This document shows, one piece after another, positions 1 through 64,000 of a stretch of DNA of 64,000 nt. This stretch comes from Enterococcus haemoperoxidus ATCC BAA-382 (lineage in GTDB: Bacteria > Bacillota > Bacilli > Lactobacillales > Enterococcaceae): positions 62,001 through 126,000 of the forward strand of contig NZ_KE136479.1 of NCBI RefSeq assembly GCF_000407165.1, given 5' to 3'. The notes under the pieces were generated by a model, which was not told the DNA's origin, did no database searches, and was given only the letters and a program-made list of their open reading frames with translations. The translations under genes and the position numbers were made by a program. Each line of letters begins with the position of its first letter. Position 1 is the first letter of the stretch.

Positions 1-92
1 CAATCGGTTATCTAAAAGCGGATCAATTAAAAGAACTGCAAGTTTTTCCTTTTGGGAGAACAGTATCTTATCGTTTAGCCTATGTTGAATAA
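1..92 (+). CDS. 3' end of an unidentified gene
   Basis: An open frame enters from the left edge (first full codon at base 3) and ends at TAA 90-92, giving about 29 C-terminal residues ending in ...SYRLAYVE. A clear terminator follows 15 bases later, which supports a real gene end. The fragment is too short to assign a family, and no function is proposed. Confidence 0.6.
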   Translation, partial: IGYLKADQLKELQVFPFGRTVSYRLAYVE

Positions 93-106
93 TAGTTAAC
101 CAATTA

Positions 107-160
107 AAAAGTAAGTTGATGTTTAAGGTATTTATCTTATAGCTCAACTTACTTTTTTTA
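107..160 (+). terminator. Rho-independent terminator of the upstream partial gene
   Basis: Arms AAGTAAGTTGA (109-119) and TCAACTTACTT (144-154) pair almost perfectly and are followed by a T-rich run to 160. Confidence 0.75.
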
Positions 161-186
161 TTCGTTAAAATGAAGTGCTAAATATG

Positions 187-215
187 TTGATACCAGTATT
201 TATAGCGTATAGAAT
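187..215 (+). promoter_or_regulatory. Sigma-A type promoter of the amaP-gls24 operon
   Basis: TTGATA at 187-192 and TAGAAT at 210-215 are separated by exactly 17 bases and lie about 130 bases upstream of the first gene of the stress operon. This is a sequence match only. The long leader between it and the start codon shows no strong hairpin. Confidence 0.6.
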
Positions 216-346
216 GTGAGAAAATAATAGGAAAATCCAATAAAGAGTATGCGTATCTTTTGTAATTGTTGGATAATGCGTTTAACATTAAATATGTAGA
301 CAGGAAAACTTTTGCAAAAGAACAAACAACGTTGGAGGGAAAAACG

Positions 347-916
347 ATGCGAGTGATCAAAGGATTTATCTCTTTATTATTAATAGCTGGTATTTTTGGG
401 ATCGTCGGTTTATATTCTCAAATGGTGGATTTAGGCGTTGTGTCTACGTTTTTCAATAATTTACTATTTCAATATGACTGGTTGTTTTACTTTTATCAGG
501 TTGTACTTTTTGTTTTACTAGCAGTCTTGTTGTTGACTTTTTTGATGATTCTATTCAAACCAATCGCAAAAAAACAAATCCACATAAAAAAAGACACAGG
601 ACAGGTCAACTTGCCGTTGAACACACTGGAATCAATTGCTAAATCTTCATTACATGGCATTGTAAATGTTGATGATGCACAGGTGAAAGTAAGATTGACA
701 AAGAAACAAACTGCCGATGTAGAAGTCACCATAGCAGATGAAAAACAGCAGCAGTTCTTAAGTCGTGGGAAACAAATTCAAGAATTGATTCCACAAGCGT
801 TGCAAAACATGGCAATGATCGAGACGAATAAGATAAAAGTTATTTTCAAAAAGAAAAAAGCAGAATCTTCCTTGTTGCCACTGTCAAGCAGTAAAAAAGA
901 GTCACGTGTGGTTTAA
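347..916 (+). CDS. amaP: Alkaline shock response membrane anchor protein AmaP
   Basis: This 189-residue protein has two N-terminal membrane segments (about 5-25 and 48-71) followed by a soluble Asp23-like region and a lysine-rich tail. In the family, AmaP anchors Asp23/Gls24 proteins at the membrane. The ATG at 347 is chosen over an in-frame start at 266 because GGAGG lies just upstream at 334-338. It is the first gene of a run with the DUF2273 protein, Gls24 and GlsB, the arrangement of enterococcal and staphylococcal envelope-stress operons. The assignment rests on topology and context as well as sequence resemblance. Confidence 0.85.
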   Translation: MRVIKGFISLLLIAGIFGIVGLYSQMVDLGVVSTFFNNLLFQYDWLFYFYQVVLFVLLAVLLLTFLMILFKPIAKKQIHIKKDTGQVNLPLNTLESIAKSSLHGIVNVDDAQVKVRLTKKQTADVEVTIADEKQQQFLSRGKQIQELIPQALQNMAMIETNKIKVIFKKKKAESSLLPLSSSKKESRVV

Positions 917-929
917 AGGAGGAAGTATA

Positions 930-1145
930 ATGAAAAAACAACTACCATTAGCTCCTTACCGCAATCAGATTGTCTTCACCACTTTAGCCGTCTTAGTTGC
1001 CATACTTTTTATGACAATCGGCTTTTGGAAAACCGTTTTGCTTGTCGCTTTAACAGGAATCGGCTATCTTATTGGCAAAACGAAAGATGAAAAACGCTCT
1101 ATCTCTTCAATTTTAGCTTCTATACAAGCTTTTTTTGAAAGGTAA
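930..1145 (+). CDS. DUF2273 small membrane protein
   Basis: A 71-residue protein with a hydrophobic core (about 14-47) that forms one or two membrane spans, with a charged C-terminal tail. The ATG at 930 is preceded by AAAGGAGG overlapping the stop of amaP, so the longer in-frame reading from 906 is unlikely. DUF2273 proteins sit between amaP and asp23/gls24 in many Firmicutes and are presumed to belong to the same envelope stress complex. Their biochemical role is not known. Confidence 0.8.
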   Translation: MKKQLPLAPYRNQIVFTTLAVLVAILFMTIGFWKTVLLVALTGIGYLIGKTKDEKRSISSILASIQAFFER

Positions 1146-1182
1146 AATAAATTGAATCAAAATCAGAAAGGTTGAGAAGAAA

Positions 1183-1653
1183 ATGGATAACAAAGCAAAT
1201 GGAAACACAACTGAGGCAACAAATGCAAATGGGATCAAAACAAAATTAACATTTGACGATCAAGTCGTGAAAAAAATTGCTGGTATCGCCGTATCAGAAA
1301 TCCCAGGTATTTTGGGATTAAGCGGAAATGCAATTACAAACTTGACCGATAAATTTACGAATGGAAACAACCCAACTAAAGGAATCAGTGCAGAAGTTGG
1401 AACAAAACAAGTAGCAATCGATTTAGACGTAATTGGGGAATATGGTAAAAATATTGCTCAAGTATTTGATACAGCAACTAAAAAAGTTGCAGATGAAGTA
1501 AAAAATATGACGGGTTTGGATGTTATTGAATTTAACATGAATGTTGATGATGTCATGTCAAAAGAACAATACGAAGAAAAATTTGAAAACAAGAAAAAAG
1601 ATGATAACGAAAATGAGAAAAAACAAGAAAATAATACACGTGGATTACAATAA
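1183..1653 (+). CDS. gls24: Gls24/Asp23-family general stress protein
   Basis: A 156-residue soluble protein. The central part (about 23-125) carries the Asp23/Gls24 signature, including VVKKIAGIAVSEIPGILGL and the VDVIGEYG-like strand, and the last 30 residues are a Lys/Glu/Asn-rich tail. Family members are abundant stress proteins that coat the inner membrane through AmaP. In E. faecalis, Gls24 is linked to bile and starvation tolerance. It is co-directional with amaP, the DUF2273 gene and glsB, with short gaps, so it is probably co-transcribed. Confidence 0.9.
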   Translation: MDNKANGNTTEATNANGIKTKLTFDDQVVKKIAGIAVSEIPGILGLSGNAITNLTDKFTNGNNPTKGISAEVGTKQVAIDLDVIGEYGKNIAQVFDTATKKVADEVKNMTGLDVIEFNMNVDDVMSKEQYEEKFENKKKDDNENEKKQENNTRGLQ

Positions 1654-1690
1654 TATTTCGCTGTATTTGAATTAGAGGAGGACATTTAAT

Positions 1691-1939
1691 ATGTTTAGTT
1701 TTATTTGGTCATTGATTGTAGGTGGTGTGCTAGGAGCCATCGCTGGAGCAATTTTAGGTAGAGATGTACCGGGTGGTGTGATTGGTAATATCATCGTTGG
1801 ATTTATTGGTAGCTGGGTAGGTACAATGCTTTTAGGAAACTTTGGTCCGATTATCGGCGGTTTCCCAATTATTTCCGCACTGATCGGTGCAGTGATTTGT
1901 ATTGCGATTTATTCATTTATTGCAAAACGAATGGCATAA
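1691..1939 (+). CDS. glsB: GlsB/YeaQ/YmgE-family stress membrane protein
   Basis: An 82-residue, glycine-rich, almost wholly hydrophobic protein with three predicted spans. It contains the family pattern GGVLGAIAGAILGRDVPGG near the N terminus. GAGG at 1676-1680 supports the ATG at 1691. It is the last gene of the gls24 operon and is followed by a strong hairpin terminator. YeaQ/YmgE proteins are small membrane proteins of unknown mechanism, and the link to stress comes from the operon. Confidence 0.9.
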   Translation: MFSFIWSLIVGGVLGAIAGAILGRDVPGGVIGNIIVGFIGSWVGTMLLGNFGPIIGGFPIISALIGAVICIAIYSFIAKRMA

Positions 1940-1948
1940 TCGAAAAAA

Positions 1949-2117
1949 AGAGGACGAGACAAAAGCGTTTATTTCCGAAGCCATCAAATCTTAGTGCTTT
2001 AGCACTTAGATTTTGATGTGATCAAAGCTAATCATAGTAGCTGCTTTTTTCTCGCCGTTTATACGAATTTAGAGCGTGGTTAAAACTAATCTTTAGTTTT
2101 ATCCACGCTCTTTTTTG
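1949..2117 (+). repeat. Intergenic terminator-linked repeat module, copy 1
   Basis: Begins with GAGGACGAGACAAAAGCG, holds a hairpin at 1983-2017 (ATCAAATCT..AGATTTTGAT), then CTGCTTTTTTCTCGCCG at 2041-2057, and ends in a terminator stem at 2071-2117. Closely similar segments occur at 15220-15320 and, in part, at 49563-49671, always just downstream of a gene. Confidence 0.6.
2071..2117 (+). terminator. Terminator of the gls24 operon
   Basis: AGAGCGTGG plus TAAAACTAA pair with TTAGTTTTA plus CCACGCTCT, giving a stem of about 19 bp with a tiny loop, followed by TTTTTT. Confidence 0.85.
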
Positions 2118-2131
2118 TTGAGTTGAAGTTG

Positions 2132-2452
2132 TTATTCCAACATTTCTGCCGGAAGTAAAATCGTTTCTTTATTGCCATCATCAAAAGCAAAGACTTGAGA
2201 TGGATATTCTTCATAATAAGGGAAAGGCAAGTCAACGGCCATTTGAACGTCGCTGATTTCTTGTGAAAAATGAACGGTCACGTTTCCGCCATTATCGATC
2301 AAATCAAAATACAGCATATTCGTGAGCGGAATAACGCCTTTCAAATCTAAATCAATGATTAGCCAGATACTGTCGATCAAAGCCGCAGGTAAGCTTTCAA
2401 CTACACCTAAAGAAGCATACCGACTACGTTCACTATCAAAACTTTCAACCAT
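2132..2452 (-). CDS. DUF960 family protein
   Basis: A 106-residue acidic protein, convergent with glsB. The order RYASLGV...LPAALIDSIWLIIDL...YFDLID...VTVHFSQE matches the small Firmicutes DUF960 family, which has no known activity. The ATG is preceded on the minus strand by AAAGGAGGTCAT-type Shine-Dalgarno sequence. It stands alone between two convergent or divergent units, so context does not suggest a role. Confidence 0.75.
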   Translation of the reverse strand: MVESFDSERSRYASLGVVESLPAALIDSIWLIIDLDLKGVIPLTNMLYFDLIDNGGNVTVHFSQEISDVQMAVDLPFPYYEEYPSQVFAFDDGNKETILLPAEMLE

Positions 2453-2621
2453 TTATATGACCTCCTTTATCTATCTGATATCACCAGTATACCTTATTTA
2501 GTAAAAACTCGCTTCTGTCATGTTTCATAAAAAAAGCAAATATAAAGCTTGCGATTCGCTGTAGTAAAAAAGAGACAAGGTCAAAAGACCTCATCTCCCT
2601 AAATCTATTTTAAGCAATTAT

Positions 2622-3236
2622 TTATTCTGGTTTTTCACCAATTACTGTAGGTTCAGCAGCTTCTCCAGAGCTTTCTTCTTCTGTTGCAGATTTGGCTTCT
2701 GTAACGGCTAAGATTTGCTCTTCACCATCGGTAATAATATCGTAATCTTTGCTTTTTGGTAAGTCAGCGACTGTAATTGCATCGCCGATTGCTAGTTTAG
2801 TAATATCGACTTCTACACGTTCTGGTAACTTATCTGGCGTAGCTGAAACTAAAACATTATATAAGTTTTGTGTTAGTTCGCCACCGGATTTAACTCCTTC
2901 TGATTCACCAACAAGAACGATCTCAGCTTCCACTTCAGTTGTTTCTTTCATGTTTACAGCTAGAAATTCGACATGCTTCATTTGATTTGTGAAAGTGTCC
3001 AATTGTGCTTTAAACAGCAATGTATTGATTTTTTTACCACCAATAGTCATTGTAATTACAGCATTGGCACCATTATCTCGTAAAATTTTTGTTAATTCTT
3101 TTTGATCAACTGAAATAGGTGTACTTTCAATTTCAAATCCATAAACGACGGCGGGAACTTGACCTGTGTGACGTAGTTGATTTCTTAGTGAACGTGGACG
3201 GACAGCTCTTTCTTTAACTTCTAATGATACTGACAT
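2622..3236 (-). CDS. rplY: 50S ribosomal protein L25/general stress protein Ctc
   Basis: A 204-residue protein, which is the long Ctc-type L25. It has an N-terminal 5S-rRNA-binding beta-barrel (about 1-92, starting SVSLEVKERAVRPRSLRNQLR), a C-terminal TL5-like domain (about 95-185) and an acidic tail rich in Glu, Ala and Ser. It binds 5S rRNA in the central protuberance, and Ctc forms are stress-induced in several Gram-positives. The start is supported by GGAGGAATT upstream. A structured leader and a minus-strand promoter lie at 3255-3361. Confidence 0.95.
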   Translation of the reverse strand: MSVSLEVKERAVRPRSLRNQLRHTGQVPAVVYGFEIESTPISVDQKELTKILRDNGANAVITMTIGGKKINTLLFKAQLDTFTNQMKHVEFLAVNMKETTEVEAEIVLVGESEGVKSGGELTQNLYNVLVSATPDKLPERVEVDITKLAIGDAITVADLPKSKDYDIITDGEEQILAVTEAKSATEEESSGEAAEPTVIGEKPE

Positions 3237-3262
3237 AACCTAAATTCCTCCTTGATTTAAAA

Positions 3263-3316
3263 GCCGAACGAGCGCATTTAGTCTCCACTAATTTCCGAGA
3301 GACTAGCTCGTGAAGC
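3263..3316 (-). repeat. Palindromic intergenic repeat forming a structured rplY leader
   Basis: On the transcript, nested arms ACGAGC/GCTCGT and TAGTCTC/GAGACTA close a two-tier hairpin within about 50 bases, just upstream of the rplY ribosome site. The outer bases GCCGAACGAGC and AGCTCGTGAAGC match the dispersed palindrome also seen near 27.2, 27.4, 33.0 and 35.0 kb. Confidence 0.5.
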
Positions 3317-3333
3317 TAGATAAATAAAATGAA

Positions 3334-3361
3334 TTTATATTTGGTTATCTGCAAAACGCAA
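3334..3361 (-). promoter_or_regulatory. Probable rplY promoter
   Basis: Read on the minus strand, TTGCGT (3361-3356) and TATAAA (3339-3334) are separated by 16 bases. This predicts a leader of roughly 90 bases containing the hairpin at 3263-3316. The assignment is a sequence match only. Confidence 0.4.
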
Positions 3362-3764
3362 CATGATGGAAAAAAGGAGTTTTGTTGACGCAGATTGTAA
3401 ACATGTAAAAGCATAAACTTAGCTAAGGTTTTCCTGTTCAAATTTGAAACGAACAAGCAGCTTCTACAAACGAACAACAAAAACAAAAAATCCCGAATAA
3501 TTGTGCACAATTATCCAGGGGAAAATTCCATATGATACCTTATTCTCTCCCAGGTCATTACGCTGTTTTTGAGAAACCTTATTCACTTTCTATATCAACC
3601 ATAACGCGAATCCAAAGTTAAGTCAAGGGAAGTGAAAGAAGAATAGACGTCTTTTAAACAGTACTTAACGTTTTGTTTAGGTGAAAATGAACCGTTTTCT
3701 TAGCCTGTTTGCTTTTCATTCTCTCACTTTTATACTAGAATGTTAGTTGAAATGAGGAAAGTAA
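3362..3764. other. Intergenic region between rplY and the pseudouridine synthase gene
   Basis: About 400 bases with no convincing gene. A 64-codon minus frame has no ribosome site and cysteine- and phenylalanine-rich low-complexity content. A TATACT at 3731-3736 may be the -10 element for the downstream plus-strand gene, but no good -35 is evident. Confidence 0.4.
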
Positions 3765-4520
3765 ATGCGTTTAGATAAATTATTAGAACAAGAAAAAATC
3801 GGATCGAAAAGAAAAGTCAAAGCCTTGATACGCAGTAAACAGGTCACGGTCGATGGACAGGTCATGATGGATGAGAGCTTAAATGTAGATGCAGCTTTAC
3901 AAGATATTTTTGTTGGAGATAAAAAAATCCAGCAACAAACCCATGTTTATTATATGCTGAATAAACCTCAAGGTGTTGTGACAGCTGTTAAAGACGCTCA
4001 GTATCAAACGGTTATTGATTTAATCAAGACAAGTGATCAAAGAGCAGGACTTTATCCTATCGGCCGCTTAGATCGTGATACAGAAGGGTTACTGTTGATT
4101 ACGGATAATGGTCAGTTAGGCTATCAGCTATTGTTGCCTCATAAAAAAGTCTCAAAGCGTTATGAAGTTATCGTTAATGAACAGTTAACATCGCGTGATT
4201 GTGAAGCCTTTGCTGAGGGAATCGTGTTTTCTGATGGTAAGCGCTGTAAGCCGGCAGAACTCATTATTTTGTCTTCGACAGAAAATAAAAGTAATGCTTA
4301 TTTAGATATCACAGAAGGGAAATTCCATCAGGTCAAAAAAATGTTTTTGTCTGTAGGCAAAAAAGTGATTTATTTAAAACGGTTATCGATGGGACCAATC
4401 CAGCTAGATCAGACACTTGATTTAGGTGAATACCGTTCTTTAAACAAAGAAGAATTACAGGCATTACTCCCTTATTTTACGATTCATAAAAAAGAAAAGA
4501 GTGTGGAACATGAAATTTAA
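3765..4520 (+). CDS. rsuA: RsuA-family 16S rRNA pseudouridine synthase
   Basis: A 251-residue enzyme that isomerises a uridine in 16S rRNA (position 516 in E. coli numbering for RsuA). An S4 RNA-binding domain occupies about 1-60 (MRLDKLL...GSKRKVKALIRSKQVTV). The synthase domain has the catalytic motif GRLDRDTEGLLL with Asp103, followed by LLLPHKKVSKRYEV, typical of RsuA rather than RluB. The downstream HAD gene overlaps its 3' end, indicating an operon. The exact target base is inferred from family resemblance. Confidence 0.85.
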   Translation: MRLDKLLEQEKIGSKRKVKALIRSKQVTVDGQVMMDESLNVDAALQDIFVGDKKIQQQTHVYYMLNKPQGVVTAVKDAQYQTVIDLIKTSDQRAGLYPIGRLDRDTEGLLLITDNGQLGYQLLLPHKKVSKRYEVIVNEQLTSRDCEAFAEGIVFSDGKRCKPAELIILSSTENKSNAYLDITEGKFHQVKKMFLSVGKKVIYLKRLSMGPIQLDQTLDLGEYRSLNKEELQALLPYFTIHKKEKSVEHEI

Positions 4521-5193
4521 AACATTATTATTTGATGTTGATGATACATTACTAGACTTTCAACTAACAGAAAAAAAAGCACTGCAGGCGCTTTTTCAAC
4601 AAGAAGAACTGACCTTAACAGATGAAATAGAAGCAACATATAAAAAGATCAACAGTCAATTGTGGCGGGACTTTGAGCAAGGGAAGACAGATAAAAAGAC
4701 GGTTACAGATACTCGGTTTAGTTTATTATTTGCTGAGTTGGATAAAAAAGTGGACGGGAAAAAAATGGGTGAGCAGTATCGCTATCATTTAAGTCAAGGA
4801 CACGATTTACTGGGAAATAGTAAAGAAATTATTGAACGACTTAAACCAGATTATGAGTTGTATATTGTGACAAATGGTGTGGCTAAAACACAGTATCAGC
4901 GATTGAACGATTCTAATATGACAGCTTTTTTCAACGATATTTTTGTATCAGAAGAAGTGGGGTATCAAAAACCGATGAAGGAATATTTTGATTTTGTTTT
5001 TGAACGAATTCCTAGTTTTGATCGGGAAAAAACATTGATTATTGGGGATTCACTAGCTTCAGATATTCAGGGAGGTAATTTGGCTAAGATTCAGACTCTT
5101 TGGTTAAATCCATCAAAACAACCAGCAACGAAAGAGATTCAACCAACTTATGAAATTAGTCGTTTAGACGATATATTTAATGTTTTAGAATAA
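4510..5193 (+). CDS. YjjG-type HAD phosphatase (pyrimidine nucleotidase)
   Basis: A 227-residue HAD-superfamily hydrolase. Motif I is DVDDTLLDF (Asp9 nucleophile, Asp11), motif II is IVTNG, and motif III/IV is near GYQKPMKEYFDFVF and IIGDSLASDIQGG. The length and the GDSLASDIQGG signature fit YjjG/YfnB proteins, which dephosphorylate non-canonical pyrimidine nucleotides, but HAD substrates are poorly predictable. The ATG at 4510 lies inside the previous gene. An in-frame GTG at 4501 is a possible alternative. Confidence 0.8.
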   Translation: MKFKTLLFDVDDTLLDFQLTEKKALQALFQQEELTLTDEIEATYKKINSQLWRDFEQGKTDKKTVTDTRFSLLFAELDKKVDGKKMGEQYRYHLSQGHDLLGNSKEIIERLKPDYELYIVTNGVAKTQYQRLNDSNMTAFFNDIFVSEEVGYQKPMKEYFDFVFERIPSFDREKTLIIGDSLASDIQGGNLAKIQTLWLNPSKQPATKEIQPTYEISRLDDIFNVLE

Positions 5194-5199
5194 TATTAA

Positions 5200-5244
5200 A
5201 ACAGTGATCAAGAGGATTCTCAGAACCACTTGATCACTGTTTTT
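5200..5244. terminator. Bidirectional terminator between convergent genes
   Basis: AACAGTGATCAAG and CTTGATCACTGTT form a 13-bp perfect stem with TTTTT on the plus side and an AAAA stretch before the stem that serves as a short T-run on the minus strand. It sits between the HAD gene and the minus-strand acetyltransferase gene. Confidence 0.85.
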
Positions 5245-5249
5245 ACTAG

Positions 5250-5702
5250 TTATACATCAATGCTCAATCGCACCATATCTTTCAAAACTAACTTATTTTC
5301 AATAATTTCTTCTTCATAATGACGTAGAAAAAAATCACGATCAATACTTGTCATACGAAAGCCACATTTTTGATACAGATACAATTGCCCAAAGCTAGTA
5401 CTGCCAGTGCCAATTTCAACTGTTTGATAGTGATGATTTTTAGCATGAGCTAATGCAAACTGGATCAATGTTTTTCCTATTCCTTGACCTTGAGATGTTT
5501 CAGAGACAGCAATGTTGACGATCTCCAATGTTTTAGGACGTGTGGGAAGCAAGACTAAAACACCTACGATTACTCCGTTGGAAAGAGCTTCAAAACATAA
5601 GCCGCGTTTTACATAACCGTCAACTAAATGTTCATCTGGATCAGCTAATAATAATAAATCATAGTGAGCTGCTTGAAGTACTTGAATTTTTCTAATCGTC
5701 AT
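5250..5702 (-). CDS. GNAT-family N-acetyltransferase
   Basis: A 150-residue single-domain GNAT protein. Motif A is visible as VNIAVSETSQGQGIGKTLIQFAL (about 78-100), containing the acetyl-CoA pyrophosphate-binding Q-x-x-G-x-G/A core, followed by motif B with YLYQKCGFR. The acceptor is unknown: family members acetylate antibiotics, polyamines, peptides or ribosomal proteins. It is a single gene, divergent from udk. Confidence 0.8.
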   Translation of the reverse strand: MTIRKIQVLQAAHYDLLLLADPDEHLVDGYVKRGLCFEALSNGVIVGVLVLLPTRPKTLEIVNIAVSETSQGQGIGKTLIQFALAHAKNHHYQTVEIGTGSTSFGQLYLYQKCGFRMTSIDRDFFLRHYEEEIIENKLVLKDMVRLSIDV

Positions 5703-5847
5703 ACTATTATTTCCTTTCCGATTAAACTGTCAAAAAATCCACAGATTTCAAAAAATAAATAGATAAAACTGTAGCTTTCTTTCTAGTTTCTATTATAATA
5801 GAAAAAGGTTATTATGACTATTACACATAAGAGAGAGGTTTCGTTGA

Positions 5848-6477
5848 ATGAAAAATACTCAACCAATCGTGATTGGTGTTACTGGCGGTTCCGGCAGTGG
5901 GAAAACTAGTGTCAGTCGGGCGATTTTCAATCATTTTCCCAATCATTCTATCATGATGTTGGAACAAGATTCTTATTATAAAGATCAAAGCCATCTAAGT
6001 TTTGAAGAAAGATTAACCACTAATTATGATCATCCGTTTGCTTTTGATACGGATTTGCTGATCGAGCATTTACAACAACTGATAAACTATCAAACAATTG
6101 AAAAACCAGTGTATGATTATGTTGCGCATACACGTAGTTCTGATATTATCATTCAAGAACCAAAAGAAGTTATTATTTTAGAAGGTATTTTGATTTTGGA
6201 GGATATCCGTTTAAGAGAGTTAATGGATATTAAACTTTATGTTGACACAGATGATGATATCCGCATCATCCGCAGAATCAAACGTGATATGGAAGAGCGT
6301 GGAAGAACCTTAGATTCTGTTATTGAACAATATCTAACAGTAGTAAAACCCATGTATCATCAATTTATTGAACCAACGAAACGTTACGCAGATGTGATCG
6401 TTCCAGAAGGTGGAGAAAATCATGTGGCAATTGATTTAATCACAACAAAAGTAGCAAGTATTTTAAATGAATTATAA
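5848..6477 (+). CDS. udk: Uridine kinase
   Basis: A 209-residue enzyme that phosphorylates uridine and cytidine in pyrimidine salvage. The Walker A motif [12 protein letters not shown] occupies about 9-20. Downstream are the substrate-binding YDHPFAFD and the [12 protein letters not shown] lid region, both diagnostic of Udk. GAGAGAGG upstream supports the ATG. A terminator follows, so it looks monocistronic. A TATAAT at 5794-5799 is a likely -10. Confidence 0.95.
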
Positions 6478-6493
6478 ATAGATCGTTATTTTA

Positions 6494-6541
6494 TAAAAAC
6501 AACAATTGTATTTGATCATATCGAATACGATTGTTGTTTTT
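6494..6541 (+). terminator. udk terminator
   Basis: AAAACAACAAT.TGTATT pairs with AATACGATTGTTGTTTT around an 11-base loop, followed by T residues. Confidence 0.8.
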
Positions 6542-6655
6542 GTTATTTTATTCTAGTTTAGTAAAAGGAAACATGGACAAATCATTCTTAGATATAGTAT
6601 CTTATGAGATAACTATTGACTCGGACATCAGTTAGCTCAGAGAGGAACGTGTTAG

Positions 6656-7324
6656 ATGAGAATTTTAATTATTGAGGACAATCGTGAACTGGCATTGTCA
6701 GTGCAAAAAGGATTAGAACGGGAAAAATTCTTAGTAGATCTGGCTTTTTCTGGATTAGAAGGAGAAGAAAAAGCCTACGTGAATAACTATGATGCTATAT
6801 TATTAGATTTGAATTTACCTGATAAAGATGGGTTATCGATTTTAAATTTTTTAAGAGATTCAACTATAGATACGCCAATCATTATCATTACAGCGAGAGA
6901 TGAAATTGAAGAAAGAGCAAAAGGACTTGATTTTGGAGCGGATGATTATTTAGTAAAACCATTTGAATTATTGGAATTAGTTGCGCGCATCCGTGCGGTT
7001 ATTAGGCGTTTTCATGGACGATCATCGCCTAATATCAAGATCGATCAATTGATGATCGATCCTGTAAAGCGTTTTGTTTTGTATGGGGAGACAGAAGTTG
7101 TGTTAAAGCCAAAAGAGTTTGATATTTTATTATGTATTGCTCAACAGCATCCAGCAGTAGTATCCACAGAGGTGATTGCCGAACATGTCTATGATGAAAA
7201 TTTTGATCCATTTTCTTCTGTCTTGCGTGTCCATCTTGCCAGGTTAAAAAAACAACTTGCCTTAGCATCTGGAAAAGAATTACTTAAAACCATTCGTGCG
7301 AAAGGATATCAATTATGCGAGTAA
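6656..7324 (+). CDS. OmpR/PhoB-family response regulator
   Basis: A 222-residue regulator. The receiver domain has acidic residues E7 and D8, phospho-acceptor Asp51 (AILLDLNLPDKDG), the conserved Thr in IIITARDE and Lys in DYLVKPFE. A winged-helix DNA-binding domain follows (about 125-222, ending RAKGYQLCE). It overlaps the histidine kinase gene by 10 bases, so the two form a pair. The output is probably the ABC/PASTA cluster downstream, where a direct repeat suited to an OmpR-type dimer lies before the first permease. An imperfect inverted repeat at about 6592-6617 could be an autoregulatory site. Confidence 0.9.
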   Translation: MRILIIEDNRELALSVQKGLEREKFLVDLAFSGLEGEEKAYVNNYDAILLDLNLPDKDGLSILNFLRDSTIDTPIIIITARDEIEERAKGLDFGADDYLVKPFELLELVARIRAVIRRFHGRSSPNIKIDQLMIDPVKRFVLYGETEVVLKPKEFDILLCIAQQHPAVVSTEVIAEHVYDENFDPFSSVLRVHLARLKKQLALASGKELLKTIRAKGYQLCE

Positions 7325-8412
7325 ATTTTAAAATCAGTTTAACTGTGTTGACCTTTGCTTTTTTTGTTATTTTGATTATCACTGGTGGCTTTTTTGCAGT
7401 AAAAAGTAACTGGAGTTCACTGAATATCGGTCAATCGATCGGTTCAGCAATTTATATTGTAAACGATGCAAATGAAACCATTGCCCAAACACAACCGGCA
7501 GCCTCGATTGAACTTAAAGCGTCTGAATTAGTCAGCACACAAGCGCTGGATGATATTTATTTGAATAGTTTATTAAAGTATTTGCCAATGATTGTTCTAG
7601 CGGTGTGCTCAGCTATTTTAGTGTTGACTATGACATTATGGTTTGTTTTGCGACGAATCTATACGAAGCAAATGGTTACGATCATTCATGATCTACAGTT
7701 TTTAGAAAAATTTTCAGAAGATAAAGTTGAAGATAAATCCGTTGCTAAAGCATTCAAACAGTTAAAAGATAAATTTGACGGGAACTTAGAAGATTATAAG
7801 AGACTTAGTAGTTATCTTACTCATGAACAGAAAAATGCCATTGCGATTTTAAGAGCTAATTTGGAATTAGAACACAATGAAACGGGCAATCTACATATTC
7901 TCGATCGTCTGACGGATAGTATCGATGATATCTTAACTCTTTCAAACAGTACGGAAGAAGTAATGAGTGAACAGGTCGATGTTTCATTGATCTGTGCTGA
8001 AGTTTGTGATACGTATCGTAAAAGTTATCCTGAGCTTACATTTTCTTTTGATGAAATCGAATCGACCTTGATCATTGGCAAAAATCGTTGGATCTATCGG
8101 GCAGTATCAAATTTAGTAGATAATGCAATCAAGTATGGTAACGGCAAACCTATAGAAGTTTCTGTCAATAACCAAAAAGGTAGTGTTATTGTTGAGATCA
8201 AAGATCATGGAAAAGGAATTGATCCAGAAGTCCATGCAACTATTTTTAATCATAATTATCGAATCAACGGACTAAAACAAGATGGTTATGGTATCGGATT
8301 ATCAGTCGTGTCCCATGTATGTGATTTATGCCAAGGCTTTGTTTACGTCGAAAGTAAACAAAATCAAGGCTCTACTTTTTATCTATCATTTCCACAAATT
8401 ATCGAAAGTTAA
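7315..8412 (+). CDS. Sensor histidine kinase
   Basis: A 365-residue membrane kinase. TM1 is at about 8-29, an extracytoplasmic loop of about 60 residues follows, and TM2 is at about 89-113. Next come a HisKA-like helix with HEQKN (His170), an N-box NLVDNAIKYGNG (about 266-277), a G1 box KDHGKGID and a G2 box DGYGIGLSVV. The short sensor loop resembles kinases that sense envelope-active compounds through a partner transporter. It is translationally coupled to the regulator by overlap. Confidence 0.88.
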   Translation: MRVNFKISLTVLTFAFFVILIITGGFFAVKSNWSSLNIGQSIGSAIYIVNDANETIAQTQPAASIELKASELVSTQALDDIYLNSLLKYLPMIVLAVCSAILVLTMTLWFVLRRIYTKQMVTIIHDLQFLEKFSEDKVEDKSVAKAFKQLKDKFDGNLEDYKRLSSYLTHEQKNAIAILRANLELEHNETGNLHILDRLTDSIDDILTLSNSTEEVMSEQVDVSLICAEVCDTYRKSYPELTFSFDEIESTLIIGKNRWIYRAVSNLVDNAIKYGNGKPIEVSVNNQKGSVIVEIKDHGKGIDPEVHATIFNHNYRINGLKQDGYGIGLSVVSHVCDLCQGFVYVESKQNQGSTFYLSFPQIIES

Positions 8413-8446
8413 CATTCAGTTAACAATTGGTTTGGTATTGTAGTAT
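8407..8446 (+). promoter_or_regulatory. Putative regulator box and promoter before the ABC/PASTA cluster
   Basis: AGTTAAC occurs twice, at 8407-8413 and 8418-8424, an 11-base period as expected for tandem OmpR-type subunits. A TAGTAT at 8441-8446 lies 17 bases after the second half-site, which occupies the -35 position. This is the layout of a promoter activated by the adjacent response regulator. Confidence 0.45.
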
Positions 8447-8469
8447 CAAGAAAGGGGGAGAGCAAGAAC

Positions 8470-9810
8470 ATGTTCGTCTTTAAACATGCTTTCTTAAATC
8501 TTAGAAGACATATTTGGAATTATTTACTAGTCGGTGTCATGTTATTTCTTTTGATTTTTGGGACAATGGTTACAAACACCATCTATACTTCTGCTAAACT
8601 ATTTACAAAAAATTACAGTAAGCAGTTTAAGACCATAGTAACAATTCTAGAACCAGATTTAAGTAATTTAACGCATGAAAAAAAACTAACAAAAGAACAA
8701 TATATCAAATTTGGAGAGTCTAAGTATGTAAATGGAATGAAAATGATTGGTACAACTCCTATTTCATTTGACACGTTAAAAGCAATCCCAAGCTCATTCC
8801 CGTTTCAAAATGTGAAGGGGATTGAAAGCGAAGAGCATTACGATCAAGCCACTGCTAATTGGATTGGTGCTGAATCGGCTGATCTTGTAAAAGAGCTCAC
8901 CGAAAGTGGGATGGAAATCAGTGCAGGAAGCAATGTCCTAAAACACAATGAGTGTTTGGTCAATAGTGAATTTGCTCAGTTGAATCAACTTAAAATAGGA
9001 GATTCGATTCAAGTATTTTTAACAGGAAATGAAAAAACGGAGAAACAAACACTGGTAATTGCCGGAATGTATCAACCGAATAAACAAGTCCAAGCATCTG
9101 GAACAAGTCAGTTGACGAGGGCTAAGGGAAATGATATTTTTACGAATTGGGAAACGTTAGATGCTATGAAAGAGTTTGATTACTCAGGTTATAACAGCGT
9201 ATCGTATGAATTAAAAAACGCGGATATGTTGGATGAATTTTTAAAAGAAATGAAAGCCAACGGTTTGCCTAGTGAGTACCAAGTGATGACCAATGAAGCG
9301 AACATGAAACTATTTTTAAGTCCTATTAATGGATTAGGGACACTGGCAGGAACAATTCTGCTGGGATTCTTAATTTTCGGTAACTTTGGGTTAGCATTAT
9401 TTTCAATTCGGAAGTTTAAACAACGGCAAACAGAAATTTATGTGTTCCGTAGTATTGGAATAACCAATCAACAAATAATCAAAAGTCGAGCAATTGAATT
9501 AGTGATAGTTACGTGCGTTAGTTTTAGTTTAGCGTTTGTGGCTGTAAAAGAATTCGTACAACCAATTGCTGATTGGCAATTAGGAAATCAAAGACGATTG
9601 ACGGGGAATATTGACCAGCTATTTAGTTTAGTGGCTAGTGAAAAAAAAGAATCCATAACGTCTATTCCTATGGTGATCGATGCTAATTCTTTCATCACTA
9701 TTTTTGGAATTACCAGCTTATTTTTGATTACGATCATGTCTATTGACTGCTATAAAGTATTTAAATTTGAATCAATTGAATTTTTGTTAGAAAGGAAATT
9801 AGACGAGTGA
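8470..9810 (+). CDS. FtsX/MacB-type ABC transporter permease
   Basis: A 446-residue permease with one N-terminal span (about 17-38), a large extracytoplasmic region (about 40-280) and three C-terminal spans, which is the MacB/FtsX fold. AAGGGGGAG upstream gives a strong ribosome site for the ATG. It is the first gene after the two-component pair and overlaps the next gene, an ATPase. MacB-type permeases usually drive mechanotransmission or export of envelope-active molecules rather than classical import. The substrate is unknown. Confidence 0.85.
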   Translation: MFVFKHAFLNLRRHIWNYLLVGVMLFLLIFGTMVTNTIYTSAKLFTKNYSKQFKTIVTILEPDLSNLTHEKKLTKEQYIKFGESKYVNGMKMIGTTPISFDTLKAIPSSFPFQNVKGIESEEHYDQATANWIGAESADLVKELTESGMEISAGSNVLKHNECLVNSEFAQLNQLKIGDSIQVFLTGNEKTEKQTLVIAGMYQPNKQVQASGTSQLTRAKGNDIFTNWETLDAMKEFDYSGYNSVSYELKNADMLDEFLKEMKANGLPSEYQVMTNEANMKLFLSPINGLGTLAGTILLGFLIFGNFGLALFSIRKFKQRQTEIYVFRSIGITNQQIIKSRAIELVIVTCVSFSLAFVAVKEFVQPIADWQLGNQRRLTGNIDQLFSLVASEKKESITSIPMVIDANSFITIFGITSLFLITIMSIDCYKVFKFESIEFLLERKLDE

Positions 9811-10487
9811 TGATTCTCTCTCTTAAAAATATAGTATATACGTATAAGAAAAACAACATGACTGTACTGGATGGTACAACGATCGGTTTTTCATCTGGAA
9901 AGGTTTATGGCATTTTAGGGAAAAGCGGCGCAGGAAAAACTACCTTGCTTGCATTGCTTGCAGGCCTTGATAAAGTCAATTCAGGTGGCATTTTTTTTAA
10001 AAACCAAAATCTTGAGAACATTGATCGAGACAATTATCGTCGGCATGAAATTGGCACAGTTTTTCAACAGTACAATGTACTTTCAAATGAAACAGCTTTG
10101 ACAGCACTTAAATTATGCGCGTCAAGCTCTGTTACACAAGGAAACGATTATTTCTATGATGCCTTAAAAAAAGTAGGAATCGATGAGAAGGTGGCCAATC
10201 AAAAAATCAAAAAAATATCTGTTTCCAACCAGCAAAGGGTTTATTTGGCCAAAGCAATAGTTAATGATCCAGAAATCGTCTTGATTGACGAACCCGCTGA
10301 GTCATTAAGTGAACTTTCATTAGATATGGTCATGGAGTACATACGTATATACGCAAAAAATGAAAATAAGTGCATCATCATCAGCTCTCAATCAAAAGCG
10401 ATTGCTGGATATGTTGACGAATTATGGGGATTGAATGGTGGGAAACTATCATTTATCAAAGACAATGTAGAACAAGATAAGCTTTAG
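9810..10487 (+). CDS. ABC transporter ATP-binding protein with degenerate signature
   Basis: A 225-residue MacB-type nucleotide-binding subunit with intact Walker A (GKSGAGKTT), Q-loop (FQQYNVL) and Walker B (IVLIDEPAES). The signature region reads KKISVSNQQRVYLAKA where LSGGQQQR is expected, and the switch-His position reads ISSQSK instead of VTHS. The start is ATG within TGATG at the previous stop, although GTG at 9807 is possible. These substitutions predict one weak or dead ATPase site, probably compensated by a partner or used for regulation. The second ATPase of this cluster is canonical. Confidence 0.85.
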   Translation: MILSLKNIVYTYKKNNMTVLDGTTIGFSSGKVYGILGKSGAGKTTLLALLAGLDKVNSGGIFFKNQNLENIDRDNYRRHEIGTVFQQYNVLSNETALTALKLCASSSVTQGNDYFYDALKKVGIDEKVANQKIKKISVSNQQRVYLAKAIVNDPEIVLIDEPAESLSELSLDMVMEYIRIYAKNENKCIIISSQSKAIAGYVDELWGLNGGKLSFIKDNVEQDKL

Positions 10488-10580
10488 CATTTATCAAAGA
10501 GTGTTGTTGACTCAACTGAATAGTGTGATGGTATCTGCCGAAGTTAATTCTTCATTGTTTTAAGTAGGAAGGAAGAATAT

Positions 10581-12065
10581 ATGAACTATTGGAATCGAGC
10601 GCTGTGCAGTGTTGCAAGAAGAAAAGGGAAATCAGTTATTTTATTTGCAGTTATTTTTATATTAGGAAATGTTATTGCAGGATCAATCGCAATTCAGCAA
10701 TCTACTGCAAATGTCGAAAAGAAAATCAAACATGACCTAGGTGCAACCGTGAGTGTCGAGATGGATTATCAAAAGATAATGGATGAAGGTCAATCATCTT
10801 CACCCTCAGCTTTAAAGGTTGAGGACATTAAAAAAATGGGTGAATCGACCTACGTAAAAGAATTTGACTATAACGTGCAGACAAATCTTTTTGTGAAAAA
10901 AATCAAAACTTATGAAATGGAAAATGCGTCGACTATGGGCGGTATGCCCCAGACGCTGAGCCTTAAAGGAACTAACTTACTAGAACCATTGGATTTTAAA
11001 GATAAAAAGGTAAATCTTGTTGAAGGTCGAATGTTTAAGCAAGATGAAATCAACAGTGGTAAAGATGTTGCGGTCGTCTCAAAGAAATTTGCGGAAGCAA
11101 ATGGGTTCAACGTAGGGGACAAAGTAGTATTAGATAGCTCAGTCATGGATTTTAAACAAGATGGATCGACGGAAGAGTTAGCATCTCAAGACCACCCTGT
11201 AGAGATTATTGGTATATTTGAACCTACGAGTGTTGAAAAGAAAAAATCAGATGGAAAAGATCAAAAAGGCGGTATCCAAGAGCAGTTCATGGAAACAGCG
11301 CAATTTAATACATTATACATGCCAAATGATGCTGTAATGAATATCAACAAAATAGAATTTGAAAAAGGGAAAGAACTAGTACCAGATCGCTATAAAAAAG
11401 CAGATGGTACAGATATGTCAGTTGAAGATATGAATCAAATCACGCCTGTATACGTACTAAAAGCGCCAGAGGATATTGAAGCCTTTAAAGAAGAAGTAAA
11501 ATCAATGATTCCAGACGGATATAAGTTAACAGCTTCAAGTGATCAATATGATCAAGTAGGCGGAACATTTAAAAAAATGTCTCAAATCTCTGGCTACGTA
11601 GTGCTTTTAGCCATCGGTGCCACTTTGTTGATCATTTCGTTAGTGGTCATCCTCTTCTTACGTGACCGTAAACATGAATTAGGAATCTATCTATCATTGG
11701 GCGAAACAAGAGCGAAAGTGATGCAACAAATTCTGATTGAATTATTACTCATTAGTCTAGTTGCTATGTGTTTGTCCTTAGTTACAGGGAATATTCTTGG
11801 AAAATTAGTTTCAGAATCTTTGATTGCCAGTGATGCATTTTCACAAACTAGCGATGCAGCAAGCCAAGGTGGTGCGATGGTGGTTGGTGGTGGAATGAAT
11901 ATGCCAACATTAACAACGGAAGATGTATCGAGTGCTTATGAAGTGAAATTCTCAATTAGTTATATCGTGACGTTCTTGATTGCAGGATTAAGTACAGTTT
12001 TATTATCTGCGATTTTACCTTTAACGTATGTTTTGCGGTTAAATCCAAAGAAAATCATGATGTAG
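10581..12065 (+). CDS. FtsX/MacB-type ABC transporter permease (second pair)
   Basis: A 494-residue permease with a signal-anchor-like TM1 (about 17-38), an extracytoplasmic domain of roughly 290 residues rich in Lys, Asp and Met, and three C-terminal spans. It is preceded by a 93-base gap and its own AGGAAGGAAG ribosome site. It is followed 12 bases later by the canonical ATPase. Its outer domain differs from that of the first permease, so the two pairs are not a recent duplication. It probably works with the next gene. Confidence 0.85.
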   Translation: MNYWNRALCSVARRKGKSVILFAVIFILGNVIAGSIAIQQSTANVEKKIKHDLGATVSVEMDYQKIMDEGQSSSPSALKVEDIKKMGESTYVKEFDYNVQTNLFVKKIKTYEMENASTMGGMPQTLSLKGTNLLEPLDFKDKKVNLVEGRMFKQDEINSGKDVAVVSKKFAEANGFNVGDKVVLDSSVMDFKQDGSTEELASQDHPVEIIGIFEPTSVEKKKSDGKDQKGGIQEQFMETAQFNTLYMPNDAVMNINKIEFEKGKELVPDRYKKADGTDMSVEDMNQITPVYVLKAPEDIEAFKEEVKSMIPDGYKLTASSDQYDQVGGTFKKMSQISGYVVLLAIGATLLIISLVVILFLRDRKHELGIYLSLGETRAKVMQQILIELLLISLVAMCLSLVTGNILGKLVSESLIASDAFSQTSDAASQGGAMVVGGGMNMPTLTTEDVSSAYEVKFSISYIVTFLIAGLSTVLLSAILPLTYVLRLNPKKIMM

Positions 12066-12077
12066 GAGGAAACGATT

Positions 12078-12752
12078 ATGACTATTTTACAAACAAAAAA
12101 CGTAAGCTACTTTTATCAAGATGGAGACAAGCGGCGAATGATTTTACAAGATACATCGATCAATTTTGAACAAGGGCAATTTTATACGATTCTAGGCCAA
12201 TCTGGTTCAGGAAAAACAACATTCCTTTCGTTGATCAGTGCATTGGATGAACCCAAATCTGGCGAAGTTTTATACAAGGGACAAAATATCAATAAAATTG
12301 GACTGGAAAAATATCGCCGAGACTATATCAGTATTATTTTTCAAAGTTACAATTTAGTTCCGTATCTAACAGCATTAGAAAATGTTTTAGTGGCGATGTC
12401 GATCACAGACAATGATATGCCAAAAGATAATCGTGAAGTAGCATATAATTTATTGGATTATATCGGAATCAATAAAGCGAAAGCTGATCGCTTGGTGGGA
12501 CAACTATCAGGTGGTGAACAGCAACGTGTGGCAATCGCTAGAGCTTTAGCAACGAATGTCGATATTATTCTTGCTGATGAGCCGACAGGGAATTTAGATG
12601 AAGGAATGGAACAAGAAATCGTGGATATTTTTAAAGATTTGGCTGAAACTCATAATAAATGTGTGGTTGTTGTAACCCACTCGAATGAAATAGCAAAACA
12701 GTCAGATAAAACCTATTTTCTTAAGCAAGGTGAGTTGATGCTGAATGAGTGA
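12078..12752 (+). CDS. ABC transporter ATP-binding protein, canonical MacB/LolD type
   Basis: A 224-residue ATPase with Walker A GQSGSGKTT, Q-loop FQSYNLVPYLTALENV, signature LSGGEQQRVAIARA, Walker B IILADEPTGNLD and switch His in VVTHS. All catalytic motifs are intact, unlike the paralogue two genes upstream. AGGAGG precedes the ATG. Its 3' end overlaps the PASTA gene by 8 bases, so transporter and PASTA protein are probably translated together. Confidence 0.92.
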   Translation: MTILQTKNVSYFYQDGDKRRMILQDTSINFEQGQFYTILGQSGSGKTTFLSLISALDEPKSGEVLYKGQNINKIGLEKYRRDYISIIFQSYNLVPYLTALENVLVAMSITDNDMPKDNREVAYNLLDYIGINKAKADRLVGQLSGGEQQRVAIARALATNVDIILADEPTGNLDEGMEQEIVDIFKDLAETHNKCVVVVTHSNEIAKQSDKTYFLKQGELMLNE

Positions 12753-14241
12753 TTTTTTATCTAATTTCAATAAATCGAATTACGATAATACCAAAGAAAA
12801 AAAGATACAGGAAGACACTGATAAAGAAGAGCTAACGAATCAGAGAGCAACAGGATCTTCACTAAATGAACCGATTGATAAAAGAACGAGTGAGCCGCCA
12901 AACAAAATAGGACCAGTCAATGTAGCTGAACCTAAAGGAGATACTCCTAATACGGAACAAGAAACAACTTCTCAAACACGTAGAAGTCAGTCAGCAGATG
13001 AAACAGAAATAGACCCGACCTATCATAAGAAAAGGAAACGAAAGTTTTTACTGATTGGAATTGGGAGCTTTTTAGTGCTGTGTATCTTGTATTTTGGTTA
13101 TTATCAAATGACACATGTTGCTCTTCCAGATTTTACTGGAAAAGAGTTGGCCGAAGCACGAACTTGGGCAACTGAAAATAAAGTGAAATTAAAAGTGGAT
13201 CAAACTTATAGTAAAGAAGTAGAAGCGAATAAAGTAATCTCACAAAAAGTAAAAAAAGGCAGCAAAATCAAAAAAGGTGCTGAATTAACGATCAACGTAA
13301 GTACAGGTGCTGACCCAGAAGAAAAATTGAAGTTGCCTGATTTTATGACGATGAAAAAATCAGAAGTTGAAAAATGGATTAAAGATAATAAAGCAGAAAA
13401 TATTTCTTTAATCGATGAATACAGTGATTCCTTGGAAAAAGGCAAAGCTGCGCGCTTTGAAATCGTCAATAAAGAAGTGACAAAAGAAAATTATAAGCGC
13501 AAAGATAAAGCCAATATGTATTATTCTAAAGGTAAAGAAACCTTTGAAAAAAATATCTCAGTTCCTGATTTTACGAAAAAAATGAAGACCGAAGTTGAAA
13601 GTTGGGCCAAAACAAATGACATAAAAGTGACGTATGAAGAAGCAAGCTCAGCCGAAATTCCAGCAGAAAGTATCATTTCTCAGAGTATTGCTAAAGATCA
13701 AAAAGTTGCTAAAAAAGACAGTTTGACCGTGACAGTCTCTTTAGGCAAAGGCTACACTGTTCCGAACTTTGCAGACTATACCCAAGAAGAAGCTGGGACA
13801 GCAATAGAAGGACTGACAGTTCAAGCGAAAAGTGTCTTTACGAATAATGTTCCGTATGGGCAATTGATTTCTCAAAGTGTTGAAGCAGGAACCCAGTTAA
13901 CAAGCAAAGATGATTTGAAAGTAAAAGTTTACTATTCAGCTGGACAACCTTATCTTAAAGATTTAAGAGGGAGTACAGTGGAAGGCGATTTGCAAAAGCA
14001 ATTTTATGACGAATTCCAATCAAAAGGCGCTAATATTCAATACACTGTCAGATATGTTGACTCTGCAGAACCTAAAGGCACAGTGGTGGGCATGAGTGCT
14101 TATAATTTATATGTACCATTGGAATACACTGTATCGTTGGATGTCAGCTTAGGAAATTTAGCAGGTGCGTCAAACTACGCGCCTAAATCTTCTGAAAAAG
14201 GTCCTGAAAGTGGGCCTTCCCCCAAAAATGAGGCTAAATAA
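12745..14241 (+). CDS. Membrane-anchored PASTA-domain protein
   Basis: A 498-residue protein with a disordered cytoplasmic N terminus (about 1-92, charged and Thr/Ser-rich), one membrane span (about 97-118) and an external region of four or more PASTA-like repeats. Repeat starts are visible as ALPDFTGKE, KLPDFMTMK, SVPDFTKKM and TVPNFADYT, with returns such as VISQKVKKG and IISQSIAKD. It lacks a kinase domain, so it is not a PrkC/Stk protein. PASTA modules in kinases and PBPs bind muropeptides or beta-lactams. Here the domain probably senses or captures an envelope ligand for the coupled ABC/two-component unit, which is inference. Confidence 0.85.
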   Translation: MSDFLSNFNKSNYDNTKEKKIQEDTDKEELTNQRATGSSLNEPIDKRTSEPPNKIGPVNVAEPKGDTPNTEQETTSQTRRSQSADETEIDPTYHKKRKRKFLLIGIGSFLVLCILYFGYYQMTHVALPDFTGKELAEARTWATENKVKLKVDQTYSKEVEANKVISQKVKKGSKIKKGAELTINVSTGADPEEKLKLPDFMTMKKSEVEKWIKDNKAENISLIDEYSDSLEKGKAARFEIVNKEVTKENYKRKDKANMYYSKGKETFEKNISVPDFTKKMKTEVESWAKTNDIKVTYEEASSAEIPAESIISQSIAKDQKVAKKDSLTVTVSLGKGYTVPNFADYTQEEAGTAIEGLTVQAKSVFTNNVPYGQLISQSVEAGTQLTSKDDLKVKVYYSAGQPYLKDLRGSTVEGDLQKQFYDEFQSKGANIQYTVRYVDSAEPKGTVVGMSAYNLYVPLEYTVSLDVSLGNLAGASNYAPKSSEKGPESGPSPKNEAK

Positions 14242-14255
14242 AGTAAAATAAGACT

Positions 14256-14300
14256 AAAGAAAGAAACTAGGATAAATTATTTCCTAGTTTCTTTCTTTTT
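14256..14300 (+). terminator. Terminator of the ABC/PASTA cluster
   Basis: AAAGAAAGAAACTAGGA pairs with TCCTAGTTTCTTTCTTT across a 9-base loop, followed by T residues. Confidence 0.85.
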
Positions 14301-14722
14301 GTCAGGCAAAGAGTGGCAAAAAACAAATAAAAGTTTGGTGAGAATTGTTTTTTTTGAACAATTGATTAATAAATCAAATTTATTTTTTTAAATGGGTATA
14401 TTTAGATCTAAATCATATTTTTTGTATAATTAGAAAAAAGTACGGTTTATTTGATTCTTTTGATTTTGTTATTTTTTAGTTTTATTAGGTTGCTATATAA
14501 CATTTCCGTGGAAGGTTATTAATATTTTTATGATTTTTATTTGTATTTATGCAGTTTAATCTATAATGTTTGTTATTTAAAAATAAAAAATAGAGATTAC
14601 TATTCTATTTTTTTTAAAGGAGAAAGGCTCGTTTTTTTTCTCATGGAATCCTCTTTTTTATAGAGTTTATCAAAGTTTTTATGAGTTGCGACAAAATATG
14701 GAAACATTCTACTGAAAAAGCA
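14301..14722. other. Very AT-rich intergenic stretch
   Basis: About 420 bases with long A/T runs and no frame of useful length. I see no clear hairpin apart from a weak one near 14,600-14,660. Composition is more extreme than in neighbouring intergenic DNA. Confidence 0.4.
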
Positions 14723-14731
14723 TGATATAAT
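14723..14731 (+). promoter_or_regulatory. Extended -10 promoter before the first mazF-like gene
   Basis: TGATATAAT is a full extended -10 (TGnTATAAT), about 40 bases upstream of the start codon. No convincing -35 element is present, as is common for extended -10 promoters. Confidence 0.5.
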
Positions 14732-14773
14732 TTACACGAAAACAGTTTTGTTAGTTAGGGGTGATAAAGTATT

Positions 14774-15115
14774 ATGATGCGAAGGGGAGAAATCTTTTAT
14801 GCAAATCTCTCGCCTGTTGTTGGTTCAGAGCAAGGAGGAATTAGACCAGTATTGATTATTCAAAATAATAAGGGAAACTTATTTAGTCCAACGTTGATTG
14901 TTGCACCTATAACTAGGAATGTGAATAAGAAAATGCAGCCAACACAGGTTAAGGTGGATATACCGCATGACGAAAGAATGACACCGTCATTGATATTATT
15001 AGAGCAAATCCGAACATTGGATAAAGAACGAATCCTTCATAAAATTTGTCAACTTCATGAAGACGATATGTTAAAGGTTAACCAGGCACTGAAAATAAGT
15101 ATTGGTATTCGTTAA
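14774..15115 (+). CDS. PemK/MazF-family toxin-like endoribonuclease, no antitoxin visible
   Basis: A 113-residue protein with the MazF/PemK fold signature: RRGEIFYANLSPVVGSEQGG near the N terminus, RPVLIIQNN, SPTLIVAPIT and LLEQIRTLDKERI. MazF enzymes cleave mRNA at short sequence motifs and are normally held by a co-operonic MazE. No antitoxin frame lies upstream (over 500 bases of AT-rich non-coding DNA) or downstream. A second homologue lies after alr at 36.7 kb with the same N-terminal pattern. ATG at 14774 or 14777; AGGGGTG supports either. Confidence 0.85.
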   Translation: MMRRGEIFYANLSPVVGSEQGGIRPVLIIQNNKGNLFSPTLIVAPITRNVNKKMQPTQVKVDIPHDERMTPSLILLEQIRTLDKERILHKICQLHEDDMLKVNQALKISIGIR

Positions 15116-15219
15116 TGGGAGTAGTACATAGGTAAAGATATACATAAATATTCGTAAATAAAGAAGTAAAAAATTAGGTCGAATGTTTTGCGAATATGTT
15201 TTTTTGGATTATGAAAAAA

Positions 15220-15320
15220 TAAGAGGCCGAGACGAAAGATCTGCTTTTTTCTCGCCGTTTATTCGGATTTAGAGCGCGAAACAAAACTGTTTTTTAGTTT
15301 TGTCTCACGCTCTTATTTTT
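15220..15320 (+). repeat. Intergenic terminator-linked repeat module, copy 2
   Basis: AGAGGCCGAGACGAAAG is followed by CTGCTTTTTTCTCGCCG and the segment TTATTCGGATTTAGAGCG, matching the copy at 1949-2117 but lacking its inner hairpin. It ends in its own terminator stem. Confidence 0.6.
15271..15320 (+). terminator. Terminator downstream of the mazF-like gene
   Basis: AGAGCG..GAAACAAAACT pairs with AGTTTTGTCTC..CGCTCT around a short T-rich loop, followed by TTATTTTT. Confidence 0.75.
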
Positions 15321-15413
15321 ATTCAAAATCATCGAATGTAAATAAATAGAGAAGAAATCCCTTTGAAATTTTTAGGATTTATAGCTATAGTAGGTTCAAA
15401 GGAGTCGATAAGA

Positions 15414-16388
15414 ATGGAAAAAATCCGCTATGGAATTTTAAGCACAGCTCAAATCGTTCCGCGTTTTGTTGAAGGAATCAATAAAAGTAGCGCAGGAGAA
15501 GCTGTCGCAATTGCTTCAAGAAGTTTGGATAAAGCCGAACAAATGGCAAAACAATTGAATATTCCAAGAGCTTATGGTAGTTACGAGGAATTATGTAAGA
15601 ATGAAGAAATTGATATTGTTTATGTCGCTACATATAACAAAGGACATTATGAAGCAGCCAAATTGGCGTTGACATATCATAAGCATGTCTTACTTGAAAA
15701 GCCATTTACCTTAAAACTAGCGCAAGCAAAAGAACTTTTTGACTTAGCCGAAAAAAATGGCTGTTTCTTAATGGAAGCCCAAAAAGCTGTTTTTTTACCG
15801 ATTAGCGTACAAGTAAAAAAAGCAATTCAGCAAAATAAAATTGGGAAAGTCCAATGGCTACAATCTGTAACGACATATCCCAACGTTGACCACATCTCTT
15901 GGTTCCATTCACTAGAGGCAGGTGGTGGAACGCTACATGGGTCAGGAAGTTACCCTATCCAATATATGCAGTTTATATTAGATCAAGAGATTGAAGAGTG
16001 CCATGGTAGTTCTACAAGAAGAAAAGGTGCAACAGATGATCAGGTAAATTTGGCTCTGAAGTTTGATGAACAAGCTTTGGCTACTATTTTTATTTCAGTA
16101 AAAATTGATATTCCAAGTAAAATGATCATTTACGGAGAAACAGGGCGTATAGAAATTCCGTATTTTTGGAAAACGAAACAAGCAATCATCTACTATGAAG
16201 ATGGAAATCAAGAAAAATTGATTGGTGAGTTTGATAGTGAATTTGTTTTTGAAGTCGAACATGTTAATGAATGCCTTCAAAATAAGTGGCTAGAAAGTCC
16301 TATTATGACTAAAAAAATGACTTTAGGCACAGTAGAGCTAGTAGAACAACTTTATAGAGAATGGCTAAAAACGGATGAGTTGATATAG
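15414..16388 (+). CDS. Gfo/Idh/MocA-family oxidoreductase
   Basis: A 324-residue NAD(P)-dependent sugar or inositol dehydrogenase-like protein. The N-terminal Rossmann domain begins [14 protein letters not shown], the conserved EKPF motif appears as LLEKPFTLK (about 93-101), and the C-terminal alpha/beta substrate domain contains the [15 protein letters not shown] segment. The ATG at 15414 follows AAAGGAG at 15399-15405, and the longer in-frame start at 15363 lacks a site. It stands alone and may act on a sugar of the catabolic island just downstream, but nothing in the sequence shows that. Confidence 0.8.
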
Positions 16389-16394
16389 AAGAAG

Positions 16395-16423
16395 TTGCAA
16401 TTGATGCTTATCTGTGTTAAAGT
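16395..16423 (+). promoter_or_regulatory. Possible promoter of a non-coding transcript
   Basis: TTGCAA at 16395-16400, a 17-base spacer, then TAAAGT at 16418-16423 preceded by TG in the extended position. The transcript would run to the terminator at 16601-16628 without a gene. Confidence 0.35.
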
Positions 16424-16429
16424 AATCCT

Positions 16430-16628
16430 CATGCGACGAGTTGACTCAATCAGATAGCTTCGGCTGTTCCGTTTTGACGGCTAGTGATTGACAAAACAGC
16501 AGAGGCACATATGTTAGATCATACCTACCGGATGTAGGCGTGTCGGATAAATATTTTTGTGGAGAAGATGTTATCTATTTATTTTTATAAATACTGCGTC
16601 AAAAAAGAAGACTTCGGTCTTCTTTTTT
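16430..16628 (+). ncRNA. Candidate structured small RNA
   Basis: About 200 bases between a plausible promoter and a perfect terminator, with no open frame. It can fold locally: GCTGTT/GTTTTG against CAAAACAGC (about 16463-16500), and CCTAC/GTAGG near 16530. A shared 12-mer GCTAGTGATTGA recurs at about 61,930. It matches no RNA family I recognise. Confidence 0.3.
16601..16628 (+). terminator. Strong terminator with TTCG tetraloop
   Basis: AAAAAAGAAGAC-TTCG-GTCTTCTTTTTT is a 12-bp perfect stem. It may end the oxidoreductase transcript or the candidate small RNA. Confidence 0.85.
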
Positions 16629-16679
16629 GTTGTGAAATATATCGTATTTTCTTGTTATCTATCTCCATGGCAAAAATGG

Positions 16680-16697
16680 TTGCACTAGTTGGTGCAA
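16680..16697. promoter_or_regulatory. TTGCAC inverted repeat, possible operator
   Basis: TTGCAC-N6-GTGCAA lies about 240 bases upstream of the PRD regulator gene. A related palindrome at 16845-16864 and single TTGCAC half-sites at about 16725 and 21442 suggest a site read by the local regulator. Confidence 0.35.
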
Positions 16698-16840
16698 AAA
16701 GTATTCAATAATGGATAATTTATATTGCACTAAGTAAAAATGGCGTCAAACCGTACTATTTCGCTTGAAATATAAGAAGGATGTCATATAAAATAACGTT
16801 TCGAGCAATACAAATATTTCAAATATAATAGTATACTAAG

Positions 16841-16871
16841 AAAGTTGCACTTGTGTAAGTGCAACTTTTTT
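16841..16871 (+). terminator. Leader hairpin, attenuator-like, before the PRD regulator
   Basis: AAAGTTGCACTT-GTGT-AAGTGCAACTTT is a 12-bp perfect stem followed by a T run, 65 bases ahead of the regulator start codon. It could be an intrinsic terminator or attenuator, an operator, or both, since it contains TTGCAC/GTGCAA arms. Confidence 0.55.
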
Positions 16872-16935
16872 GTGTTGTTATGCAATAAAAATCAAGCTAT
16901 AGTTCAAGTGTAAGGGAAAGAAAGTTGGTGAGTAT

Positions 16936-18813
16936 ATGTCACTGCACTTATCAAAACGAGAAATAAAAATCTTGTTATTGCTTTTAGATTTAGAAGACAG
17001 TGTTACAACAAAAGAATTGGCAGAAACCTTCCATGTCAGTGTGCGGACAATCAAATATGATTTAGAAAATGTCCGCGATTGGTTCAAAGAACAAAATGTT
17101 TTACTCAAAACGCGGCGTAATAAAGGAATTTGGCTAGAGATACCCGATTCAGAAAGATTGACTTTGAAAAATGAAATTATTGAAGTAGAGCGATTTGAAA
17201 CGTATCCTGATCAAGAGTTGAGAGTCAATCAGTTGATTTTTCGCTTGTTATTAGCCTCTAACTATTTAACTTCACAAGAATTGGCAGATGATCTTCAAGT
17301 GAGTCGTAATACGATCATTAGTGATTTAGATCGTGTGGAAGAATTGATCCACAATTATGAACTTGCACTTAATCGCCAAAGTCGCCAGGGATTTTCTATT
17401 GTTGGGGAAGAGAGCAAAATTCGTTTGTTGATGGAATATATCACGCAAAAAGAAATAACTGAATATGATATTTACCAGATTATGAGTTATTTTGTTCAAT
17501 CAGGACAACAAAAGAAAATGCAGGAAGTTCACGTTGGGGTCAATACGATTTTTCAGAAAATCTATCAAGTTGCGTTAAAAGAAATGACAGGTCTGTTAGA
17601 TCCTTCTTTGTTTGATCAATTTAATTACGCTGAAATACTCTCGATTACATTACGTGTGGCAATTGCGGCATCCAGAATGCAGCTCCATCACACGGTTGGT
17701 GGCTATAAAATGCTCACGAATCAAAAAGTATTACAGCAAAAGCAAGAATTACCGTTTTTATTGATGAAGAAAGTTTTCAATCATTATGAATTACCACTTT
17801 TAGCAGATGAATATTTCTATATCTATAGTGATGTGTTCGTTGCAAATAATCAAAAGGACATTGTTGGCCTGACGGAAGAGTTGATCAAAGATGTGTCTGA
17901 AGAAATCAATTTTCCTTTTTATCGTGATCGTCAACTATTTACAAATCTTTTCGCACATTTATCCTTACGACTAACAAAGAAACATCTTTTTATAAATGAG
18001 TATAATCCCTTTGTTGATGATATCAAGGCTAAGTATCCACAATTGTTTTCAGCGATTCAGCTTGCCAGCCAAAGTGATATCGAAGGTTCAGTCTTGTTGA
18101 TCAATGATTCATTTATTGCCTATATTGCTTTGCACTTTTTGGTTGCGTATGAAAAAAATCTACATGAAGTCAATGTGGTCAGGATCGTGTATGTATGTTC
18201 AACTGGTCTAGGTGTGACGAGTTTGATTGAACAAAAAATCATGGAAGACGTTTCAAATGTTGAAATTGCTGGATTTGCATCCGTTTTAAATGCAGTAGAT
18301 GTAATAGAAGAAAAAAATCCAGATTTGGTTTTAAGTATTTTTCCAATCGAAATTGTAAATCGTCCTTTTGTTAAAGTGAATCCGCTACCGACAGAAGCAG
18401 ATATTCATAGTATTCAAGAGGAAGTCAATAAAATTTTGACGCATACAAAAACAGGCAAGGTCCCACGATTGATCCCTCGTCAACAAATAAAAGAAAAACA
18501 AGGAATCGAAGCGGAAAGTAGAGATATTCTTGTACGGACCTATGTAATCTATGAAGAATTACTTAAAGCATTTGCTGAAAAATTGACGCAAGAATATAAA
18601 GAAGCGTTTTTACTTCATGTGATGCTGATGGTCCATCGAATCACTTTTGATAGTCAATACGAAAGTGAAGGGAATATTGTTAAAGAGACTTTGTTGGCAC
18701 AGCAAGAATTAGTTGAACAAATAGAACGAATTTTTGCTAAAAACGATCTAATGGTTAATCAAGCAGAAATTACTGCTTTATTGAATTATATAAGAGAGGA
18801 GGGGCACGCATGA
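16936..18813 (+). CDS. PRD-containing transcriptional activator (BglG/MtlR-like)
   Basis: A 625-residue regulator. Two N-terminal DNA-binding winged-helix segments are visible (about 1-60 with TTKELAETFHVSVRTIKYDLE, and about 85-140 with SQELADDLQVSRNTIISDLD). PTS-regulated domains follow in the middle, then an EIIB-like domain with VYVCSTGLG (Cys421), and a further PRD-like helical stretch at about 515-620. The absence of an RNA-binding CAT domain argues for a DNA-binding activator rather than an antiterminator. PRD and EIIB phosphorylation by the PTS would tune it. It heads the catabolic island and overlaps the next gene. Confidence 0.88.
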   Translation: MSLHLSKREIKILLLLLDLEDSVTTKELAETFHVSVRTIKYDLENVRDWFKEQNVLLKTRRNKGIWLEIPDSERLTLKNEIIEVERFETYPDQELRVNQLIFRLLLASNYLTSQELADDLQVSRNTIISDLDRVEELIHNYELALNRQSRQGFSIVGEESKIRLLMEYITQKEITEYDIYQIMSYFVQSGQQKKMQEVHVGVNTIFQKIYQVALKEMTGLLDPSLFDQFNYAEILSITLRVAIAASRMQLHHTVGGYKMLTNQKVLQQKQELPFLLMKKVFNHYELPLLADEYFYIYSDVFVANNQKDIVGLTEELIKDVSEEINFPFYRDRQLFTNLFAHLSLRLTKKHLFINEYNPFVDDIKAKYPQLFSAIQLASQSDIEGSVLLINDSFIAYIALHFLVAYEKNLHEVNVVRIVYVCSTGLGVTSLIEQKIMEDVSNVEIAGFASVLNAVDVIEEKNPDLVLSIFPIEIVNRPFVKVNPLPTEADIHSIQEEVNKILTHTKTGKVPRLIPRQQIKEKQGIEAESRDILVRTYVIYEELLKAFAEKLTQEYKEAFLLHVMLMVHRITFDSQYESEGNIVKETLLAQQELVEQIERIFAKNDLMVNQAEITALLNYIREEGHA

Positions 18814-19148
18814 AGTTAAATGACGATGCTCAAAAAATCATTGATGAAAGCCCAAATAGAGTTGAGTTGGAAGCATCACTGGAAAAAATCAATACATTGT
18901 TAGTAGAACAAGCAATTCAGCCGACTGAATTACAATGGACGATTTTGATCAATCATGTCAATGAAATGATCAAACGCTCGATTGCAGATGAAAAAATGTC
19001 TGGCGTTGATCCAATAATGTTTGAAGAAGTATCTAAAGAAGCGTTAGCGATTGCAGATCAAGTTGTTCAGCATATTGGAAATCTACCGCAAGACGAGATG
19101 TATGTATTATCGATCCATTTTGAAGCAGCAAGACAAAATGAAGCATAA
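18810..19148 (+). CDS. Small stand-alone PRD-domain protein
   Basis: A 112-residue all-helical protein resembling a single PTS-regulation domain, with a PRD-like core at about 35-108 (WTILINHVNEMIKRS... and YVLSIHFEAAR). It overlaps the regulator stop by 4 bases (ATGA). Stand-alone PRD proteins of this size occur beside the SFCGS/DUF4310-4312 gene set and may modulate the large regulator. The role is inferred from context. Confidence 0.75.
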   Translation: MKLNDDAQKIIDESPNRVELEASLEKINTLLVEQAIQPTELQWTILINHVNEMIKRSIADEKMSGVDPIMFEEVSKEALAIADQVVQHIGNLPQDEMYVLSIHFEAARQNEA

Positions 19149-19204
19149 GAGAAAATAGAAGCATCAATGATGCACGTTTAAATAAAAAATTGGAGGAATA
19201 AATC

Positions 19205-19558
19205 ATGATAACAGTAGTAATTGCAGATCGTTTAGGTAAAGGTCAAAATGTTGCAAAAGGGGTAGAAGCAGCTGGCGGCAAAGCAGTTGTTGTGCCGGGA
19301 ATGGGTGCAGATATGCGTTTAGGAGATGTCATGCAACAAGAAAATGCGGATCTAGGGATTTCATTTTGCGGAAGCGGTGGTGCAGGTGCATTAACAGCTG
19401 CTACAAAATATGGCTACCCAGAACGTCACGGTATGCGTTCTATTGATGAAGGTGTGACAGCAATTAATGATGGTAAAACGGTATTAGGTTTTGGTTTTAT
19501 GGATCAAGAAGAATTAGGGAAACGTATAGTGGAAGCGTATCTGAAAAAGAACGCCTAA
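19205..19558 (+). CDS. Glycine-rich SFCGS-family protein
   Basis: A 117-residue soluble protein containing the eponymous LGISFCGSGGAGALTAATKYGY (about 58-79), with a conserved Cys in a Gly-rich loop. The N terminus ITVVIADRLGKGQNVAKGVEAAGGKA looks like a PTS EIIB-like or nucleotide-fold beta-alpha start. GGAGG precedes the ATG. Family members always seem to accompany DUF4310-4312 membrane proteins. A phosphocarrier role of the Cys is conceivable by analogy with EIIB, but this is speculation. Confidence 0.8.
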   Translation: MITVVIADRLGKGQNVAKGVEAAGGKAVVVPGMGADMRLGDVMQQENADLGISFCGSGGAGALTAATKYGYPERHGMRSIDEGVTAINDGKTVLGFGFMDQEELGKRIVEAYLKKNA

Positions 19559-19584
19559 CATTAAAACTGGAGGGGGAGAACCAA

Positions 19585-19959
19585 ATGGAAAAAGTAACAA
19601 TTAAAAAGCGTCAGGTCATTCAGGTCGAAGGGACAGGAAAAGAAAAAAATCTGGCTTTTGCAAATGCGTTGAATCAAATCCATAATCGTGTATTAAAAGA
19701 AAAAGATGATGTGATCGTTCGAATTGAACCGCTGGATATTCAAATCGTAAAAGCAGAACAAGAAACCTTTACAGAGCGCTTTTTCTTTTTCTTTTTACCT
19801 CGTACACGTGCAGATTATCGTGTATTGTTGGATGTTGAAGTTGAAATTACATTGATTGAAATGGAAACAATTCCGTTTATTGAAAAAAGAGTTACTGATC
19901 CAAATGGTCTTCCAATCCCTTTTGGAAAGAAAAACAGAATGCATAAGGGGGCAAATTAA
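19585..19959 (+). CDS. DUF4312 family protein
   Basis: A 124-residue protein with mixed beta/alpha content and a hydrophobic FFFFFLPRTRADYRVLLDVEVEI segment (about 67-89; the first 16 of these are most diagnostic), ending in a basic tail. GGAGGGGG lies upstream. The stop is directly followed by the ATG of the DUF4311 gene with no gap, so the two are probably translated together as parts of one membrane complex. The function is not known. Confidence 0.8.
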   Translation: MEKVTIKKRQVIQVEGTGKEKNLAFANALNQIHNRVLKEKDDVIVRIEPLDIQIVKAEQETFTERFFFFFLPRTRADYRVLLDVEVEITLIEMETIPFIEKRVTDPNGLPIPFGKKNRMHKGAN

Positions 19960-20742
19960 ATGGATGTTTTAGTCGTTTTACTCAAGTCACTATTGATTGG
20001 GGGATTAGTTGGATTTGCAGCAGGAGCAGGAGCTGCAAGAATGTTCCATGCGCCAAGCACACAAGGACTCGGTGCTTTTAGAACGTTAGGTGAAATGAAC
20101 GCTTGTGAAGGAGATGCGGCCAGTCATTTTTCATTTGGACTAGGATTCTTCTTTAATGCTTGGGCATCAACTGTTGGAGCAGGAGCATTTACTCAAGATG
20201 TGGATCACCGTGTGATTCCTAACTGGGCAGCAGCAGCATTATTAGTAAAAAATAAAAATGTTTCTGAAACAATGCATAACCCGAAAAAAATGGGGATTTC
20301 AGGTGCAATTGTTGGGATGCTAGTCGTGGCTTTCTTGAATACGACGGCTTCTGCAATTCCAGAATCATTACAAGTAACTGCGGTTGCAGTTTTAGTACCG
20401 GCAGCAAATTTATTGATCAATACAGTAATGCCAGTTTTATTCTGGTTAGCAGCGATTGATGCTGGAAAACGCTCTGGACTTTGGGCAACAATTTTTGGTG
20501 GTCTTGCAACGATGATCATGGGAAATGCAGTTCCAGGTGTTGTACTAGGAATTCTAATTGGTAAAGGTGTCGATGAAATCGGCTGGAACAAAGTAACGAA
20601 AAGCATGATGGCAGCAGTTATTCTATTATTTGTACTTAGTGCTTTTTTCCGAGGATTCGATTTACAAATGATCGAAAGTTTCCGTTTACAGATTCCAGGT
20701 TGGCTGCAAAATATGCATGATGTTTTTAGTATCGGCAAGTAA
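19960..20742 (+). CDS. DUF4311 family integral membrane protein
   Basis: A 260-residue polytopic membrane protein with about six to seven spans. Notable conserved-looking loops include GAGAARMFHAPSTQGLGAF (about 21-39) and NACEGDAASHFSFG (about 47-60). It abuts the DUF4312 gene and precedes the DUF4310 gene by 24 bases. The paired membrane proteins look like an EIIC/EIID-like or transporter core, but no known energy-coupling motif is present in them. Confidence 0.82.
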   Translation: MDVLVVLLKSLLIGGLVGFAAGAGAARMFHAPSTQGLGAFRTLGEMNACEGDAASHFSFGLGFFFNAWASTVGAGAFTQDVDHRVIPNWAAAALLVKNKNVSETMHNPKKMGISGAIVGMLVVAFLNTTASAIPESLQVTAVAVLVPAANLLINTVMPVLFWLAAIDAGKRSGLWATIFGGLATMIMGNAVPGVVLGILIGKGVDEIGWNKVTKSMMAAVILLFVLSAFFRGFDLQMIESFRLQIPGWLQNMHDVFSIGK

Positions 20743-20766
20743 CTAAATAGAAAGTGGGGAACCTTA

Positions 20767-21429
20767 ATGGATGAAATAGTAGAATTAGAAAAAAAGAATT
20801 TTTGGTTTGCTGATTGGTCATTTCCGATTTTAGTCGGGTTATTATCAGCAGGTGTGTTTGCTGGAACGCATATGTATATAGAGCATGGCGTGGGAGCTTT
20901 TAATGAAGTGGCAATCGTTGCGATGTTAAAAGCTGGAATGGACGGCGGCTCTTATGGTGCAGCTGCGGCATTTGGGGCAAGTTTCTTGTTTGCACGTATT
21001 TTGGAAGGGTCATTAGTCGGTATTTTAGATATTGGCGGAGCGATTTTAACTGGAGTTGGGATTGGGGTTCCAGCGATTCTTTTAAGTATGGGAATCACAG
21101 CACCCGTTGAAAACTTTGGACTTTCCTTACTAACTGGGATGGTTCTTGGATTGATTATCGGTGGAATTATTATTATGATTCGGAAATTTACAATCAATCA
21201 GTCAAATTCTACATTTGGTGCGGATGTCATGATGGGAGCTGGAAATGCTTCTGGCCGTTTCTTAGGTCCTTTGATCATTATTAGTGCATGTGGGGCTTCG
21301 GCTCCAATCGGTATTGGCTCAATTATCGGGGCTGTAATTTTCTATGTGTGGAAAAAACCAATTGCTGGTGGTGCGATTTTAGGTGCAATGATATTTGGTG
21401 CAATATTCCCAGTTGATTTACCTAGTTAA
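20767..21429 (+). CDS. DUF4310 family integral membrane protein
   Basis: A 220-residue membrane protein with about six Gly/Ala-rich spans, including GGAILTGVGIGVPAILLSMG and the loop MMGAGNASGRFLGPLIIISA. GGGGAACC upstream supports the ATG. It completes the SFCGS-DUF4312-DUF4311-DUF4310 set. A 120-base gap with a TATAAT at 21472-21477 separates it from the EIIC gene, so a second internal promoter is possible. Confidence 0.82.
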   Translation: MDEIVELEKKNFWFADWSFPILVGLLSAGVFAGTHMYIEHGVGAFNEVAIVAMLKAGMDGGSYGAAAAFGASFLFARILEGSLVGILDIGGAILTGVGIGVPAILLSMGITAPVENFGLSLLTGMVLGLIIGGIIIMIRKFTINQSNSTFGADVMMGAGNASGRFLGPLIIISACGASAPIGIGSIIGAVIFYVWKKPIAGGAILGAMIFGAIFPVDLPS

Positions 21430-21552
21430 AGTCAATTAAAATTGCACTATTCTTTTGAAAACCGTTTACATTATAATGTTACCATGTTATTATGAATGGG
21501 AAATAATTTGATTTTTTATTCATACTAATTTTTTGAACGGAGGACAAAAGAA

Positions 21553-22872
21553 ATGAATGGTTTTGTGCAATGGATGGAAGTAAAATTGATGCCGATCGCC
21601 AATAAATTTGGCTCTCAAAGGCATATGACGGCGATCAGAAAGGGCCTTATTGCAACTATGCCTTTGACGATCGTGGGTGCTTTTTTCACAGTATTTCAGA
21701 ATATTCCAATCGATGCTTACATGAAATTTATTGAACCCTATCAAGCAGTTTTAGATATTCCATCTCGGTATACAATGGGGATTTTAGCTCTGTATGCAAC
21801 ATTTGGTATTGCCTCTTCTTTGGCGACGAGTTATAAATTAGATTCTTTAACTTGTGGGATCTTAGCAGTGATGGCCTTTTTGGTCACAGCAGCTCCACCA
21901 ACTCGTGTTTTTGAAGACGTAAAAGATGTTATTGGTGCAGGCCGTTACATTAATTTAGCTAATATAGGTTCTGCTTCATTGTTTGGAGCGATTGTTACAG
22001 CGCTAGTTTCTGTAGAAATCTACCGCTTCTTTATTCAAAAGGATATTACGATAAAAATGCCTGATGGTGTTCCACCAGAAGTTTCCAATTCGTTTATCGC
22101 GCTGATTCCTGGCGCTGTGATTTTATTGTTATTCTGGGTGATTCGTCATGTGATTGGTTTTGACTTAAATGGTTTCTTGAGTACGTTATTAATGCCTTTG
22201 AAAGATACCTTAGCTGGAAACAGCTTATTTGGTGGGCTACTTACCGTCTTCTTGATTTGTTTCTTCTGGGTTTTAGGGATTCACGGACCGGCAATTATGG
22301 GACCTGTCATCAGACCATTTTGGGATATGTCGATTGCAGAGAATACACTTGCTTTCCAAGAAGGTGCATCGGTTCATAATTTGCCAAATATCTTTACTGA
22401 ACAATTTTTACAGTGGTTTATCTGGATCGGTGGCGCCGGTACTACTTTAGCTTTAGTCGTTTTAATGATGTTTTCTAAATCAACATACTTGAAAAGTTTA
22501 GGACGTTTGTCCTTCCTACCAGGATTATTTAATATTAATGAACCAGTGATTTTTGGTACACCGATCGTAATGAACCCAATATTAGGGATTCCGTTTATCG
22601 TGGCACCGTTGATCACAACAACTTTTTCTTATTTCTTAACTGTGACAAATGTGATCCCAATGATGGCAGCGCGTTTACCATTTGCCATACCTGCGCCGAT
22701 TGCCGCTTGGATGAGTACAAACTGGAGCGTACCAGCAGCACTGCTTGTTTGCGTTAATTTCGCGATTACTTTGGCGATTTACTACCCATTCTTCAAAGTA
22801 TATGAAAAACAACAGTTAGACAAAGAAGCAGAAGAGCTGGCGGCTGAACAAAAAGCAAAATCAGCTGCTTAA
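21553..22872 (+). CDS. PTS Lac/cellobiose-family EIIC permease
   Basis: A 439-residue membrane permease of the CelB/ChbC/LacE type. It has about ten spans, the family loop NEPVIFGTPIVMNPILGIPF (about 332-351) containing the sugar-binding Glu, and the central GIHGPAIMGPVI segment. Substrates in the family are beta-linked disaccharides such as cellobiose, chitobiose or lactose, phosphorylated on the non-reducing sugar. No EIIA or EIIB lies in the operon, so it would borrow them or use an unrecognised partner. GGAGG at 21540-21544 supports the start. Confidence 0.92.
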   Translation: MNGFVQWMEVKLMPIANKFGSQRHMTAIRKGLIATMPLTIVGAFFTVFQNIPIDAYMKFIEPYQAVLDIPSRYTMGILALYATFGIASSLATSYKLDSLTCGILAVMAFLVTAAPPTRVFEDVKDVIGAGRYINLANIGSASLFGAIVTALVSVEIYRFFIQKDITIKMPDGVPPEVSNSFIALIPGAVILLLFWVIRHVIGFDLNGFLSTLLMPLKDTLAGNSLFGGLLTVFLICFFWVLGIHGPAIMGPVIRPFWDMSIAENTLAFQEGASVHNLPNIFTEQFLQWFIWIGGAGTTLALVVLMMFSKSTYLKSLGRLSFLPGLFNINEPVIFGTPIVMNPILGIPFIVAPLITTTFSYFLTVTNVIPMMAARLPFAIPAPIAAWMSTNWSVPAALLVCVNFAITLAIYYPFFKVYEKQQLDKEAEELAAEQKAKSAA

Positions 22873-22895
22873 TTAAGAAGAGAGGGAGGGTAGTA

Positions 22896-23177
22896 GTGTT
22901 ACTATCCTCTTTGGTGATTAAGGTCATGATAATTTGGTTTATTGTATTTTTTATTCTTAGTCAAGTAATGATTGAAAAGAAGTGGCTACCTGCAAAATTT
23001 ATGGAATTGAGATTATTATATTTGTGTATAGCTTCGATTGGGTTGATTTTCTTATCAATCGTGATTGGAATTTTAATCAAACAACCTGTATTCATAGTAG
23101 GGACCGTAACCATATTGTGCAGCTCAGTACTTTCTTTTAAATATCGTAATAAATTCGACCATATAAAGCGAGGGTAA
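22896..23177 (+). CDS. Small three-span membrane protein, unknown
   Basis: A 93-residue hydrophobic protein with predicted spans at about 5-24, 40-62 and 67-84 and a short basic tail. The GTG start at 22896 is favoured by GAGGGAGGG six bases upstream. An internal ATG at 22926 would delete the first span. It sits between the EIIC and the phosphoglycosidase genes. I recognise no family. Confidence 0.7.
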   Translation: MLLSSLVIKVMIIWFIVFFILSQVMIEKKWLPAKFMELRLLYLCIASIGLIFLSIVIGILIKQPVFIVGTVTILCSSVLSFKYRNKFDHIKRG

Positions 23178-23182
23178 AAGCC

Positions 23183-24271
23183 ATGAAAAGAGCATTAGGT
23201 GTATCTGTATATCCAGATCATAGTGATACAGAAAAAGATAAAGCGTATTTGAAAAAGGCCAGTGAATGTGGGTTTTCACGAATCTTTATGAGTATGTTGG
23301 AAGTAACAGAAGGCAAAGAAGTTGTAAAAGAAAAGTTCAAATCGTTGATTGCTTTTGCAAAAGAGTTAGGGTATGAAACGATTTTAGATGTGGCACCGAA
23401 TATTTTTGATGAATTACAAATTTCATATGATGATTTAACGTTCTTTTATGAGACTGGTGCTGACGGTATTCGGTTAGATGCTGGATTTGATGGCAACAAG
23501 GAAGCGAAGCTGACGTTTAATCCATTTGATTTAGCGATTGAACTGAATATGAGTAACGATGTGGCGTATCTTGATAATATTTTGACCTATGAAGCCAACG
23601 TTCCATTTCTTTATGGATGTCACAACTTTTATCCGCAGGAAGGGACAGCTTTGCCGTATGATTTCTTTGAGCGCTGTAGTGTTCGTTTTAAAAAACATGG
23701 GATTCGAACAGCGGCATTTATCAATTCTCAAGCAGGCAAGATTGGTCCTTGGGATGTGAATGATGGATTGCCAACATTAGAAATGCACCGACATTTACCA
23801 GTAGATATCCAAACAAAACATTTATTTGCAACGGGCTTGATTGATGATGTGATTATTGGAAATGCCTATGCATCAGATGAAGAATTAGAATTACTAGGCA
23901 GCTTAAATCGTTATCAATTAGAATTCGCTGTTGAATTTAAAGAGGATGCAAACAAGGTTGAAAAGGAGATTATATTGAATGAACAGCACTTCCGTCGTGG
24001 GGACATTACGGATCAAGTGGTTCGTTCAACCGAAGTACGTAAAAAATACAAGAATGAAGCCAATCCAGCACATGACAATACAGAAGGATTTCAAGTTGGA
24101 GATGTTGTGATCGGCAATGATGCGTTTGGGAAATACAAAAATGAGCTGCAAATTGTTTTACAGCCGCATTCAGATGACCGTAAAAATAAAGTAGGTCAAA
24201 TAACAGAGAAAGAATTGTTGTTGTTGGATTTTGTAAAACCCTGGACAAAATTTAGATTTAAAGAAAAGTAG
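23183..24271 (+). CDS. MupG/DUF871-family 6-phospho-glycosidase-like TIM-barrel protein
   Basis: A 362-residue protein with an N-terminal TIM barrel (about 1-235, beginning RALGVSVYPDHSDTEKD and containing GFSRIFMSMLEV and GADGIRLDAGF) and a C-terminal cyclophilin-like domain (about 250-360). In S. aureus the family member MupG hydrolyses MurNAc-6P-GlcNAc. Here it probably cleaves the phosphodisaccharide delivered by the EIIC. It starts 5 bases after the small membrane gene. The true substrate is unproven. Confidence 0.85.
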   Translation: MKRALGVSVYPDHSDTEKDKAYLKKASECGFSRIFMSMLEVTEGKEVVKEKFKSLIAFAKELGYETILDVAPNIFDELQISYDDLTFFYETGADGIRLDAGFDGNKEAKLTFNPFDLAIELNMSNDVAYLDNILTYEANVPFLYGCHNFYPQEGTALPYDFFERCSVRFKKHGIRTAAFINSQAGKIGPWDVNDGLPTLEMHRHLPVDIQTKHLFATGLIDDVIIGNAYASDEELELLGSLNRYQLEFAVEFKEDANKVEKEIILNEQHFRRGDITDQVVRSTEVRKKYKNEANPAHDNTEGFQVGDVVIGNDAFGKYKNELQIVLQPHSDDRKNKVGQITEKELLLLDFVKPWTKFRFKEK

Positions 24272-24279
24272 GGGATAAA

Positions 24280-25389
24280 ATGAGTTACGACTTAATTATA
24301 AAAAATGGGCAAACCATTGAAGGTAGACCAATAGAAATAGCAATTAATGCTGGGAAAATTGCAAAAGTTGCCGATAAAATCGAAGCAGATAGTAAGAAAG
24401 TTGTTGAATTATCAGCGGACACTTATGTATCCGCTGGTTGGATCGATGATCATGTCCATTGTTTTGAAAAAATGACTTTGTATTATGATTTTCCAGATGA
24501 AATTGGTGTTAAAAAAGGCGTAACGACCGTAATTGATGCGGGTACGACAGGTGCAGAAAATATCCATGAATTTTATGACTTAGCCAAAAAAGCGAAAACC
24601 AATGTTTATGCTTTAGTGAATATTTCAAAATGGGGGATCGTTGAACAAGACGAATTGGCAGATCTTAGTAAGGTGAAAGAAGAATTAGTTCATAAAGTAT
24701 TGACTGAACTGCCAGATTTTGTTGTAGGAATAAAGGCCCGCATGAGTAAAACGGTGATCGGGGACAATGGGATCACTCCTTTAGAAATGGCTAAGAAGAT
24801 TCAAAAAGCAAACAATGATCTGCCTCTGATGGTGCATATTGGATCGGCTCCACCAGAATTGGATGAAATCCTAGCACATATGTCTAAAGGTGATGTACTG
24901 ACCCATTGTTTCAATGGCAAACCAAACGGGATTTTGGATCAATCAACAGATAAGATTAAAGAATTTGCATGGGAAGCCTATGATAAAGGGATTGTTTTTG
25001 ATATTGGTCACGGAACGGACAGTTTCAATTTTCATGTTGCTGAAACGGCATTATCTGAAGGAATGAAAGCAACATCAATCAGTACAGATATTTATATCCG
25101 TAACCGTGAAAAAGGACCTGTGCATGATTTAGCTACTACAATGGAAAAATTACGTGTAGTTGGTTATGACTGGTCTGAAATCATTGAAAAAGTAACCATT
25201 GCTCCTGCTGAAAATTTCCGATTTGAGTCAAAAGGTCAGTTGAAAGAAGGATATGATGCTGATATCACGATCTTTACAATTGAAGCAGGTCAAAAGACCT
25301 TGACAGATTCCAACGGATTTACCAGAGAAGCAAAAGAATTGATCAAACCTGTAAAAACCATTATTGGAGGAACAGTCTATGACAATTAG
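24280..25389 (+). CDS. Amidohydrolase/deacetylase-family metallohydrolase
   Basis: A 369-residue amidohydrolase. Metal ligands are visible as DDHVHCF (His58, His60), a probable carboxylated lysine in VGIKARMSK (Lys152), HIGSAPP and THCFNG histidines, and a final Asp in STDIYIRN. Relatives are often called adenine deaminases, but the operon setting next to an amino-acid-sugar lyase favours deacetylation of an N-acetyl amino sugar acid, which is inference. GGGG precedes the ATG, and the 3' end overlaps the next gene by 11 bases. Confidence 0.85.
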   Translation: MSYDLIIKNGQTIEGRPIEIAINAGKIAKVADKIEADSKKVVELSADTYVSAGWIDDHVHCFEKMTLYYDFPDEIGVKKGVTTVIDAGTTGAENIHEFYDLAKKAKTNVYALVNISKWGIVEQDELADLSKVKEELVHKVLTELPDFVVGIKARMSKTVIGDNGITPLEMAKKIQKANNDLPLMVHIGSAPPELDEILAHMSKGDVLTHCFNGKPNGILDQSTDKIKEFAWEAYDKGIVFDIGHGTDSFNFHVAETALSEGMKATSISTDIYIRNREKGPVHDLATTMEKLRVVGYDWSEIIEKVTIAPAENFRFESKGQLKEGYDADITIFTIEAGQKTLTDSNGFTREAKELIKPVKTIIGGTVYDN

Positions 25390-26473
25390 TTATGAAAAAT
25401 TCAACCTAAAAGAAGTCATCAATGCCTCAGGTAGAATGACGATTTTAGGGGTATCAAAAGTGTCAGAAAATGTCTTAGCTGCTCAAAAATTTGGCGGCGA
25501 ACATTTCTTTGAAATGAGTGAGTTAAGTATTCAAACAGGTGCTTATTTAGCGAAACTTTTAGGAGTTGAAGATGCCCAAGTCGTTTCTTCCGCATCTGCT
25601 GGTATCGCACAAAGTGTGGCTGCTTTGATTGGTGAGGGTTCTGTTTATCATGCTTATCATCCCTACACAGATAAAATCACTAAGCGGGAAATAATTCTAC
25701 CTAAAGGGCACAATGTAGATTATGGGACGCCTGTTGAAGTGATGGTCGAACAAGGTGGTGGTCAAGTTATAGAGGCTGGTTACGCTAATATGTGTTCACC
25801 AGAACATATCGAAATGATGATTACGGATCAAACGGCTGCGATTCTTTATATCAAGAGTCATCATACTGTTCAAAAAAGTATGTTAAGTGTTGAAGAAGCA
25901 GCAACCGTAGCGCAGAAACATAAGCTACCATTGATTGTGGATGCCGCAGCAGAAGAGGACCTGTTCAAATACATCAAAGCAGGTGCAGATCTAGTGATTT
26001 ATAGTGGTGCAAAGGCTATCGAAGGTCCAAGTGCAGGACTTGTGATTGGGAAAAAAGACTATATCGAATGGATTCGCCTGCAAGGAAAAGGAATCGGAAG
26101 AGCGATGAAAATCGGTAAAGATAACATTCTAGGATTTACCCAAGCGGTAGAGGATTATGTGAAAAATGGTAGTGAAGCAGGGGATTCAATGCAAGCACGA
26201 TTAACACCATTTATCGATAGTCTAAATAAAATCACAAATATTGAAGCTAAAATCGTTCAGGACGGTGCAGGTAGAGATATTTATCGTGCTAGTATCAAAG
26301 TAAGTGGCGTAAAATCAGCTAAAGAAGTCATCCAAGAACTAAGAGCTGAGAGCCCTGCAATATATACTCGTGAATACCAAGCAAACAACGGTATCATCGA
26401 ATTCGATATCCGTTCAGTCAATGAAGAAGAAATGAATAAAATCGTGACTCGTTTAACCGAAATCATGAAATAA
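25379..26473 (+). CDS. dgaE: DgaE-type PLP-dependent ammonia-lyase
   Basis: A 364-residue fold-type I PLP enzyme of the SelA-like class. The Schiff-base lysine is Lys212 in YSGAKAIEGPSAG, preceded by the cofactor aspartate in LIVDAAAEED. In Salmonella, DgaE converts D-glucosaminate-6-phosphate to 2-keto-3-deoxygluconate-6-phosphate plus ammonia. The neighbouring KDGP aldolase supports the same chemistry here. The ATG at 25379 has GGAGG at 25366-25370 and lies within the end of the deacetylase gene. Whether it uses the phosphorylated or free sugar acid is open. Confidence 0.85.
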   Translation: MTISYEKFNLKEVINASGRMTILGVSKVSENVLAAQKFGGEHFFEMSELSIQTGAYLAKLLGVEDAQVVSSASAGIAQSVAALIGEGSVYHAYHPYTDKITKREIILPKGHNVDYGTPVEVMVEQGGGQVIEAGYANMCSPEHIEMMITDQTAAILYIKSHHTVQKSMLSVEEAATVAQKHKLPLIVDAAAEEDLFKYIKAGADLVIYSGAKAIEGPSAGLVIGKKDYIEWIRLQGKGIGRAMKIGKDNILGFTQAVEDYVKNGSEAGDSMQARLTPFIDSLNKITNIEAKIVQDGAGRDIYRASIKVSGVKSAKEVIQELRAESPAIYTREYQANNGIIEFDIRSVNEEEMNKIVTRLTEIMK

Positions 26474-26501
26474 AAAAATTATAAACAGGAGTGAATCAAT
26501 C

Positions 26502-27245
26502 ATGACATTAACACCAAATTATTTAGAAAACCGTATTTGCCTAAACGTCCTAGCTAACTCAGTAGAAAATGCGAAAGACTGTTATGAAGCAGCAGAAGGA
26601 CACATTGTATTAGGTGTATTATCTAAAAACTATCCAACTGACGAAGCTGCGATTGAAGACATGAAAAAATATGCCGCAGAAACGAACAACGCATTATCTG
26701 TTGGTTTAGGTGCAGGTGATCCAAATCAAAGCCAAATGGTATCAAGAATTTCAAAAGAATTACAACCCCAACATGTCAACCAAGTCTTTACAGGTGTAGG
26801 TACATCACGTGCATTATTAGGTCAAAACGAAACAATCGTCAATGGCTTAGTATCACCAACAGGTAAAGTCGGCATTGTCAATATCGCTACAGGTCCATTA
26901 AGCTCACAAACACCAGCTGGCGAAGTTACGATCGAAACAGCGATTCGTTTATTACAAGATATGGGGGGCAGCTCAATCAAATTCTTCCCAATGAAAGGCT
27001 TAGCACATATCGAAGAATATAAGGCAGTCGCTGAAGCATGTGCTAAATATGACTTCTACCTAGAGCCAACAGGGGGAATCGATTTAGAAAACTTTGAAGA
27101 AATCGTACAAATCGCAGTAGATGCCGGAGTGAAGAAAATCATCCCTCACGTGTATAGCTCAATCATCGATTCAACAACAGGAGATACAAGACCAGAAGAT
27201 GTCAAAACATTACTTGGGATGATCAAAAATACATTAAAAAAATAA
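26502..27245 (+). CDS. dgaF: KDGP aldolase (DgaF type)
   Basis: A 247-residue class I aldolase that splits 2-keto-3-deoxygluconate-6-phosphate into pyruvate and glyceraldehyde-3-phosphate. The probable Schiff-base lysine lies in SSIKFFPMKGL, and the phosphate-binding loop in LEPTGGIDLENF. CAGGAGTG precedes the ATG. It follows the lyase by 28 bases and precedes a strong terminator, so it ends the main operon. Confidence 0.88.
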   Translation: MTLTPNYLENRICLNVLANSVENAKDCYEAAEGHIVLGVLSKNYPTDEAAIEDMKKYAAETNNALSVGLGAGDPNQSQMVSRISKELQPQHVNQVFTGVGTSRALLGQNETIVNGLVSPTGKVGIVNIATGPLSSQTPAGEVTIETAIRLLQDMGGSSIKFFPMKGLAHIEEYKAVAEACAKYDFYLEPTGGIDLENFEEIVQIAVDAGVKKIIPHVYSSIIDSTTGDTRPEDVKTLLGMIKNTLKK

Positions 27246-27247
27246 AA

Positions 27248-27267
27248 GCTGAGTGAGCTCGTTCAGC
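27248..27267. repeat. Dispersed palindromic repeat (GCTGAGTGAGCTCGTTCAGC)
   Basis: A near-perfect 20-base palindrome just after the aldolase stop. The same core, allowing a few changes, appears at 3263, 27370, 33025 and 34977. Confidence 0.6.
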
Positions 27268-27282
27268 GTTGACAGAAAAATA

Positions 27283-27333
27283 GGAAAATATGACTGAGGC
27301 GAAATGTGCCTCATTCATATTTTGTCTTTTTTC
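27283..27333 (+). terminator. Terminator of the catabolic operon
   Basis: AAAATATGA.TGAGGC pairs with GCCTCA.TCATATTTT around GAAATGT, followed by TCTTTTTT. A related stem is present at 34914-34953. Confidence 0.8.
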
Positions 27334-27369
27334 CGAAACGCAAGCTCACAAAGCTAGATAAAAATAAAA

Positions 27370-27389
27370 GCTGAACGAACTCGTGAAGC
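27370..27389. repeat. Dispersed palindromic repeat (GCTGAACGAACTCGTGAAGC)
   Basis: A second copy flanks the other side of the terminator, immediately before the kinase gene. The preceding AGCTAGATAAAAATAAAA also matches sequence next to the copy at about 3.3 kb. Confidence 0.55.
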
Positions 27390-27411
27390 TAAGAAATAGG
27401 CAGGGATCGAC

Positions 27412-28422
27412 ATGAGAATTGCAGCATTTGGTGAAATAATGATGCGCTTGACGCCACCAGAATATCTGATGTTGGAACAAACCAAAGAATTACGTTTAGA
27501 CTTTACAGGAACAGGAGTTAATATTTTAAGTAACCTCGCTCATTTTGGCTGTCAAACAAGTTTACTGACAAATCTTCCTAACAACCGATTAGGTGAAGCA
27601 GCTAAAGCAAGTGTCCGTCAGTTAGGGATTCAAGATCGTTGGATCGGTTTTTCTGGTGATCATATTGGTTCTTATTTTGCAGAAATGGGGTTTGGACCAA
27701 GACCGACACAAGTAACGTATCAAAATCGTCGAAACAGTTCATTTGGTGTGAGTGGAGCTTCTAAGTATAATTTCGATATATTTTTAGCTGAAACCGATTT
27801 AGTGCATATTTGTGGAATTTCATTAAGTTTGACAGAAGAAACTCGTGAGGCTGCGTTTGTTTTAGCCGAAAAGGCGCATGCTCTAGGAAAGAAAGTCTGT
27901 TTCGACTTTAATTTTCGACCTAGTTTAAATGAAGTGCATGGTACTTCATTTATGAAGGAACAATATGAAAAAATACTACCATATTGCGATTTAGTTTTTG
28001 GTAGTCAACGTGATTTAACAGACTTATTGGGAATGAAGCTTGATGAAACAGTGGAACCGTCTAAACAGTTTGAAGCATTAATTCACCAATTTATGCTGGA
28101 ATATCAGATTGAACGCTTTGCTGGGACGATTCGTCAAGGCGAAGGGAATAAACATTATTTAACTGGTTTTTTATTCGATTTAGAAAGCTATGTTCAATCA
28201 GCTCCCCGCGAGATTATTAATTTGGATCGAATCGGTGCAGGTGACGGTTATGCTGCAGGGATTTTGCTTGGATATAGTGAATCATGGTCATTACTAGAAA
28301 CAGTAGAATTTGCCACTGCCAATGGCGTTTTGGCGCATACAATTCAAGGAGATGTTCCGCTGACAACGCGAAAACAAGTTAGACATATCATGGAACAACC
28401 AACGGTAGATTTGATCCGCTAG
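27412..28422 (+). CDS. kdgK: PfkB-family 2-keto-3-deoxygluconate kinase
   Basis: A 336-residue ribokinase-fold sugar kinase with N-terminal AFGEIMMRLTPPE and FTGTGVNILSNLAHFG, and the catalytic anion-hole motif DRIGAGDGYAAG (about 276-287). The best family match is KDG kinase, making KDGP for the aldolase. Its presence suggests that at least part of the flux arrives as unphosphorylated KDG. A terminator and two palindromic repeats separate it from dgaF, so it may be transcribed on its own. Confidence 0.82.
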   Translation: MRIAAFGEIMMRLTPPEYLMLEQTKELRLDFTGTGVNILSNLAHFGCQTSLLTNLPNNRLGEAAKASVRQLGIQDRWIGFSGDHIGSYFAEMGFGPRPTQVTYQNRRNSSFGVSGASKYNFDIFLAETDLVHICGISLSLTEETREAAFVLAEKAHALGKKVCFDFNFRPSLNEVHGTSFMKEQYEKILPYCDLVFGSQRDLTDLLGMKLDETVEPSKQFEALIHQFMLEYQIERFAGTIRQGEGNKHYLTGFLFDLESYVQSAPREIINLDRIGAGDGYAAGILLGYSESWSLLETVEFATANGVLAHTIQGDVPLTTRKQVRHIMEQPTVDLIR

Positions 28423-28424
28423 AG

Positions 28425-28484
28425 GAAAGATTAGAATGAAAAAGTGTAAATGCGTTTATACTACTTTCGTTCTAGTCTTTTTTT
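28425..28484 (+). terminator. kdgK terminator
   Basis: AAAGATTAGAATGAAA pairs with TTTCGTTCTAGTCTTT across a loop, followed by a T run. Confidence 0.7.
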
Positions 28485-28613
28485 CATTATAATGAGTATG
28501 AGCTGGAATTTAGCGAAACCATTTACGTAGCTGGGATAAATTGGTATGCTAAAGGAGTAGTGAATACATACATGTTATTTTTTTTAAAAGTCTGTTTGTA
28601 GGAGGAGATCAAC

Positions 28614-29624
28614 GTGACCGATGAAAATATTTGGAAAGCACTAGACGATGATGTTTTGAAAGATAGTATTCGAAAACGACCAGGTATGTACATTGGTGGA
28701 ATTGGTTCGACAGGCTTGGAAAGTATGGTGCTGCAAGTGCTGGATCATTTGCTGCAATTGGCAGTTGATCTAAAGCAGACAGAACTGTCGATCGAACTTT
28801 CAAAGACGCAATTCATTTTTTCTTTTTTTAGTAAAAAAGGGTTATTTTTAGATAAAAGTCCTGAAGAACAGTATACACCGCCTTATCTTTTTCTTTCTGT
28901 CGTCAATGCGTTGTCAGAACAATTAGGTTTTGGGGTAGAAAAATTAGGGAAGCGAACGATTCAAATCTATCAAAATGGACAGCTGAATAAAAAAGCGCTG
29001 ATTCCTTCGGAAGATGAAGGGCAAAGAATCGAGCTGGCCTTTACACCAGATGAGACATTATTTGGCAATAAGCCGGTATCCTATTTTGTTTTATTTAACC
29101 GATGTCAAGAACTAGCAATGCTAAATAGCGGGTTGACTATTTCGTTGACCGATGGTAAAAAACAGAAAAATTATTTTCATTATGAGCAAGGTCTCGTAGA
29201 TTATATTTTTCAAAAAGATGACAGTATCACGCGCAGCGGTCAACCATTGAGCATTAATACGATCAGTGAAGGTGTGACGATTCAAGCTGTCATCTCAAAA
29301 AATGGTTCGACGAGTATTAAAGACAGTTTCGTCAACGGTCATTTACCTTCTGATGGCGGAACACATCTTGATGGATTTGTGCAAGGGACTGTTGACGCAA
29401 TCAATCAATTTTTAGAGGAAACGAATCGCTTGAAATACTTAACAACAGATAATTTTTCAGAACGTTTTGACGTCGTTTTGTCAATTCAAGTCAAACGACC
29501 AAGATACACTGGGGCGATCAAGAAGAAAATCAGAAATCCTGAGCTGTATAAAATCGTGAAAGAAGCGGTATTCACTGAAGTTTCTATCTTCTTAAAACGA
29601 CATCCTGCTTGGTATTTAAACTAA
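28614..29624 (+). CDS. Degenerate GyrB/ParE-like protein
   Basis: A 336-residue protein. The start resembles GyrB (DSIRKRPGMYIGGIGSTGLES) and a later segment resembles the transducer domain (GGTHLDGFVQGTVDAINQFL), but the ATPase core is gone: the N-box reads QVLDHLLQLA where EIVDNSIDEA is expected, and no DNGRGIP motif or lid glycine loop exists. The TOPRIM region is absent. GTG at 28614 is supported by AGGAGGAG. It is longer and more intact than a random fragment, so it is probably a functional non-ATPase paralogue. It precedes yqxD by 26 bases. Confidence 0.75.
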   Translation: MTDENIWKALDDDVLKDSIRKRPGMYIGGIGSTGLESMVLQVLDHLLQLAVDLKQTELSIELSKTQFIFSFFSKKGLFLDKSPEEQYTPPYLFLSVVNALSEQLGFGVEKLGKRTIQIYQNGQLNKKALIPSEDEGQRIELAFTPDETLFGNKPVSYFVLFNRCQELAMLNSGLTISLTDGKKQKNYFHYEQGLVDYIFQKDDSITRSGQPLSINTISEGVTIQAVISKNGSTSIKDSFVNGHLPSDGGTHLDGFVQGTVDAINQFLEETNRLKYLTTDNFSERFDVVLSIQVKRPRYTGAIKKKIRNPELYKIVKEAVFTEVSIFLKRHPAWYLN

Positions 29625-29650
29625 GATCAAAGCACTGAAAGGAAACGAGG

Positions 29651-30115
29651 ATGAAAATTTTTGTCGATGGTGATGGTTCACCGGTAAAAGATACTACAAT
29701 TGAAGTTGCCTTAACTTATTCACTTGAGGTTGTGATCGTAACGAGTATCGATCATTATTCTTTGAAAGAGTATCCTAAAAACGTTTCATTTGTTTATGTT
29801 GACAAAGGGGCTGATGCTGCTGATTTTAGAATTGTTCAACTGATCAAAAGAGAGGACCTTTTAGTGACACAAGATTATGGGTTAGCTTCATTAGTTTTGC
29901 CTAAAGGTGTGTGCGTACTTCATCAGTTGGGCTATCAATACACAGAAGCAAACATCGATGGATTATTAGAACAACGATATTTTAGTGCGAAAGTTCGCAA
30001 AAGTGGTGGTCATACAAAGGGACCTAAAGCATTTACAGCAGAAGATCGTGCGACCTTTAAAGGGAAGTTAATCGAAGTAATCGAGGCGAAAAAAGAGGAT
30101 TTATATGTAGAATAA
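29651..30115 (+). CDS. YaiI/YqxD family protein (UPF0178)
   Basis: A 154-residue NYN/PIN-like protein with the family start [13 protein letters not shown], the acidic [12 protein letters not shown] and [14 protein letters not shown], and the C-terminal [17 protein letters not shown]. The conserved aspartates suggest a nuclease-like fold, but the activity is uncharacterised. It probably shares a transcript with the GyrB-like gene. Confidence 0.9.
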
Positions 30116-30331
30116 GGCATACTTAATTGAATGCTTTATTTTTTTATATCTTTCATATCAGGCAAATCAATGCACTTTTCTCGATTAAAAGAATACCATG
30201 GCTGAAAAACTTCCTTGATTTAATGATTTGTTTCTATTCGGACTGTGGCTTTTATGCTAAAATATGAAAGAGCTATTTCGAATTTCTCTGTTGATGCAAC
30301 AGTATAGAAGAAAATTTAGGAGGAAAAGCAT

Positions 30332-31408
30332 TTGAAGATTATTTTGCTATATGGTGGGAGAAGTGAAGAACATGATGTTTCTATACTATCTGCCTATTCC
30401 GTTTTAAATGCGATTTATTATAATTACTATCAAGTCCAACTGGTCTTTATTAGTAAAGAGGGACAATGGGTCAAAGGACCGATCCTAACAGAAAAACCTG
30501 AAAGTAAGGATATTCTTAAACTAACTTGGTCTGAGGATGGGGAAATAGATAAATGGGGTGAATTTACTGGTAAAGTGATTCAACCTTGTGATATTCAAGA
30601 AGAAGATGCAATCGTCTTCCCAGTATTGCACGGGCCAAATGGTGAGGATGGAACGATTCAAGGCTTTTTAGAAACGATTGGAATGCCCTATGTCGGAGCT
30701 GGCGTATTAGCTAGTGCTAATGCAATGGACAAGATTATGACGAAGTATTTGCTTCAAACAGCAGGTATCCCTCAAGTACCATATGTTCCAGTTTTAAAAA
30801 GCAATTGGAAAGAAAATCCTAAGAAGGTTTTTGAACAGTGTGAAGGCTCTTTGATTTATCCTGTTTTCGTCAAACCTGCTAACATGGGTTCTAGTGTGGG
30901 AATCAGCAAAGCCGAAAATCGTGAAGAGTTACAAAATGCTTTAGAAGAAGCGTATCGCTATGATTCACGTGCAATTGTTGAACAAGGGATCGAAGCACGC
31001 GAAATCGAAGTGGCTATTTTAGGAAATGAAGATGTACGGACAACACAACCTGGTGAAATTGTAAAAGATGTTGAATTTTATGATTACAACTCAAAATATA
31101 TCGATAATCAAATCACAATGCAAATTCCAGCAGAAGTGCCAGATGAAGTTCATCAAAAAGCACAGGAATATGCTAAAAAAGCCTATACTATATTAGATGG
31201 TAGTGGATTGAGTCGCTGTGATTTCTTTTTAACAAGTAAGAATGAATTATTCTTAAATGAATTAAATACTATGCCTGGTTTTACTCAATTTAGCATGTAT
31301 CCATTGCTATGGGAAAATATGGGGTTGAAGTATAGTGATTTAATTGAAGAGTTGATACAATTAGCGTTAAATCGTTTTAAACAAAGACAAAGTTTTTTCG
31401 AAAGATAA
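30332..31408 (+). CDS. ddl: D-alanine--D-alanine ligase
   Basis: A 358-residue ATP-grasp enzyme making D-Ala-D-Ala for peptidoglycan. Visible motifs are LLYGGRSEEHDVS at the N terminus, FPVLHGPNGEDGTIQG, KPANMGSSVGISK and ELNTMPGFT. EFYDYNSKY carries the Tyr typical of D-Ala-D-Ala rather than D-Ala-D-Lac ligases, so this is the housekeeping enzyme, not a Van ligase. The TTG start is supported by AGGAGG nine bases upstream. It is followed by murF. Confidence 0.95.
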   Translation: MKIILLYGGRSEEHDVSILSAYSVLNAIYYNYYQVQLVFISKEGQWVKGPILTEKPESKDILKLTWSEDGEIDKWGEFTGKVIQPCDIQEEDAIVFPVLHGPNGEDGTIQGFLETIGMPYVGAGVLASANAMDKIMTKYLLQTAGIPQVPYVPVLKSNWKENPKKVFEQCEGSLIYPVFVKPANMGSSVGISKAENREELQNALEEAYRYDSRAIVEQGIEAREIEVAILGNEDVRTTQPGEIVKDVEFYDYNSKYIDNQITMQIPAEVPDEVHQKAQEYAKKAYTILDGSGLSRCDFFLTSKNELFLNELNTMPGFTQFSMYPLLWENMGLKYSDLIEELIQLALNRFKQRQSFFER

Positions 31409-31412
31409 AAAA

Positions 31413-31455
31413 TAGGGAGGAGATAAAACCGTAGAAGTTTTGTCTCAGCCCTTTT
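31413..31455 (+). terminator. Hairpin between ddl and murF
   Basis: GGG..GAGATAAAAC pairs imperfectly with GTTTTGTCTC..CCC, followed by TTTT. It may be a partial terminator, since murF follows in the same direction. Confidence 0.5.
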
Positions 31456-31531
31456 CTGGTTAAGAGTACTAAAAAATAATTGTATCTGATTGAACTTGAT
31501 CGATCGCACAATTAAGAAGGAGAACAAAACA

Positions 31532-32899
31532 ATGAAACTAACTTTCTGGGAAGCGGCCGAAGCAATCAAAGCAACCAATGATTGGAAACAATGGCCTGAT
31601 TTCGACTTGACTGGCATTGAATTTGATAGTCGTTTGATTCAGTCGAATAATCTGTTTGTGCCACTAAAAGGAGAAAATGATGGACATTCATTTATTGAGA
31701 GTGCCATAGAAAAAGGCGTGGGTGCTACACTTTGGAGTGCAACAAAAGCGGCACCAGAGAAATTACCGACTCTACAAGTTTCGGATACTTTAAAAGCTAT
31801 GCAGGATTTAGCAGTTTATTATTTAAAAAAAATGAAGCCAACGGTCATTGCGATTACTGGAAGTAACGGTAAAACAACAACAAAAGATATGACTGAAGCT
31901 GTTTTGGCGCAACAATTTAAAACGTATAAAACGCAAGGCAACTATAATAATGACATCGGTTTACCCTATACTATTTTACATATGCCAGACGAAACAGAGA
32001 AACTAATTTTAGAGATGGGTATGGATCACGCAAATGAAATTGATTTTCTATCGAGACTGGCTCAGCCAGATGTGGCAGCCATTACAATGATTGGTGAGGC
32101 GCATATTGAAAATCTTGGTTCAAGAGCAGGAATTGCAAAAGCAAAAATGGAAATCACTGCAGGACTTGCTAAGAGCGGTCTGTTGATTATTCCAGCAGAT
32201 GAACCATTATTATTGCCATTGACAAAAGAGTTACCGCAAGCGATCAAAACATTTGGTCTGGTACAAGCGGACTGTATGGCTGAGATCATTGAAGCGCAAA
32301 AAGAATTTACATCGTTTAAAATAAGCGGTTCAAACACATTATTTACGATTCCTGTTCTAGGTGAATATAACGTAGGAAATGCCTTGATTGCCATTAGTAT
32401 TGGTCAGTGGTTTGAACTTTCAGAAGAAAAAATCAAAATTGGCTTAGCTGATTTTAAATTAACTAAAAATCGCACAGAATGGCTAAAAAGCAGTACAGGT
32501 ATTGAAATTTTAAGTGATGTTTATAATGCGAATCCCACAGCAATGAATTTAGTGCTGGATAGTTTTAGTCAAATGCCTACACAAGGAAAACGAGTGGCTG
32601 TTTTAGGGGATATGCTTGAGCTAGGGCCTGATTCTGCTAGTATGCACGCTTCTGTGAGTGAACATTTAAAGCCAACAGAAATCGATGAAGTTGTTCTTTA
32701 TGGATCTGAAATGCAAGCATTATATGATAGTCTGACGACAAAATATGAAAAAAAATATCTCCATTATTTCAAAAAAACAGAAAAAGCAGCGTTAACGGAT
32801 ACATTAAAAGAAATTCTTGAACCAAAAGATATGGTTATTTTAAAAGCAAGTAACGGGATGGGGTTAAATGAAGTAGTCACTAAACTTCTCGAAATTTAG
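31532..32899 (+). CDS. murF: UDP-MurNAc-tripeptide--D-alanyl-D-alanine ligase
   Basis: A 455-residue Mur ligase adding D-Ala-D-Ala to the UDP-MurNAc-peptide. The ATP loop is TGSNGKTTTKD (about 109-119), followed by GNYNNDIGLPYT and EMGMDHANEI, with the C-terminal YNANPTAM motif. The ATG at 31532 has AAGGAG upstream and is preferred to the longer in-frame start at 31490. Adjacency to ddl is the usual enterococcal order and makes functional sense. Confidence 0.95.
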   Translation: MKLTFWEAAEAIKATNDWKQWPDFDLTGIEFDSRLIQSNNLFVPLKGENDGHSFIESAIEKGVGATLWSATKAAPEKLPTLQVSDTLKAMQDLAVYYLKKMKPTVIAITGSNGKTTTKDMTEAVLAQQFKTYKTQGNYNNDIGLPYTILHMPDETEKLILEMGMDHANEIDFLSRLAQPDVAAITMIGEAHIENLGSRAGIAKAKMEITAGLAKSGLLIIPADEPLLLPLTKELPQAIKTFGLVQADCMAEIIEAQKEFTSFKISGSNTLFTIPVLGEYNVGNALIAISIGQWFELSEEKIKIGLADFKLTKNRTEWLKSSTGIEILSDVYNANPTAMNLVLDSFSQMPTQGKRVAVLGDMLELGPDSASMHASVSEHLKPTEIDEVVLYGSEMQALYDSLTTKYEKKYLHYFKKTEKAALTDTLKEILEPKDMVILKASNGMGLNEVVTKLLEI

Positions 32900-32915
32900 C
32901 AAGCTTTCATAAAAC

Positions 32916-32944
32916 TTGCTGAAAATGTAAATCTATGCTAAAAT
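32916..32944 (+). promoter_or_regulatory. cshA promoter
   Basis: TTGCTG at 32916-32921, 17 bases, then TAAAAT at 32939-32944. It predicts a leader of about 285 bases before the TTG start of cshA. Confidence 0.5.
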
Positions 32945-33234
32945 AACCTATTGCCGAAAGATCGAAGTAGATAAAACGAAAGTACCTATTGAAGATACTT
33001 TTCTATCATATAAAGATTAAAAAAGCTGAACGAACTCGTTTGGCTTTTCTAGTGCCTGTAGCTTCATAAGGTGGATTTTTCGGTAACGCTAATGAGAAAA
33101 TAAACTAAACCTATGTTGAAGGTTTACTGACTCCATGAACATTTTCGAAATTAGTGAAAGTCAAATCACCTGTAACACTATTAAATTAGAAGAATCACTT
33201 TCTTCTGCAACAAACACTATTAGGAGGATATCAT
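32945..33234 (+). promoter_or_regulatory. Long untranslated leader of the RNA helicase gene
   Basis: No frame of note. It holds a small hairpin at about 32980-33005 and the palindromic repeat at 33025-33044 with a TTTT tail that could act as an attenuator. Long leaders are typical of cold-induced DEAD-box helicase mRNAs. A regulatory role here is inference. Confidence 0.4.
33025..33044. repeat. Dispersed palindromic repeat (GCTGAACGAACTCGTTTGGC)
   Basis: A copy flanked by AAAA and TTTT so that the element reads as a terminator-like hairpin, AAAAGC...GGCTTTT, inside the cshA leader. Confidence 0.6.
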
Positions 33235-34779
33235 TTGAAATTTAAAGAACTAGGTTTAGAAACAGATTTATTGGCAGCAATCGAGCGCTCAGGATTCGAA
33301 GAAGCAACACCCATCCAAGAGGAAACAATCCCTCTAGCATTAGCAGGAAAAGACGTAATTGGACAAGCACAAACTGGTACTGGTAAAACTGCTGCGTTCG
33401 GCTTACCAATGTTGCAAAAAATTGATACATCAAACCGTGTCTTGCAAGGAATTGTTATTGCACCAACACGTGAATTAGCGATCCAAACACAAGAAGAATT
33501 ATACCGTTTAGGCCGCGACAAAAAAATCCGTGTACAAGCAGTTTATGGCGGAGCTGATATTGGCCGTCAAATTCGTGGATTAAAAGAAAATCCACATGTT
33601 GTTGTCGGAACACCTGGACGTTTATTGGATCACATCAATCGCCGCACATTAAAACTAGATACAATTGAAACATTAGTTTTAGATGAAGCAGACGAAATGT
33701 TGAACATGGGATTCTTAGAAGATATCGAAAAAATCATCTCTAAAATTCCGTCAGCACGTCAAACATTACTATTTTCAGCAACAATGCCGCCAGCAATCAA
33801 AAATATTGGCGTGAAATTCATGAAAGAACCAGAACACGTGAAAATCAAAGCAAAAGAAATGACTGCAGATTTGATCGATCAATATTACGTACGTTCAAAA
33901 GACTTTGAAAAATTCGATGTGATGACGCGTTTATTGGACGTTCAAACTCCAGAATTAACCATTGTTTTTGGTCGTACAAAACGTCGTGTAGATGAATTAG
34001 CTCGTGGTCTAGAAGCTCGTGGATATAAAGCTGAAGGAATTCATGGGGATTTATCTCAACAAAAACGTATGAGTGTTTTACGTTCATTCAAGAGTGGAAA
34101 CTTAGATATCTTAGTAGCAACAGACGTTGCAGCTCGTGGGTTAGACATTTCTGGTGTAACACATGTTTATAACTACGATATCCCACAAGATCCAGAAAGC
34201 TATGTTCACCGTATCGGCCGTACTGGTCGTGCTGGTAAAGGCGGAATGTCAGTGACTTTCGTTACACCAAACGAAATGGGCTACTTGCATGTTATCGAAG
34301 AATTGACGAAAAAACGTATGACACCATTACGTCCACCAAATGAACAAGAAGCATTTAAAGGACAATTAGGTGCAGCAATCGAAACAGTCGAAGAAAAAAT
34401 GGCAGAAAATGGTCTAGATAATTACTTGCCTGCTGCTAAAGATCTTTTAGAAAAGTACTCTGCTGAAGATTTAGCAGCATTACTACTAAAAACTATTTCT
34501 AAAGACCCATCAGATGCTGTTCCAGTTAAAATTACACCAGAACGTCCATTACCATCAAATAAAAAAGGTTTCAACAAAAATAATCGCAGCGGAGGCGGCG
34601 GAAATAGCCGTAATCGTAATAAAAACGGTGGTGGCGGCTATCGTGGTAACAAGAATAACAAAGGTACAGGCGGCGGCACTGGAAACGGTGGCGGCTACAA
34701 TAAGAGCAAAGATAATCGTTCAGCAAAACGCCACAACGATAAAAAACGTAGCTTTGTTATTAGAGACAACTCAAATTAA
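33235..34779 (+). CDS. cshA: DEAD-box RNA helicase CshA
   Basis: A 514-residue ATP-dependent RNA helicase with all motifs: Q-motif ATPIQEETI, motif [22 protein letters not shown], and [10 protein letters not shown]. The C-terminal tail (about 425-514) is Gly/Asn/Lys/Arg-rich with [10 protein letters not shown]-like repeats, as in CshA, which works with the RNA degradosome and in cold ribosome assembly. The TTG start is supported by AGGAGG. A 103-codon frame overlapping the tail is a shadow of its repeats. Confidence 0.95.
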
Positions 34780-34840
34780 TGAATCCATAAAGGCTAGAAA
34801 TCAGAACTACTTATTTATTTCGTAGTATTTGCTGGATTTT

Positions 34841-34886
34841 AAGAGGGTGGAACAAAGCATATACGCTTTGTTCCACCCTCTTTTAT
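34841..34886 (+). terminator. cshA terminator
   Basis: AAGAGGGTGGAACAAAGC pairs perfectly with GCTTTGTTCCACCCTCTT around a 6-base loop, followed by TTA. Confidence 0.9.
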
Positions 34887-34913
34887 TTGATTTTATCTCA
34901 TTAGAAAAAAGAT

Positions 34914-34990
34914 AAAACTTGACTGAGGAAAGAGGTGCCTCAGTCCCATTTTTCTCTTTTTCGGTCGAGATAAAATGAGTTCATTCAGCT
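34914..34990. repeat. Repeat element with inner hairpin and palindromic-repeat half
   Basis: ACTGAGG/CCTCAGT forms an inner stem like the one at 27283-27333. The segment ends in GAGTTCATTCAGC (34977-34990), the reverse complement of the GCTGAACGAACTC core, so the element is inverted relative to the 27-kb copies. Confidence 0.5.
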
Positions 34991-35082
34991 TTTTATTAAT
35001 TTTTCCATTATTATGTGGAAAAATTGCTAAAATTTGATAGAATAAGAGTAATTTATAAAATAAAAAAAGAGGGCTCTGAAGA

Positions 35083-35436
35083 ATGATAAAAGGAATTGGT
35101 ATAGACATGGTAGAACTTTCAAGAATCGATAAAATTATCGGCAATAAATCTTCTTTTGTACAACGAGTTCTCACCGATAATGAATATGCGCTCTTTCAAA
35201 AATTACCACATAAACGTCAAGTAGAGTTTTTAGCGGGGCGTTTCGCTTGTAAAGAGGCTTTTTCTAAAGCTTGGGGAACTGGAATAGGAAGTTTGGGATT
35301 ACGTGATGTTGAGATTTTAAAAGAAGATAACGGAGCGCCTAAAGTGACAAAATCTCCCCATGAAGGAAATGTATTTGTGTCTATCTCACATACAGACACA
35401 CATGCTGTTGCTCAAATTATTTTGGAGACGAGTTAA
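35083..35436 (+). CDS. acpS: Holo-[acyl-carrier-protein] synthase
   Basis: A 117-residue phosphopantetheinyl transferase that activates ACP from CoA. Metal and CoA residues are visible in GIGIDMVELSRI (Asp8) and the RFACKEAFSKAWGTGIG helix (the Glu of KEAF). VSISHTDTHAVAQI closes the fold. It precedes alr, the standard Firmicutes acpS-alr order. Confidence 0.95.
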   Translation: MIKGIGIDMVELSRIDKIIGNKSSFVQRVLTDNEYALFQKLPHKRQVEFLAGRFACKEAFSKAWGTGIGSLGLRDVEILKEDNGAPKVTKSPHEGNVFVSISHTDTHAVAQIILETS

Positions 35437-35578
35437 ACGAGAACGCATTTTATCTATAAAATTTGAATAAAGGTCCAGATAAATCCTCTGAACTGATAGA
35501 CTTGGTTCTTTTCAGTTTGAGATGTGACTTAGATCGTTTGACTATTTTGATTCGACTTTAAAAGAAAGAAGGATACAT

Positions 35579-36697
35579 ATGGCTGTAGGATGGCATCGCC
35601 CCACAAAGTTAGTAATCGATACACAGGCAATTAAAGAAAATGTTTGCAATGAAGTAAAACGTATGCCCGAAGGAACAGAGTTATTTGCTGTAGTCAAAGC
35701 AAACGGCTACGGACATGGAGCTGTTCAGACGGCACAAGCGGCCATCAAAGGAGGCGCTACTGGGTTTTGCGTGGCACTCTTGGATGAAGCTGTAGAACTA
35801 CGAGAAGCCGGTATTACAGAGCCGATACTCATTTTAAGTGTCGTAGATGTTTCTTACATAGACTTGTTGCTAAAATACGATTTATCTGTCACTGTAGCAA
35901 CTCAAGAATGGTTGGAGCAGGCAATCGATCAATTGAACCATATAGAAACACAAACACCATTGAAAATACATATAAAAGTCGATACAGGGATGGGACGTAT
36001 TGGATTTACTACGCCTGAAGCTGTTAAACAAGTAGTTGAATTAGTACAATCGACTCAATTCTTTATTTGGGAAGGGTTGTTTACTCATTTTTCTACTGCA
36101 GATGAAAAAAACGGATGCTACTTTGAAAAACAGACACAACGTTTTCAAGCAATATTATCAGTATTGATTGAATTGCCAAAATATGTTCATGTAAGCAATA
36201 GTGCAACGGCCCTTTGGCATCCTGATAATGTGGGAAATATGATTCGATTTGGTATAGCTATGTATGGATTAAATCCTTCAGGCCGGGCATTGCCAGAAGT
36301 TTATCCGTTAAAACCTGCATTAAGTTTATTCTCCTCTCTAATTCAAGTGAAACAACTTTCTGCTGGAGAAGGAATAGGTTACGGCAATACGTATACGACA
36401 ACTGAAAAAGAATGGATTGGCACGGTACCGATTGGTTATGCTGACGGATGGCTACGTCACCTGCAAGGTTTTTCAGTATTGGTTAATGGCAAAAAATGTG
36501 AGATCGTTGGAAGAATCTGTATGGATCAATGCATGATTCGTTTGCCTAAAAAAACAGCAGTAGGAACGCAAGTCACACTGATCGGACACGATCACGGAGA
36601 ACAGATCACAATGCAGATGGTGGCAGATAAATTAGAGACGATCCACTATGAGGTGGCATGTACGTTTTCTGAACGCATGCCAAGGGAGTATAAATAG
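35579..36697 (+). CDS. alr: Alanine racemase
   Basis: A 372-residue PLP enzyme supplying D-alanine to Ddl. The Schiff-base lysine is Lys40 in FAVVKANGYGHG, and the catalytic tyrosine lies in GEGIGYGNTYTT. KVDTGMGRIGF and the C-terminal GRICMDQCMI also match. AGAAGG precedes the ATG. A mazF gene begins 15 bases after its stop. Confidence 0.95.
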   Translation: MAVGWHRPTKLVIDTQAIKENVCNEVKRMPEGTELFAVVKANGYGHGAVQTAQAAIKGGATGFCVALLDEAVELREAGITEPILILSVVDVSYIDLLLKYDLSVTVATQEWLEQAIDQLNHIETQTPLKIHIKVDTGMGRIGFTTPEAVKQVVELVQSTQFFIWEGLFTHFSTADEKNGCYFEKQTQRFQAILSVLIELPKYVHVSNSATALWHPDNVGNMIRFGIAMYGLNPSGRALPEVYPLKPALSLFSSLIQVKQLSAGEGIGYGNTYTTTEKEWIGTVPIGYADGWLRHLQGFSVLVNGKKCEIVGRICMDQCMIRLPKKTAVGTQVTLIGHDHGEQITMQMVADKLETIHYEVACTFSERMPREYK

Positions 36698-36712
36698 AAT
36701 AGGAGGCTTCAA

Positions 36713-37093
36713 ATGGTCAAAAGGGGTGACATATATTTTGCAGACTTATCCCCTGTTGTAGGATCAGAACAAGGGGGAGTACGTCCAGTACTAGTCATAC
36801 AAAATAATTTAGGCAATCATTTTAGTCCAACCATTATTGTCGCTGCAATAACAGCGAAGATGGCAAAGCCAAAATTGCCTACACATATAGGAATTAATTC
36901 TGAAGAAACAGGAATTGAGCGCGATTCAGTTATTTTACTGGAACAGATCCGCACCATTGACAAAATACGTTTAAAAGAAAAAGTTTGCCATCTAGGTATA
37001 GAAATTATGGATTCTGTCGACCGAGCATTAGGAGTTAGCGTAGGGATTTTTGAGGCAGAACTAGAAGAAGAAAATCTTGGTACATATCGTTAA
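36713..37093 (+). CDS. mazF: MazF/NdoA-family endoribonuclease downstream of alr
   Basis: A 126-residue toxin homologue with VKRGDIYFADLSPVVGSEQG, RPVLVIQNN, FSPTIIVAAIT and LLEQIRTIDK, very similar to the B. subtilis NdoA pattern. In Bacillus an antitoxin gene lies between alr and ndoA. Here only 15 bases separate them, with AGGAGG, so no adjacent antitoxin exists. It is probably co-transcribed with alr. The C-terminal EAELEEENLGTYR tail is longer than in the paralogue at 14.8 kb. Confidence 0.9.
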   Translation: MVKRGDIYFADLSPVVGSEQGGVRPVLVIQNNLGNHFSPTIIVAAITAKMAKPKLPTHIGINSEETGIERDSVILLEQIRTIDKIRLKEKVCHLGIEIMDSVDRALGVSVGIFEAELEEENLGTYR

Positions 37094-37492
37094 GAGCATC
37101 AGGCTATTTAAAATAGAACATAAAACCTATTCTATCTTCAGAATAGCTGTTTCAGACAACATAAGATGAAATAGAGAAACCTTACTAATTACTTATGAGC
37201 TGTTATTTTTTCTTGCTTTTTAATGAATAGAAAAAATACGGATATCAAGAACAAAATACTGTAAAACAATCACATATATATAATTTCCTTTAGCTTAAAT
37301 AATAAAAAAATACTTAATTTTGAGAATCACCCTATTGTTTTTATTGACTTTTAACTATGTTTATAAAAAAAAGTTGGCAATAACGTAACGTAATGTTACA
37401 ATAAACTATGTATAATTGGGTGGAAAGTGGATAACTTTCAAAAAAATAGATATATTGAGTGTTTTTTTATTAAGGGATAAAGGAGTTTATAT
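37094..37492. other. AT-rich intergenic region before the membrane/coiled-coil operon
   Basis: About 400 bases without a gene. It contains CTATTCT/AGAATAG as a weak hairpin near 37,130, a palindromic GTAAC-GTAAT-GTTAC at about 37,385-37,399, and TATAAT at 37,411-37,416. The palindrome just upstream of a -10 element could be an operator. Confidence 0.4.
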
Positions 37493-37495
37493 TTG

Positions 37496-38197
37496 ATGAC
37501 AATTTTCATGTTTGTATTAGTAGCAATACTGTTTCTTTTTTTCAGTTATCAGTTGTATGTTCGTTTTCAATTGGAGAGTCTAGATTCTGATAGTCCAAAA
37601 ATGAAACGCAAGATTAATTTTTATAAGTATCAAGAGAATAATCGATCATTATTATTTTTGATGATTGCAGCAATTATTTTTTGTCTAATACTTTTTGGGA
37701 TACTTTATAATCAAGATGCTTTAAGAAAAGATAATAAAGATTTAGAATTGAAAATAGGGGAAATTAAGGATGCCAGAGGCGGAGCTTCTGGTGCTGAAAT
37801 TGAGAGCTATAAAGAAAATTCATTGAAATTGACGGAATTCCCTTGGAAAAAAGTCGTTGAAAGTCGCGATGCTCAAACGCTAGATAACTATGAACTTCAA
37901 TTTTTGAGAGATTGGCAACCCTTTTTTGGAGAGGCAAACGTGGCAATCATGATCAGTCAAAAAACGGAAACATTGACAATCTCAGTCTTTCCAACAGCAT
38001 TGACATTTAGTGATTTCCAAACTGCTGAAAAAAATATCGAGACATTTATTAAAGAGTTACAGCCAGTAAAAGAAATCACAATGATTGATTTTAACTTTAC
38101 ATATCGAGATAAAACGAACAAACTATCTAAAAAATCGATCGTTTATACAAGAGAATCGAAAGAGAGTAACTTAGAAAAGGTAGTATTAGAAAAATAG
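37496..38197 (+). CDS. Bitopic or two-span membrane protein, unknown
   Basis: A 233-residue protein with hydrophobic segments at about 3-20 and 51-71, then a soluble domain of about 160 residues that probably faces outward. AGGAG at 37481-37485 serves the ATG at 37496 or a TTG at 37493. It is followed by genes for a coiled-coil protein, a LysM protein and signal peptidase, suggesting a role in envelope or division. I recognise no family. Confidence 0.75.
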   Translation: MTIFMFVLVAILFLFFSYQLYVRFQLESLDSDSPKMKRKINFYKYQENNRSLLFLMIAAIIFCLILFGILYNQDALRKDNKDLELKIGEIKDARGGASGAEIESYKENSLKLTEFPWKKVVESRDAQTLDNYELQFLRDWQPFFGEANVAIMISQKTETLTISVFPTALTFSDFQTAEKNIETFIKELQPVKEITMIDFNFTYRDKTNKLSKKSIVYTRESKESNLEKVVLEK

Positions 38198-38229
38198 AGT
38201 AGAGAAATAAAAGACGGGGTGTAAAACAC

Positions 38230-39582
38230 ATGGCAAAGAGACGGTTAATTAAGAAAATTAACGAAGTTTCCGAAGAAGAATTAACACAAGAGGTAGATTT
38301 TAATTCGGAAAATGAAGAGAGACCATCTACAGTAACAACAAATAATAGTAGTTTATTGGCTGAACAAGAGCAAGAGATCACACGCTTAAGAGAATTGATC
38401 GAAGAATATAGATTGCAAGAAACTGAATTTGAACAAAATAAAGAAGAAAATTTTCGTTTATCTCAACAAAATAAACAGTTAGTAATCAAGGTTGAAAGCA
38501 ATCAAGATGAACTTGAATTGTTAAAAGAGAAAAATGATGAATTGGCAACACAACTGAATCAAAAAGAAACTGAAATTTTTGAATTGGAAGATGTGAATGA
38601 AACAGCTGGCTCTTCTGAAGAAATCACAAGTTTAAAAGCTCAAATCGAAGAATTAAAAAAAGAAAACGTCAGTGGACAAGAACAAATTGCTTACTTGGAA
38701 ACAGCCCTTGTTGAAAAAGAAAAAGCATTAGAAACACAAATTCTTGAAAAAGAAAAAGAAGTACAACAATTACAAGCTGATTTAGCTGCCCGAGGAACAA
38801 TCGGAGAAAAACAAGAAGCATTGGAGACGGTGAAGATGGAATTAGAATCATTGAATGAAAAACTTCAAACTACTGATAAAGAAAATCAAGAGTTGACACA
38901 AAAACTTGCTGATCTTCAAGAGCAAATGCACCAATTACAACAAGAAAACCAAGAATTAAAAGAAAAAGAAATCACTCTATCAACAAATAGTGATGCTTCT
39001 GTTGATAACAGCCGCGTTGAAGAACTAAAAAGAGAATTAGAATCTGTTCTAAAAGATAAGAGCGAATTAGAAACAAGCTTAGGACGTATCCAAGGTTTGA
39101 ATGATAAGTATTCGATTCAAAAAAATGTATTTGAATCTGAATTAGCTGGCTTAAGAAGCATCTATAAAGAAAAAGAAGAAGAGTTAGAAAACTTAAATGC
39201 TGAACTTGAAACAATGCGCAGCATGTCTGCAACAGGTGAAGCAACAGGAAATCAATTAGCTGAACTATTACAAGCAAAACAACAAATCAATGATTTATTA
39301 TTGAAAAACCAATCATTGCAAGAAGAAGCCTTGAAATCACAACAAGAAATCGGTGAAGTAATGGTTTCTGCTAAAAAAGAAGCAAATCGTATTATCAGTG
39401 AAGCTCAAGTTGAAGCAAAACACATGGTCAACTCAGCTGAACTTGAAATGCTAAATATTGGAAATCGCGCGAAAAATATTTCTAATGAAGTAGAAGAGTC
39501 TAAAAATGAAGTAATGACGATCTATCGCGAATTAGAAGAACGTTTAAGTAAACTATCACGTTTGGACAAATCTGGAAACTAA
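38230..39582 (+). CDS. Long coiled-coil protein with DivIVA-like C terminus
   Basis: A 450-residue, Glu/Lys/Gln-rich protein predicted to be coiled coil over most of its length (about 45-400). The last 90 residues (AKKEANRIISEAQVEAKHMVNSAELE...) resemble the tails of DivIVA/GpsB-like proteins, though the canonical N-terminal DivIVA membrane-binding motif is absent. No membrane segment or signal peptide is present. Partner genes are membrane or wall proteins, so a scaffolding role in cell-envelope growth is plausible but unproven. Confidence 0.75.
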   Translation: MAKRRLIKKINEVSEEELTQEVDFNSENEERPSTVTTNNSSLLAEQEQEITRLRELIEEYRLQETEFEQNKEENFRLSQQNKQLVIKVESNQDELELLKEKNDELATQLNQKETEIFELEDVNETAGSSEEITSLKAQIEELKKENVSGQEQIAYLETALVEKEKALETQILEKEKEVQQLQADLAARGTIGEKQEALETVKMELESLNEKLQTTDKENQELTQKLADLQEQMHQLQQENQELKEKEITLSTNSDASVDNSRVEELKRELESVLKDKSELETSLGRIQGLNDKYSIQKNVFESELAGLRSIYKEKEEELENLNAELETMRSMSATGEATGNQLAELLQAKQQINDLLLKNQSLQEEALKSQQEIGEVMVSAKKEANRIISEAQVEAKHMVNSAELEMLNIGNRAKNISNEVEESKNEVMTIYRELEERLSKLSRLDKSGN

Positions 39583-39614
39583 ATGACCACAAAACAAATG
39601 AAGGGAAGAACAAT

Positions 39615-40010
39615 ATGAAAAAACGAATCAATAAAAAAAATTCTATACTGTTGATTTTTTCTGCAATATTGTTTAGTACTGCTATCTACTTTATGTCTAG
39701 TTCATTGGTTTTAGGAGCATCAGTCGGAGGCTCTTCACCAGTAACTGCTGGTGGGGAAGAAGTGGTTTTACCTACTCCAACGCCTGCGCCTATTGCGCCA
39801 GAATCAGAACAACAGAAAGAAACAACAAATGAGAATACTGTTGCTGAACAAAAGGAAAAAGAAGCGCCTAAAGAAGTCTATATTGTAAAGACGGGTCAAA
39901 CTTTATGGGAAATTGCTCAAGATTCAGGCCTATCGATCCAAAACTTAATGAACAAAAATCAGCTTAGTAGTAGTGTCATTGTTGAAGGACAAGAATTAGT
40001 ATTTGATTAA
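39615..40010 (+). CDS. LysM-domain secreted or membrane-anchored protein
   Basis: A 131-residue protein with a signal/anchor segment (about 9-35), a Pro/Thr/Glu-rich linker (about 50-85, PTPTPAPIAPES) and a single C-terminal LysM (about 87-130, EVYIVKTGQTLWEIAQDSG). LysM binds peptidoglycan GlcNAc. No catalytic domain is present. A terminator follows. It probably forms one operon with the two genes before it. Confidence 0.85.
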   Translation: MKKRINKKNSILLIFSAILFSTAIYFMSSSLVLGASVGGSSPVTAGGEEVVLPTPTPAPIAPESEQQKETTNENTVAEQKEKEAPKEVYIVKTGQTLWEIAQDSGLSIQNLMNKNQLSSSVIVEGQELVFD

Positions 40011-40059
40011 TAATCGATAGTATCGTATAGGTACTCAAAAAGTATTGACTGAATTATAG

Positions 40060-40106
40060 GTGAGTGAAGTAAAACTTTTAGAGTTTTACCTCACTCGCTT
40101 TTTTCA
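40060..40106 (+). terminator. Terminator after the LysM gene
   Basis: GAGTGAAGTAAAACT pairs with AGTTTTACCTCACTC, followed by GCTTTTTT. Confidence 0.8.
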
Positions 40107-40288
40107 ATATAAAAAGCAGTAAACGAATAAAGAGACACTGAAAATAGCTGAGAACAAATCAGCATGTTTTTGCTAGGGTATAGAGGAAGTCTGGATGCTT
40201 TTCATACTTCCCGAGTTTTGTATGGAAAAATGGACAGCAGTCTGTTATTCTTAATTAAGAGTATTAATTGGTAGGATTGAGGTGTACC

Positions 40289-41131
40289 ATGGATGAGGTA
40301 AAAAAGCGTTTTGAACGACTAAAACGCCAATTAAATAGGAAATTCAATAAAAATAAAAAATCAAAAAATAGAACTAAAAATAGAGAACATTCGCAAGCTG
40401 TAGTTAAAAAGAAACGACCGCAACCTAGAGAACGAGTGGTACCAATAAAAGAAGATATTCAAGCTAAATCAAGACTTAAAGAAGAGCAAGCTAGAAAAAA
40501 TCCTCCGACTAATAAAAAGAGAAAAAAGAAAAAATTAACGAAAGAAGAATTCGAAAAAAGAAAAAAGAAAAAAAGAAAAGAAAGCATTATTGAAATCGTC
40601 AAATTTATGCTCCCAGTTGTTTTTTTTGCAATTTTTGTTTTTTTCTTTATCTTAAATACGTCACCCCATATGGTTGATGGAGACTCAATGAAACCAACGT
40701 TATTAAATAAAGATCGCGTTATTGTTCGACGTACGAAAGAGCCAAAGAGATATGAGGTTATCACATTTAAACCACCTGTGAAAAGTGATTTTCAATATGT
40801 AAAACGTATCATAGGGATGCCAGGAGACTTGGTTTGGACAGAGGGGACTGATTTATTCATCAATCATCAGGCCGAATCATTACCAAAAAGCTCAGAATTC
40901 TCCGCTGCTAGCGAATTACCGGATGGAACGATCAAAATAAATGTATCGGAAGATTGTTTGAACCAGATGTCACAATTGAAAAAAATCCCTAAAGGACATT
41001 ATTTTGTATTAGGAGACAATCGAAATAATTCCAGCGATAGTAGAGCGTTTGGATTAGTGGACGGTCAAGCAATCGAAGGGGTGGTTTCCTTTAGATTTGC
41101 TCCGTTTGATAACATAGGTTGGATAAAATAA
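40289..41131 (+). CDS. lepB: Type I signal peptidase with long basic N-terminal extension
   Basis: A 280-residue membrane protease that removes signal peptides. The catalytic dyad is Ser133 in VDGDSMKPTL and Lys172 in QYVKRIIGMPGD, and GDNRNNSSDSR matches box E. One membrane span is at about 101-121. The first 100 residues are extremely Lys/Arg-rich, unlike short-tailed Bacillus SipS. ATG at 40289 has GAGGTG upstream. It is separated from the LysM gene by a terminator. Confidence 0.93.
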   Translation: MDEVKKRFERLKRQLNRKFNKNKKSKNRTKNREHSQAVVKKKRPQPRERVVPIKEDIQAKSRLKEEQARKNPPTNKKRKKKKLTKEEFEKRKKKKRKESIIEIVKFMLPVVFFAIFVFFFILNTSPHMVDGDSMKPTLLNKDRVIVRRTKEPKRYEVITFKPPVKSDFQYVKRIIGMPGDLVWTEGTDLFINHQAESLPKSSEFSAASELPDGTIKINVSEDCLNQMSQLKKIPKGHYFVLGDNRNNSSDSRAFGLVDGQAIEGVVSFRFAPFDNIGWIK

Positions 41132-41162
41132 AAAAAACGATATTTTTATATCGTTTTTTTTT
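41131..41162 (+). terminator. lepB terminator
   Basis: AAAAAAACGATA and TATCGTTTTTTT form a stem around a T-rich loop. Confidence 0.8.
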
Positions 41163-41353
41163 GTTTTTGTAAATGAACTAAAAAAGATTAATATTTGCAA
41201 AAAATGTAGAAATATTTATAAACAAAAATGCGAAAAAATAGCTCAAATTTATGATTATTCTCATTAAATTTAATAGATATCAAGAAAACGGAGAACATCA
41301 AGAGCATGTTCTCTGCTATAATTTCATTAGTAGTATATGAATAAAAAATTGTT

Positions 41354-42844
41354 TTATCTAGTATCAATCAGCTGAATGATCAGTTTTTCGATTTCAGTCA
41401 TATCATAACTATTCCCAATATCTGAAAAGATATAGACTAATTCTTGTTTTTCAGAGATCACTTCACTATAAATATTAGAAAGTAATATATCATAGTGACT
41501 ATCTTCTTTGAAAGCTTCTGCTTTGATGGGATATTTGTGTCCTAAAACATTTGTTAAGTGCTGGATAACTAATTCACCAATAAATGGATTCAGTGAATGA
41601 TATACACCAATCGCAATTTTTTCTTCATTTAATTCAGCAATGTGATTTAATATGATCGTATAGTGAATTTCGGTAAATTTATTTTTATAGCTACCTTTTT
41701 CACCATCTTGATCAAACTTTTTAGTCGCAATATCCATCAATTCAAAAACTTCATTACCCGAAAACGGATGACGATGTGCATTGACTATGGATTTTATAGT
41801 CCAACTATCAAAAGGCAGGATAAAACCATCAAAGTAATAAAGTTGAGAATGAAGTTGGAACAATAGATTTTCAATATACAATAATCGAGCGGATGAAGCA
41901 TAGCTCGATAAATAACCTTGTTGCTTTAGATATTTTAAGATCACTTTATTCATATAGTTTAAATAAGAACTTTCCCTGCGTTGTTTTTCTGCCAATCTAA
42001 ACGCAAAAGAAGAGTTCGGAGAAAAATTATGCATAGAACAAAAGAAGTCATAAAACATGTATGCTTCATAAATAGTATATGGACGGTCGATTTTTTTCAT
42101 ATATGTATGTAAGGCTAGATTGATTTCTTCAAATAACGGTCGATCGGGATAATCATAATTCGGACTGATGACAGGATTGTATTCAGTAGTCAGCCGCCTG
42201 AACGATATTTTCATCCACAATTTAATTTGCAATACTTCAGTTGGATCAAACACTAGGTTAAGAGAATCCTTTAAAATATCTACAAAGCCAAGATACTGAT
42301 TAGCAGTCTCTTTTTCCAAGCTTGTCTTATCTTCAAAAAGAAACCAAAAGAAACTAAAGAAAAAATAGCGTATTTGTTTTTCTTCGCCAATAAGTTTTCC
42401 GCGTTTGATTTGCAAGCGAAATTCCTTTAAAAGGTCATTTAGTTCAGTGATCTTACGATAATACGTTGCGGAGCTGATTGCATAGTTCAACTGAAAATAG
42501 TCACAGGTTAGCTCCCCTTTATTGAATAATTGATTGATCATTTGAAATTTAATTGATTTTTCTAGAAAAAGAACAACGACTTTCTTTAATGGAAAAGTTG
42601 GTTGTTTTTTCAACGAAATATTTTCACCGTTTAATGTTATTTCTACTTGCTCACTTACTTGGTTCTCTTCAAGGAAACTTTGCAAGAAAGACAGGTATTC
42701 ATTTAATGTTGGTAAGCTAATTTGAAATTCAGTGACTAGCTCATTTTTTGTCGCTTTGCCTTGATTGTTGTATAAAAATAATAATATATCATTCATATAA
42801 TCGAAGGGCTTTTCTAAAAAATCTCGTTTTAGCATAATAGACAC
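41354..42844 (-). CDS. Mga-like helix-turn-helix regulator
   Basis: A 496-residue protein with two N-terminal winged-helix segments (about 12-55, NKGKATKNELVTEFQIS..., and about 75-145), a PRD-like helical middle and an EIIB-like C terminus. This is the architecture of Mga/AtxA virulence-type regulators, which are PTS-responsive. It is divergent from the flavoprotein gene across a 176-base region, so that gene is a likely target. Local targets cannot be proved from sequence. Confidence 0.75.
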   Translation of the reverse strand: MSIMLKRDFLEKPFDYMNDILLFLYNNQGKATKNELVTEFQISLPTLNEYLSFLQSFLEENQVSEQVEITLNGENISLKKQPTFPLKKVVVLFLEKSIKFQMINQLFNKGELTCDYFQLNYAISSATYYRKITELNDLLKEFRLQIKRGKLIGEEKQIRYFFFSFFWFLFEDKTSLEKETANQYLGFVDILKDSLNLVFDPTEVLQIKLWMKISFRRLTTEYNPVISPNYDYPDRPLFEEINLALHTYMKKIDRPYTIYEAYMFYDFFCSMHNFSPNSSFAFRLAEKQRRESSYLNYMNKVILKYLKQQGYLSSYASSARLLYIENLLFQLHSQLYYFDGFILPFDSWTIKSIVNAHRHPFSGNEVFELMDIATKKFDQDGEKGSYKNKFTEIHYTIILNHIAELNEEKIAIGVYHSLNPFIGELVIQHLTNVLGHKYPIKAEAFKEDSHYDILLSNIYSEVISEKQELVYIFSDIGNSYDMTEIEKLIIQLIDTR

Positions 42845-43020
42845 CTCACTTTAAGGATACTTGATTCATAAGAAAATGGCAATACGCAACCTATAAAAAG
42901 AAATTTACTACTTAATTATTATTTAAAAAAATCAAATTTTTATATATAATGGGATAGAATGTTGCTTATATTTATGCAATTATATAAATAGGTTATTTGA
43001 TCGAAAGGAGAAGAACCTTA

Positions 43021-44364
43021 GTGAAAGTGGTAATTATCGGAGCCTCACATGGTGGGCTTCATGCAGCATTAACATTGAAGAAATTAAATCCTCAAACTGA
43101 GGTTATTCTAATTGAAAAAAGAAATGAGGTTAGTTTTGTTTCAAGTGGAATCATATTGAGAATGAATCAATTAGTCGATGAATTAGATAAAGTGAGATAT
43201 CTTACATCAGAAGAATTGGATAAAAAAGGCATAGACGTTTTACTTAATGCAACAGTTACTACGATCCATCCTGATAAAAAGACAATTATTTATGAAGATA
43301 TCCATAAAAACACAAGGGAAGTCAGTTACGAGAAATTAATTCTTGCAACGGGGTCAAATCAATTTTCAACAAATCTGACATTGCCAAGTAAAGACAAAGT
43401 AACGGTTTTTAAAAGCTACCCCAGTTCAGTGGAAGTCCTGAAAAAATTAGAAAAAGCAAAATCGATTTCAATTGTCGGAGGCGGCTATATTGGAGTAGAG
43501 TTATGTGATGCATTGAAAGGAAAAGGAAAAGAAATTCACTTGATCGAAAGCGCAGACTCAGTCCTTTTTCGATATTTAGGTAAGGAACTATCTGAACTAA
43601 TTGAACAAAAAATAAGAGATTCGGGGGTCAAACTTCATTTAAATGAAAGTGTTATTGGTTTTTCTAACATAGATGAAGAGACGTTTATCACAAAAACAAC
43701 GAATGAGGAAATCAGAAATGATTATGTGATTGTGGCAGTAAATGCTCGTCCAGATACTACTTTAGTGAAAGAATTTTTAGATTTAAATGCGAATGGAACA
43801 GTTCGGGTCAATGAGCATATGCAAACAAGCGATCCTGATATTTTTGCATTAGGTGACGTTATTTCTTATCCAGTTCGTAATAGTTACCGTAAATCATTTA
43901 TTCCATTAGTGAATAATGTTGTACGAAGTGCAACCGTTGCGGCTATGAATGTATTGGGCCATCCGATGAAATACAATATGACGCAAAAGACAACTGCGAC
44001 AAAAATTTTTAACAGCTACGTTGCTAGCACAGGACTTACAGAAGTCGAGGCTAAATTCGAAGGCATTGAAGTTGAAAGTACCTTTTTAACATTACCATGT
44101 CAATTACCTTTTCTTGAATTACAAGAAGAAGTACATATCAAAATGGTTTTCGAAAAAGGATCGCACAAATTAATCGGCGGTCAGTTGATGTCTGAAAAAG
44201 ATATTACCCAATCAATCAACACATTGTCACTAGCAATTGATAAAGAAACAACACTGGAAGAATTAGTTACAATGGATTTCTACTTTAATCCAGGAATCAA
44301 CCAGCCAATGGGGATCATAAGTCGAGCAGCGTATGAATTTTTAATTGAAAAGTATAAAGTTTAA
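43021..44364 (+). CDS. FAD-dependent NADH oxidase/peroxidase-like protein with Ser at the redox-Cys position
   Basis: A 447-residue flavoprotein of the NADH oxidase/NADH peroxidase/CoA-disulfide reductase family. The FAD motif is VVIIGASHGGLHAAL with His10 conserved, the NAD motif is SIVGGGYIGVELCDAL, and a later FAD segment is ALGDVISYP. Counting from the GTG start at 43021 (AAAGGAG at 43004-43010), position 42 is Ser in VSFVSSGI, where the family has the sulfenate/disulfide Cys42. It should therefore not act as a standard water-forming oxidase or peroxidase. Confidence 0.88.
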   Translation: MKVVIIGASHGGLHAALTLKKLNPQTEVILIEKRNEVSFVSSGIILRMNQLVDELDKVRYLTSEELDKKGIDVLLNATVTTIHPDKKTIIYEDIHKNTREVSYEKLILATGSNQFSTNLTLPSKDKVTVFKSYPSSVEVLKKLEKAKSISIVGGGYIGVELCDALKGKGKEIHLIESADSVLFRYLGKELSELIEQKIRDSGVKLHLNESVIGFSNIDEETFITKTTNEEIRNDYVIVAVNARPDTTLVKEFLDLNANGTVRVNEHMQTSDPDIFALGDVISYPVRNSYRKSFIPLVNNVVRSATVAAMNVLGHPMKYNMTQKTTATKIFNSYVASTGLTEVEAKFEGIEVESTFLTLPCQLPFLELQEEVHIKMVFEKGSHKLIGGQLMSEKDITQSINTLSLAIDKETTLEELVTMDFYFNPGINQPMGIISRAAYEFLIEKYKV

Positions 44365-44538
44365 AAGATCGACGAGCAATTAATGATTTTTGGATCAGTT
44401 TTCAAAACAAGGAGATAAAGCTGGTGTTTGTTTATTTTGTTTTTTCACATAATTCTATTTTAGGATGATAAAAGCAAATCACTTCTACTTATTGTTATTT
44501 AAGTTTATAATAGAATAAAATTCTAGGAGGCATAAGCG

Positions 44539-44766
44539 ATGAAAGCAGACGAAAAGAAATTTTATGACTTCATAATGGATCGAACAACAGCGGAGCATCA
44601 AGAAGACATGAAACATTTACTAGCAGAATTGATGGAAAGAAAATCAACGGATAAGCTAGATAAGATGTATCTTATGAGTGTGGTTCCTAGAGCACTTTCC
44701 TACTTAGATCCTGATTCAGTGAACGAAGTTAAAAAAGTAGTATCAGAGTTTTCAGCAAAACTATAA
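44539..44766 (+). CDS. Small helical protein, unknown
   Basis: A 75-residue charged, helix-rich protein (KADEKKFYDFIMDRTTAEHQEDMKHLL-type sequence; cores DEKKFYDFIMDR and LDKMYLMSVVPRAL). AGGAGG precedes the ATG and a terminator follows, so it is probably real. I do not recognise a family. Confidence 0.7.
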   Translation: MKADEKKFYDFIMDRTTAEHQEDMKHLLAELMERKSTDKLDKMYLMSVVPRALSYLDPDSVNEVKKVVSEFSAKL

Positions 44767-44777
44767 ACAGTTAAGGT

Positions 44778-44817
44778 AAAGACAAGCTGATTCAGTCGGA
44801 TGAGTTTGTCTTTTTTT
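44778..44817 (+). terminator. Terminator after the small helical gene
   Basis: AAAGACAA.GCT and AGT.TTGTCTTT pair and are followed by a T run. Confidence 0.75.
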
Positions 44818-44856
44818 AGGTGTCAGAAAGGCTCCGCTAAATACATAGAAGAAATC

Positions 44857-44886
44857 TCTACGACAATTTGAGAGACCTGTCGTAGA
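44857..44886. promoter_or_regulatory. Inverted repeat before the YhgE/Pip gene
   Basis: TCTACGACA-N12-TGTCGTAGA is a perfect 9-bp inverted repeat about 90 bases upstream of the gene. There is no T run, so an operator is more likely than a terminator. Confidence 0.4.
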
Positions 44887-44973
44887 AATGGACAAAAAAA
44901 TGATTTTTCATTTGTTATTGATAAAAAGATTATGCTAAAGTAAATCAGTCATTAAAAAGAGTGGGTGAACAGG

Positions 44974-47640
44974 ATGAAACACATAAAAAATACATTGAAG
45001 TTATTTAAATTAGATTGGCAACGCATTTTTAAAAACCCAATTGCTACATTTTTGATTATTGCACTGATGATTATTCCATCACTTTATGCATGGTTCAATA
45101 TTAAAGCCTTATGGGATCCTTATGCAAACACAGGAGAATTACCGATTGCAGTCTACAGCGACGACAAAGCAGCAACCTTCAAAGACAAAGAGGTCAATAT
45201 TGGTGATGAAGTTCTTAAAAATCTTCATAAGAATAAGCAATTAGGTTGGAAATTCGTAGACTCGAAACAGGAATTAGATAAAGGGGTAAGATCTGGTAAG
45301 TATTATGCGGGTATTTATTTACCAAAAGATTTCTCTAAAGATTTGTTGAGTTTCACGACGGGGGAAATTACTAAGCCTAAAATAGATTATTCAATCAATG
45401 AGAAAATCAATGCGATTGCTCCTAAAATTGCAGAAAAAGGTGCGTCTTCTTTACAAGCACAAATTACAGATGAATTCACTAAAACAGCCAGCGGCACATT
45501 AGTTAGTGTGTTTAACGATATTGGTTACAATTTAGATTCTAATCTAGTTAGTATCACTAAAGTGAAGAACATGATTCTTTCAACAGATGAGAATATCGAT
45601 CAAATCGATAAGTATACACAAGAAGTTGTAGATTTACATGGTAAAATGCCAGAGCTGAAAACAAAACTAGCTAAAGCAAATGAATTTGTGGAATACTTAC
45701 CTCAAGTCGATGCATTAGGTGCAAAACTAGTCGACTTAAATAGTAAGATGCCGACGATCAAAGAACAAGCCAAAGTTATTTTAACCTTACAGCAAAAAAT
45801 TCCGGAAATTCAAAATGCCGGTAAACAGTTAGCGATGATCGATGAGGACTTCGCTTCAGTTGAACAAACAATGACTGAAGGAATCAATGAAGCAAAACAA
45901 GGACTAACAATTATTCAAGGGGTACAAACAGCTTTACCAGATATTCAAAAGCTGGGTGATCAAGCAGATAGTTTAGCGACAGCAACTTCTGAAGGGGCGG
46001 CTAAACTACAAGAAGCGCTACCAGGCATCGCCAGTAGCATGAAAGTAACTTTACAAGCAATTGGAACCATTAGCTCAAGCGTTGCCTCTGTGGTAGAACA
46101 ACTGCGTGACAATCGTTTGACACCAGAAGAACGTGAAGTATTGAAACAACAGTTATCAAATAGTTTAGGGCAACAACAAGCGGTCATTCAACAATTGATC
46201 CAAACCTTGACTCAGATACAAGAATCGGCTGGAAATCAAGATTTACAGCCTACTATTGATAAGCTAAATACAGTTAGTAATTTGATTTCGACTTTAAAAG
46301 CTAAAGTGGATAGTTTAGACGTCAATGCAATCACGGATGCTGATTTGGAAGCTATTCAAAATGGTGCAAATGAAATTGCTGCAACAGCTTCAAGTATTGA
46401 TGTTGATGCAGTTTCAACGATGGTCAATGATATTTTAACTAAATTAATCGCAACGATCGGCACGGCTCAAGGTTTACTAGATAAAGCAAAACAAATCGAT
46501 TTTGCTACATTACTAAATTCAACAGAGGGCACAGTCGCTAATGCGATCGGTATCTTAGAGAAATACCAAGCTGAATTACCTGCAATCAAACAAGAAGTCC
46601 ACGATGCCAATGTTCTATTGAACGGTCATATGGATACGATCGTAAATGGTATCAATAAAGGGGCAGACCTTTACAATAACGAATTACCAGTTATAGAAGA
46701 AAAATTAGGTTTAGCAGCTGGATTTATTCAAAATGATTATCCAGGAATCAAAGAAAACATCACAAGTACTTTAAAAACAGTCAATGAAAAAATGCCTGAT
46801 CTTGAAGCCGCTTTGGATAAAGCCAATGACCTTGTTCAAAATGACTGGCCAAACATCAAAACAGGTCTTCATAAAGCCGCTGAAGCAATCCGTAAAGGGG
46901 AAAAGGATGTTGACCTTGGTCAAGTGATAAAGTTGCTTAAACTGGATGCTAATGCTGAAAGTGACTTTTTTGCTAAACCAGTTGAAGTTTCTGAAAATAA
47001 AATTTATCCTATCGCCAATAACGGATCAGCAAGCACACCATTTTATACAGCTCTTTGTTTATGGGTGGGGGCCGTTTTATTTTCAAGTGTTGCAACAACC
47101 GACTTTCATTTAGACGAAAAAGACCGCGGAAAATATTCTAAACGAGAACAATTTTCTGCAAGGATGTTAACATTCTTAGTCATGGGACTAGCTCAAGCTT
47201 TGATTGTGACATTAGGAAATTACTTCTTATTGGGCGTAGATGTAAGGCAACCATTTTACAGTGTCTTGTTTGCGCTATTGATCGCCTTTGCCTTTATGAT
47301 GATGGTTTATGTACTTGTAGCCTTGTTCGGCAATGTCGGAAAAGGAGCTGCAATCATTATTCTAGTACTTTCTATTTCCGGAGGTGGAGGAAATTATCCA
47401 ATTCAAGTCTCTGGTAAATTCTTCCAATTTATCAATCCATTTTTACCATTTACGCATGCGGTGAACTTATTGCGTGAATCTGCTGGAGGAATATACTGGC
47501 CTAATGCTTGGAAGGCGATCATTATCTTAAGTTGTATTTCAATTGTATTTTGTGTATTAGGGATTTTCTTCTACCCTTATATCGAAGAAAAAACGAAAAA
47601 ATTGGCGAAGGTTTCACACGAAAGTCATATTTTCCATTAA
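44974..47640 (+). CDS. YhgE/Pip-family membrane protein
   Basis: An 888-residue protein: one N-terminal span (about 22-42), a large helical, coiled-coil-like extracytoplasmic region (about 45-690), and about five to six C-terminal spans beginning near [20 protein letters not shown]. The N-terminal [21 protein letters not shown] matches YhgE/Pip phage-infection-protein-type members, also related to ESX/type VII-like export partners and ABC-2 permeases. GTG at 44965 is an alternative start. Its role in enterococci is not established. Confidence 0.85.
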
Positions 47641-47658
47641 AATTCAGTAGTGATCTAT

Positions 47659-47709
47659 AGCAAAAGATTGAGGCGACGTTCTAATAAGTCAGCTTCAATC
47701 TTTTGCTAT
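47659..47709. terminator. Hairpin after the YhgE/Pip gene
   Basis: AGCAAAAGATTGA.GC pairs with GC.TCAATCTTTTGCT around a long loop. There is little T tract, so terminator activity is uncertain. Confidence 0.5.
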
Positions 47710-47903
47710 TTAGTGACGATCAAAACATGATATAAGTCATTATTTTCTTTCAAGGCATCCCTAATAAAAAAACAAAGAAGTCCAATCAATCAACTTGGGT
47801 CTTTCTAAACAATAAAAAGTCACTAATAAAAGCTCCTTTTCACTATACAAATTTCTGAAATCATTTTATAGTCTTAAGATATGCTAAAAACGAGGTAGGG
47901 AAT

Positions 47904-49070
47904 ATGATGATAAATTTTTTAATTGATCGCTTTGAAAAAAAACAACAAAAAAGTGCTGATCTTAGAACGGCATTTGGAATTTTTGCCGGGATCATCGGCT
48001 TATTATCCAACTTGCTGCTTTTTGTCAGTAAATTATTGATTGGGTTAGTTTCAGGAAGTGTGTCGATCATGGCCGATGCGATGAACAACCTGTCAGATAC
48101 AGTGTCTTCGGTTTTGACACTCGTTGGTTTTTATATTTCTGGGAAACCAGCAGACGAAGAACACCCGTATGGACATGAACGTTTTGAATATATCAGTGGT
48201 ATGTTAGTGTCATTGTTGATCACGTTTGTAGGATTTCAATTTTTTATGACATCTATCGAACGAATCAAAGACCCGCAAAGTATCAAGGTAACACCTGTGA
48301 TTTTGATCGTGTTGTTATTGTCTATTTTGATCAAAGTTTGGCAAAGTGTTTTTTACAAACGAGTTGCTAAGAGAATTGATTCGAATACCCTGATCGCAAC
48401 TGCTAAAGATAGCTTAAATGATGTATTCACAACAATTGCTGTTTTAGTTTCAGCTTCGGTTGAAGGACTTACTGGATTGAGAATCGATGGAATCGTGGGA
48501 CTAGTAATTGCTTGTTATATTATTTTTAGTGGGTTGCAGTTGATTCGAGAGTTTGTAAATGAATTGATGGGGCTACGGCCTAATCAAGAGGCTATCGATA
48601 AAATGAAACTTTATTTATCTTCCGTTCCGGAAATCATAGGGTATCATGATTTGCTGATTCATCAATACGGACCGAATAAAACCTTTGCTTCGGTGCATAT
48701 TGAAATCGATGATCGCTGGGATTTGACACAGGCCCATGAAACAATTGATGAGATTGAAAAGAAATTTAAAGAGCAGTTAGATGTGGATCTTGTTTGCCAT
48801 ATCGATCCGGTAAACTTACACGATCAAACACAACAGTTCATTCACCAAGAACTAAAGAAAATCATTAAAGGGATCAATGGCGAATTAAAAGGACATGATA
48901 TTCGTTTAGTTGATCATGGTGGGAAACAACGTATTTTATTTGATTTAGTTGTTCCAAATCATTTTAAGGCAACAGATCAAGAACTAAGGATTCGTCTACA
49001 AGAACAAGTGTATAGAAACATTGGTGATTATATCGTAGAAGTGACCTTTGATCACAATTATTTACTTTAA
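47904..49070 (+). CDS. Cation diffusion facilitator exporter
   Basis: A 388-residue CDF protein with six spans (about 25-215) and a C-terminal cytoplasmic domain. Metal-site residues lie in SIMADAMNNLSDTVSS and EEHPYGHERFEYISG. Length and C-terminal extension resemble the manganese-exporting MneP/MneS types, but metal specificity (Mn, Zn, Fe) cannot be read with certainty. It stands alone, with AGGTAGGG upstream. Confidence 0.88.
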   Translation: MMINFLIDRFEKKQQKSADLRTAFGIFAGIIGLLSNLLLFVSKLLIGLVSGSVSIMADAMNNLSDTVSSVLTLVGFYISGKPADEEHPYGHERFEYISGMLVSLLITFVGFQFFMTSIERIKDPQSIKVTPVILIVLLLSILIKVWQSVFYKRVAKRIDSNTLIATAKDSLNDVFTTIAVLVSASVEGLTGLRIDGIVGLVIACYIIFSGLQLIREFVNELMGLRPNQEAIDKMKLYLSSVPEIIGYHDLLIHQYGPNKTFASVHIEIDDRWDLTQAHETIDEIEKKFKEQLDVDLVCHIDPVNLHDQTQQFIHQELKKIIKGINGELKGHDIRLVDHGGKQRILFDLVVPNHFKATDQELRIRLQEQVYRNIGDYIVEVTFDHNYLL

Positions 49071-49215
49071 ATATATAATAAAAGATAAAAAATATAATAA
49101 TATATTAATTTTTCTCAAAAAAATATCTAAAACCAGTAGTTTTTACTAAAAAAATGAAAAAATATGGACTTCTAACATGGTAACATAGTGATGGGATTGT
49201 TAGGAGGAATTATAA

Positions 49216-49554
49216 ATGGATACAAATTTAGTAATGGTGCTGTATTTTTTAGTGGTCGTAATCGTTGTTTTGACCTTGGTCATTGTTAGAGAAAAACATT
49301 TTTTAGAGAATTTATTGGGTAAAAAGGATATACAACAAGAGGAAATCATGGATTTAAAGTTAGAAAAAATCCGTTTGAAACATATAATAAAAATGCAGGA
49401 TGAAACAATTTCTCATATGTTGACAGCAAATGCTCAGTATTCTAAATCAATAGAATTTGAGTATCCTAAAAGGAATACTTTAGAAGAACCTGCAGTACAA
49501 GAATGGCACTTAGATGAATATGAAAGTATGAATAGAGACTATTATCAATTATAA
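49216..49554 (+). CDS. Single-span membrane protein, unknown
   Basis: A 112-residue protein with one N-terminal span (about 5-25, LVMVLYFLVVVIVVLTLVIV) and a charged, partly coiled-coil tail ending in Tyr/Glu/Asp-rich sequence. TTAGGAGG precedes the ATG. No family recognised. Confidence 0.7.
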   Translation: MDTNLVMVLYFLVVVIVVLTLVIVREKHFLENLLGKKDIQQEEIMDLKLEKIRLKHIIKMQDETISHMLTANAQYSKSIEFEYPKRNTLEEPAVQEWHLDEYESMNRDYYQL

Positions 49555-49562
49555 AAATAAAT

Positions 49563-49671
49563 AACGAGCACGAAACAAAAGCGTTTAGCTCCGAGTAATA
49601 AGAAGAAATTCACGAAAATTATTTTTCAAATTTATGTGAATTTCAGCTTGTTTCTCGGAGCTGCTTTTTTC
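49563..49671 (+). repeat. Intergenic terminator-linked repeat module, copy 3 (partial)
   Basis: ACGAGCACGAAACAAAAGCGTTTA matches the start of copy 1 in part (first 20 bases: ACGAGCACGAAACAAAAGCG), and CTGCTTTTTTCT matches its middle. The inside is replaced by a different long stem. Confidence 0.45.
49587..49671 (+). terminator. Long-stem terminator
   Basis: Outer arms AGCTCCGAG and CTCGGAGCT, inner arms GAAATTCAC and GTGAATTTC, then GCTTTTTT. Confidence 0.8.
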
Positions 49672-49791
49672 TATCCGGTTATTCAGCCTTGTTGCTTTTG
49701 GATTTTCGAAAGTACGAGTCAATTGTGTTTACTCTTTTCCTTGTAAGTAAATATACAAAACCCTATACTAAAATTAAAAGGAGGATGTTGA

Positions 49792-51453
49792 ATGGAGGCT
49801 CAATTGATTGTAATAGGATTTATCGGACTGATTATGTTGATTATTATTATAATGGAAATACATAATCGTTTGAAATTAAAGACAATGGTAAAAAGGAAAT
49901 GGGGAACATTTCCCAGCGGGCGTTTTTTTGATAAAGAAGAGAGCTTAAAACTTGCGTGGCAAAAAGCTAAAAAGTATAGGACTTACGATAGTGAGGTCGA
50001 TGATATTACTTGGTATGATTTAGACGGATTTGCTTTGTTTGAACGAATCAATGGAACGTATTCGAGTATTGGTTCCCAAGCGCTGTATCAACGCTTAAGG
50101 AATTTCAACTTTTCTGAAAAAAGTCACGATCGTTTGGAAATGCTGATCAACTACTATCAACAAAATCCTGATATTCGTGAAGCAGTTCAATTTCAATTTG
50201 CCTGTTTAGGTAAACAAGATAATAATCATGTAGAAAGTTATCTAAGTGAAACAAGAAGCCAAGAGTTACCAAATACAGCATTATACTTAGTGTGCGGATT
50301 ATTGCCGATTGCAGCTTTAGTATTGCTACTAGTATTTCCAACAACACTATCCATTGTATTGCTTTTAGGGTCAGTTTTATTTAATGTGATCTATTATCAG
50401 ATAAAAAAAGAAACCTTACAACGTGAGTTGATTTGTATGGGCTACCTAGTTCAAACGGTTGTTTGTGCAAAGAAATTGGTGAAAATAAAAACTCCTTTTC
50501 AAGAAGAGTTAATGAAAAATCTACAACCACTTAGCTCAATGACTAAATTTGGTATTTCTTTCAGAATGAAGTCTAATAGTGAAGCTGAGATGATGTTTGA
50601 CTACTTAGCAATGATTTTCATGTTGCCATTTATTTCGTATAATTTTGTTTTGAAAAAGTTATCAAATTATGAGATTCAGGCAAAAGAAATGTGGCGTCTA
50701 CTTGGAGAATTAGAAGTTGCAGCGGCTGTTTTAAACTTTCGAACAGTAATGCCTGATACAAGCCAACCCATCTTTTCCGATGAAATCGTGGTAACTGGAA
50801 CAGAAGTTTACCACCCCTTATTAGCGACACCTATGCCGAATGATGTGGATTGGAGGAAAAACACTCTTGTAACAGGTTCAAATGCTTCAGGCAAGTCAAC
50901 TTACGTCAAAAGTGTCGCAATCAGTTGTATCCTTTCTGCAACGATTCACACGGCTTTAGCCACTGAGTTTCAATTACCATTTGGACATATCTTGACCTCA
51001 ATGGCTGTTGAAGATAATATTTTTGAAGGAGACAGTTATTTTGTGGCAGAAACTAAGTCTGTTAAACGAGTGCTGGACTTTGCCGAAACGAGAGTTCCTT
51101 GTCTGTGTTTCATTGATGAAATATTAAAAGGAACAAATACGATTGAACGAATAGCCGCTTCATCTAGTATGATTCATTGGTTAAATCATTACCCATCGCT
51201 CGCTTTTGTAGCAACTCATGATATCGAGCTAACAGAAATTTTGAAAGAATCGTGCGAAAATGTTCATTTTGAAGAACAAGTAACGAAAGAACAGGGCGTG
51301 ACTTTTGATTACCGCTTGAAACAAGGGCCTTCAACAACGAGAAATGCTATTCAACTTTTGCATGTACTGAATTATCCAGAAAGCGTCGTTGAACAGGCGA
51401 AAAGAGAAGCTGATTATTTTGATAACTATCGCACTTGGCAAACGTTAGAATAA
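49792..51453 (+). CDS. Membrane-bound MutS-related ATPase
   Basis: A 553-residue protein with spans at about 4-22 and 165-200 and a C-terminal MutS-type ABC ATPase: Walker A TGSNASGKSTYVKS (about 361-374), GDSYFVAETK, Walker B CLCFIDEILKGTN (about 437-449), and AFVATHDIEL. It lacks the MutS mismatch-recognition and connector domains, so it is not canonical MutS or MutS2. Related membrane MutS-like proteins occur in Firmicutes, with unknown role. GGAGG supports the ATG. Confidence 0.85.
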   Translation: MEAQLIVIGFIGLIMLIIIIMEIHNRLKLKTMVKRKWGTFPSGRFFDKEESLKLAWQKAKKYRTYDSEVDDITWYDLDGFALFERINGTYSSIGSQALYQRLRNFNFSEKSHDRLEMLINYYQQNPDIREAVQFQFACLGKQDNNHVESYLSETRSQELPNTALYLVCGLLPIAALVLLLVFPTTLSIVLLLGSVLFNVIYYQIKKETLQRELICMGYLVQTVVCAKKLVKIKTPFQEELMKNLQPLSSMTKFGISFRMKSNSEAEMMFDYLAMIFMLPFISYNFVLKKLSNYEIQAKEMWRLLGELEVAAAVLNFRTVMPDTSQPIFSDEIVVTGTEVYHPLLATPMPNDVDWRKNTLVTGSNASGKSTYVKSVAISCILSATIHTALATEFQLPFGHILTSMAVEDNIFEGDSYFVAETKSVKRVLDFAETRVPCLCFIDEILKGTNTIERIAASSSMIHWLNHYPSLAFVATHDIELTEILKESCENVHFEEQVTKEQGVTFDYRLKQGPSTTRNAIQLLHVLNYPESVVEQAKREADYFDNYRTWQTLE

Positions 51454-51456
51454 TCT

Positions 51457-51498
51457 TGAAGACATGGACAGCTATTAAGGCTGGTCGTGTCTTTTTTG
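51457..51498 (+). terminator. Terminator after the MutS-like gene
   Basis: AGACAT.GACAGC pairs imperfectly with GCTGGTC.TGTCT, followed by TTTTTT. Confidence 0.65.
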
Positions 51499-51637
51499 CA
51501 CGATCAAAAATAGGATAATCGAAATGTTTTTTTTGAAAAGAGAATCTTGATAAAATGAAGAAAATAAAAGGTTTGAGAGTTTCTTTAATAGATAAAGAGG
51601 AAGGAATGAATATTTCAAGAGTTTAGCAGATAAATAA

Positions 51638-51666
51638 TTGACAATTGTAATTTATGAGAGTAGCAT
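51638..51666 (+). promoter_or_regulatory. kimA promoter
   Basis: Perfect TTGACA at 51638-51643, 17 bases, TAGCAT at 51661-51666, about 80 bases ahead of the start codon. I see no c-di-AMP (ydaO-type) riboswitch core in the leader. Confidence 0.5.
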
Positions 51667-51744
51667 ATGTCATTGTTTGTGGAAAAAATATAGTTTTTTT
51701 CTGAAAATAGGATAGAAAAAATCAGAGAAGGAGAGAGTAAAAAA

Positions 51745-53568
51745 GTGGACTATTTAAAACGATTGTTTATCGGAAAGCCCTTAAAATCTACTGAAAACGA
51801 TGAGCATAAATTAAGTCGATTTGCAGCACTGGCGTTATTGTCATCTGATGCTTTGTCTTCGATTGCTTATGGTACTGAACAGATCGTTGTTGTACTTGTT
51901 ACATTATCCGCTGCTGCCATATGGTATTCGTTACCGATCGCTGCTTTTGTTATTATTTTACTTATTTCATTAACGTTATCTTATCGGCAAATCATTCATG
52001 CGTATCCTCATGGCGGCGGTGCTTATGTTGTCAGTAGTGAAAATTTAGGAAAGAATGCAGGTTTAGTGGCTGGCGGATCACTACTAGTTGATTATATGCT
52101 GACAGTTGCTGTTTCTGTTTCTGCAGGATCTGAGGCAATAATTTCAGCAGTGCCTGCATTGTATGGGCATCAAGTAGCCATTTCAATCGTCATTGTTTTG
52201 TTGATTATGTTGATGAATCTGCGAGGTTTAAGAGAATCGGCTAGTTTTTTGATGTTTCCTGTGTATAGTTTTATAGCTGTAATCACCTTGTTGATTGCAA
52301 CAGGTTTGTTTAAAATCATGACAGGAGTCGTGCCGTTGCATGCAACCGCCATACCTGGAACCGTTGTACCCGGCATTACGGTAGCCTTGATTTTACGAGC
52401 ATTTTCTTCTGGTTCGTCTTCATTGACAGGGGTTGAAGCAATTAGTAATGCAGTGCCTTTTTTTAAAAAGCCTAGAGCAAAAAATGCGGCAGGTACGTTA
52501 ACATTGATGGCGGCAATTTTAGGGTTTTTCTTTGTTGGGATTACATTCATAAATTATTGGTATGGAATTGTTCCTCAAACTGAAGTGACTGTGTTGGCTC
52601 AAATCGGAAAAGCAGTTTTTGGGCAAAATATACTTTATTATGTCTTGCAATTTACGACAGCACTAATTTTAGCTGTAGCCGCCAATACGGGATTTTCAGC
52701 CTTTCCAGTGCTAGCCTATAATTTAGCGAAAGATAAATTTATGCCGCATATGTATATGGACCGGGGGGATCGTTTAGGCTATTCAAATGGTATTTTGACC
52801 TTAGCTGCGGGTTCTGTTGTGTTACTATTGATTTTTCAAGGGTCAACTGAACGATTGATTCCGCTCTATTCAATTGGTGTATTTATTCCATTTGCACTAT
52901 CTCAGACTGGGATGGTTATTAAGTGGCGGAAAGAGACTGAAAAATGGTTATCAAAATCGATTGCTAATATTGTGGGTGCTTTGATTTCTTATGCGATCAT
53001 CGTTATCTTATTCATGTATCGTTTAGGCGATATCTGGCCTTTCTTTATAATTATGCCAGTTTTGATTTTTGTTTTTTACAGTATTCATGCTCATTACCAA
53101 AACGTAGCCGAACAATTACGTTTAGAAGAAACGGTGAAGCAACAGGCGTTTCATGGCAATACAGTGATTGTTTTAGTAGGTAATGCGACCCAAGCAAATG
53201 TGGGGGCAGTGAATTATGCACGTTCAATCGGTGATTATGTGGTTGCGATGCATGTGTCACTAGACGAAAATATCGAAAAAGAAAAGGAAATTGAAGCGGA
53301 GTTTAAACAACAATTTCCTGATATTCGTTTTTCTATTGTTCATTCTTCGTATCGTTCTATCACAAATCCAATTCTCCGTTATGTAGATTTGGTAAGTAAA
53401 AATTCAGCGAAACGGAATTATACGACGACAGTTTTGATTCCCCAATTCGTTCCGAATCGACGTTGGCAAAATATTTTGCATAATCAGACGAGTTTACGGT
53501 TACGTTTAAAATTATCTTGGCGGGAAAATATTGTTGTGGCTACGTATAGTTATCATTTGAAGAAGTAA
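51745..53568 (+). CDS. kimA: KimA-type potassium importer (APC superfamily)
   Basis: A 607-residue transporter, the same length as B. subtilis KimA, with a matching N terminus (KRLFIGKPLKS, LSSDALSSIAYGTEQI) and SYRQIIHAYPHGGGAYVVS. Twelve spans occupy about 35-455, and a cytoplasmic C-terminal domain (about 470-607) follows. KimA is a proton-coupled high-affinity K+ importer inhibited by c-di-AMP. The GTG start has GAAGGAGAG upstream. It is monocistronic. Confidence 0.88.
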   Translation: MDYLKRLFIGKPLKSTENDEHKLSRFAALALLSSDALSSIAYGTEQIVVVLVTLSAAAIWYSLPIAAFVIILLISLTLSYRQIIHAYPHGGGAYVVSSENLGKNAGLVAGGSLLVDYMLTVAVSVSAGSEAIISAVPALYGHQVAISIVIVLLIMLMNLRGLRESASFLMFPVYSFIAVITLLIATGLFKIMTGVVPLHATAIPGTVVPGITVALILRAFSSGSSSLTGVEAISNAVPFFKKPRAKNAAGTLTLMAAILGFFFVGITFINYWYGIVPQTEVTVLAQIGKAVFGQNILYYVLQFTTALILAVAANTGFSAFPVLAYNLAKDKFMPHMYMDRGDRLGYSNGILTLAAGSVVLLLIFQGSTERLIPLYSIGVFIPFALSQTGMVIKWRKETEKWLSKSIANIVGALISYAIIVILFMYRLGDIWPFFIIMPVLIFVFYSIHAHYQNVAEQLRLEETVKQQAFHGNTVIVLVGNATQANVGAVNYARSIGDYVVAMHVSLDENIEKEKEIEAEFKQQFPDIRFSIVHSSYRSITNPILRYVDLVSKNSAKRNYTTTVLIPQFVPNRRWQNILHNQTSLRLRLKLSWRENIVVATYSYHLKK

Positions 53569-53572
53569 TAAT

Positions 53573-53618
53573 AAAAGCAGATAAGAATCTGAAGAGATTC
53601 TTATCTGCTTTTTTTTTG
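53573..53618 (+). terminator. kimA terminator
   Basis: AAAGCAGATAAGAATCT-gaag-AGATTCTTATCTGCTTT, a perfect 17-bp stem, then a T run. Confidence 0.9.
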
Positions 53619-53642
53619 AAAGAACGGGTTTATTCCGCTTTT

Positions 53643-54311
53643 CTATGAATGTTTACTCGCTGGATCTAATCGGCGTTCGATCATGCCTAATACCCAGTCT
53701 GTAATGATTGCCATTAAAGCCGTAGGTAAGGCTCCAACAAGGATGATTGCTGTACCGTCAGTTGCATTGGTTCCGCGAATAATGATGTCACCAAGACCAC
53801 CGGCGCCTACAAACGCTCCAATTGCTGTGATTCCAATTGCCACAACTAAAGCATTACGAATACCAGCCATGATCACGGAAACAGAGAGTGGCAATTCTAC
53901 CATATAAAGTCGCTGCCATTTTGTCATGCCCATTCCTTTACCAACATCTAAAATATTTCGATCGACTTGGATCATTCCAGTGTAGGTATTCTTGATGATC
54001 GGTAATAGAGAATAGAGGAAGACGGTGACAATAACAGTATTTACCCCAAGTCCAAGACCGAGCATCAAAATTGAAAGCATAGCAAGGGAAGGAACTGTTT
54101 GGATCAAGTTAGCGATACTTACGACCCAGCCAGCCATTTTTCTTCTGCGAGCAATGAAAATGCCAATCGGTATTCCAACAATTGCGGCAAATAATACACC
54201 GTAGATAGAAATTAGAAAATGTCTGACAAATTGACTCAAGACATAGCTACCGTTTTGTTCAAAGTAATAGATAAACTGCTGCAGTAAATTCATATCTTGT
54301 AGGTTCTGCAT
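53643..54311 (-). CDS. opuCD: Osmolyte ABC transporter permease OpuCD
   Basis: A 222-residue permease with about five spans and the BPD-type EAA loop YMVELPLSVSVIMAGIRNALV, followed by GAFVGAGGLGDIIIRG. It is the second permease of a glycine betaine/carnitine/choline-type importer. Its start overlaps the binding-protein stop by one base, so it is the last gene of the minus-strand operon. Confidence 0.85.
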   Translation of the reverse strand: MQNLQDMNLLQQFIYYFEQNGSYVLSQFVRHFLISIYGVLFAAIVGIPIGIFIARRRKMAGWVVSIANLIQTVPSLAMLSILMLGLGLGVNTVIVTVFLYSLLPIIKNTYTGMIQVDRNILDVGKGMGMTKWQRLYMVELPLSVSVIMAGIRNALVVAIGITAIGAFVGAGGLGDIIIRGTNATDGTAIILVGALPTALMAIITDWVLGMIERRLDPASKHS

Positions 54312-55246
54312 TATTTTCCACCTCCTTCAGACTCGAAGAAATGGTGTTCTTTTAAGAAATTATCAGCAACAGTTTCAGGTTCCATCAAATCATTATCTGC
54401 TTGATAATTTAGTTTTTGCATCGTTTCTGTTGAAATTTGTCCAGATAACTTAGCTAGAACGTCATTTAATTCAGGATGTTTTTTTAAGATTTCATCTGTT
54501 GCAACAGCACAAGCATCATAAGGCGGGAAGAAATGGAGATCATCTTCTAAAATAACCAAATCATAACTTCCGATTCGGCCATCTGTTGAATAACCTAAAA
54601 CGACATCCATCTTATTTGCCGCAACAGCATCATAAACTAAACCAATCTGCATCGGGAAAACGCGTTTGAAATCAAAACCATATGTTTCAGTAAAGCCTTT
54701 ATAACCATCACCTTTACGGTCGATCCAAGAAGTATCCACACCTGCGGTCAATTGATCACCAACTTTTTTTAGGTCGCTGATGGTTTTTAAATTATACTTT
54801 TTAGCGGTTTCTTGTGTGACCATAAATGCGTAGGTATTAGCGAATCCATAAGAATTAAACCATTTTTGCTGAAATCTTTTTTGAAACTCTGATTGTACAA
54901 CTTCAAAGGCTTTTTTAGGATCTTTGATGGGTTCTAAGTTTAATGTAGTGGTTAAATCAGTCCCTGTATAACGGGCAGCTGAAATTTGTGCGTCGCCATT
55001 CATCATAGCTTGATGATTGATCGTAGTTGTTGCCAAATTATTGATGATCGTTGTTTTTTCATCCGTGTAATGTTCAATCATGCCAGCGACTAAACTTGCT
55101 AGTATTTGTGCTTCTGATGTGATTCCACCAGTAATGGAAATTGTTGAGTCATCAGAGTTAGAAGCAAGTCCTGGTAAAGAACAACCGGATAATAATAAAG
55201 CGCTACAAAAAGTTATGAGTAATAATTTAAATTTTCGTTTCATCAT
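54311..55246 (-). CDS. opuCC: Osmolyte-binding lipoprotein OpuCC
   Basis: A 311-residue lipoprotein with a lipobox LLLSGCS (Cys about 22), followed by an OpuAC-type substrate-binding domain. Aromatic-box candidates include Tyr and Trp in [15 protein letters not shown] and [13 protein letters not shown]. It would deliver compatible solutes such as betaine, carnitine or choline to OpuCB/CD. It overlaps the upstream permease gene by 4 bases. Confidence 0.85.
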
Positions 55247-55878
55247 TCTGCCTCCTTCAATGCTTTAGGAGTAAGTTTCTTTTCTAACAGACCGAGTAAC
55301 AAGTCTGCTGCTAAAGCTAAAATAGTAACAGGAATGGTTCCAGCAAAAATCAAATCAGGTTGATAATTATTTAATCCACTGAAAATAAAGTCTCCAAGGC
55401 CACCAGCACCAATGTAAGAAGCAAGTGTTGCCCAAGCGATTACATAAACTGCAGCTAGACGAATCCCAGCCATGATGGTCGGCATTGCTATCGGCAATTC
55501 GACCATGAAAATCGACTGAACATTTGTCATGCCCATCCCTTTAGCAGCATCTTTATAATCAGAACTGACTTCTTTGATCCCAATATACGTATTTCTTAAG
55601 ATAGGGAGTAAAGAGTAAATAAACAAAGCAATGATTGCTGGAATTTTACCAACACCAAAAATCGGAATCATAAGTGCAAGTAATGCCAATGAAGGAACGG
55701 TCTGTAAAGCACTTGTTAAGCCGATGACGATGGCTGCAGTCCTTTTGGTTCTAGTTAATAAAATCCCAATCGGTACTGCAAATAAAATCCCTAAAAGGAG
55801 TGCTACACCTGAAATGAAAATATGTTCACCAATTTTAGTAACAAGTTCATTTCCTCTTTCTAAAAGAAATTGATTCAT
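55243..55878 (-). CDS. opuCB: Osmolyte ABC transporter permease OpuCB
   Basis: A 211-residue permease with EAA loop [21 protein letters not shown] and [15 protein letters not shown], paralogous to OpuCD. It follows the ATPase gene by 3 bases and overlaps the lipoprotein gene. Two different permeases suggest an OpuC/OpuB heterodimer rather than a ProW-type homodimer. Confidence 0.85.
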
Positions 55879-55881
55879 TTT

Positions 55882-57084
55882 TTACACCTCCGCTTGAGGT
55901 TGTTTGACATCAGTTGATTCTGTTTCACTTAAAGCGGGAGTCCCATCTTCTGTTTCTTCTTCACCCCAGATGACATCATAAACGATATCTACGAGAGAAG
56001 CTCTGGTTAAGATCCCAACTACTTTTTGTTGGTCATCTACAACAGGTACATATTTTAAGCCGCGTTTTAAGATTCGTTGTAAGGTATCGCGTAGTAAAGA
56101 CGATTTTTTTACAAAGAATACTTTTGGATTCATGATATCACTCACGCTAGTAGCAGTATTTCTACGACGGTCAAGTGTTTCGACATCAATAAAGCCTTTT
56201 AATACGCCTGCACCATCCACCACTAAGAGTGTATCAACACGTTTTTCTCTCATTAGCTTGATCGCTTCTGACAATGATTTTTCTGGTGTGATCGTGATGG
56301 CATTGTTCAGCATCACTTCACCAACTGTCGTAATATCTGGTTTGGCTTGGATCAGGCGATCTTCACCAATCAATTCTTCGACAAATTCATTGACTGGATG
56401 ACGTAAAATATTATCTGGTGTATCAAACTGAATAACTTTTCCTTCGCTCATGATTGCGATTCTATTTGATAGTTTTAGTGCTTCATCCATATCATGAGTA
56501 ACAAAAACAATCGTTTTTCCTAAACGTTCTTGTAAGTCTTTGACTAAATCTTGCAAAGAATCCCTTGTGATTGGATCTAAAGCACCAAACGGTTCATCCA
56601 TCAAAATGATATCTTGGTTGGCCGCAAGAGCACGAACGACACCAATTCTTTGTTGTTGACCACCGGAAAGTTCATTAGGATAACGATCTAGCATTTCTCT
56701 AGGTAGTTCAACTAAATCAATCATTTTTTCTGCAATTTTGTTGCGTTCCTCTAGGTCGACTTTTAATAACTTAGGTACAAGCACGATGTTTTCTCTGATT
56801 GTCATATGTGGCATTAAACCGATATTTTGAATGACATAACCGATTTTTCTACGTAACTCTACTGGATTGATTGTTTGAATATCTTCACCATTGATCAAGA
56901 TTTTTCCTTTTGATGGATCAGTCATTCGATTGATCATCCGCATAGAAGTTGTTTTTCCACTACCACTGGTTCCGATAAAGCAGATAAATTCACCTTTATC
57001 AAAAGACAGATTGATGTCATCTACGGCGATTTTACCGCCTTTGTAAATTTTTGAAACATGTTGAAATTCGATCAACTTTCTCAC
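55882..57084 (-). CDS. opuCA: Osmolyte ABC transporter ATPase with CBS domains OpuCA
   Basis: A 400-residue ATPase with Walker A GTSGSGKTT, signature LSGGQQQRIGV, Walker B IILMDEPFGALD and FVTHDMDEA. Tandem CBS domains occupy about 255-370 (ITPEKSLSEAIKLMREKRVDTLLVV and the second copy), and an acidic C-terminal tail follows. In OpuA/OpuC systems the CBS pair senses ionic strength or c-di-AMP. It is the first gene of the minus-strand operon. The upstream repeat at 57109-57137 may be its control site. Confidence 0.9.
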   Translation of the reverse strand: MRKLIEFQHVSKIYKGGKIAVDDINLSFDKGEFICFIGTSGSGKTTSMRMINRMTDPSKGKILINGEDIQTINPVELRRKIGYVIQNIGLMPHMTIRENIVLVPKLLKVDLEERNKIAEKMIDLVELPREMLDRYPNELSGGQQQRIGVVRALAANQDIILMDEPFGALDPITRDSLQDLVKDLQERLGKTIVFVTHDMDEALKLSNRIAIMSEGKVIQFDTPDNILRHPVNEFVEELIGEDRLIQAKPDITTVGEVMLNNAITITPEKSLSEAIKLMREKRVDTLLVVDGAGVLKGFIDVETLDRRRNTATSVSDIMNPKVFFVKKSSLLRDTLQRILKRGLKYVPVVDDQQKVVGILTRASLVDIVYDVIWGEEETEDGTPALSETESTDVKQPQAEV

Positions 57085-57108
57085 CCCAAATTCTTTTTTC
57101 TGTATCTT

Positions 57109-57137
57109 GTTTCCTAACTGATTTCAGTGTTTCCTAA
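57109..57137 (-). promoter_or_regulatory. Repeat/palindrome upstream of opuCA
   Basis: GTTTCCTAA occurs at 57109-57117 and 57129-57137 (20-base period), with palindrome ACTGATTTCAGT at 57117-57128 between. Two-turn spacing suggests a dimeric regulator site in the opuCA leader or promoter. Confidence 0.4.
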
Positions 57138-57295
57138 AAAACGTTTCTACTACTAGTATGCTACAAAACAGAGATTTCGACAAATCAGATGTTTTTTTTC
57201 GTTATTTAAGGCCAAAAATAATGAGAAAATCTAATTTTTTAACAACAAATATACTGAAAAAGTTAGTTAAGAATTTTGTGTTGACTATTATTCTA

Positions 57296-57324
57296 TTGAC
57301 AATAGATGTAAAGCTTAGTATATT
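57296..57324 (+). promoter_or_regulatory. Strong promoter match before decayed small genes
   Basis: TTGACA 57296-57301, 17 bases, TATATT 57319-57324. The -35 sits within palindrome CTATTG-A-CAATAG (57293-57305), and GTTGACTAT occurs on both sides (57280 and 57325), suggesting repression. Confidence 0.5.
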
Positions 57325-57371
57325 GTTGACTATCGACTACTATTTTATGAATAATAGGGAGTGAGAAGGAG

Positions 57372-57562
57372 AATGAAATAGAAATTTTTGGGTTAGCCTA
57401 TTTGGTATTTAGTGTAAGTTATTTAGTTTTGTTTTATCTTGTTTCAAAGAAACATGTTGGGTATCGAAAATTTGTATTAACTGGTTTTGCTAGTATTCAA
57501 TTTATTTAATTGATATGGCGCTTTTTTTCACGATTCCAATGGAAATAGCGCTGAAATCATAG
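57372..57562 (+). pseudogene. Decayed small membrane-protein gene (two frameshifts)
   Basis: After ATG 57372, shifting past an A run opens IEIFGLAYLVFSVSYLVLFY..., a membrane segment followed by KKHVGYRKFVLTGFASIQFI. That frame stops at 57507-57509, and a one-base shift restores IDMALFFTIPMEIALKS to a TAG at 57560-57562. Two single-base losses in A/T runs would rebuild a roughly 63-residue two-span protein. The strong promoter upstream supports former expression. Family unknown. Confidence 0.35.
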
Positions 57563-57594
57563 CTAGAAGCTTGTTGTATTAGGTTATTTTATTT

Positions 57595-57777
57595 TTGAAA
57601 CCATATAAACGTGCTGAAAATTCATTGAATGAATTAAAAAAATTGCCCACGGTTGATAATTTGAGTGCGACATATGCAGTAGAGGATAAGCAACTAATCA
57701 GAGTTAAATTCTATACGATTTTTAAATATATAATCAAAAATCGAAAAAATACAAAAAATCAACAGTTATTGTTATAA
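57595..57777 (+). CDS. Possible short reading frame, doubtful
   Basis: A 60-codon frame from TTG with no ribosome site, Lys/Asn-rich, ending 18 bases before the lipoprotein gene. It may be the remains of the same decayed locus as 57372-57562. Low support. Confidence 0.2.
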   Translation: MKPYKRAENSLNELKKLPTVDNLSATYAVEDKQLIRVKFYTIFKYIIKNRKNTKNQQLLL

Positions 57778-57795
57778 AAGGAGCCAATTAGACGT

Positions 57796-58485
57796 ATGAA
57801 AAAAAAGAGAATAATTATTATATTAGCTTTTATAGTTGTTGTTTTGACTGGATGCGCAAATAATGCCAATCCGAAAGAGGTTGCTACAGCTTTTATCAAC
57901 AATGTAATTTATGGTCAAGATAAAGAAGCAGCAGAGAAGTATTTTTATCAATTAGATGCACCAAGTGAAAAGGATTTGATTCAGGATTTTTCTGAACTAT
58001 TTGACCTTTCAAAGGAACAAGCTAAAGAATTAGCCGCAATTTATCAAGAACGATTGGAGAAGGAAACAAGTTTCTCAATAAAAATGAATGATCGTACAGG
58101 AAAAAAACAAGAAGCACAAGTGACGGTTATTGGGTTAGATTCGGCAAAATTTGATCAAATCATTGATCAAAAAACAGATGAAGAATTGGTACTATGGTTA
58201 AAAAAGAAAGGTTACGACACGATCAGAACGATAGAGGATATCGATAAAATTTCTGATGAAAATCAATTAAATGGGATTTTAAAAGAATTAGATGCATTAA
58301 ATGACAAAGACCTTAATCAAATCCAATTTGAAGCATTGAAAAAAACGTTTAAAGAATTGAAAGCTGACAAAGAACCGAAAACGATTCATTTGGAGTTAGA
58401 ACCAGATAAGAAAGAAAAGAACTATTGGATCATTGTAGACGAAGAGAAACGTTTTAATGAATTGCTGGATGCTTTCCAAGGATAA
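57796..58485 (+). CDS. Lipoprotein, unknown
   Basis: A 229-residue lipoprotein with signal peptide and lipobox VVLTGCA (Cys about 20), followed by a Lys/Glu-rich domain starting NPKEVATAFINNVIYGQDKEAAEKYF, similar in style to DUF5105-type lipoproteins. AAAGGAG precedes the ATG. It is probably co-transcribed with the frameshifted secreted gene after it. Confidence 0.75.
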   Translation: MKKKRIIIILAFIVVVLTGCANNANPKEVATAFINNVIYGQDKEAAEKYFYQLDAPSEKDLIQDFSELFDLSKEQAKELAAIYQERLEKETSFSIKMNDRTGKKQEAQVTVIGLDSAKFDQIIDQKTDEELVLWLKKKGYDTIRTIEDIDKISDENQLNGILKELDALNDKDLNQIQFEALKKTFKELKADKEPKTIHLELEPDKKEKNYWIIVDEEKRFNELLDAFQG

Positions 58486-58523
58486 CTATAGTAAAGAAAT
58501 ATGTTGATTAAGGAGAAGTTAGA

Positions 58524-59071
58524 ATGAAAAAATTTATAGTATTTTGCATAGCTCTTTTGATGATAGGTATCGGGATGACCCAGACAATAAATACCACAAC
58601 TGCTGCATTTTCTAAAGATGAAGTAGTCAGAGAACGATTTGCTTTAAAAAAAGAGCGTCTAGCTGAAGTTGTTTCAAAAAAAATCGCTCATGTTGAAAAC
58701 TCAATCAAGAAAAAGCTAAAAGAGCAAGAAGCGCAAAAAGTAAAAAAACAACAAGAAGAGATCGAAAAAAAAGCAGCTGACAAAAAAATAGAAGAAGAAA
58801 CAGCTGCTAGCCAAATAAGGGAAAAAAGGTGGGACAAGAGTCAGAAACAGAGCAGGAAGTAGCTAAATCACCGATAGAAAATACACAGGTAGCACCTGTA
58901 CCTGAAAATGTGGAAGCAGCTGATACGGTTTCTGGTGCTTCAACTAATGGGCGAGAAAGAGGTCAGAAAAACAGAGAGTGGAACGAGCAATTGGGCGATC
59001 CTAATTTGACACCAGAAGAGCGTCAAGGTATCATTCAAGAGAAAAAGAATTACAACCGCAATAACCACTGA
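58524..59071 (+). pseudogene. Secreted coiled-coil gene split by a -1 frameshift
   Basis: The first frame (58524-58862) encodes a signal peptide and a Lys/Glu coiled coil ending at TAG. The second frame (58829-59071) continues smoothly from ...QIREK with VGQESETEQEVAKSP and a basic tail. The switch falls in GAAAAAAGG at 58821-58829. One extra A would join them into a protein of about 182 residues. The run is not a perfect X-XXY-YYZ heptamer in the zero frame, so mutation, a sequencing error or transcriptional slippage all remain possible. Confidence 0.65.
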
Positions 59072-59262
59072 TAAAGCACTTTAGAGCATGACTATTTCTA
59101 GTAAATCATAGAATGTTGAGTTTTTTTTAGAAAGCTCATTTTTAAGAATCTAGTACGTTAACATAGTCATATTTACTCTTTTCATAGTCAATTTATTTCA
59201 GTGGACAGTTAGGGAAACCGCGGGTAATTTGTCCATTAAAACTGTGATAAGGGGATTGAGCG

Positions 59263-59580
59263 ATGAGAGCTTCTAGCCAATTTAAAAAAGGTGCTTTAGA
59301 AATGTGTGTGCTTCATTTTATCCAAAAAGAAGATCGATATGGTTATGAATTAACACAACGAGTGAATCAGTTTATACCAATTACTGAAGGGGCGCTTTAC
59401 CCAGTTTTGCGTCGTTTAGTCAAAGAATCGTATTGTGTCATTTATACGAAAGAATCGCCAGATGGTCCTTCCAGAAAGTATTACCAAATTACCGAAAAAG
59501 GAACAGAATATTTGGAAACTTTGGAGCACGATTGGGATGAATTTGTTGAACAAGTGAGTAAACTGAGGGAGGCAGATTAG
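59263..59580 (+). CDS. PadR-family transcriptional regulator
   Basis: A 105-residue winged-helix protein: FKKGALEMCVLHFI, YGYELTQRVNQFIPITEGALYPVLRRL, KYYQITEKG. PadR proteins repress stress or phenolic-acid and envelope genes. Its stop overlaps the DUF1700/DUF4097 gene, so the two form an operon, typical for PadR-controlled membrane proteins. Direct repeats CATAGTCA at 59162 and 59183 (21-base period) may be its site. Confidence 0.9.
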   Translation: MRASSQFKKGALEMCVLHFIQKEDRYGYELTQRVNQFIPITEGALYPVLRRLVKESYCVIYTKESPDGPSRKYYQITEKGTEYLETLEHDWDEFVEQVSKLREAD

Positions 59581-61136
59581 TGAATACAATGGAAGAATAT
59601 TTAAACCAACTAAAGGCTGCTTTTGCTGAAGAAGATATGGAAGATTTTGAGGAGTTAAAGGAAGACTTACTAGAGCAATTAGCCATTTGTTTAGAAGAAG
59701 GGCAGACAGAAGCAGAGGTAGTGGCAAGACTTGCTCCTCCAGAAGAAATCGCAGCAGACTACTATGCAGATTTAAGTTTAGATGCTGCAATCAATGCCAA
59801 AACTTCTGTTGTACCTAGAGAAGAAATTCAAGACGTATTCATTCAAACACAGAAAAAAAGAATGAGAAAATTTTTAAAAACAGTGTTTATGATGTTAAAA
59901 CCGTTATTGTTTCTAGTGCTTTTAGGATTGTTTGGCTTTTTTCTAGTCTATACAATAAAAGAGCTAAGTGGAGAGCGAAATCTCGCTGGAATTCCAACGA
60001 TTTTGTGTTTATTATTGTCCGCCCTCATTTTACAATTGATAAAAGGCGGGATCGTAAAAAAACGAAAATTAATCAACGGATTGACAATTGGTTTATTGGC
60101 ATTTGGAACGATGATGCTACTGTTTTTTTCAGCTACAGGACAATTGATGTATACCGGCAGACAATATTATAAAGAGATCAGTTTGACTTCTAGTAATCAT
60201 GCCGCATTTAGTTTTGATTCAGATGCTGATGTTGAGATTACAACTGTAGAAGTATCTAGTACTGAAAAACCAAGTTTGATGGTCAAAGGTCGTTTTAAAG
60301 AAAGTGACATTAAAAAAATTGAAAATGGGTCTCACGATAATAAAATCAATTTATCATTAGATAAAGAAAATATTTTTGATACTTTTACTCGAACAGGACG
60401 TTCAGAAGTGATTTTCTTCATTCCAAAAGGAACGATCCTAGATGATTTTCATTTAGGCTTAAGCCGTGGAGATCTGCGCTTATTGGATATTCAAACCAAA
60501 AATTTCGATTTAGATTTAATTGCTGGTGATGTCTACGCAAAAAATATTATTGCGGATGAAGGCAACATAGATAGTGAGTCTGGCGATGTAATCATAGAAG
60601 AATCTGCCATGAATTTAAAGGTTAATAGCATCTCTGGAAAAACAGTTATCACAGGTATGTTAGGGGACTTAACGATTGAAGGCAACAAAGGACTATCTAT
60701 TTTAAAATTCTTACGTTCGGATAATGTTGCATTAAACAACTATTCAGGCCGTATGATTTTAGAAGATTCTGAAATAAAGAAACTTAAAGCAACTGCCACA
60801 GATGGTCAAGTAATTGTTAAACGAACAAAAGGTGATATTTTGCTAAGCAATGAAAACGGGAAAATCGTTTCAGAAGAAAATCTAGGTACGCTAGAGCTAG
60901 AAAATGGTTCTGGGCCAACGATTGCGATTCAAGAAAGTAAGGTAAATGCAAAAGTCTCCAGCCAATCTGGATTTATTAAATGGTTGCAAGACCCTAGTCA
61001 ATCTGTAAAAGTCACAGCAAGTACAGGGACTGGTGAATTGAGAAATGATTTTTCTGATGTAACAGATAGTGGTAAATATAAAATTGACGTGAAATCTAAG
61101 ACAGGAGATGTCAAAATCTTAGAAAAAGTTGAGTAA
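59580..61136 (+). CDS. DUF1700/DUF4097 membrane protein
   Basis: A 518-residue protein: an N-terminal helical DUF1700/HAAS-like region (about 1-75, YLNQLKAAFAEEDMEDFEELKEDLLEQL; core EEDMEDFEELKEDLLEQL), three spans (about 98-125, 138-157, 166-190), and a C-terminal beta-helix-like DUF4097 domain with repeats such as GDLRLLDI, GDVYAKNI, GDVIIEES. GTG at 59580 is favoured by GAGGGAGG. DUF4097 proteins are envelope-stress proteins coupled to PadR regulators. Confidence 0.85.
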   Translation: MNTMEEYLNQLKAAFAEEDMEDFEELKEDLLEQLAICLEEGQTEAEVVARLAPPEEIAADYYADLSLDAAINAKTSVVPREEIQDVFIQTQKKRMRKFLKTVFMMLKPLLFLVLLGLFGFFLVYTIKELSGERNLAGIPTILCLLLSALILQLIKGGIVKKRKLINGLTIGLLAFGTMMLLFFSATGQLMYTGRQYYKEISLTSSNHAAFSFDSDADVEITTVEVSSTEKPSLMVKGRFKESDIKKIENGSHDNKINLSLDKENIFDTFTRTGRSEVIFFIPKGTILDDFHLGLSRGDLRLLDIQTKNFDLDLIAGDVYAKNIIADEGNIDSESGDVIIEESAMNLKVNSISGKTVITGMLGDLTIEGNKGLSILKFLRSDNVALNNYSGRMILEDSEIKKLKATATDGQVIVKRTKGDILLSNENGKIVSEENLGTLELENGSGPTIAIQESKVNAKVSSQSGFIKWLQDPSQSVKVTASTGTGELRNDFSDVTDSGKYKIDVKSKTGDVKILEKVE

Positions 61137-61217
61137 GATCAATCAGATGTAATAGATAGAAAATTACTGATAAATGTTTATCTGCAAGATGTTATGTACT
61201 ATTGGAAGCTATAATTT

Positions 61218-61266
61218 AAAAGGGGAGCTGGGCAAAACATTACGCGTTTTGCTTAGCTTCCCTTTA
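61218..61266 (+). terminator. Terminator of the padR operon
   Basis: AAAGGGGAGCT.GGCAAAAC pairs with GTTTTGC.TAGCTTCCCTTT, then T-poor sequence. Confidence 0.65.
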
Positions 61267-61599
61267 CTAATGTAGTACATAGATGTCGAGCAAAAGAAAT
61301 TCTGCTATCTATCAGCGTAGAAGGATTTTGTCTTTGATTCTATATAGAAAAAGTTTTAAGGTATTTGTTTTGCTTGATAGTAGGGAGATGTGTTTTGAAG
61401 AAGTAGAGGTCAATTATAATCAAGGTTCTCTTCTAAAAAAAGAAATATTTTAGAACAAGAAGAAATCACTAGAGACTCTTTTAGAAACTACGAAGATTGC
61501 ATCAAGACACGAGTGTCCAGCAATTATACCAATAGTTAAGCATCATAAGAACTATTAGCAACATAAAATCAGCGAAACAAAAAATTTTCTGACACTTTG
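61267..61599. other. Intergenic DNA, no gene seen
   Basis: About 330 bases with stop codons in all frames and no clear repeat. It may be degenerated coding sequence, but no family is recognisable. Confidence 0.4.
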
Positions 61600-61628
61600 T
61601 TGACTATGGAATTGTTTTTCTTTAAAAT
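61600..61628 (+). promoter_or_regulatory. Promoter of a candidate small RNA
   Basis: TTGACT 61600-61605, 17 bases, TAAAAT 61623-61628, with no open frame downstream but a clear terminator at 61850-61886. Confidence 0.5.
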
Positions 61629-61634
61629 GAATAC

Positions 61635-61886
61635 TAGACGGAAACGAATATAATAAAAAAGGCACTTCACAGATCAGTTGGCGCTGATCCATGAAGCCCT
61701 GAGAAGTCAGAGAAAGCTGACCAATCAAGTTGCCCGTGTCAATGCGTAACATCGACATATTCCATTTTACTCAATTTTGGGAGAAATATCTAGAACTTTC
61801 TTTACCAGAAGTTAAGATGGAACATAGGATGTCTATTTGTTGAACATGCAATGGTGTTGGTGTAGTTAACCAACATCATTTTTTTT
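61635..61886 (+). ncRNA. Candidate structured small RNA
   Basis: About 250 bases between promoter and terminator. A long hairpin at 61661-61697 (GG..CTTCA-CA-GATCAG, loop, CTGATC-CA-TGAAG.CC) with a symmetric CA/CA internal loop is followed by a second stem GTCAG-AGAAAG-CTGAC at 61706-61721. No start codon with ribosome site exists. I recognise no Rfam family. Confidence 0.4.
61850..61886 (+). terminator. Terminator of the candidate small RNA
   Basis: ATGGTGTTGG pairs with CCAACATCAT (one G-U) around a 9-base loop, then a T run. Confidence 0.75.
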
Positions 61887-62073
61887 GTTTGTTTCTGTCT
61901 AGAAAGAGCAAAGAAATATAGTACGGACAGCTAGTGATTGAAGCCGACAGTCTAAAGCTTTTCGGTAAATATTATCTTTGTGATTTTGGAATAATCAAAG
62001 ACAAAAAAAGACTGATAGAATCGTTAAATGGGTAATGTTCTAGTTAGTCAAAAGTAGTCTTTGATATTTCAGG

Positions 62074-62155
62074 GATATAAACAGAGGGTACTTAATAAAA
62101 ATAACGTTGATTTATTCTAGGTAAATCAGTTTATTTTTAAGCCCCTGTTTATATC
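62074..62155. repeat. Long foldback hairpin
   Basis: GATATAAACAG (62074-62084) pairs with CTGTTTATATC (62145-62155). Inside, GGG..CTTAATAAAAATAA pairs with TTATTTTTAAG..CCC, and TTGATTTA with TAAATCAG. Nearly the whole 82 bases fold on themselves, so it could be a foldback element, a long terminator or a structured RNA. Confidence 0.55.
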
Positions 62156-62267
62156 TTTTATTAAAAAGACTAAGTACATAGACGATATGGGCAGTTATTC
62201 TTAAAATAGCTGCAGGCCAGTTTTTTGTAATTCCTTGTATGATAAATAAATATACAGACCACTCAGG

Positions 62268-63158
62268 TTATTTTTCTTTATAAATATTGGTTTCTATTTC
62301 GACGCGACCTCTTTCTAGAAATGCTGGTAAGGCAAGACTTTCTCCCAACATATTTAACGGTTCATCAATGGTAAATCCTGGCGTTAAAGTAGCAAATTCA
62401 ACGCGATTACCACCAGGTTCTCTGATGTACAAACTTTTAAAGTACCCACGATGAACTATTTTTTCAATAGTCCACCCTTGATTTTTAGCTCTCTCGTATA
62501 AATTCTCCAGTTCATTTTCATCTTTAACGGAAAACGCAACGTGATCCATGCTTCCTCGACCCATTCGTGTTTTTTCAGTTGTTGCTGTTGAGACAAATTG
62601 AATAAAGTCAGTTCCATTTAGCTGAATCCGGTTATTGCTAGTTTCCCAACCCAATAATTGAGAGAAAAAATGAGCAGTTTTTTCAGGTTCGGCAACGTGG
62701 AATTCAGTCGACAAAAGACCTAAAATCTGTTTGGTCAAAGGAATAGAATTATCCACTTGTCGTTCTTTTTTTAAAGAAGCTTGTTCTACTTCGACTAAAC
62801 GAATATTCACATGGTCTTTATCTTTAAAATGAAGTGTATTTTGTTCTTTCGTGAATGAGATGTGTAAGTCGCTTAAACGTTGTTCCCAAAAAAGCAGGCT
62901 GCCTTTAGGAATCTTTAATCCGATCGTACTTAAAAAATGACGGTTATCATAGCGATGAGCGAGTGATGGAACCACAAAAAATGTAATAACAGAACCAGGA
63001 GTCCCAGCATAATCTCCATAATAGTAATGAAGCATCTTATGATTATCTTGATTGACTGTTTTTTTTACGAGACGCAATCCGAGAATTTCAGTATAAAAAA
63101 ATTGATTATCTTCAGCAAATCTTGTCAATAATGAAACATGATGAATAGGTGCAAACAT
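62268..63158 (-). CDS. Ring-cleaving dioxygenase-like VOC protein
   Basis: A 296-residue protein with two vicinal-oxygen-chelate modules. The N terminus is FAPIHHVSLLTRFAEDNQFFY, and the C-terminal module contains MDHVAFSV and REPGGNRVEFATLTPGF, with metal ligands His and Glu in the expected places. Relatives MhqO/MhqE act in quinone and catechol detoxification. AAAGGAGG lies upstream on the minus strand. It is divergent from queA. Confidence 0.85.
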   Translation of the reverse strand: MFAPIHHVSLLTRFAEDNQFFYTEILGLRLVKKTVNQDNHKMLHYYYGDYAGTPGSVITFFVVPSLAHRYDNRHFLSTIGLKIPKGSLLFWEQRLSDLHISFTKEQNTLHFKDKDHVNIRLVEVEQASLKKERQVDNSIPLTKQILGLLSTEFHVAEPEKTAHFFSQLLGWETSNNRIQLNGTDFIQFVSTATTEKTRMGRGSMDHVAFSVKDENELENLYERAKNQGWTIEKIVHRGYFKSLYIREPGGNRVEFATLTPGFTIDEPLNMLGESLALPAFLERGRVEIETNIYKEK

Positions 63159-63318
63159 TAAATGACCTCCTTTGAAAGCAACTTACTAAAAGTAAGTTTA
63201 TGCTTTTTAAATAACAGTTGCAAGTATTTTGAATTTTAATAGCGGATTTTCTTCATAGCCAGATAGTGTAAAAGATGGTAGAATAGCCAAGACAAATCAA
63301 GTAGAAAGAGTGACAAAT

Positions 63319-64000
63319 ATGCTTAGTACAGAAGATTTTGATTTTGATTTACCAGAAGAACTAATTGCTCAAACGCCGTTGAAAGATCGAACGAGTTCAA
63401 AGCTTTTAGTATTAAATCGCGAGACAAAAGAAATAGAAGATAAACACTTTCATGAAATCGTTGATGAATTGAATTCTGGCGATGCGTTGGTTATGAACGA
63501 TACGCGAGTATTGCCAGCACGCCTATATGGAGAAAAACCTGAGACAGGTGGACACTTAGAAGTTCTTCTTTTAACGAATACAGAAGGGGATACTTGGGAA
63601 ACCTTAATCAAACCAGCTAAACGTGCGAAAATCGGAACGAAAATCAGTTTTGGTGATGGCCGCTTAACCGCAACAGTTGTTGAAGAATTGGAACATGGCG
63701 GCCGGATTGTAACGTTCAAATACGAAGGGATTTTCTTAGAAATCTTAGAATCACTTGGTGAAATGCCATTACCTCCATACATCAAAGAGCGGTTAGAAGA
63801 TCCTGAACGATATCAAACAGTCTATGCTAAAGAAAATGGCTCTGCAGCGGCTCCTACAGCAGGTTTACACTTTACGCAGGAACTACTTACTAAAATCCAG
63901 TCAAAAGGCGTGAAGCTCGTTTATTTGACCTTACACGTTGGTTTAGGAACATTTAGACCTGTCAGTGTGGACAATATTGCAGAACATGAAATGCATAGCG
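63319..64000 (+). CDS. queA: tRNA preQ1(34) S-adenosylmethionine ribosyltransferase-isomerase, 5' part
   Basis: The first 227 codons of QueA, truncated by the window end. Visible are [41 protein letters not shown] and the APTAGLHFT motif. QueA transfers the SAM ribosyl group to preQ1 in tRNA to form epoxyqueuosine. The start is about 160 bases from the divergent dioxygenase gene. Confidence 0.95.

Follow-up and report, generated by a model that had tools for sequence, protein, structure and literature searches.

The window analysed here is a stretch of 64,000 nucleotides from Enterococcus haemoperoxidus ATCC BAA-382, in which the region 16936..28422 carries a series of co-directional open frames (Table 1). 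The six genes named in the original prediction (EIIC, MupG, deacetylase, DgaE-type lyase, DgaF-type aldolase and PfkB kinase) are all present as open frames and are borne out by family profile matches. The overlaps it had described are real: the regulator and PRD frames share 4 bases, and deacetylase and lyase share 11 if the lyase start is assigned to the ATG at 25379. Its inventory had overlooked five genes at 18810-21429 preceding the EIIC, which encode a stand-alone PRD protein, an SFCGS protein and members of the families DUF4312, DUF4311 and DUF4310. A 93-residue orphan and a conserved promoter-like stretch upstream of the EIIC were not listed either.

Table 1. Features of the region, numbered from the first letter of the window.
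Feature	Position	Strand	Evidence
PRD-type transcription regulator	16936..18813	+	Pfam HTH_11, Mga, PRD
Stand-alone PRD protein, EF_0829/AHA_3910 family	18810..19148	+	TIGR03582 129.7 bits, cut-off 69
Glycine-rich SFCGS protein (EF_0830), RpiB/LacAB-like fold	19205..19558	+	Cys55 invariant
DUF4312 protein (EF_0831)	19585..19959	+	TIGR03578/PF14189
DUF4311 (EF_0832), candidate membrane permease subunit	19960..20742	+	TIGR03580 495 bits, cut-off 301
DUF4310 (EF_0833), candidate membrane permease subunit	20767..21429	+	TIGR03579 385 bits, cut-off 215
Promoter-like stretch and overlapping cre-like site TTGAAAACCGTTTACA, before EIIC	21455..21493	+	-35/-10 match with TG
Lactose/cellobiose-family EIIC (V583 EF_0834 by gene order)	21553..22872	+	TIGR00410 398.5 bits, cut-off 236
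93-aa orphan located between EIIC and MupG, resembling a membrane protein by eye	22896..23177	+	
GH170 (MupG family) candidate 6-phospho-glycosidase	23183..24271	+	PF19200, PF05913 above cut-off
EF_0837-type metallo-deacetylase, candidate N-acetyl-glucosaminate(-6-P) deacetylase	24280..25389	+	TIGR03583 563 bits, cut-off 432
DgaE-family PLP ammonia-lyase	25379..26473	+	TIGR01437 579 bits, cut-off 385
DgaF-family 2-keto-3-deoxy-6-phosphogluconate aldolase	26502..27245	+	TIGR03581 414.5 (cut-off 222.4), NF047796 394.4 (cut-off 300)
PfkB-family kinase (KdgK-like)	27412..28422	+	nearest solved chain 3ktn, 502 bits

The gene set was found again in named relatives, and the arrangement is therefore not a matter of chance. 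The block of PRD protein, SFCGS, DUF4312, DUF4311 and DUF4310 is conserved together with the same three enzymes in Enterococcus, Listeria, Providencia and Chromobacterium, thus in Bacillota as well as in Gammaproteobacteria. For comparison the loci were sorted into class A (DUF block), class AB (DUF block and MupG), class B (MupG only), class C (GntP-type) and class D (no deacetylase).

Judged by gene context, the five proteins form a conserved, hitherto undescribed transporter block. The stand-alone PRD protein, to which E. coli YhfY is related, has H49 and H103 each in 92 out of 92 aligned rows and is a candidate phosphoryl acceptor for the block. DUF4312 keeps E64 and R73 in 99 out of 99 rows, DUF4310 is 68-86% identical to 41 aligned homologues, and the structure model of DUF4311 is all-helical (pLDDT 87.2). 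SFCGS, the soluble part of the transporter block, has the RpiB fold and always retains a Cys at position 55, which aligns with the Cys of the RpiB motif ICGTG (single-pair P 0.0013), a residue that is catalytic in RpiB. The RpiB/LacAB sugar-phosphate isomerases resemble SFCGS in fold and have their Cys in the same loop, but identity in the aligned rows is just 8-18%, and unlike these isomerases SFCGS travels with a transporter, being absent from 35 out of 35 enzyme loci without the DUF permease. As PRD protein, SFCGS and DUF4312 occur in none of these 35 loci (classes B, C and D), they appear to be part of import and not of the enzyme steps. The E. coli yhf operon (yhfT, yhfU, yhfY) differs in that the matches of YhfT and YhfU are not significant and in that it carries other enzymes (YhfS, Php, YhfW, YhfX). 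The yhf products are annotated as putative or uncharacterized.

Among 57 Lactobacillales regions anchored on DgaE, a KdgK-like kinase is encoded locally in 2 out of 19 DUF-only loci, in all 3 loci with DUF block and MupG, in 19 out of 19 MupG-only loci (EIIC in 18) and in 8 out of 8 loci of class C (GntP permease in 7), and in none of the 8 loci without deacetylase, 5 of which have a mannose-PTS. Comparing the DUF-only loci to the other deacetylase classes gives a Fisher p of 2.6e-11, a value that ignores kinship. From this distribution it follows that the kinase accompanies those routes which bring in unphosphorylated acid, and that the DUF block acts like a phosphorylating permease; given the kinase pattern, we regard such behavior as most likely. 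Exceptions occur on both sides. Two Brochothrix-type loci (L079 and L136, of equal kinase score and probably one species) combine the DUF block with a kinase and have no MupG, L140 has a PfkB kinase nearby (25% identical, 196 bits), weak PfkB matches of 50-54 bits are found in L082, L120 and L125, and L037 possesses a MupG without a kinase match, with flanking sequence present.

One must keep in mind that the DUF block contains no EIIA, EIIB or EIIC domain of any known PTS family, and that its DUF proteins have no significant sequence kinship to 11 E. coli proteins of the glucitol, ascorbate, galactitol and mannose PTS. It is quite possible, at somewhat less than an even chance, that the block works as a secondary transporter and does not phosphorylate (or that it takes up acid already carrying a phosphate), phosphorylation being left to an unrecognised kinase and the remaining pathway being unchanged. 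The isomerase fold of SFCGS and the missing kinship to the PTS proteins compared agree with such a transporter, as do L079 and L136 and the KdgK-like kinases encoded elsewhere in some DUF-block genomes; it fits less well that DUF-only loci do without a local kinase in the same way as the no-deacetylase (mostly mannose-PTS) loci, that of the 59 genome entries searched, 10 encode the DUF block but no KdgK-like kinase above 51 bits, and that the block is accompanied by PRD proteins with fully kept histidines. For the preferred phosphorylating permease a more specific form can be put forward tentatively, although as a whole we find it rather doubtful: a new PTS-linked, substrate-phosphorylating class in which the PRD protein (His49/His103) would replace EIIA, the RpiB-fold SFCGS (Cys55) would replace EIIB, and DUF4311/DUF4310 would be a membrane domain of unsolved fold, serving N-acetyl-glucosaminate in Firmicutes and Gammaproteobacteria, with E. 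coli yhfTUY as a distant branch for another substrate. If the DUF block does phosphorylate, the PTS would gain a permease class built of unrelated parts.

The second potential entry consists of EIIC and GH170. No EIIA or EIIB frame adjoins the EIIC in the window; the orphan matches no family at E 0.01, and its homologues adjoin the EIIC in enterococcal loci. The GH170 protein (PF19200 322 bits, PF05913 133 bits) is 49.6%, 46.5% and 25.7% identical to its own-genome paralogues L149, L148 and L150, respectively, of which L149 lies in an EIIC-MupG-AnmK operon and L150 in a murR-murP-murQ operon. With no murQ in its operon and 26% identity to the MupG of L150, it is not of the mur-operon (MurNAc-recycling) type. 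We therefore consider it improbable that EIIC and GH170 are devoted to a disaccharide of the muropeptide type (MurNAc-GlcNAc or GlcNAc-anhydroMurNAc), with a shared operon as their only tie to the sugar-acid genes. In favor of that reading, S. aureus MupG acts as a 6-phospho-muramidase (PMC6262408, as cited in the available part of PMC12791066), L149 adjoins AnmK, and L111 has a gene for a LysM-glucosaminidase close to the cassette. Against it, a murR-murP-murQ-mupG operon exists separately in the genome, anmK is missing from the window operon as well, and 19 non-DUF loci carry MupG (EIIC in 18 out of 19) alongside deacetylase, DgaE, DgaF and kinase. The disaccharide of the original prediction, with a non-reducing GlcNAc, stays plausible, MupG being nearer to the AnmK-operon paralogue than to the mur one. 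According to the accessible portions of two papers, a GH170 enzyme is needed for growth of L. paracasei on diacetylchitobiose (PMC12791066), and under GlcNAc the antiterminator NagY directly targets a set of genes and their operons that includes ef0834 of V583 (PMC12502629). What the prediction had missed is the second, more conserved transporter block.

With regard to the substrate, an N-acetylated amino-sugar acid, as predicted, is the best-fitting class. GntP-family permeases are aldonate transporters, and it is such a permease that the deacetylase-lyase-aldolase cassette adjoins in the seven class-C loci (assigned by a Pfam match for L118 and via phmmer to L118 for the others). The Salmonella dga system reportedly uses a mannose-family EII and no deacetylase, and the five DgaE-DgaF loci of this type, beside mannose-PTS genes, all lack a deacetylase; the deacetylase therefore seems to follow another, presumably acetylated, substrate. 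Together with the kept DgaE active-site residues this makes it unlikely that the operon has no link to chitin and serves either another 2-acetamido aldonate, of galacto or manno configuration, or plain glucosaminate, in which case the deacetylase would have a different role. Such a substrate would accord with the lyase score far under the DgaE equivalog cut-off, with the host glycans discussed in the NagY regulon paper and with the LPMO counts. An LPMO occurs in 17 out of 34 Lactobacillales genomes with DUF4311 compared to 34 out of 212 without (p 3e-5), in 9 out of 26 compared to 34 out of 212 if the own genus is left out (p 0.025), and in 16 out of 41 compared to 63 out of 254 in the order of a Providencia (p 0.046). 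The predicted tie to chitin LPMOs, which this co-occurrence supports, is modest. The other 17 of the 34 genomes have no LPMO match, and 34 out of 51 Lactobacillales genomes with an LPMO have no DUF4311 match.

The window aldolase passes the DgaF cut-off, the deacetylase matches solved chain 2ics with 654 bits, and the lyase matches chain 7lc0 with 289 bits and reaches 363.7 bits against the Salmonella-type DgaE equivalog NF047797 (cut-off 600). The lyase keeps H162, H163, K213, R301, R332 and R346 (Salmonella numbering), as do the aligned rows of all classes (128 loci; two class-A rows are gapped at 332 and 346), whereas the carboxylate-side R226 is replaced by Lys, here and in most aligned rows. 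Docking places R301, R332 and R346 at the substrate phosphate (PMC9529869, in the part available). Because these arginines are kept in every class the kinase could act ahead of the lyase, and the free KDG intermediate which the original prediction had derived from the presence of KdgK is not favored. No alignment column set DgaE or the deacetylase of the "phosphorylated" classes apart from that of the "unphosphorylated" ones clearly enough to pass the filter; this would require either a single enzyme that takes the acid with and without phosphate, or phosphorylation ahead of the lyase in every class. The kinase itself remains below every KDG-kinase equivalog cut-off (NF052444 39.7, cut-off 400; NF041332 132.5, cut-off 440; NF040938 48.6, cut-off 400) and scores 124 bits with KDG kinase 2afb; we address it only as a KdgK-like PfkB kinase that may act on the sugar acid or on KDG.

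With moderate confidence we propose that the operon serves a two-entry catabolism of N-acetyl-D-glucosaminate (2-acetamido-2-deoxy-D-gluconate, GlcNAc1A), the acid end left by chitin LPMOs, the monomer entering through the DUF block and chitobionate through EIIC and GH170. The DUF block would take up GlcNAc1A, most likely delivering it phosphorylated (PTS-linked). The cellobiose-type EIIC, with EIIA and EIIB borrowed from elsewhere, would import GlcNAc-GlcNAc1A (chitobionate) phosphorylated on GlcNAc, and GH170 would cut it into GlcNAc-6-P and unphosphorylated GlcNAc1A, which would then require the PfkB kinase. The EF_0837-type deacetylase could remove acetate, the DgaE-type lyase ammonia to give KDG(P), and the DgaF-type aldolase could yield pyruvate and glyceraldehyde-3-P. 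Gene content, conserved wiring, the kinase pattern, the position of MupG among its paralogues and conserved active-site residues are the observations from which we infer every substrate, the DUF-block phosphorylation, the EIIA/EIIB borrowing and the kinase step. If this is true, families that so far carry only a locus name or DUF number (EF_0829 to EF_0833, EF_0837) would obtain a function, and Gram-positive and enteric bacteria would have a way to use the acid end of chitin cut by LPMOs.

The operon would be a variant of the known GlcNAc1A pathway, possibly with a new permease class. Deacetylase, ammonia-eliminating enzyme, kinase and KDPG aldolase of that pathway are encoded together in the window. 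As far as the available text of PMC9537276 describes it, the deacetylate-deaminate-phosphorylate chemistry was shown in Pseudoalteromonas with other enzymes: the ong cluster shares deacetylation, deamination, KdgK, KDPG and the chitin LPMO product with our proposal but differs by its D-aminoacylase-type OngB, D-amino-acid-deaminase-type OngC, SSS transporter and GH20 enzyme, and Enterococcus has 0 occurrences in the main text. In the chb operon of L. paracasei (Lacticaseibacillus), too, a cellobiose-type EIIC is paired with a GH170 enzyme, which acts once a GlcNAc disaccharide has been phosphorylated; there, however, NagA/NagB receive the products, the operon also encodes ChbA, ChbB and a DUF3284 protein, and sugar-acid enzymes are unmentioned in the part of PMC12791066 at hand. 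D-glucosaminate utilisation by Salmonella dgaABCDEF (Miller 2013, as cited in the available parts of PMC7396535 and PMC10746210) has the DgaE-family lyase, the DgaF-family aldolase and PTS-linked import in common with the window and needs no KdgK; deacetylase, kinase, EIIC/GH170, the DUF block and a lyase under the DgaE equivalog cut-off set the window apart. Second DgaE-DgaF copies lie beside mannose-PTS genes in three own-genus genomes (L151-L153).

The regulator has two HTH domains and a PRD, and inspection by eye suggests a stretch resembling EIIB around Cys421; H341 is kept in 74 out of 74, H400 in 73 out of 74 and C421 in 68 out of 73 aligned rows. At E 1e-3 a PRD-type regulator is found in 87 out of 97 DUF-block loci with DgaE, compared to 5 out of 19 MupG-only loci, 1 out of 8 in class C and 0 out of 8 in class D. 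GntR/UTRA-type regulators occur in 18 out of 19 loci of class B, 8 out of 8 of class C and 0 out of 8 of class D, and in 7 out of 79 of class A and 4 out of 18 of class AB. The promoter-like site before EIIC comes from a scan in which such sites were no commoner than in shuffles, and the cre-like site was called by its likeness to the cre consensus. Before EIIC, CCGTTTACATTA is retained in 11 out of 11 enterococcal loci displayed. By gene order, ef0834 of V583 is the counterpart of the window EIIC.

The region under study, in the 3.58-Mb genome of Enterococcus haemoperoxidus (G000), is a run of thirteen co-directional genes. Their order is PRD-type regulator, stand-alone PRD protein, SFCGS, DUF4312, DUF4311, DUF4310, cellobiose-type EIIC, 93-aa orphan, GH170 enzyme (MupG family), EF_0837-type deacetylase, DgaE-family lyase, DgaF-family aldolase and PfkB kinase. 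The original prediction named six of these genes correctly, but its parts list was only half complete, as the five-gene block from the stand-alone PRD protein to DUF4310 (DUF block), a candidate transporter, was overlooked. The NCBI names of this block (EF_0829/AHA_3910 to EF_0833/AHA_3914) already mark it as shared with Aeromonas. The system is real and conserved, and is best explained by two entries for N-acetyl-D-glucosaminate (GlcNAc1A): the monomer by the DUF block, and chitobionate (GlcNAc-GlcNAc1A) by EIIC and GH170.

Positions of the operon, its flanks and related arrangements
Feature	Sequence	Position	Remark
Gfo/Idh/MocA-type oxidoreductase gene	window	15363-16388	upstream of PRD regulator
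Enterococcus sRNA Ref68 (RF02840)	window	16432-16567	87.6 bits; between oxidoreductase and PRD regulator
Operon	window	16936-28422	
DUF block	window	18810-21429	
336-aa protein	window	28614-29624	3' of operon
EIIC, 120-aa protein, MupG-family gene, AnmK	own genome, L149	8201-12169	in a row
Extended SFCGS frame	Providencia stuartii, L094	9290-9949	220 aa
yhf operon	E. coli, L177	6033-11423	YhfY, YhfU, YhfT

As to the flanks, BLAST matches to the oxidoreductase occur in the loci L027-L035, L037, L039 and L053. The 336-aa protein matches only the middle of GyrB/ParE profiles (about 94-371 of 640), and open reading frames at its place, linked by position only, recur in 11 enterococcal loci.

Scanning the genome collection for DUF4311 gave at least 501 relatives, the best 80 of which were kept (L027-L106), a set biased toward the DUF-block class. 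DUF4311 is present in all 22 same-genus genomes, own genome counted, and among the matches listed the closest named relative by DUF4311 is E. caccae (99%). BLAST with the window proteins found the core PRD-SFCGS-DUF4312-DUF4311-DUF4310-deacetylase-DgaE-DgaF, together with a regulator, in most of the best 80, the carriers being enterococci, lactobacilli, Lactococcus, Listeria, Bacillus, Providencia, Klebsiella, Aliivibrio and Chromobacterium. MupG occurs in 15 of these 80 loci (twelve Enterococcus, three Lactococcus), with EIIC lost from one of them (L028). In five of the 80 loci the block is present but no lyase match was obtained: L060 and L063 stop at or near a contig edge, and L036, L042 and L047 have their flanks present without a lyase. 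The DUF block is the conserved part of the operon. The long SFCGS frame of Providencia stuartii, for which no separate DUF4312 match is listed, is perhaps a natural SFCGS-DUF4312 fusion. The arrangement of the DUF block is paralleled in the yhf operon of E. coli, where the stand-alone PRD protein YhfY is paired with YhfU and YhfT.

To sample the cassette independently of the DUF block, DgaE was searched in 246 Lactobacillales genomes, 60 of which were positive. From these, 57 of 69 DgaE places were fetched (L111-L170, together with three own-genome MupG regions); left out were eight own-genus first copies, whose window type was already known, together with two partial places in G627, one in G420 and the second fragment from G613. 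Repeats occur among both the 102 DUF4311 loci and the 132 DgaE loci, some species are in both sets, and counts ignore kinship. The 57 loci comprise class A (DUF block, 19), class AB (DUF block and MupG, 3), class B (MupG, no DUF block, 19, with EIIC in 18), class C (deacetylase cassette with neither DUF block nor MupG, 8) and class D (lyase without deacetylase, 8). A GntP-like permease occurs in 7 of the 8 class C loci, and a GntR/UTRA-type regulator in 18/19 of class B and 8/8 of class C. Class D is mixed, since L123 and L169 (2/8) lack a DgaF match and L147 stops at a contig edge. Five of its eight loci (L124, L151, L152, L153, L164) carry mannose-PTS genes and are therefore regarded as Salmonella-like, with DgaE-DgaF beside the mannose-PTS and no deacetylase as in the dga type. 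L151-L153 are second DgaE-DgaF copies within the own genus.

If a KdgK-like kinase was sought within the DgaE-anchored loci, it was found in 2/19 of class A, 3/3 of AB, 19/19 of B, 8/8 of C and 0/8 of D. The DUF-anchored set (best 80 of at least 501) gave 1/60 for A and 13/15 for AB; of the two AB loci without kinase, L033 stops at a contig edge, and downstream of DgaF in L037 no kinase was matched. The simplest reading is that the pathway requires a kinase if the acid arrives unphosphorylated (GntP) or is set free from a phosphodisaccharide without phosphate (EIIC and GH170), and can do without one if entry is by a phosphorylating PTS, the kind to which the DUF block would belong.

As to the order of steps, Jiang and others demonstrated, for a different set of enzymes, the route from GlcNAc1A over the deacetylated acid (GlcN1A) and 2-keto-3-deoxygluconate (KDG) to its 6-phosphate (KDPG) (PMC9537276). 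A manually docked model of Salmonella DgaE places the phosphate of the substrate at Arg301, Arg332 and Arg346 (PMC9529869). These arginines are kept across the classes including B and C, two class A rows being gapped at two of the three. The lyase may always act on a phosphorylated acid, in which case the kinase comes first, or else a free substrate is tolerated by the arginines. The argument for free KDG, drawn in the original prediction from the presence of "KdgK", is thus weak, as the phosphate-side arginines are kept in all classes and the operon's PfkB kinase scores under the KDG-kinase cut-offs.

A kinase might also be encoded elsewhere. The search for remote kinases covered 59 genome entries, mostly class A with a few others and at least four genomes entered twice, and 42 of them match the profile of KdgK-like kinases, some weakly. 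A second search with the curated KdgK profile NF052444 covered 38 of the entries, with 1 of 14 control genomes over the cut-off. Among the 17 entries without a KdgK-like profile match, NF052444 found KdgK in four (three above the cut-off, G678 just below), and three have intermediate PfkB scores (101-118 bits). Ten of the 59 entries had no KdgK-like kinase above 51 bits by the first profile and then NF052444: G606, G624, G540, G668, G669, G672 (Chromobacterium), G679, G684 (Arsenophonus), G687 and G691, of which G687 (locus L100) lacks a DgaF match in the locus and G668, G669 and G691 are MAGs by title. In these ten the phosphate of KDPG must come from the permease or an unrecognised kinase. 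A remote kinase could serve the other entries, so that kinase absence is only a partly clean test.

Four genes of the MupG family are present in the own genome. The window enzyme is 26% identical to the paralogue in the murR-murP-murQ-mupG operon, compared with 50% for that of the EIIC-MupG-AnmK operon and 47% for the third, which sets it apart from the MurNAc-6-P type. The L149 row points to a PTS that takes up an anhydroMurNAc disaccharide and a kinase that acts on the half set free. In L. paracasei, growth on diacetylchitobiose requires a GH170 enzyme with a cellobiose-type PTS (PMC12791066). For V583 under GlcNAc, ef0834 appears among the direct targets of NagY and their operons (PMC12502629); by gene order it is the counterpart of this operon's EIIC. 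Upstream of EIIC, a promoter-like stretch overlapped by a cre-like site is kept in all 11 relatives listed, so the genes from EIIC to the kinase may form a separate unit. Paralogue position, the L. paracasei enzyme, the NagY listing and the promoter-like stretch fit a GlcNAc-headed disaccharide with GlcNAc1A at the reducing end.

LPMO matches in the own genome number four. Within Lactobacillales, kinship uncorrected, an LPMO match occurs in 17/34 DUF4311 genomes compared to 34/212 others; by genus, DUF4311 is present in 19 of 64, and these include 7 of the 9 genera with LPMO (p 0.002), and without the own genus the match occurs in 9/26 DUF4311 genomes (p 0.025). For the order to which a Providencia (G683) belongs the figures are 16/41 with DUF4311 and 63/254 for the others (p 0.046, again uncorrected for kinship). 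A modest link between LPMO and DUF4311 is present; GlcNAc1A made by neighbours, or another acid source, would explain the remaining cases. The substrate class first proposed, an N-acetylated amino-sugar acid, is probably right. The pathway is a known one in a new form, and the DUF transporter block may prove to be a new class. In the genomes G909, G939 and G857 (L171 and L172-L175) the distance between an LPMO gene and the DUF4311 gene is 18-28 kb.
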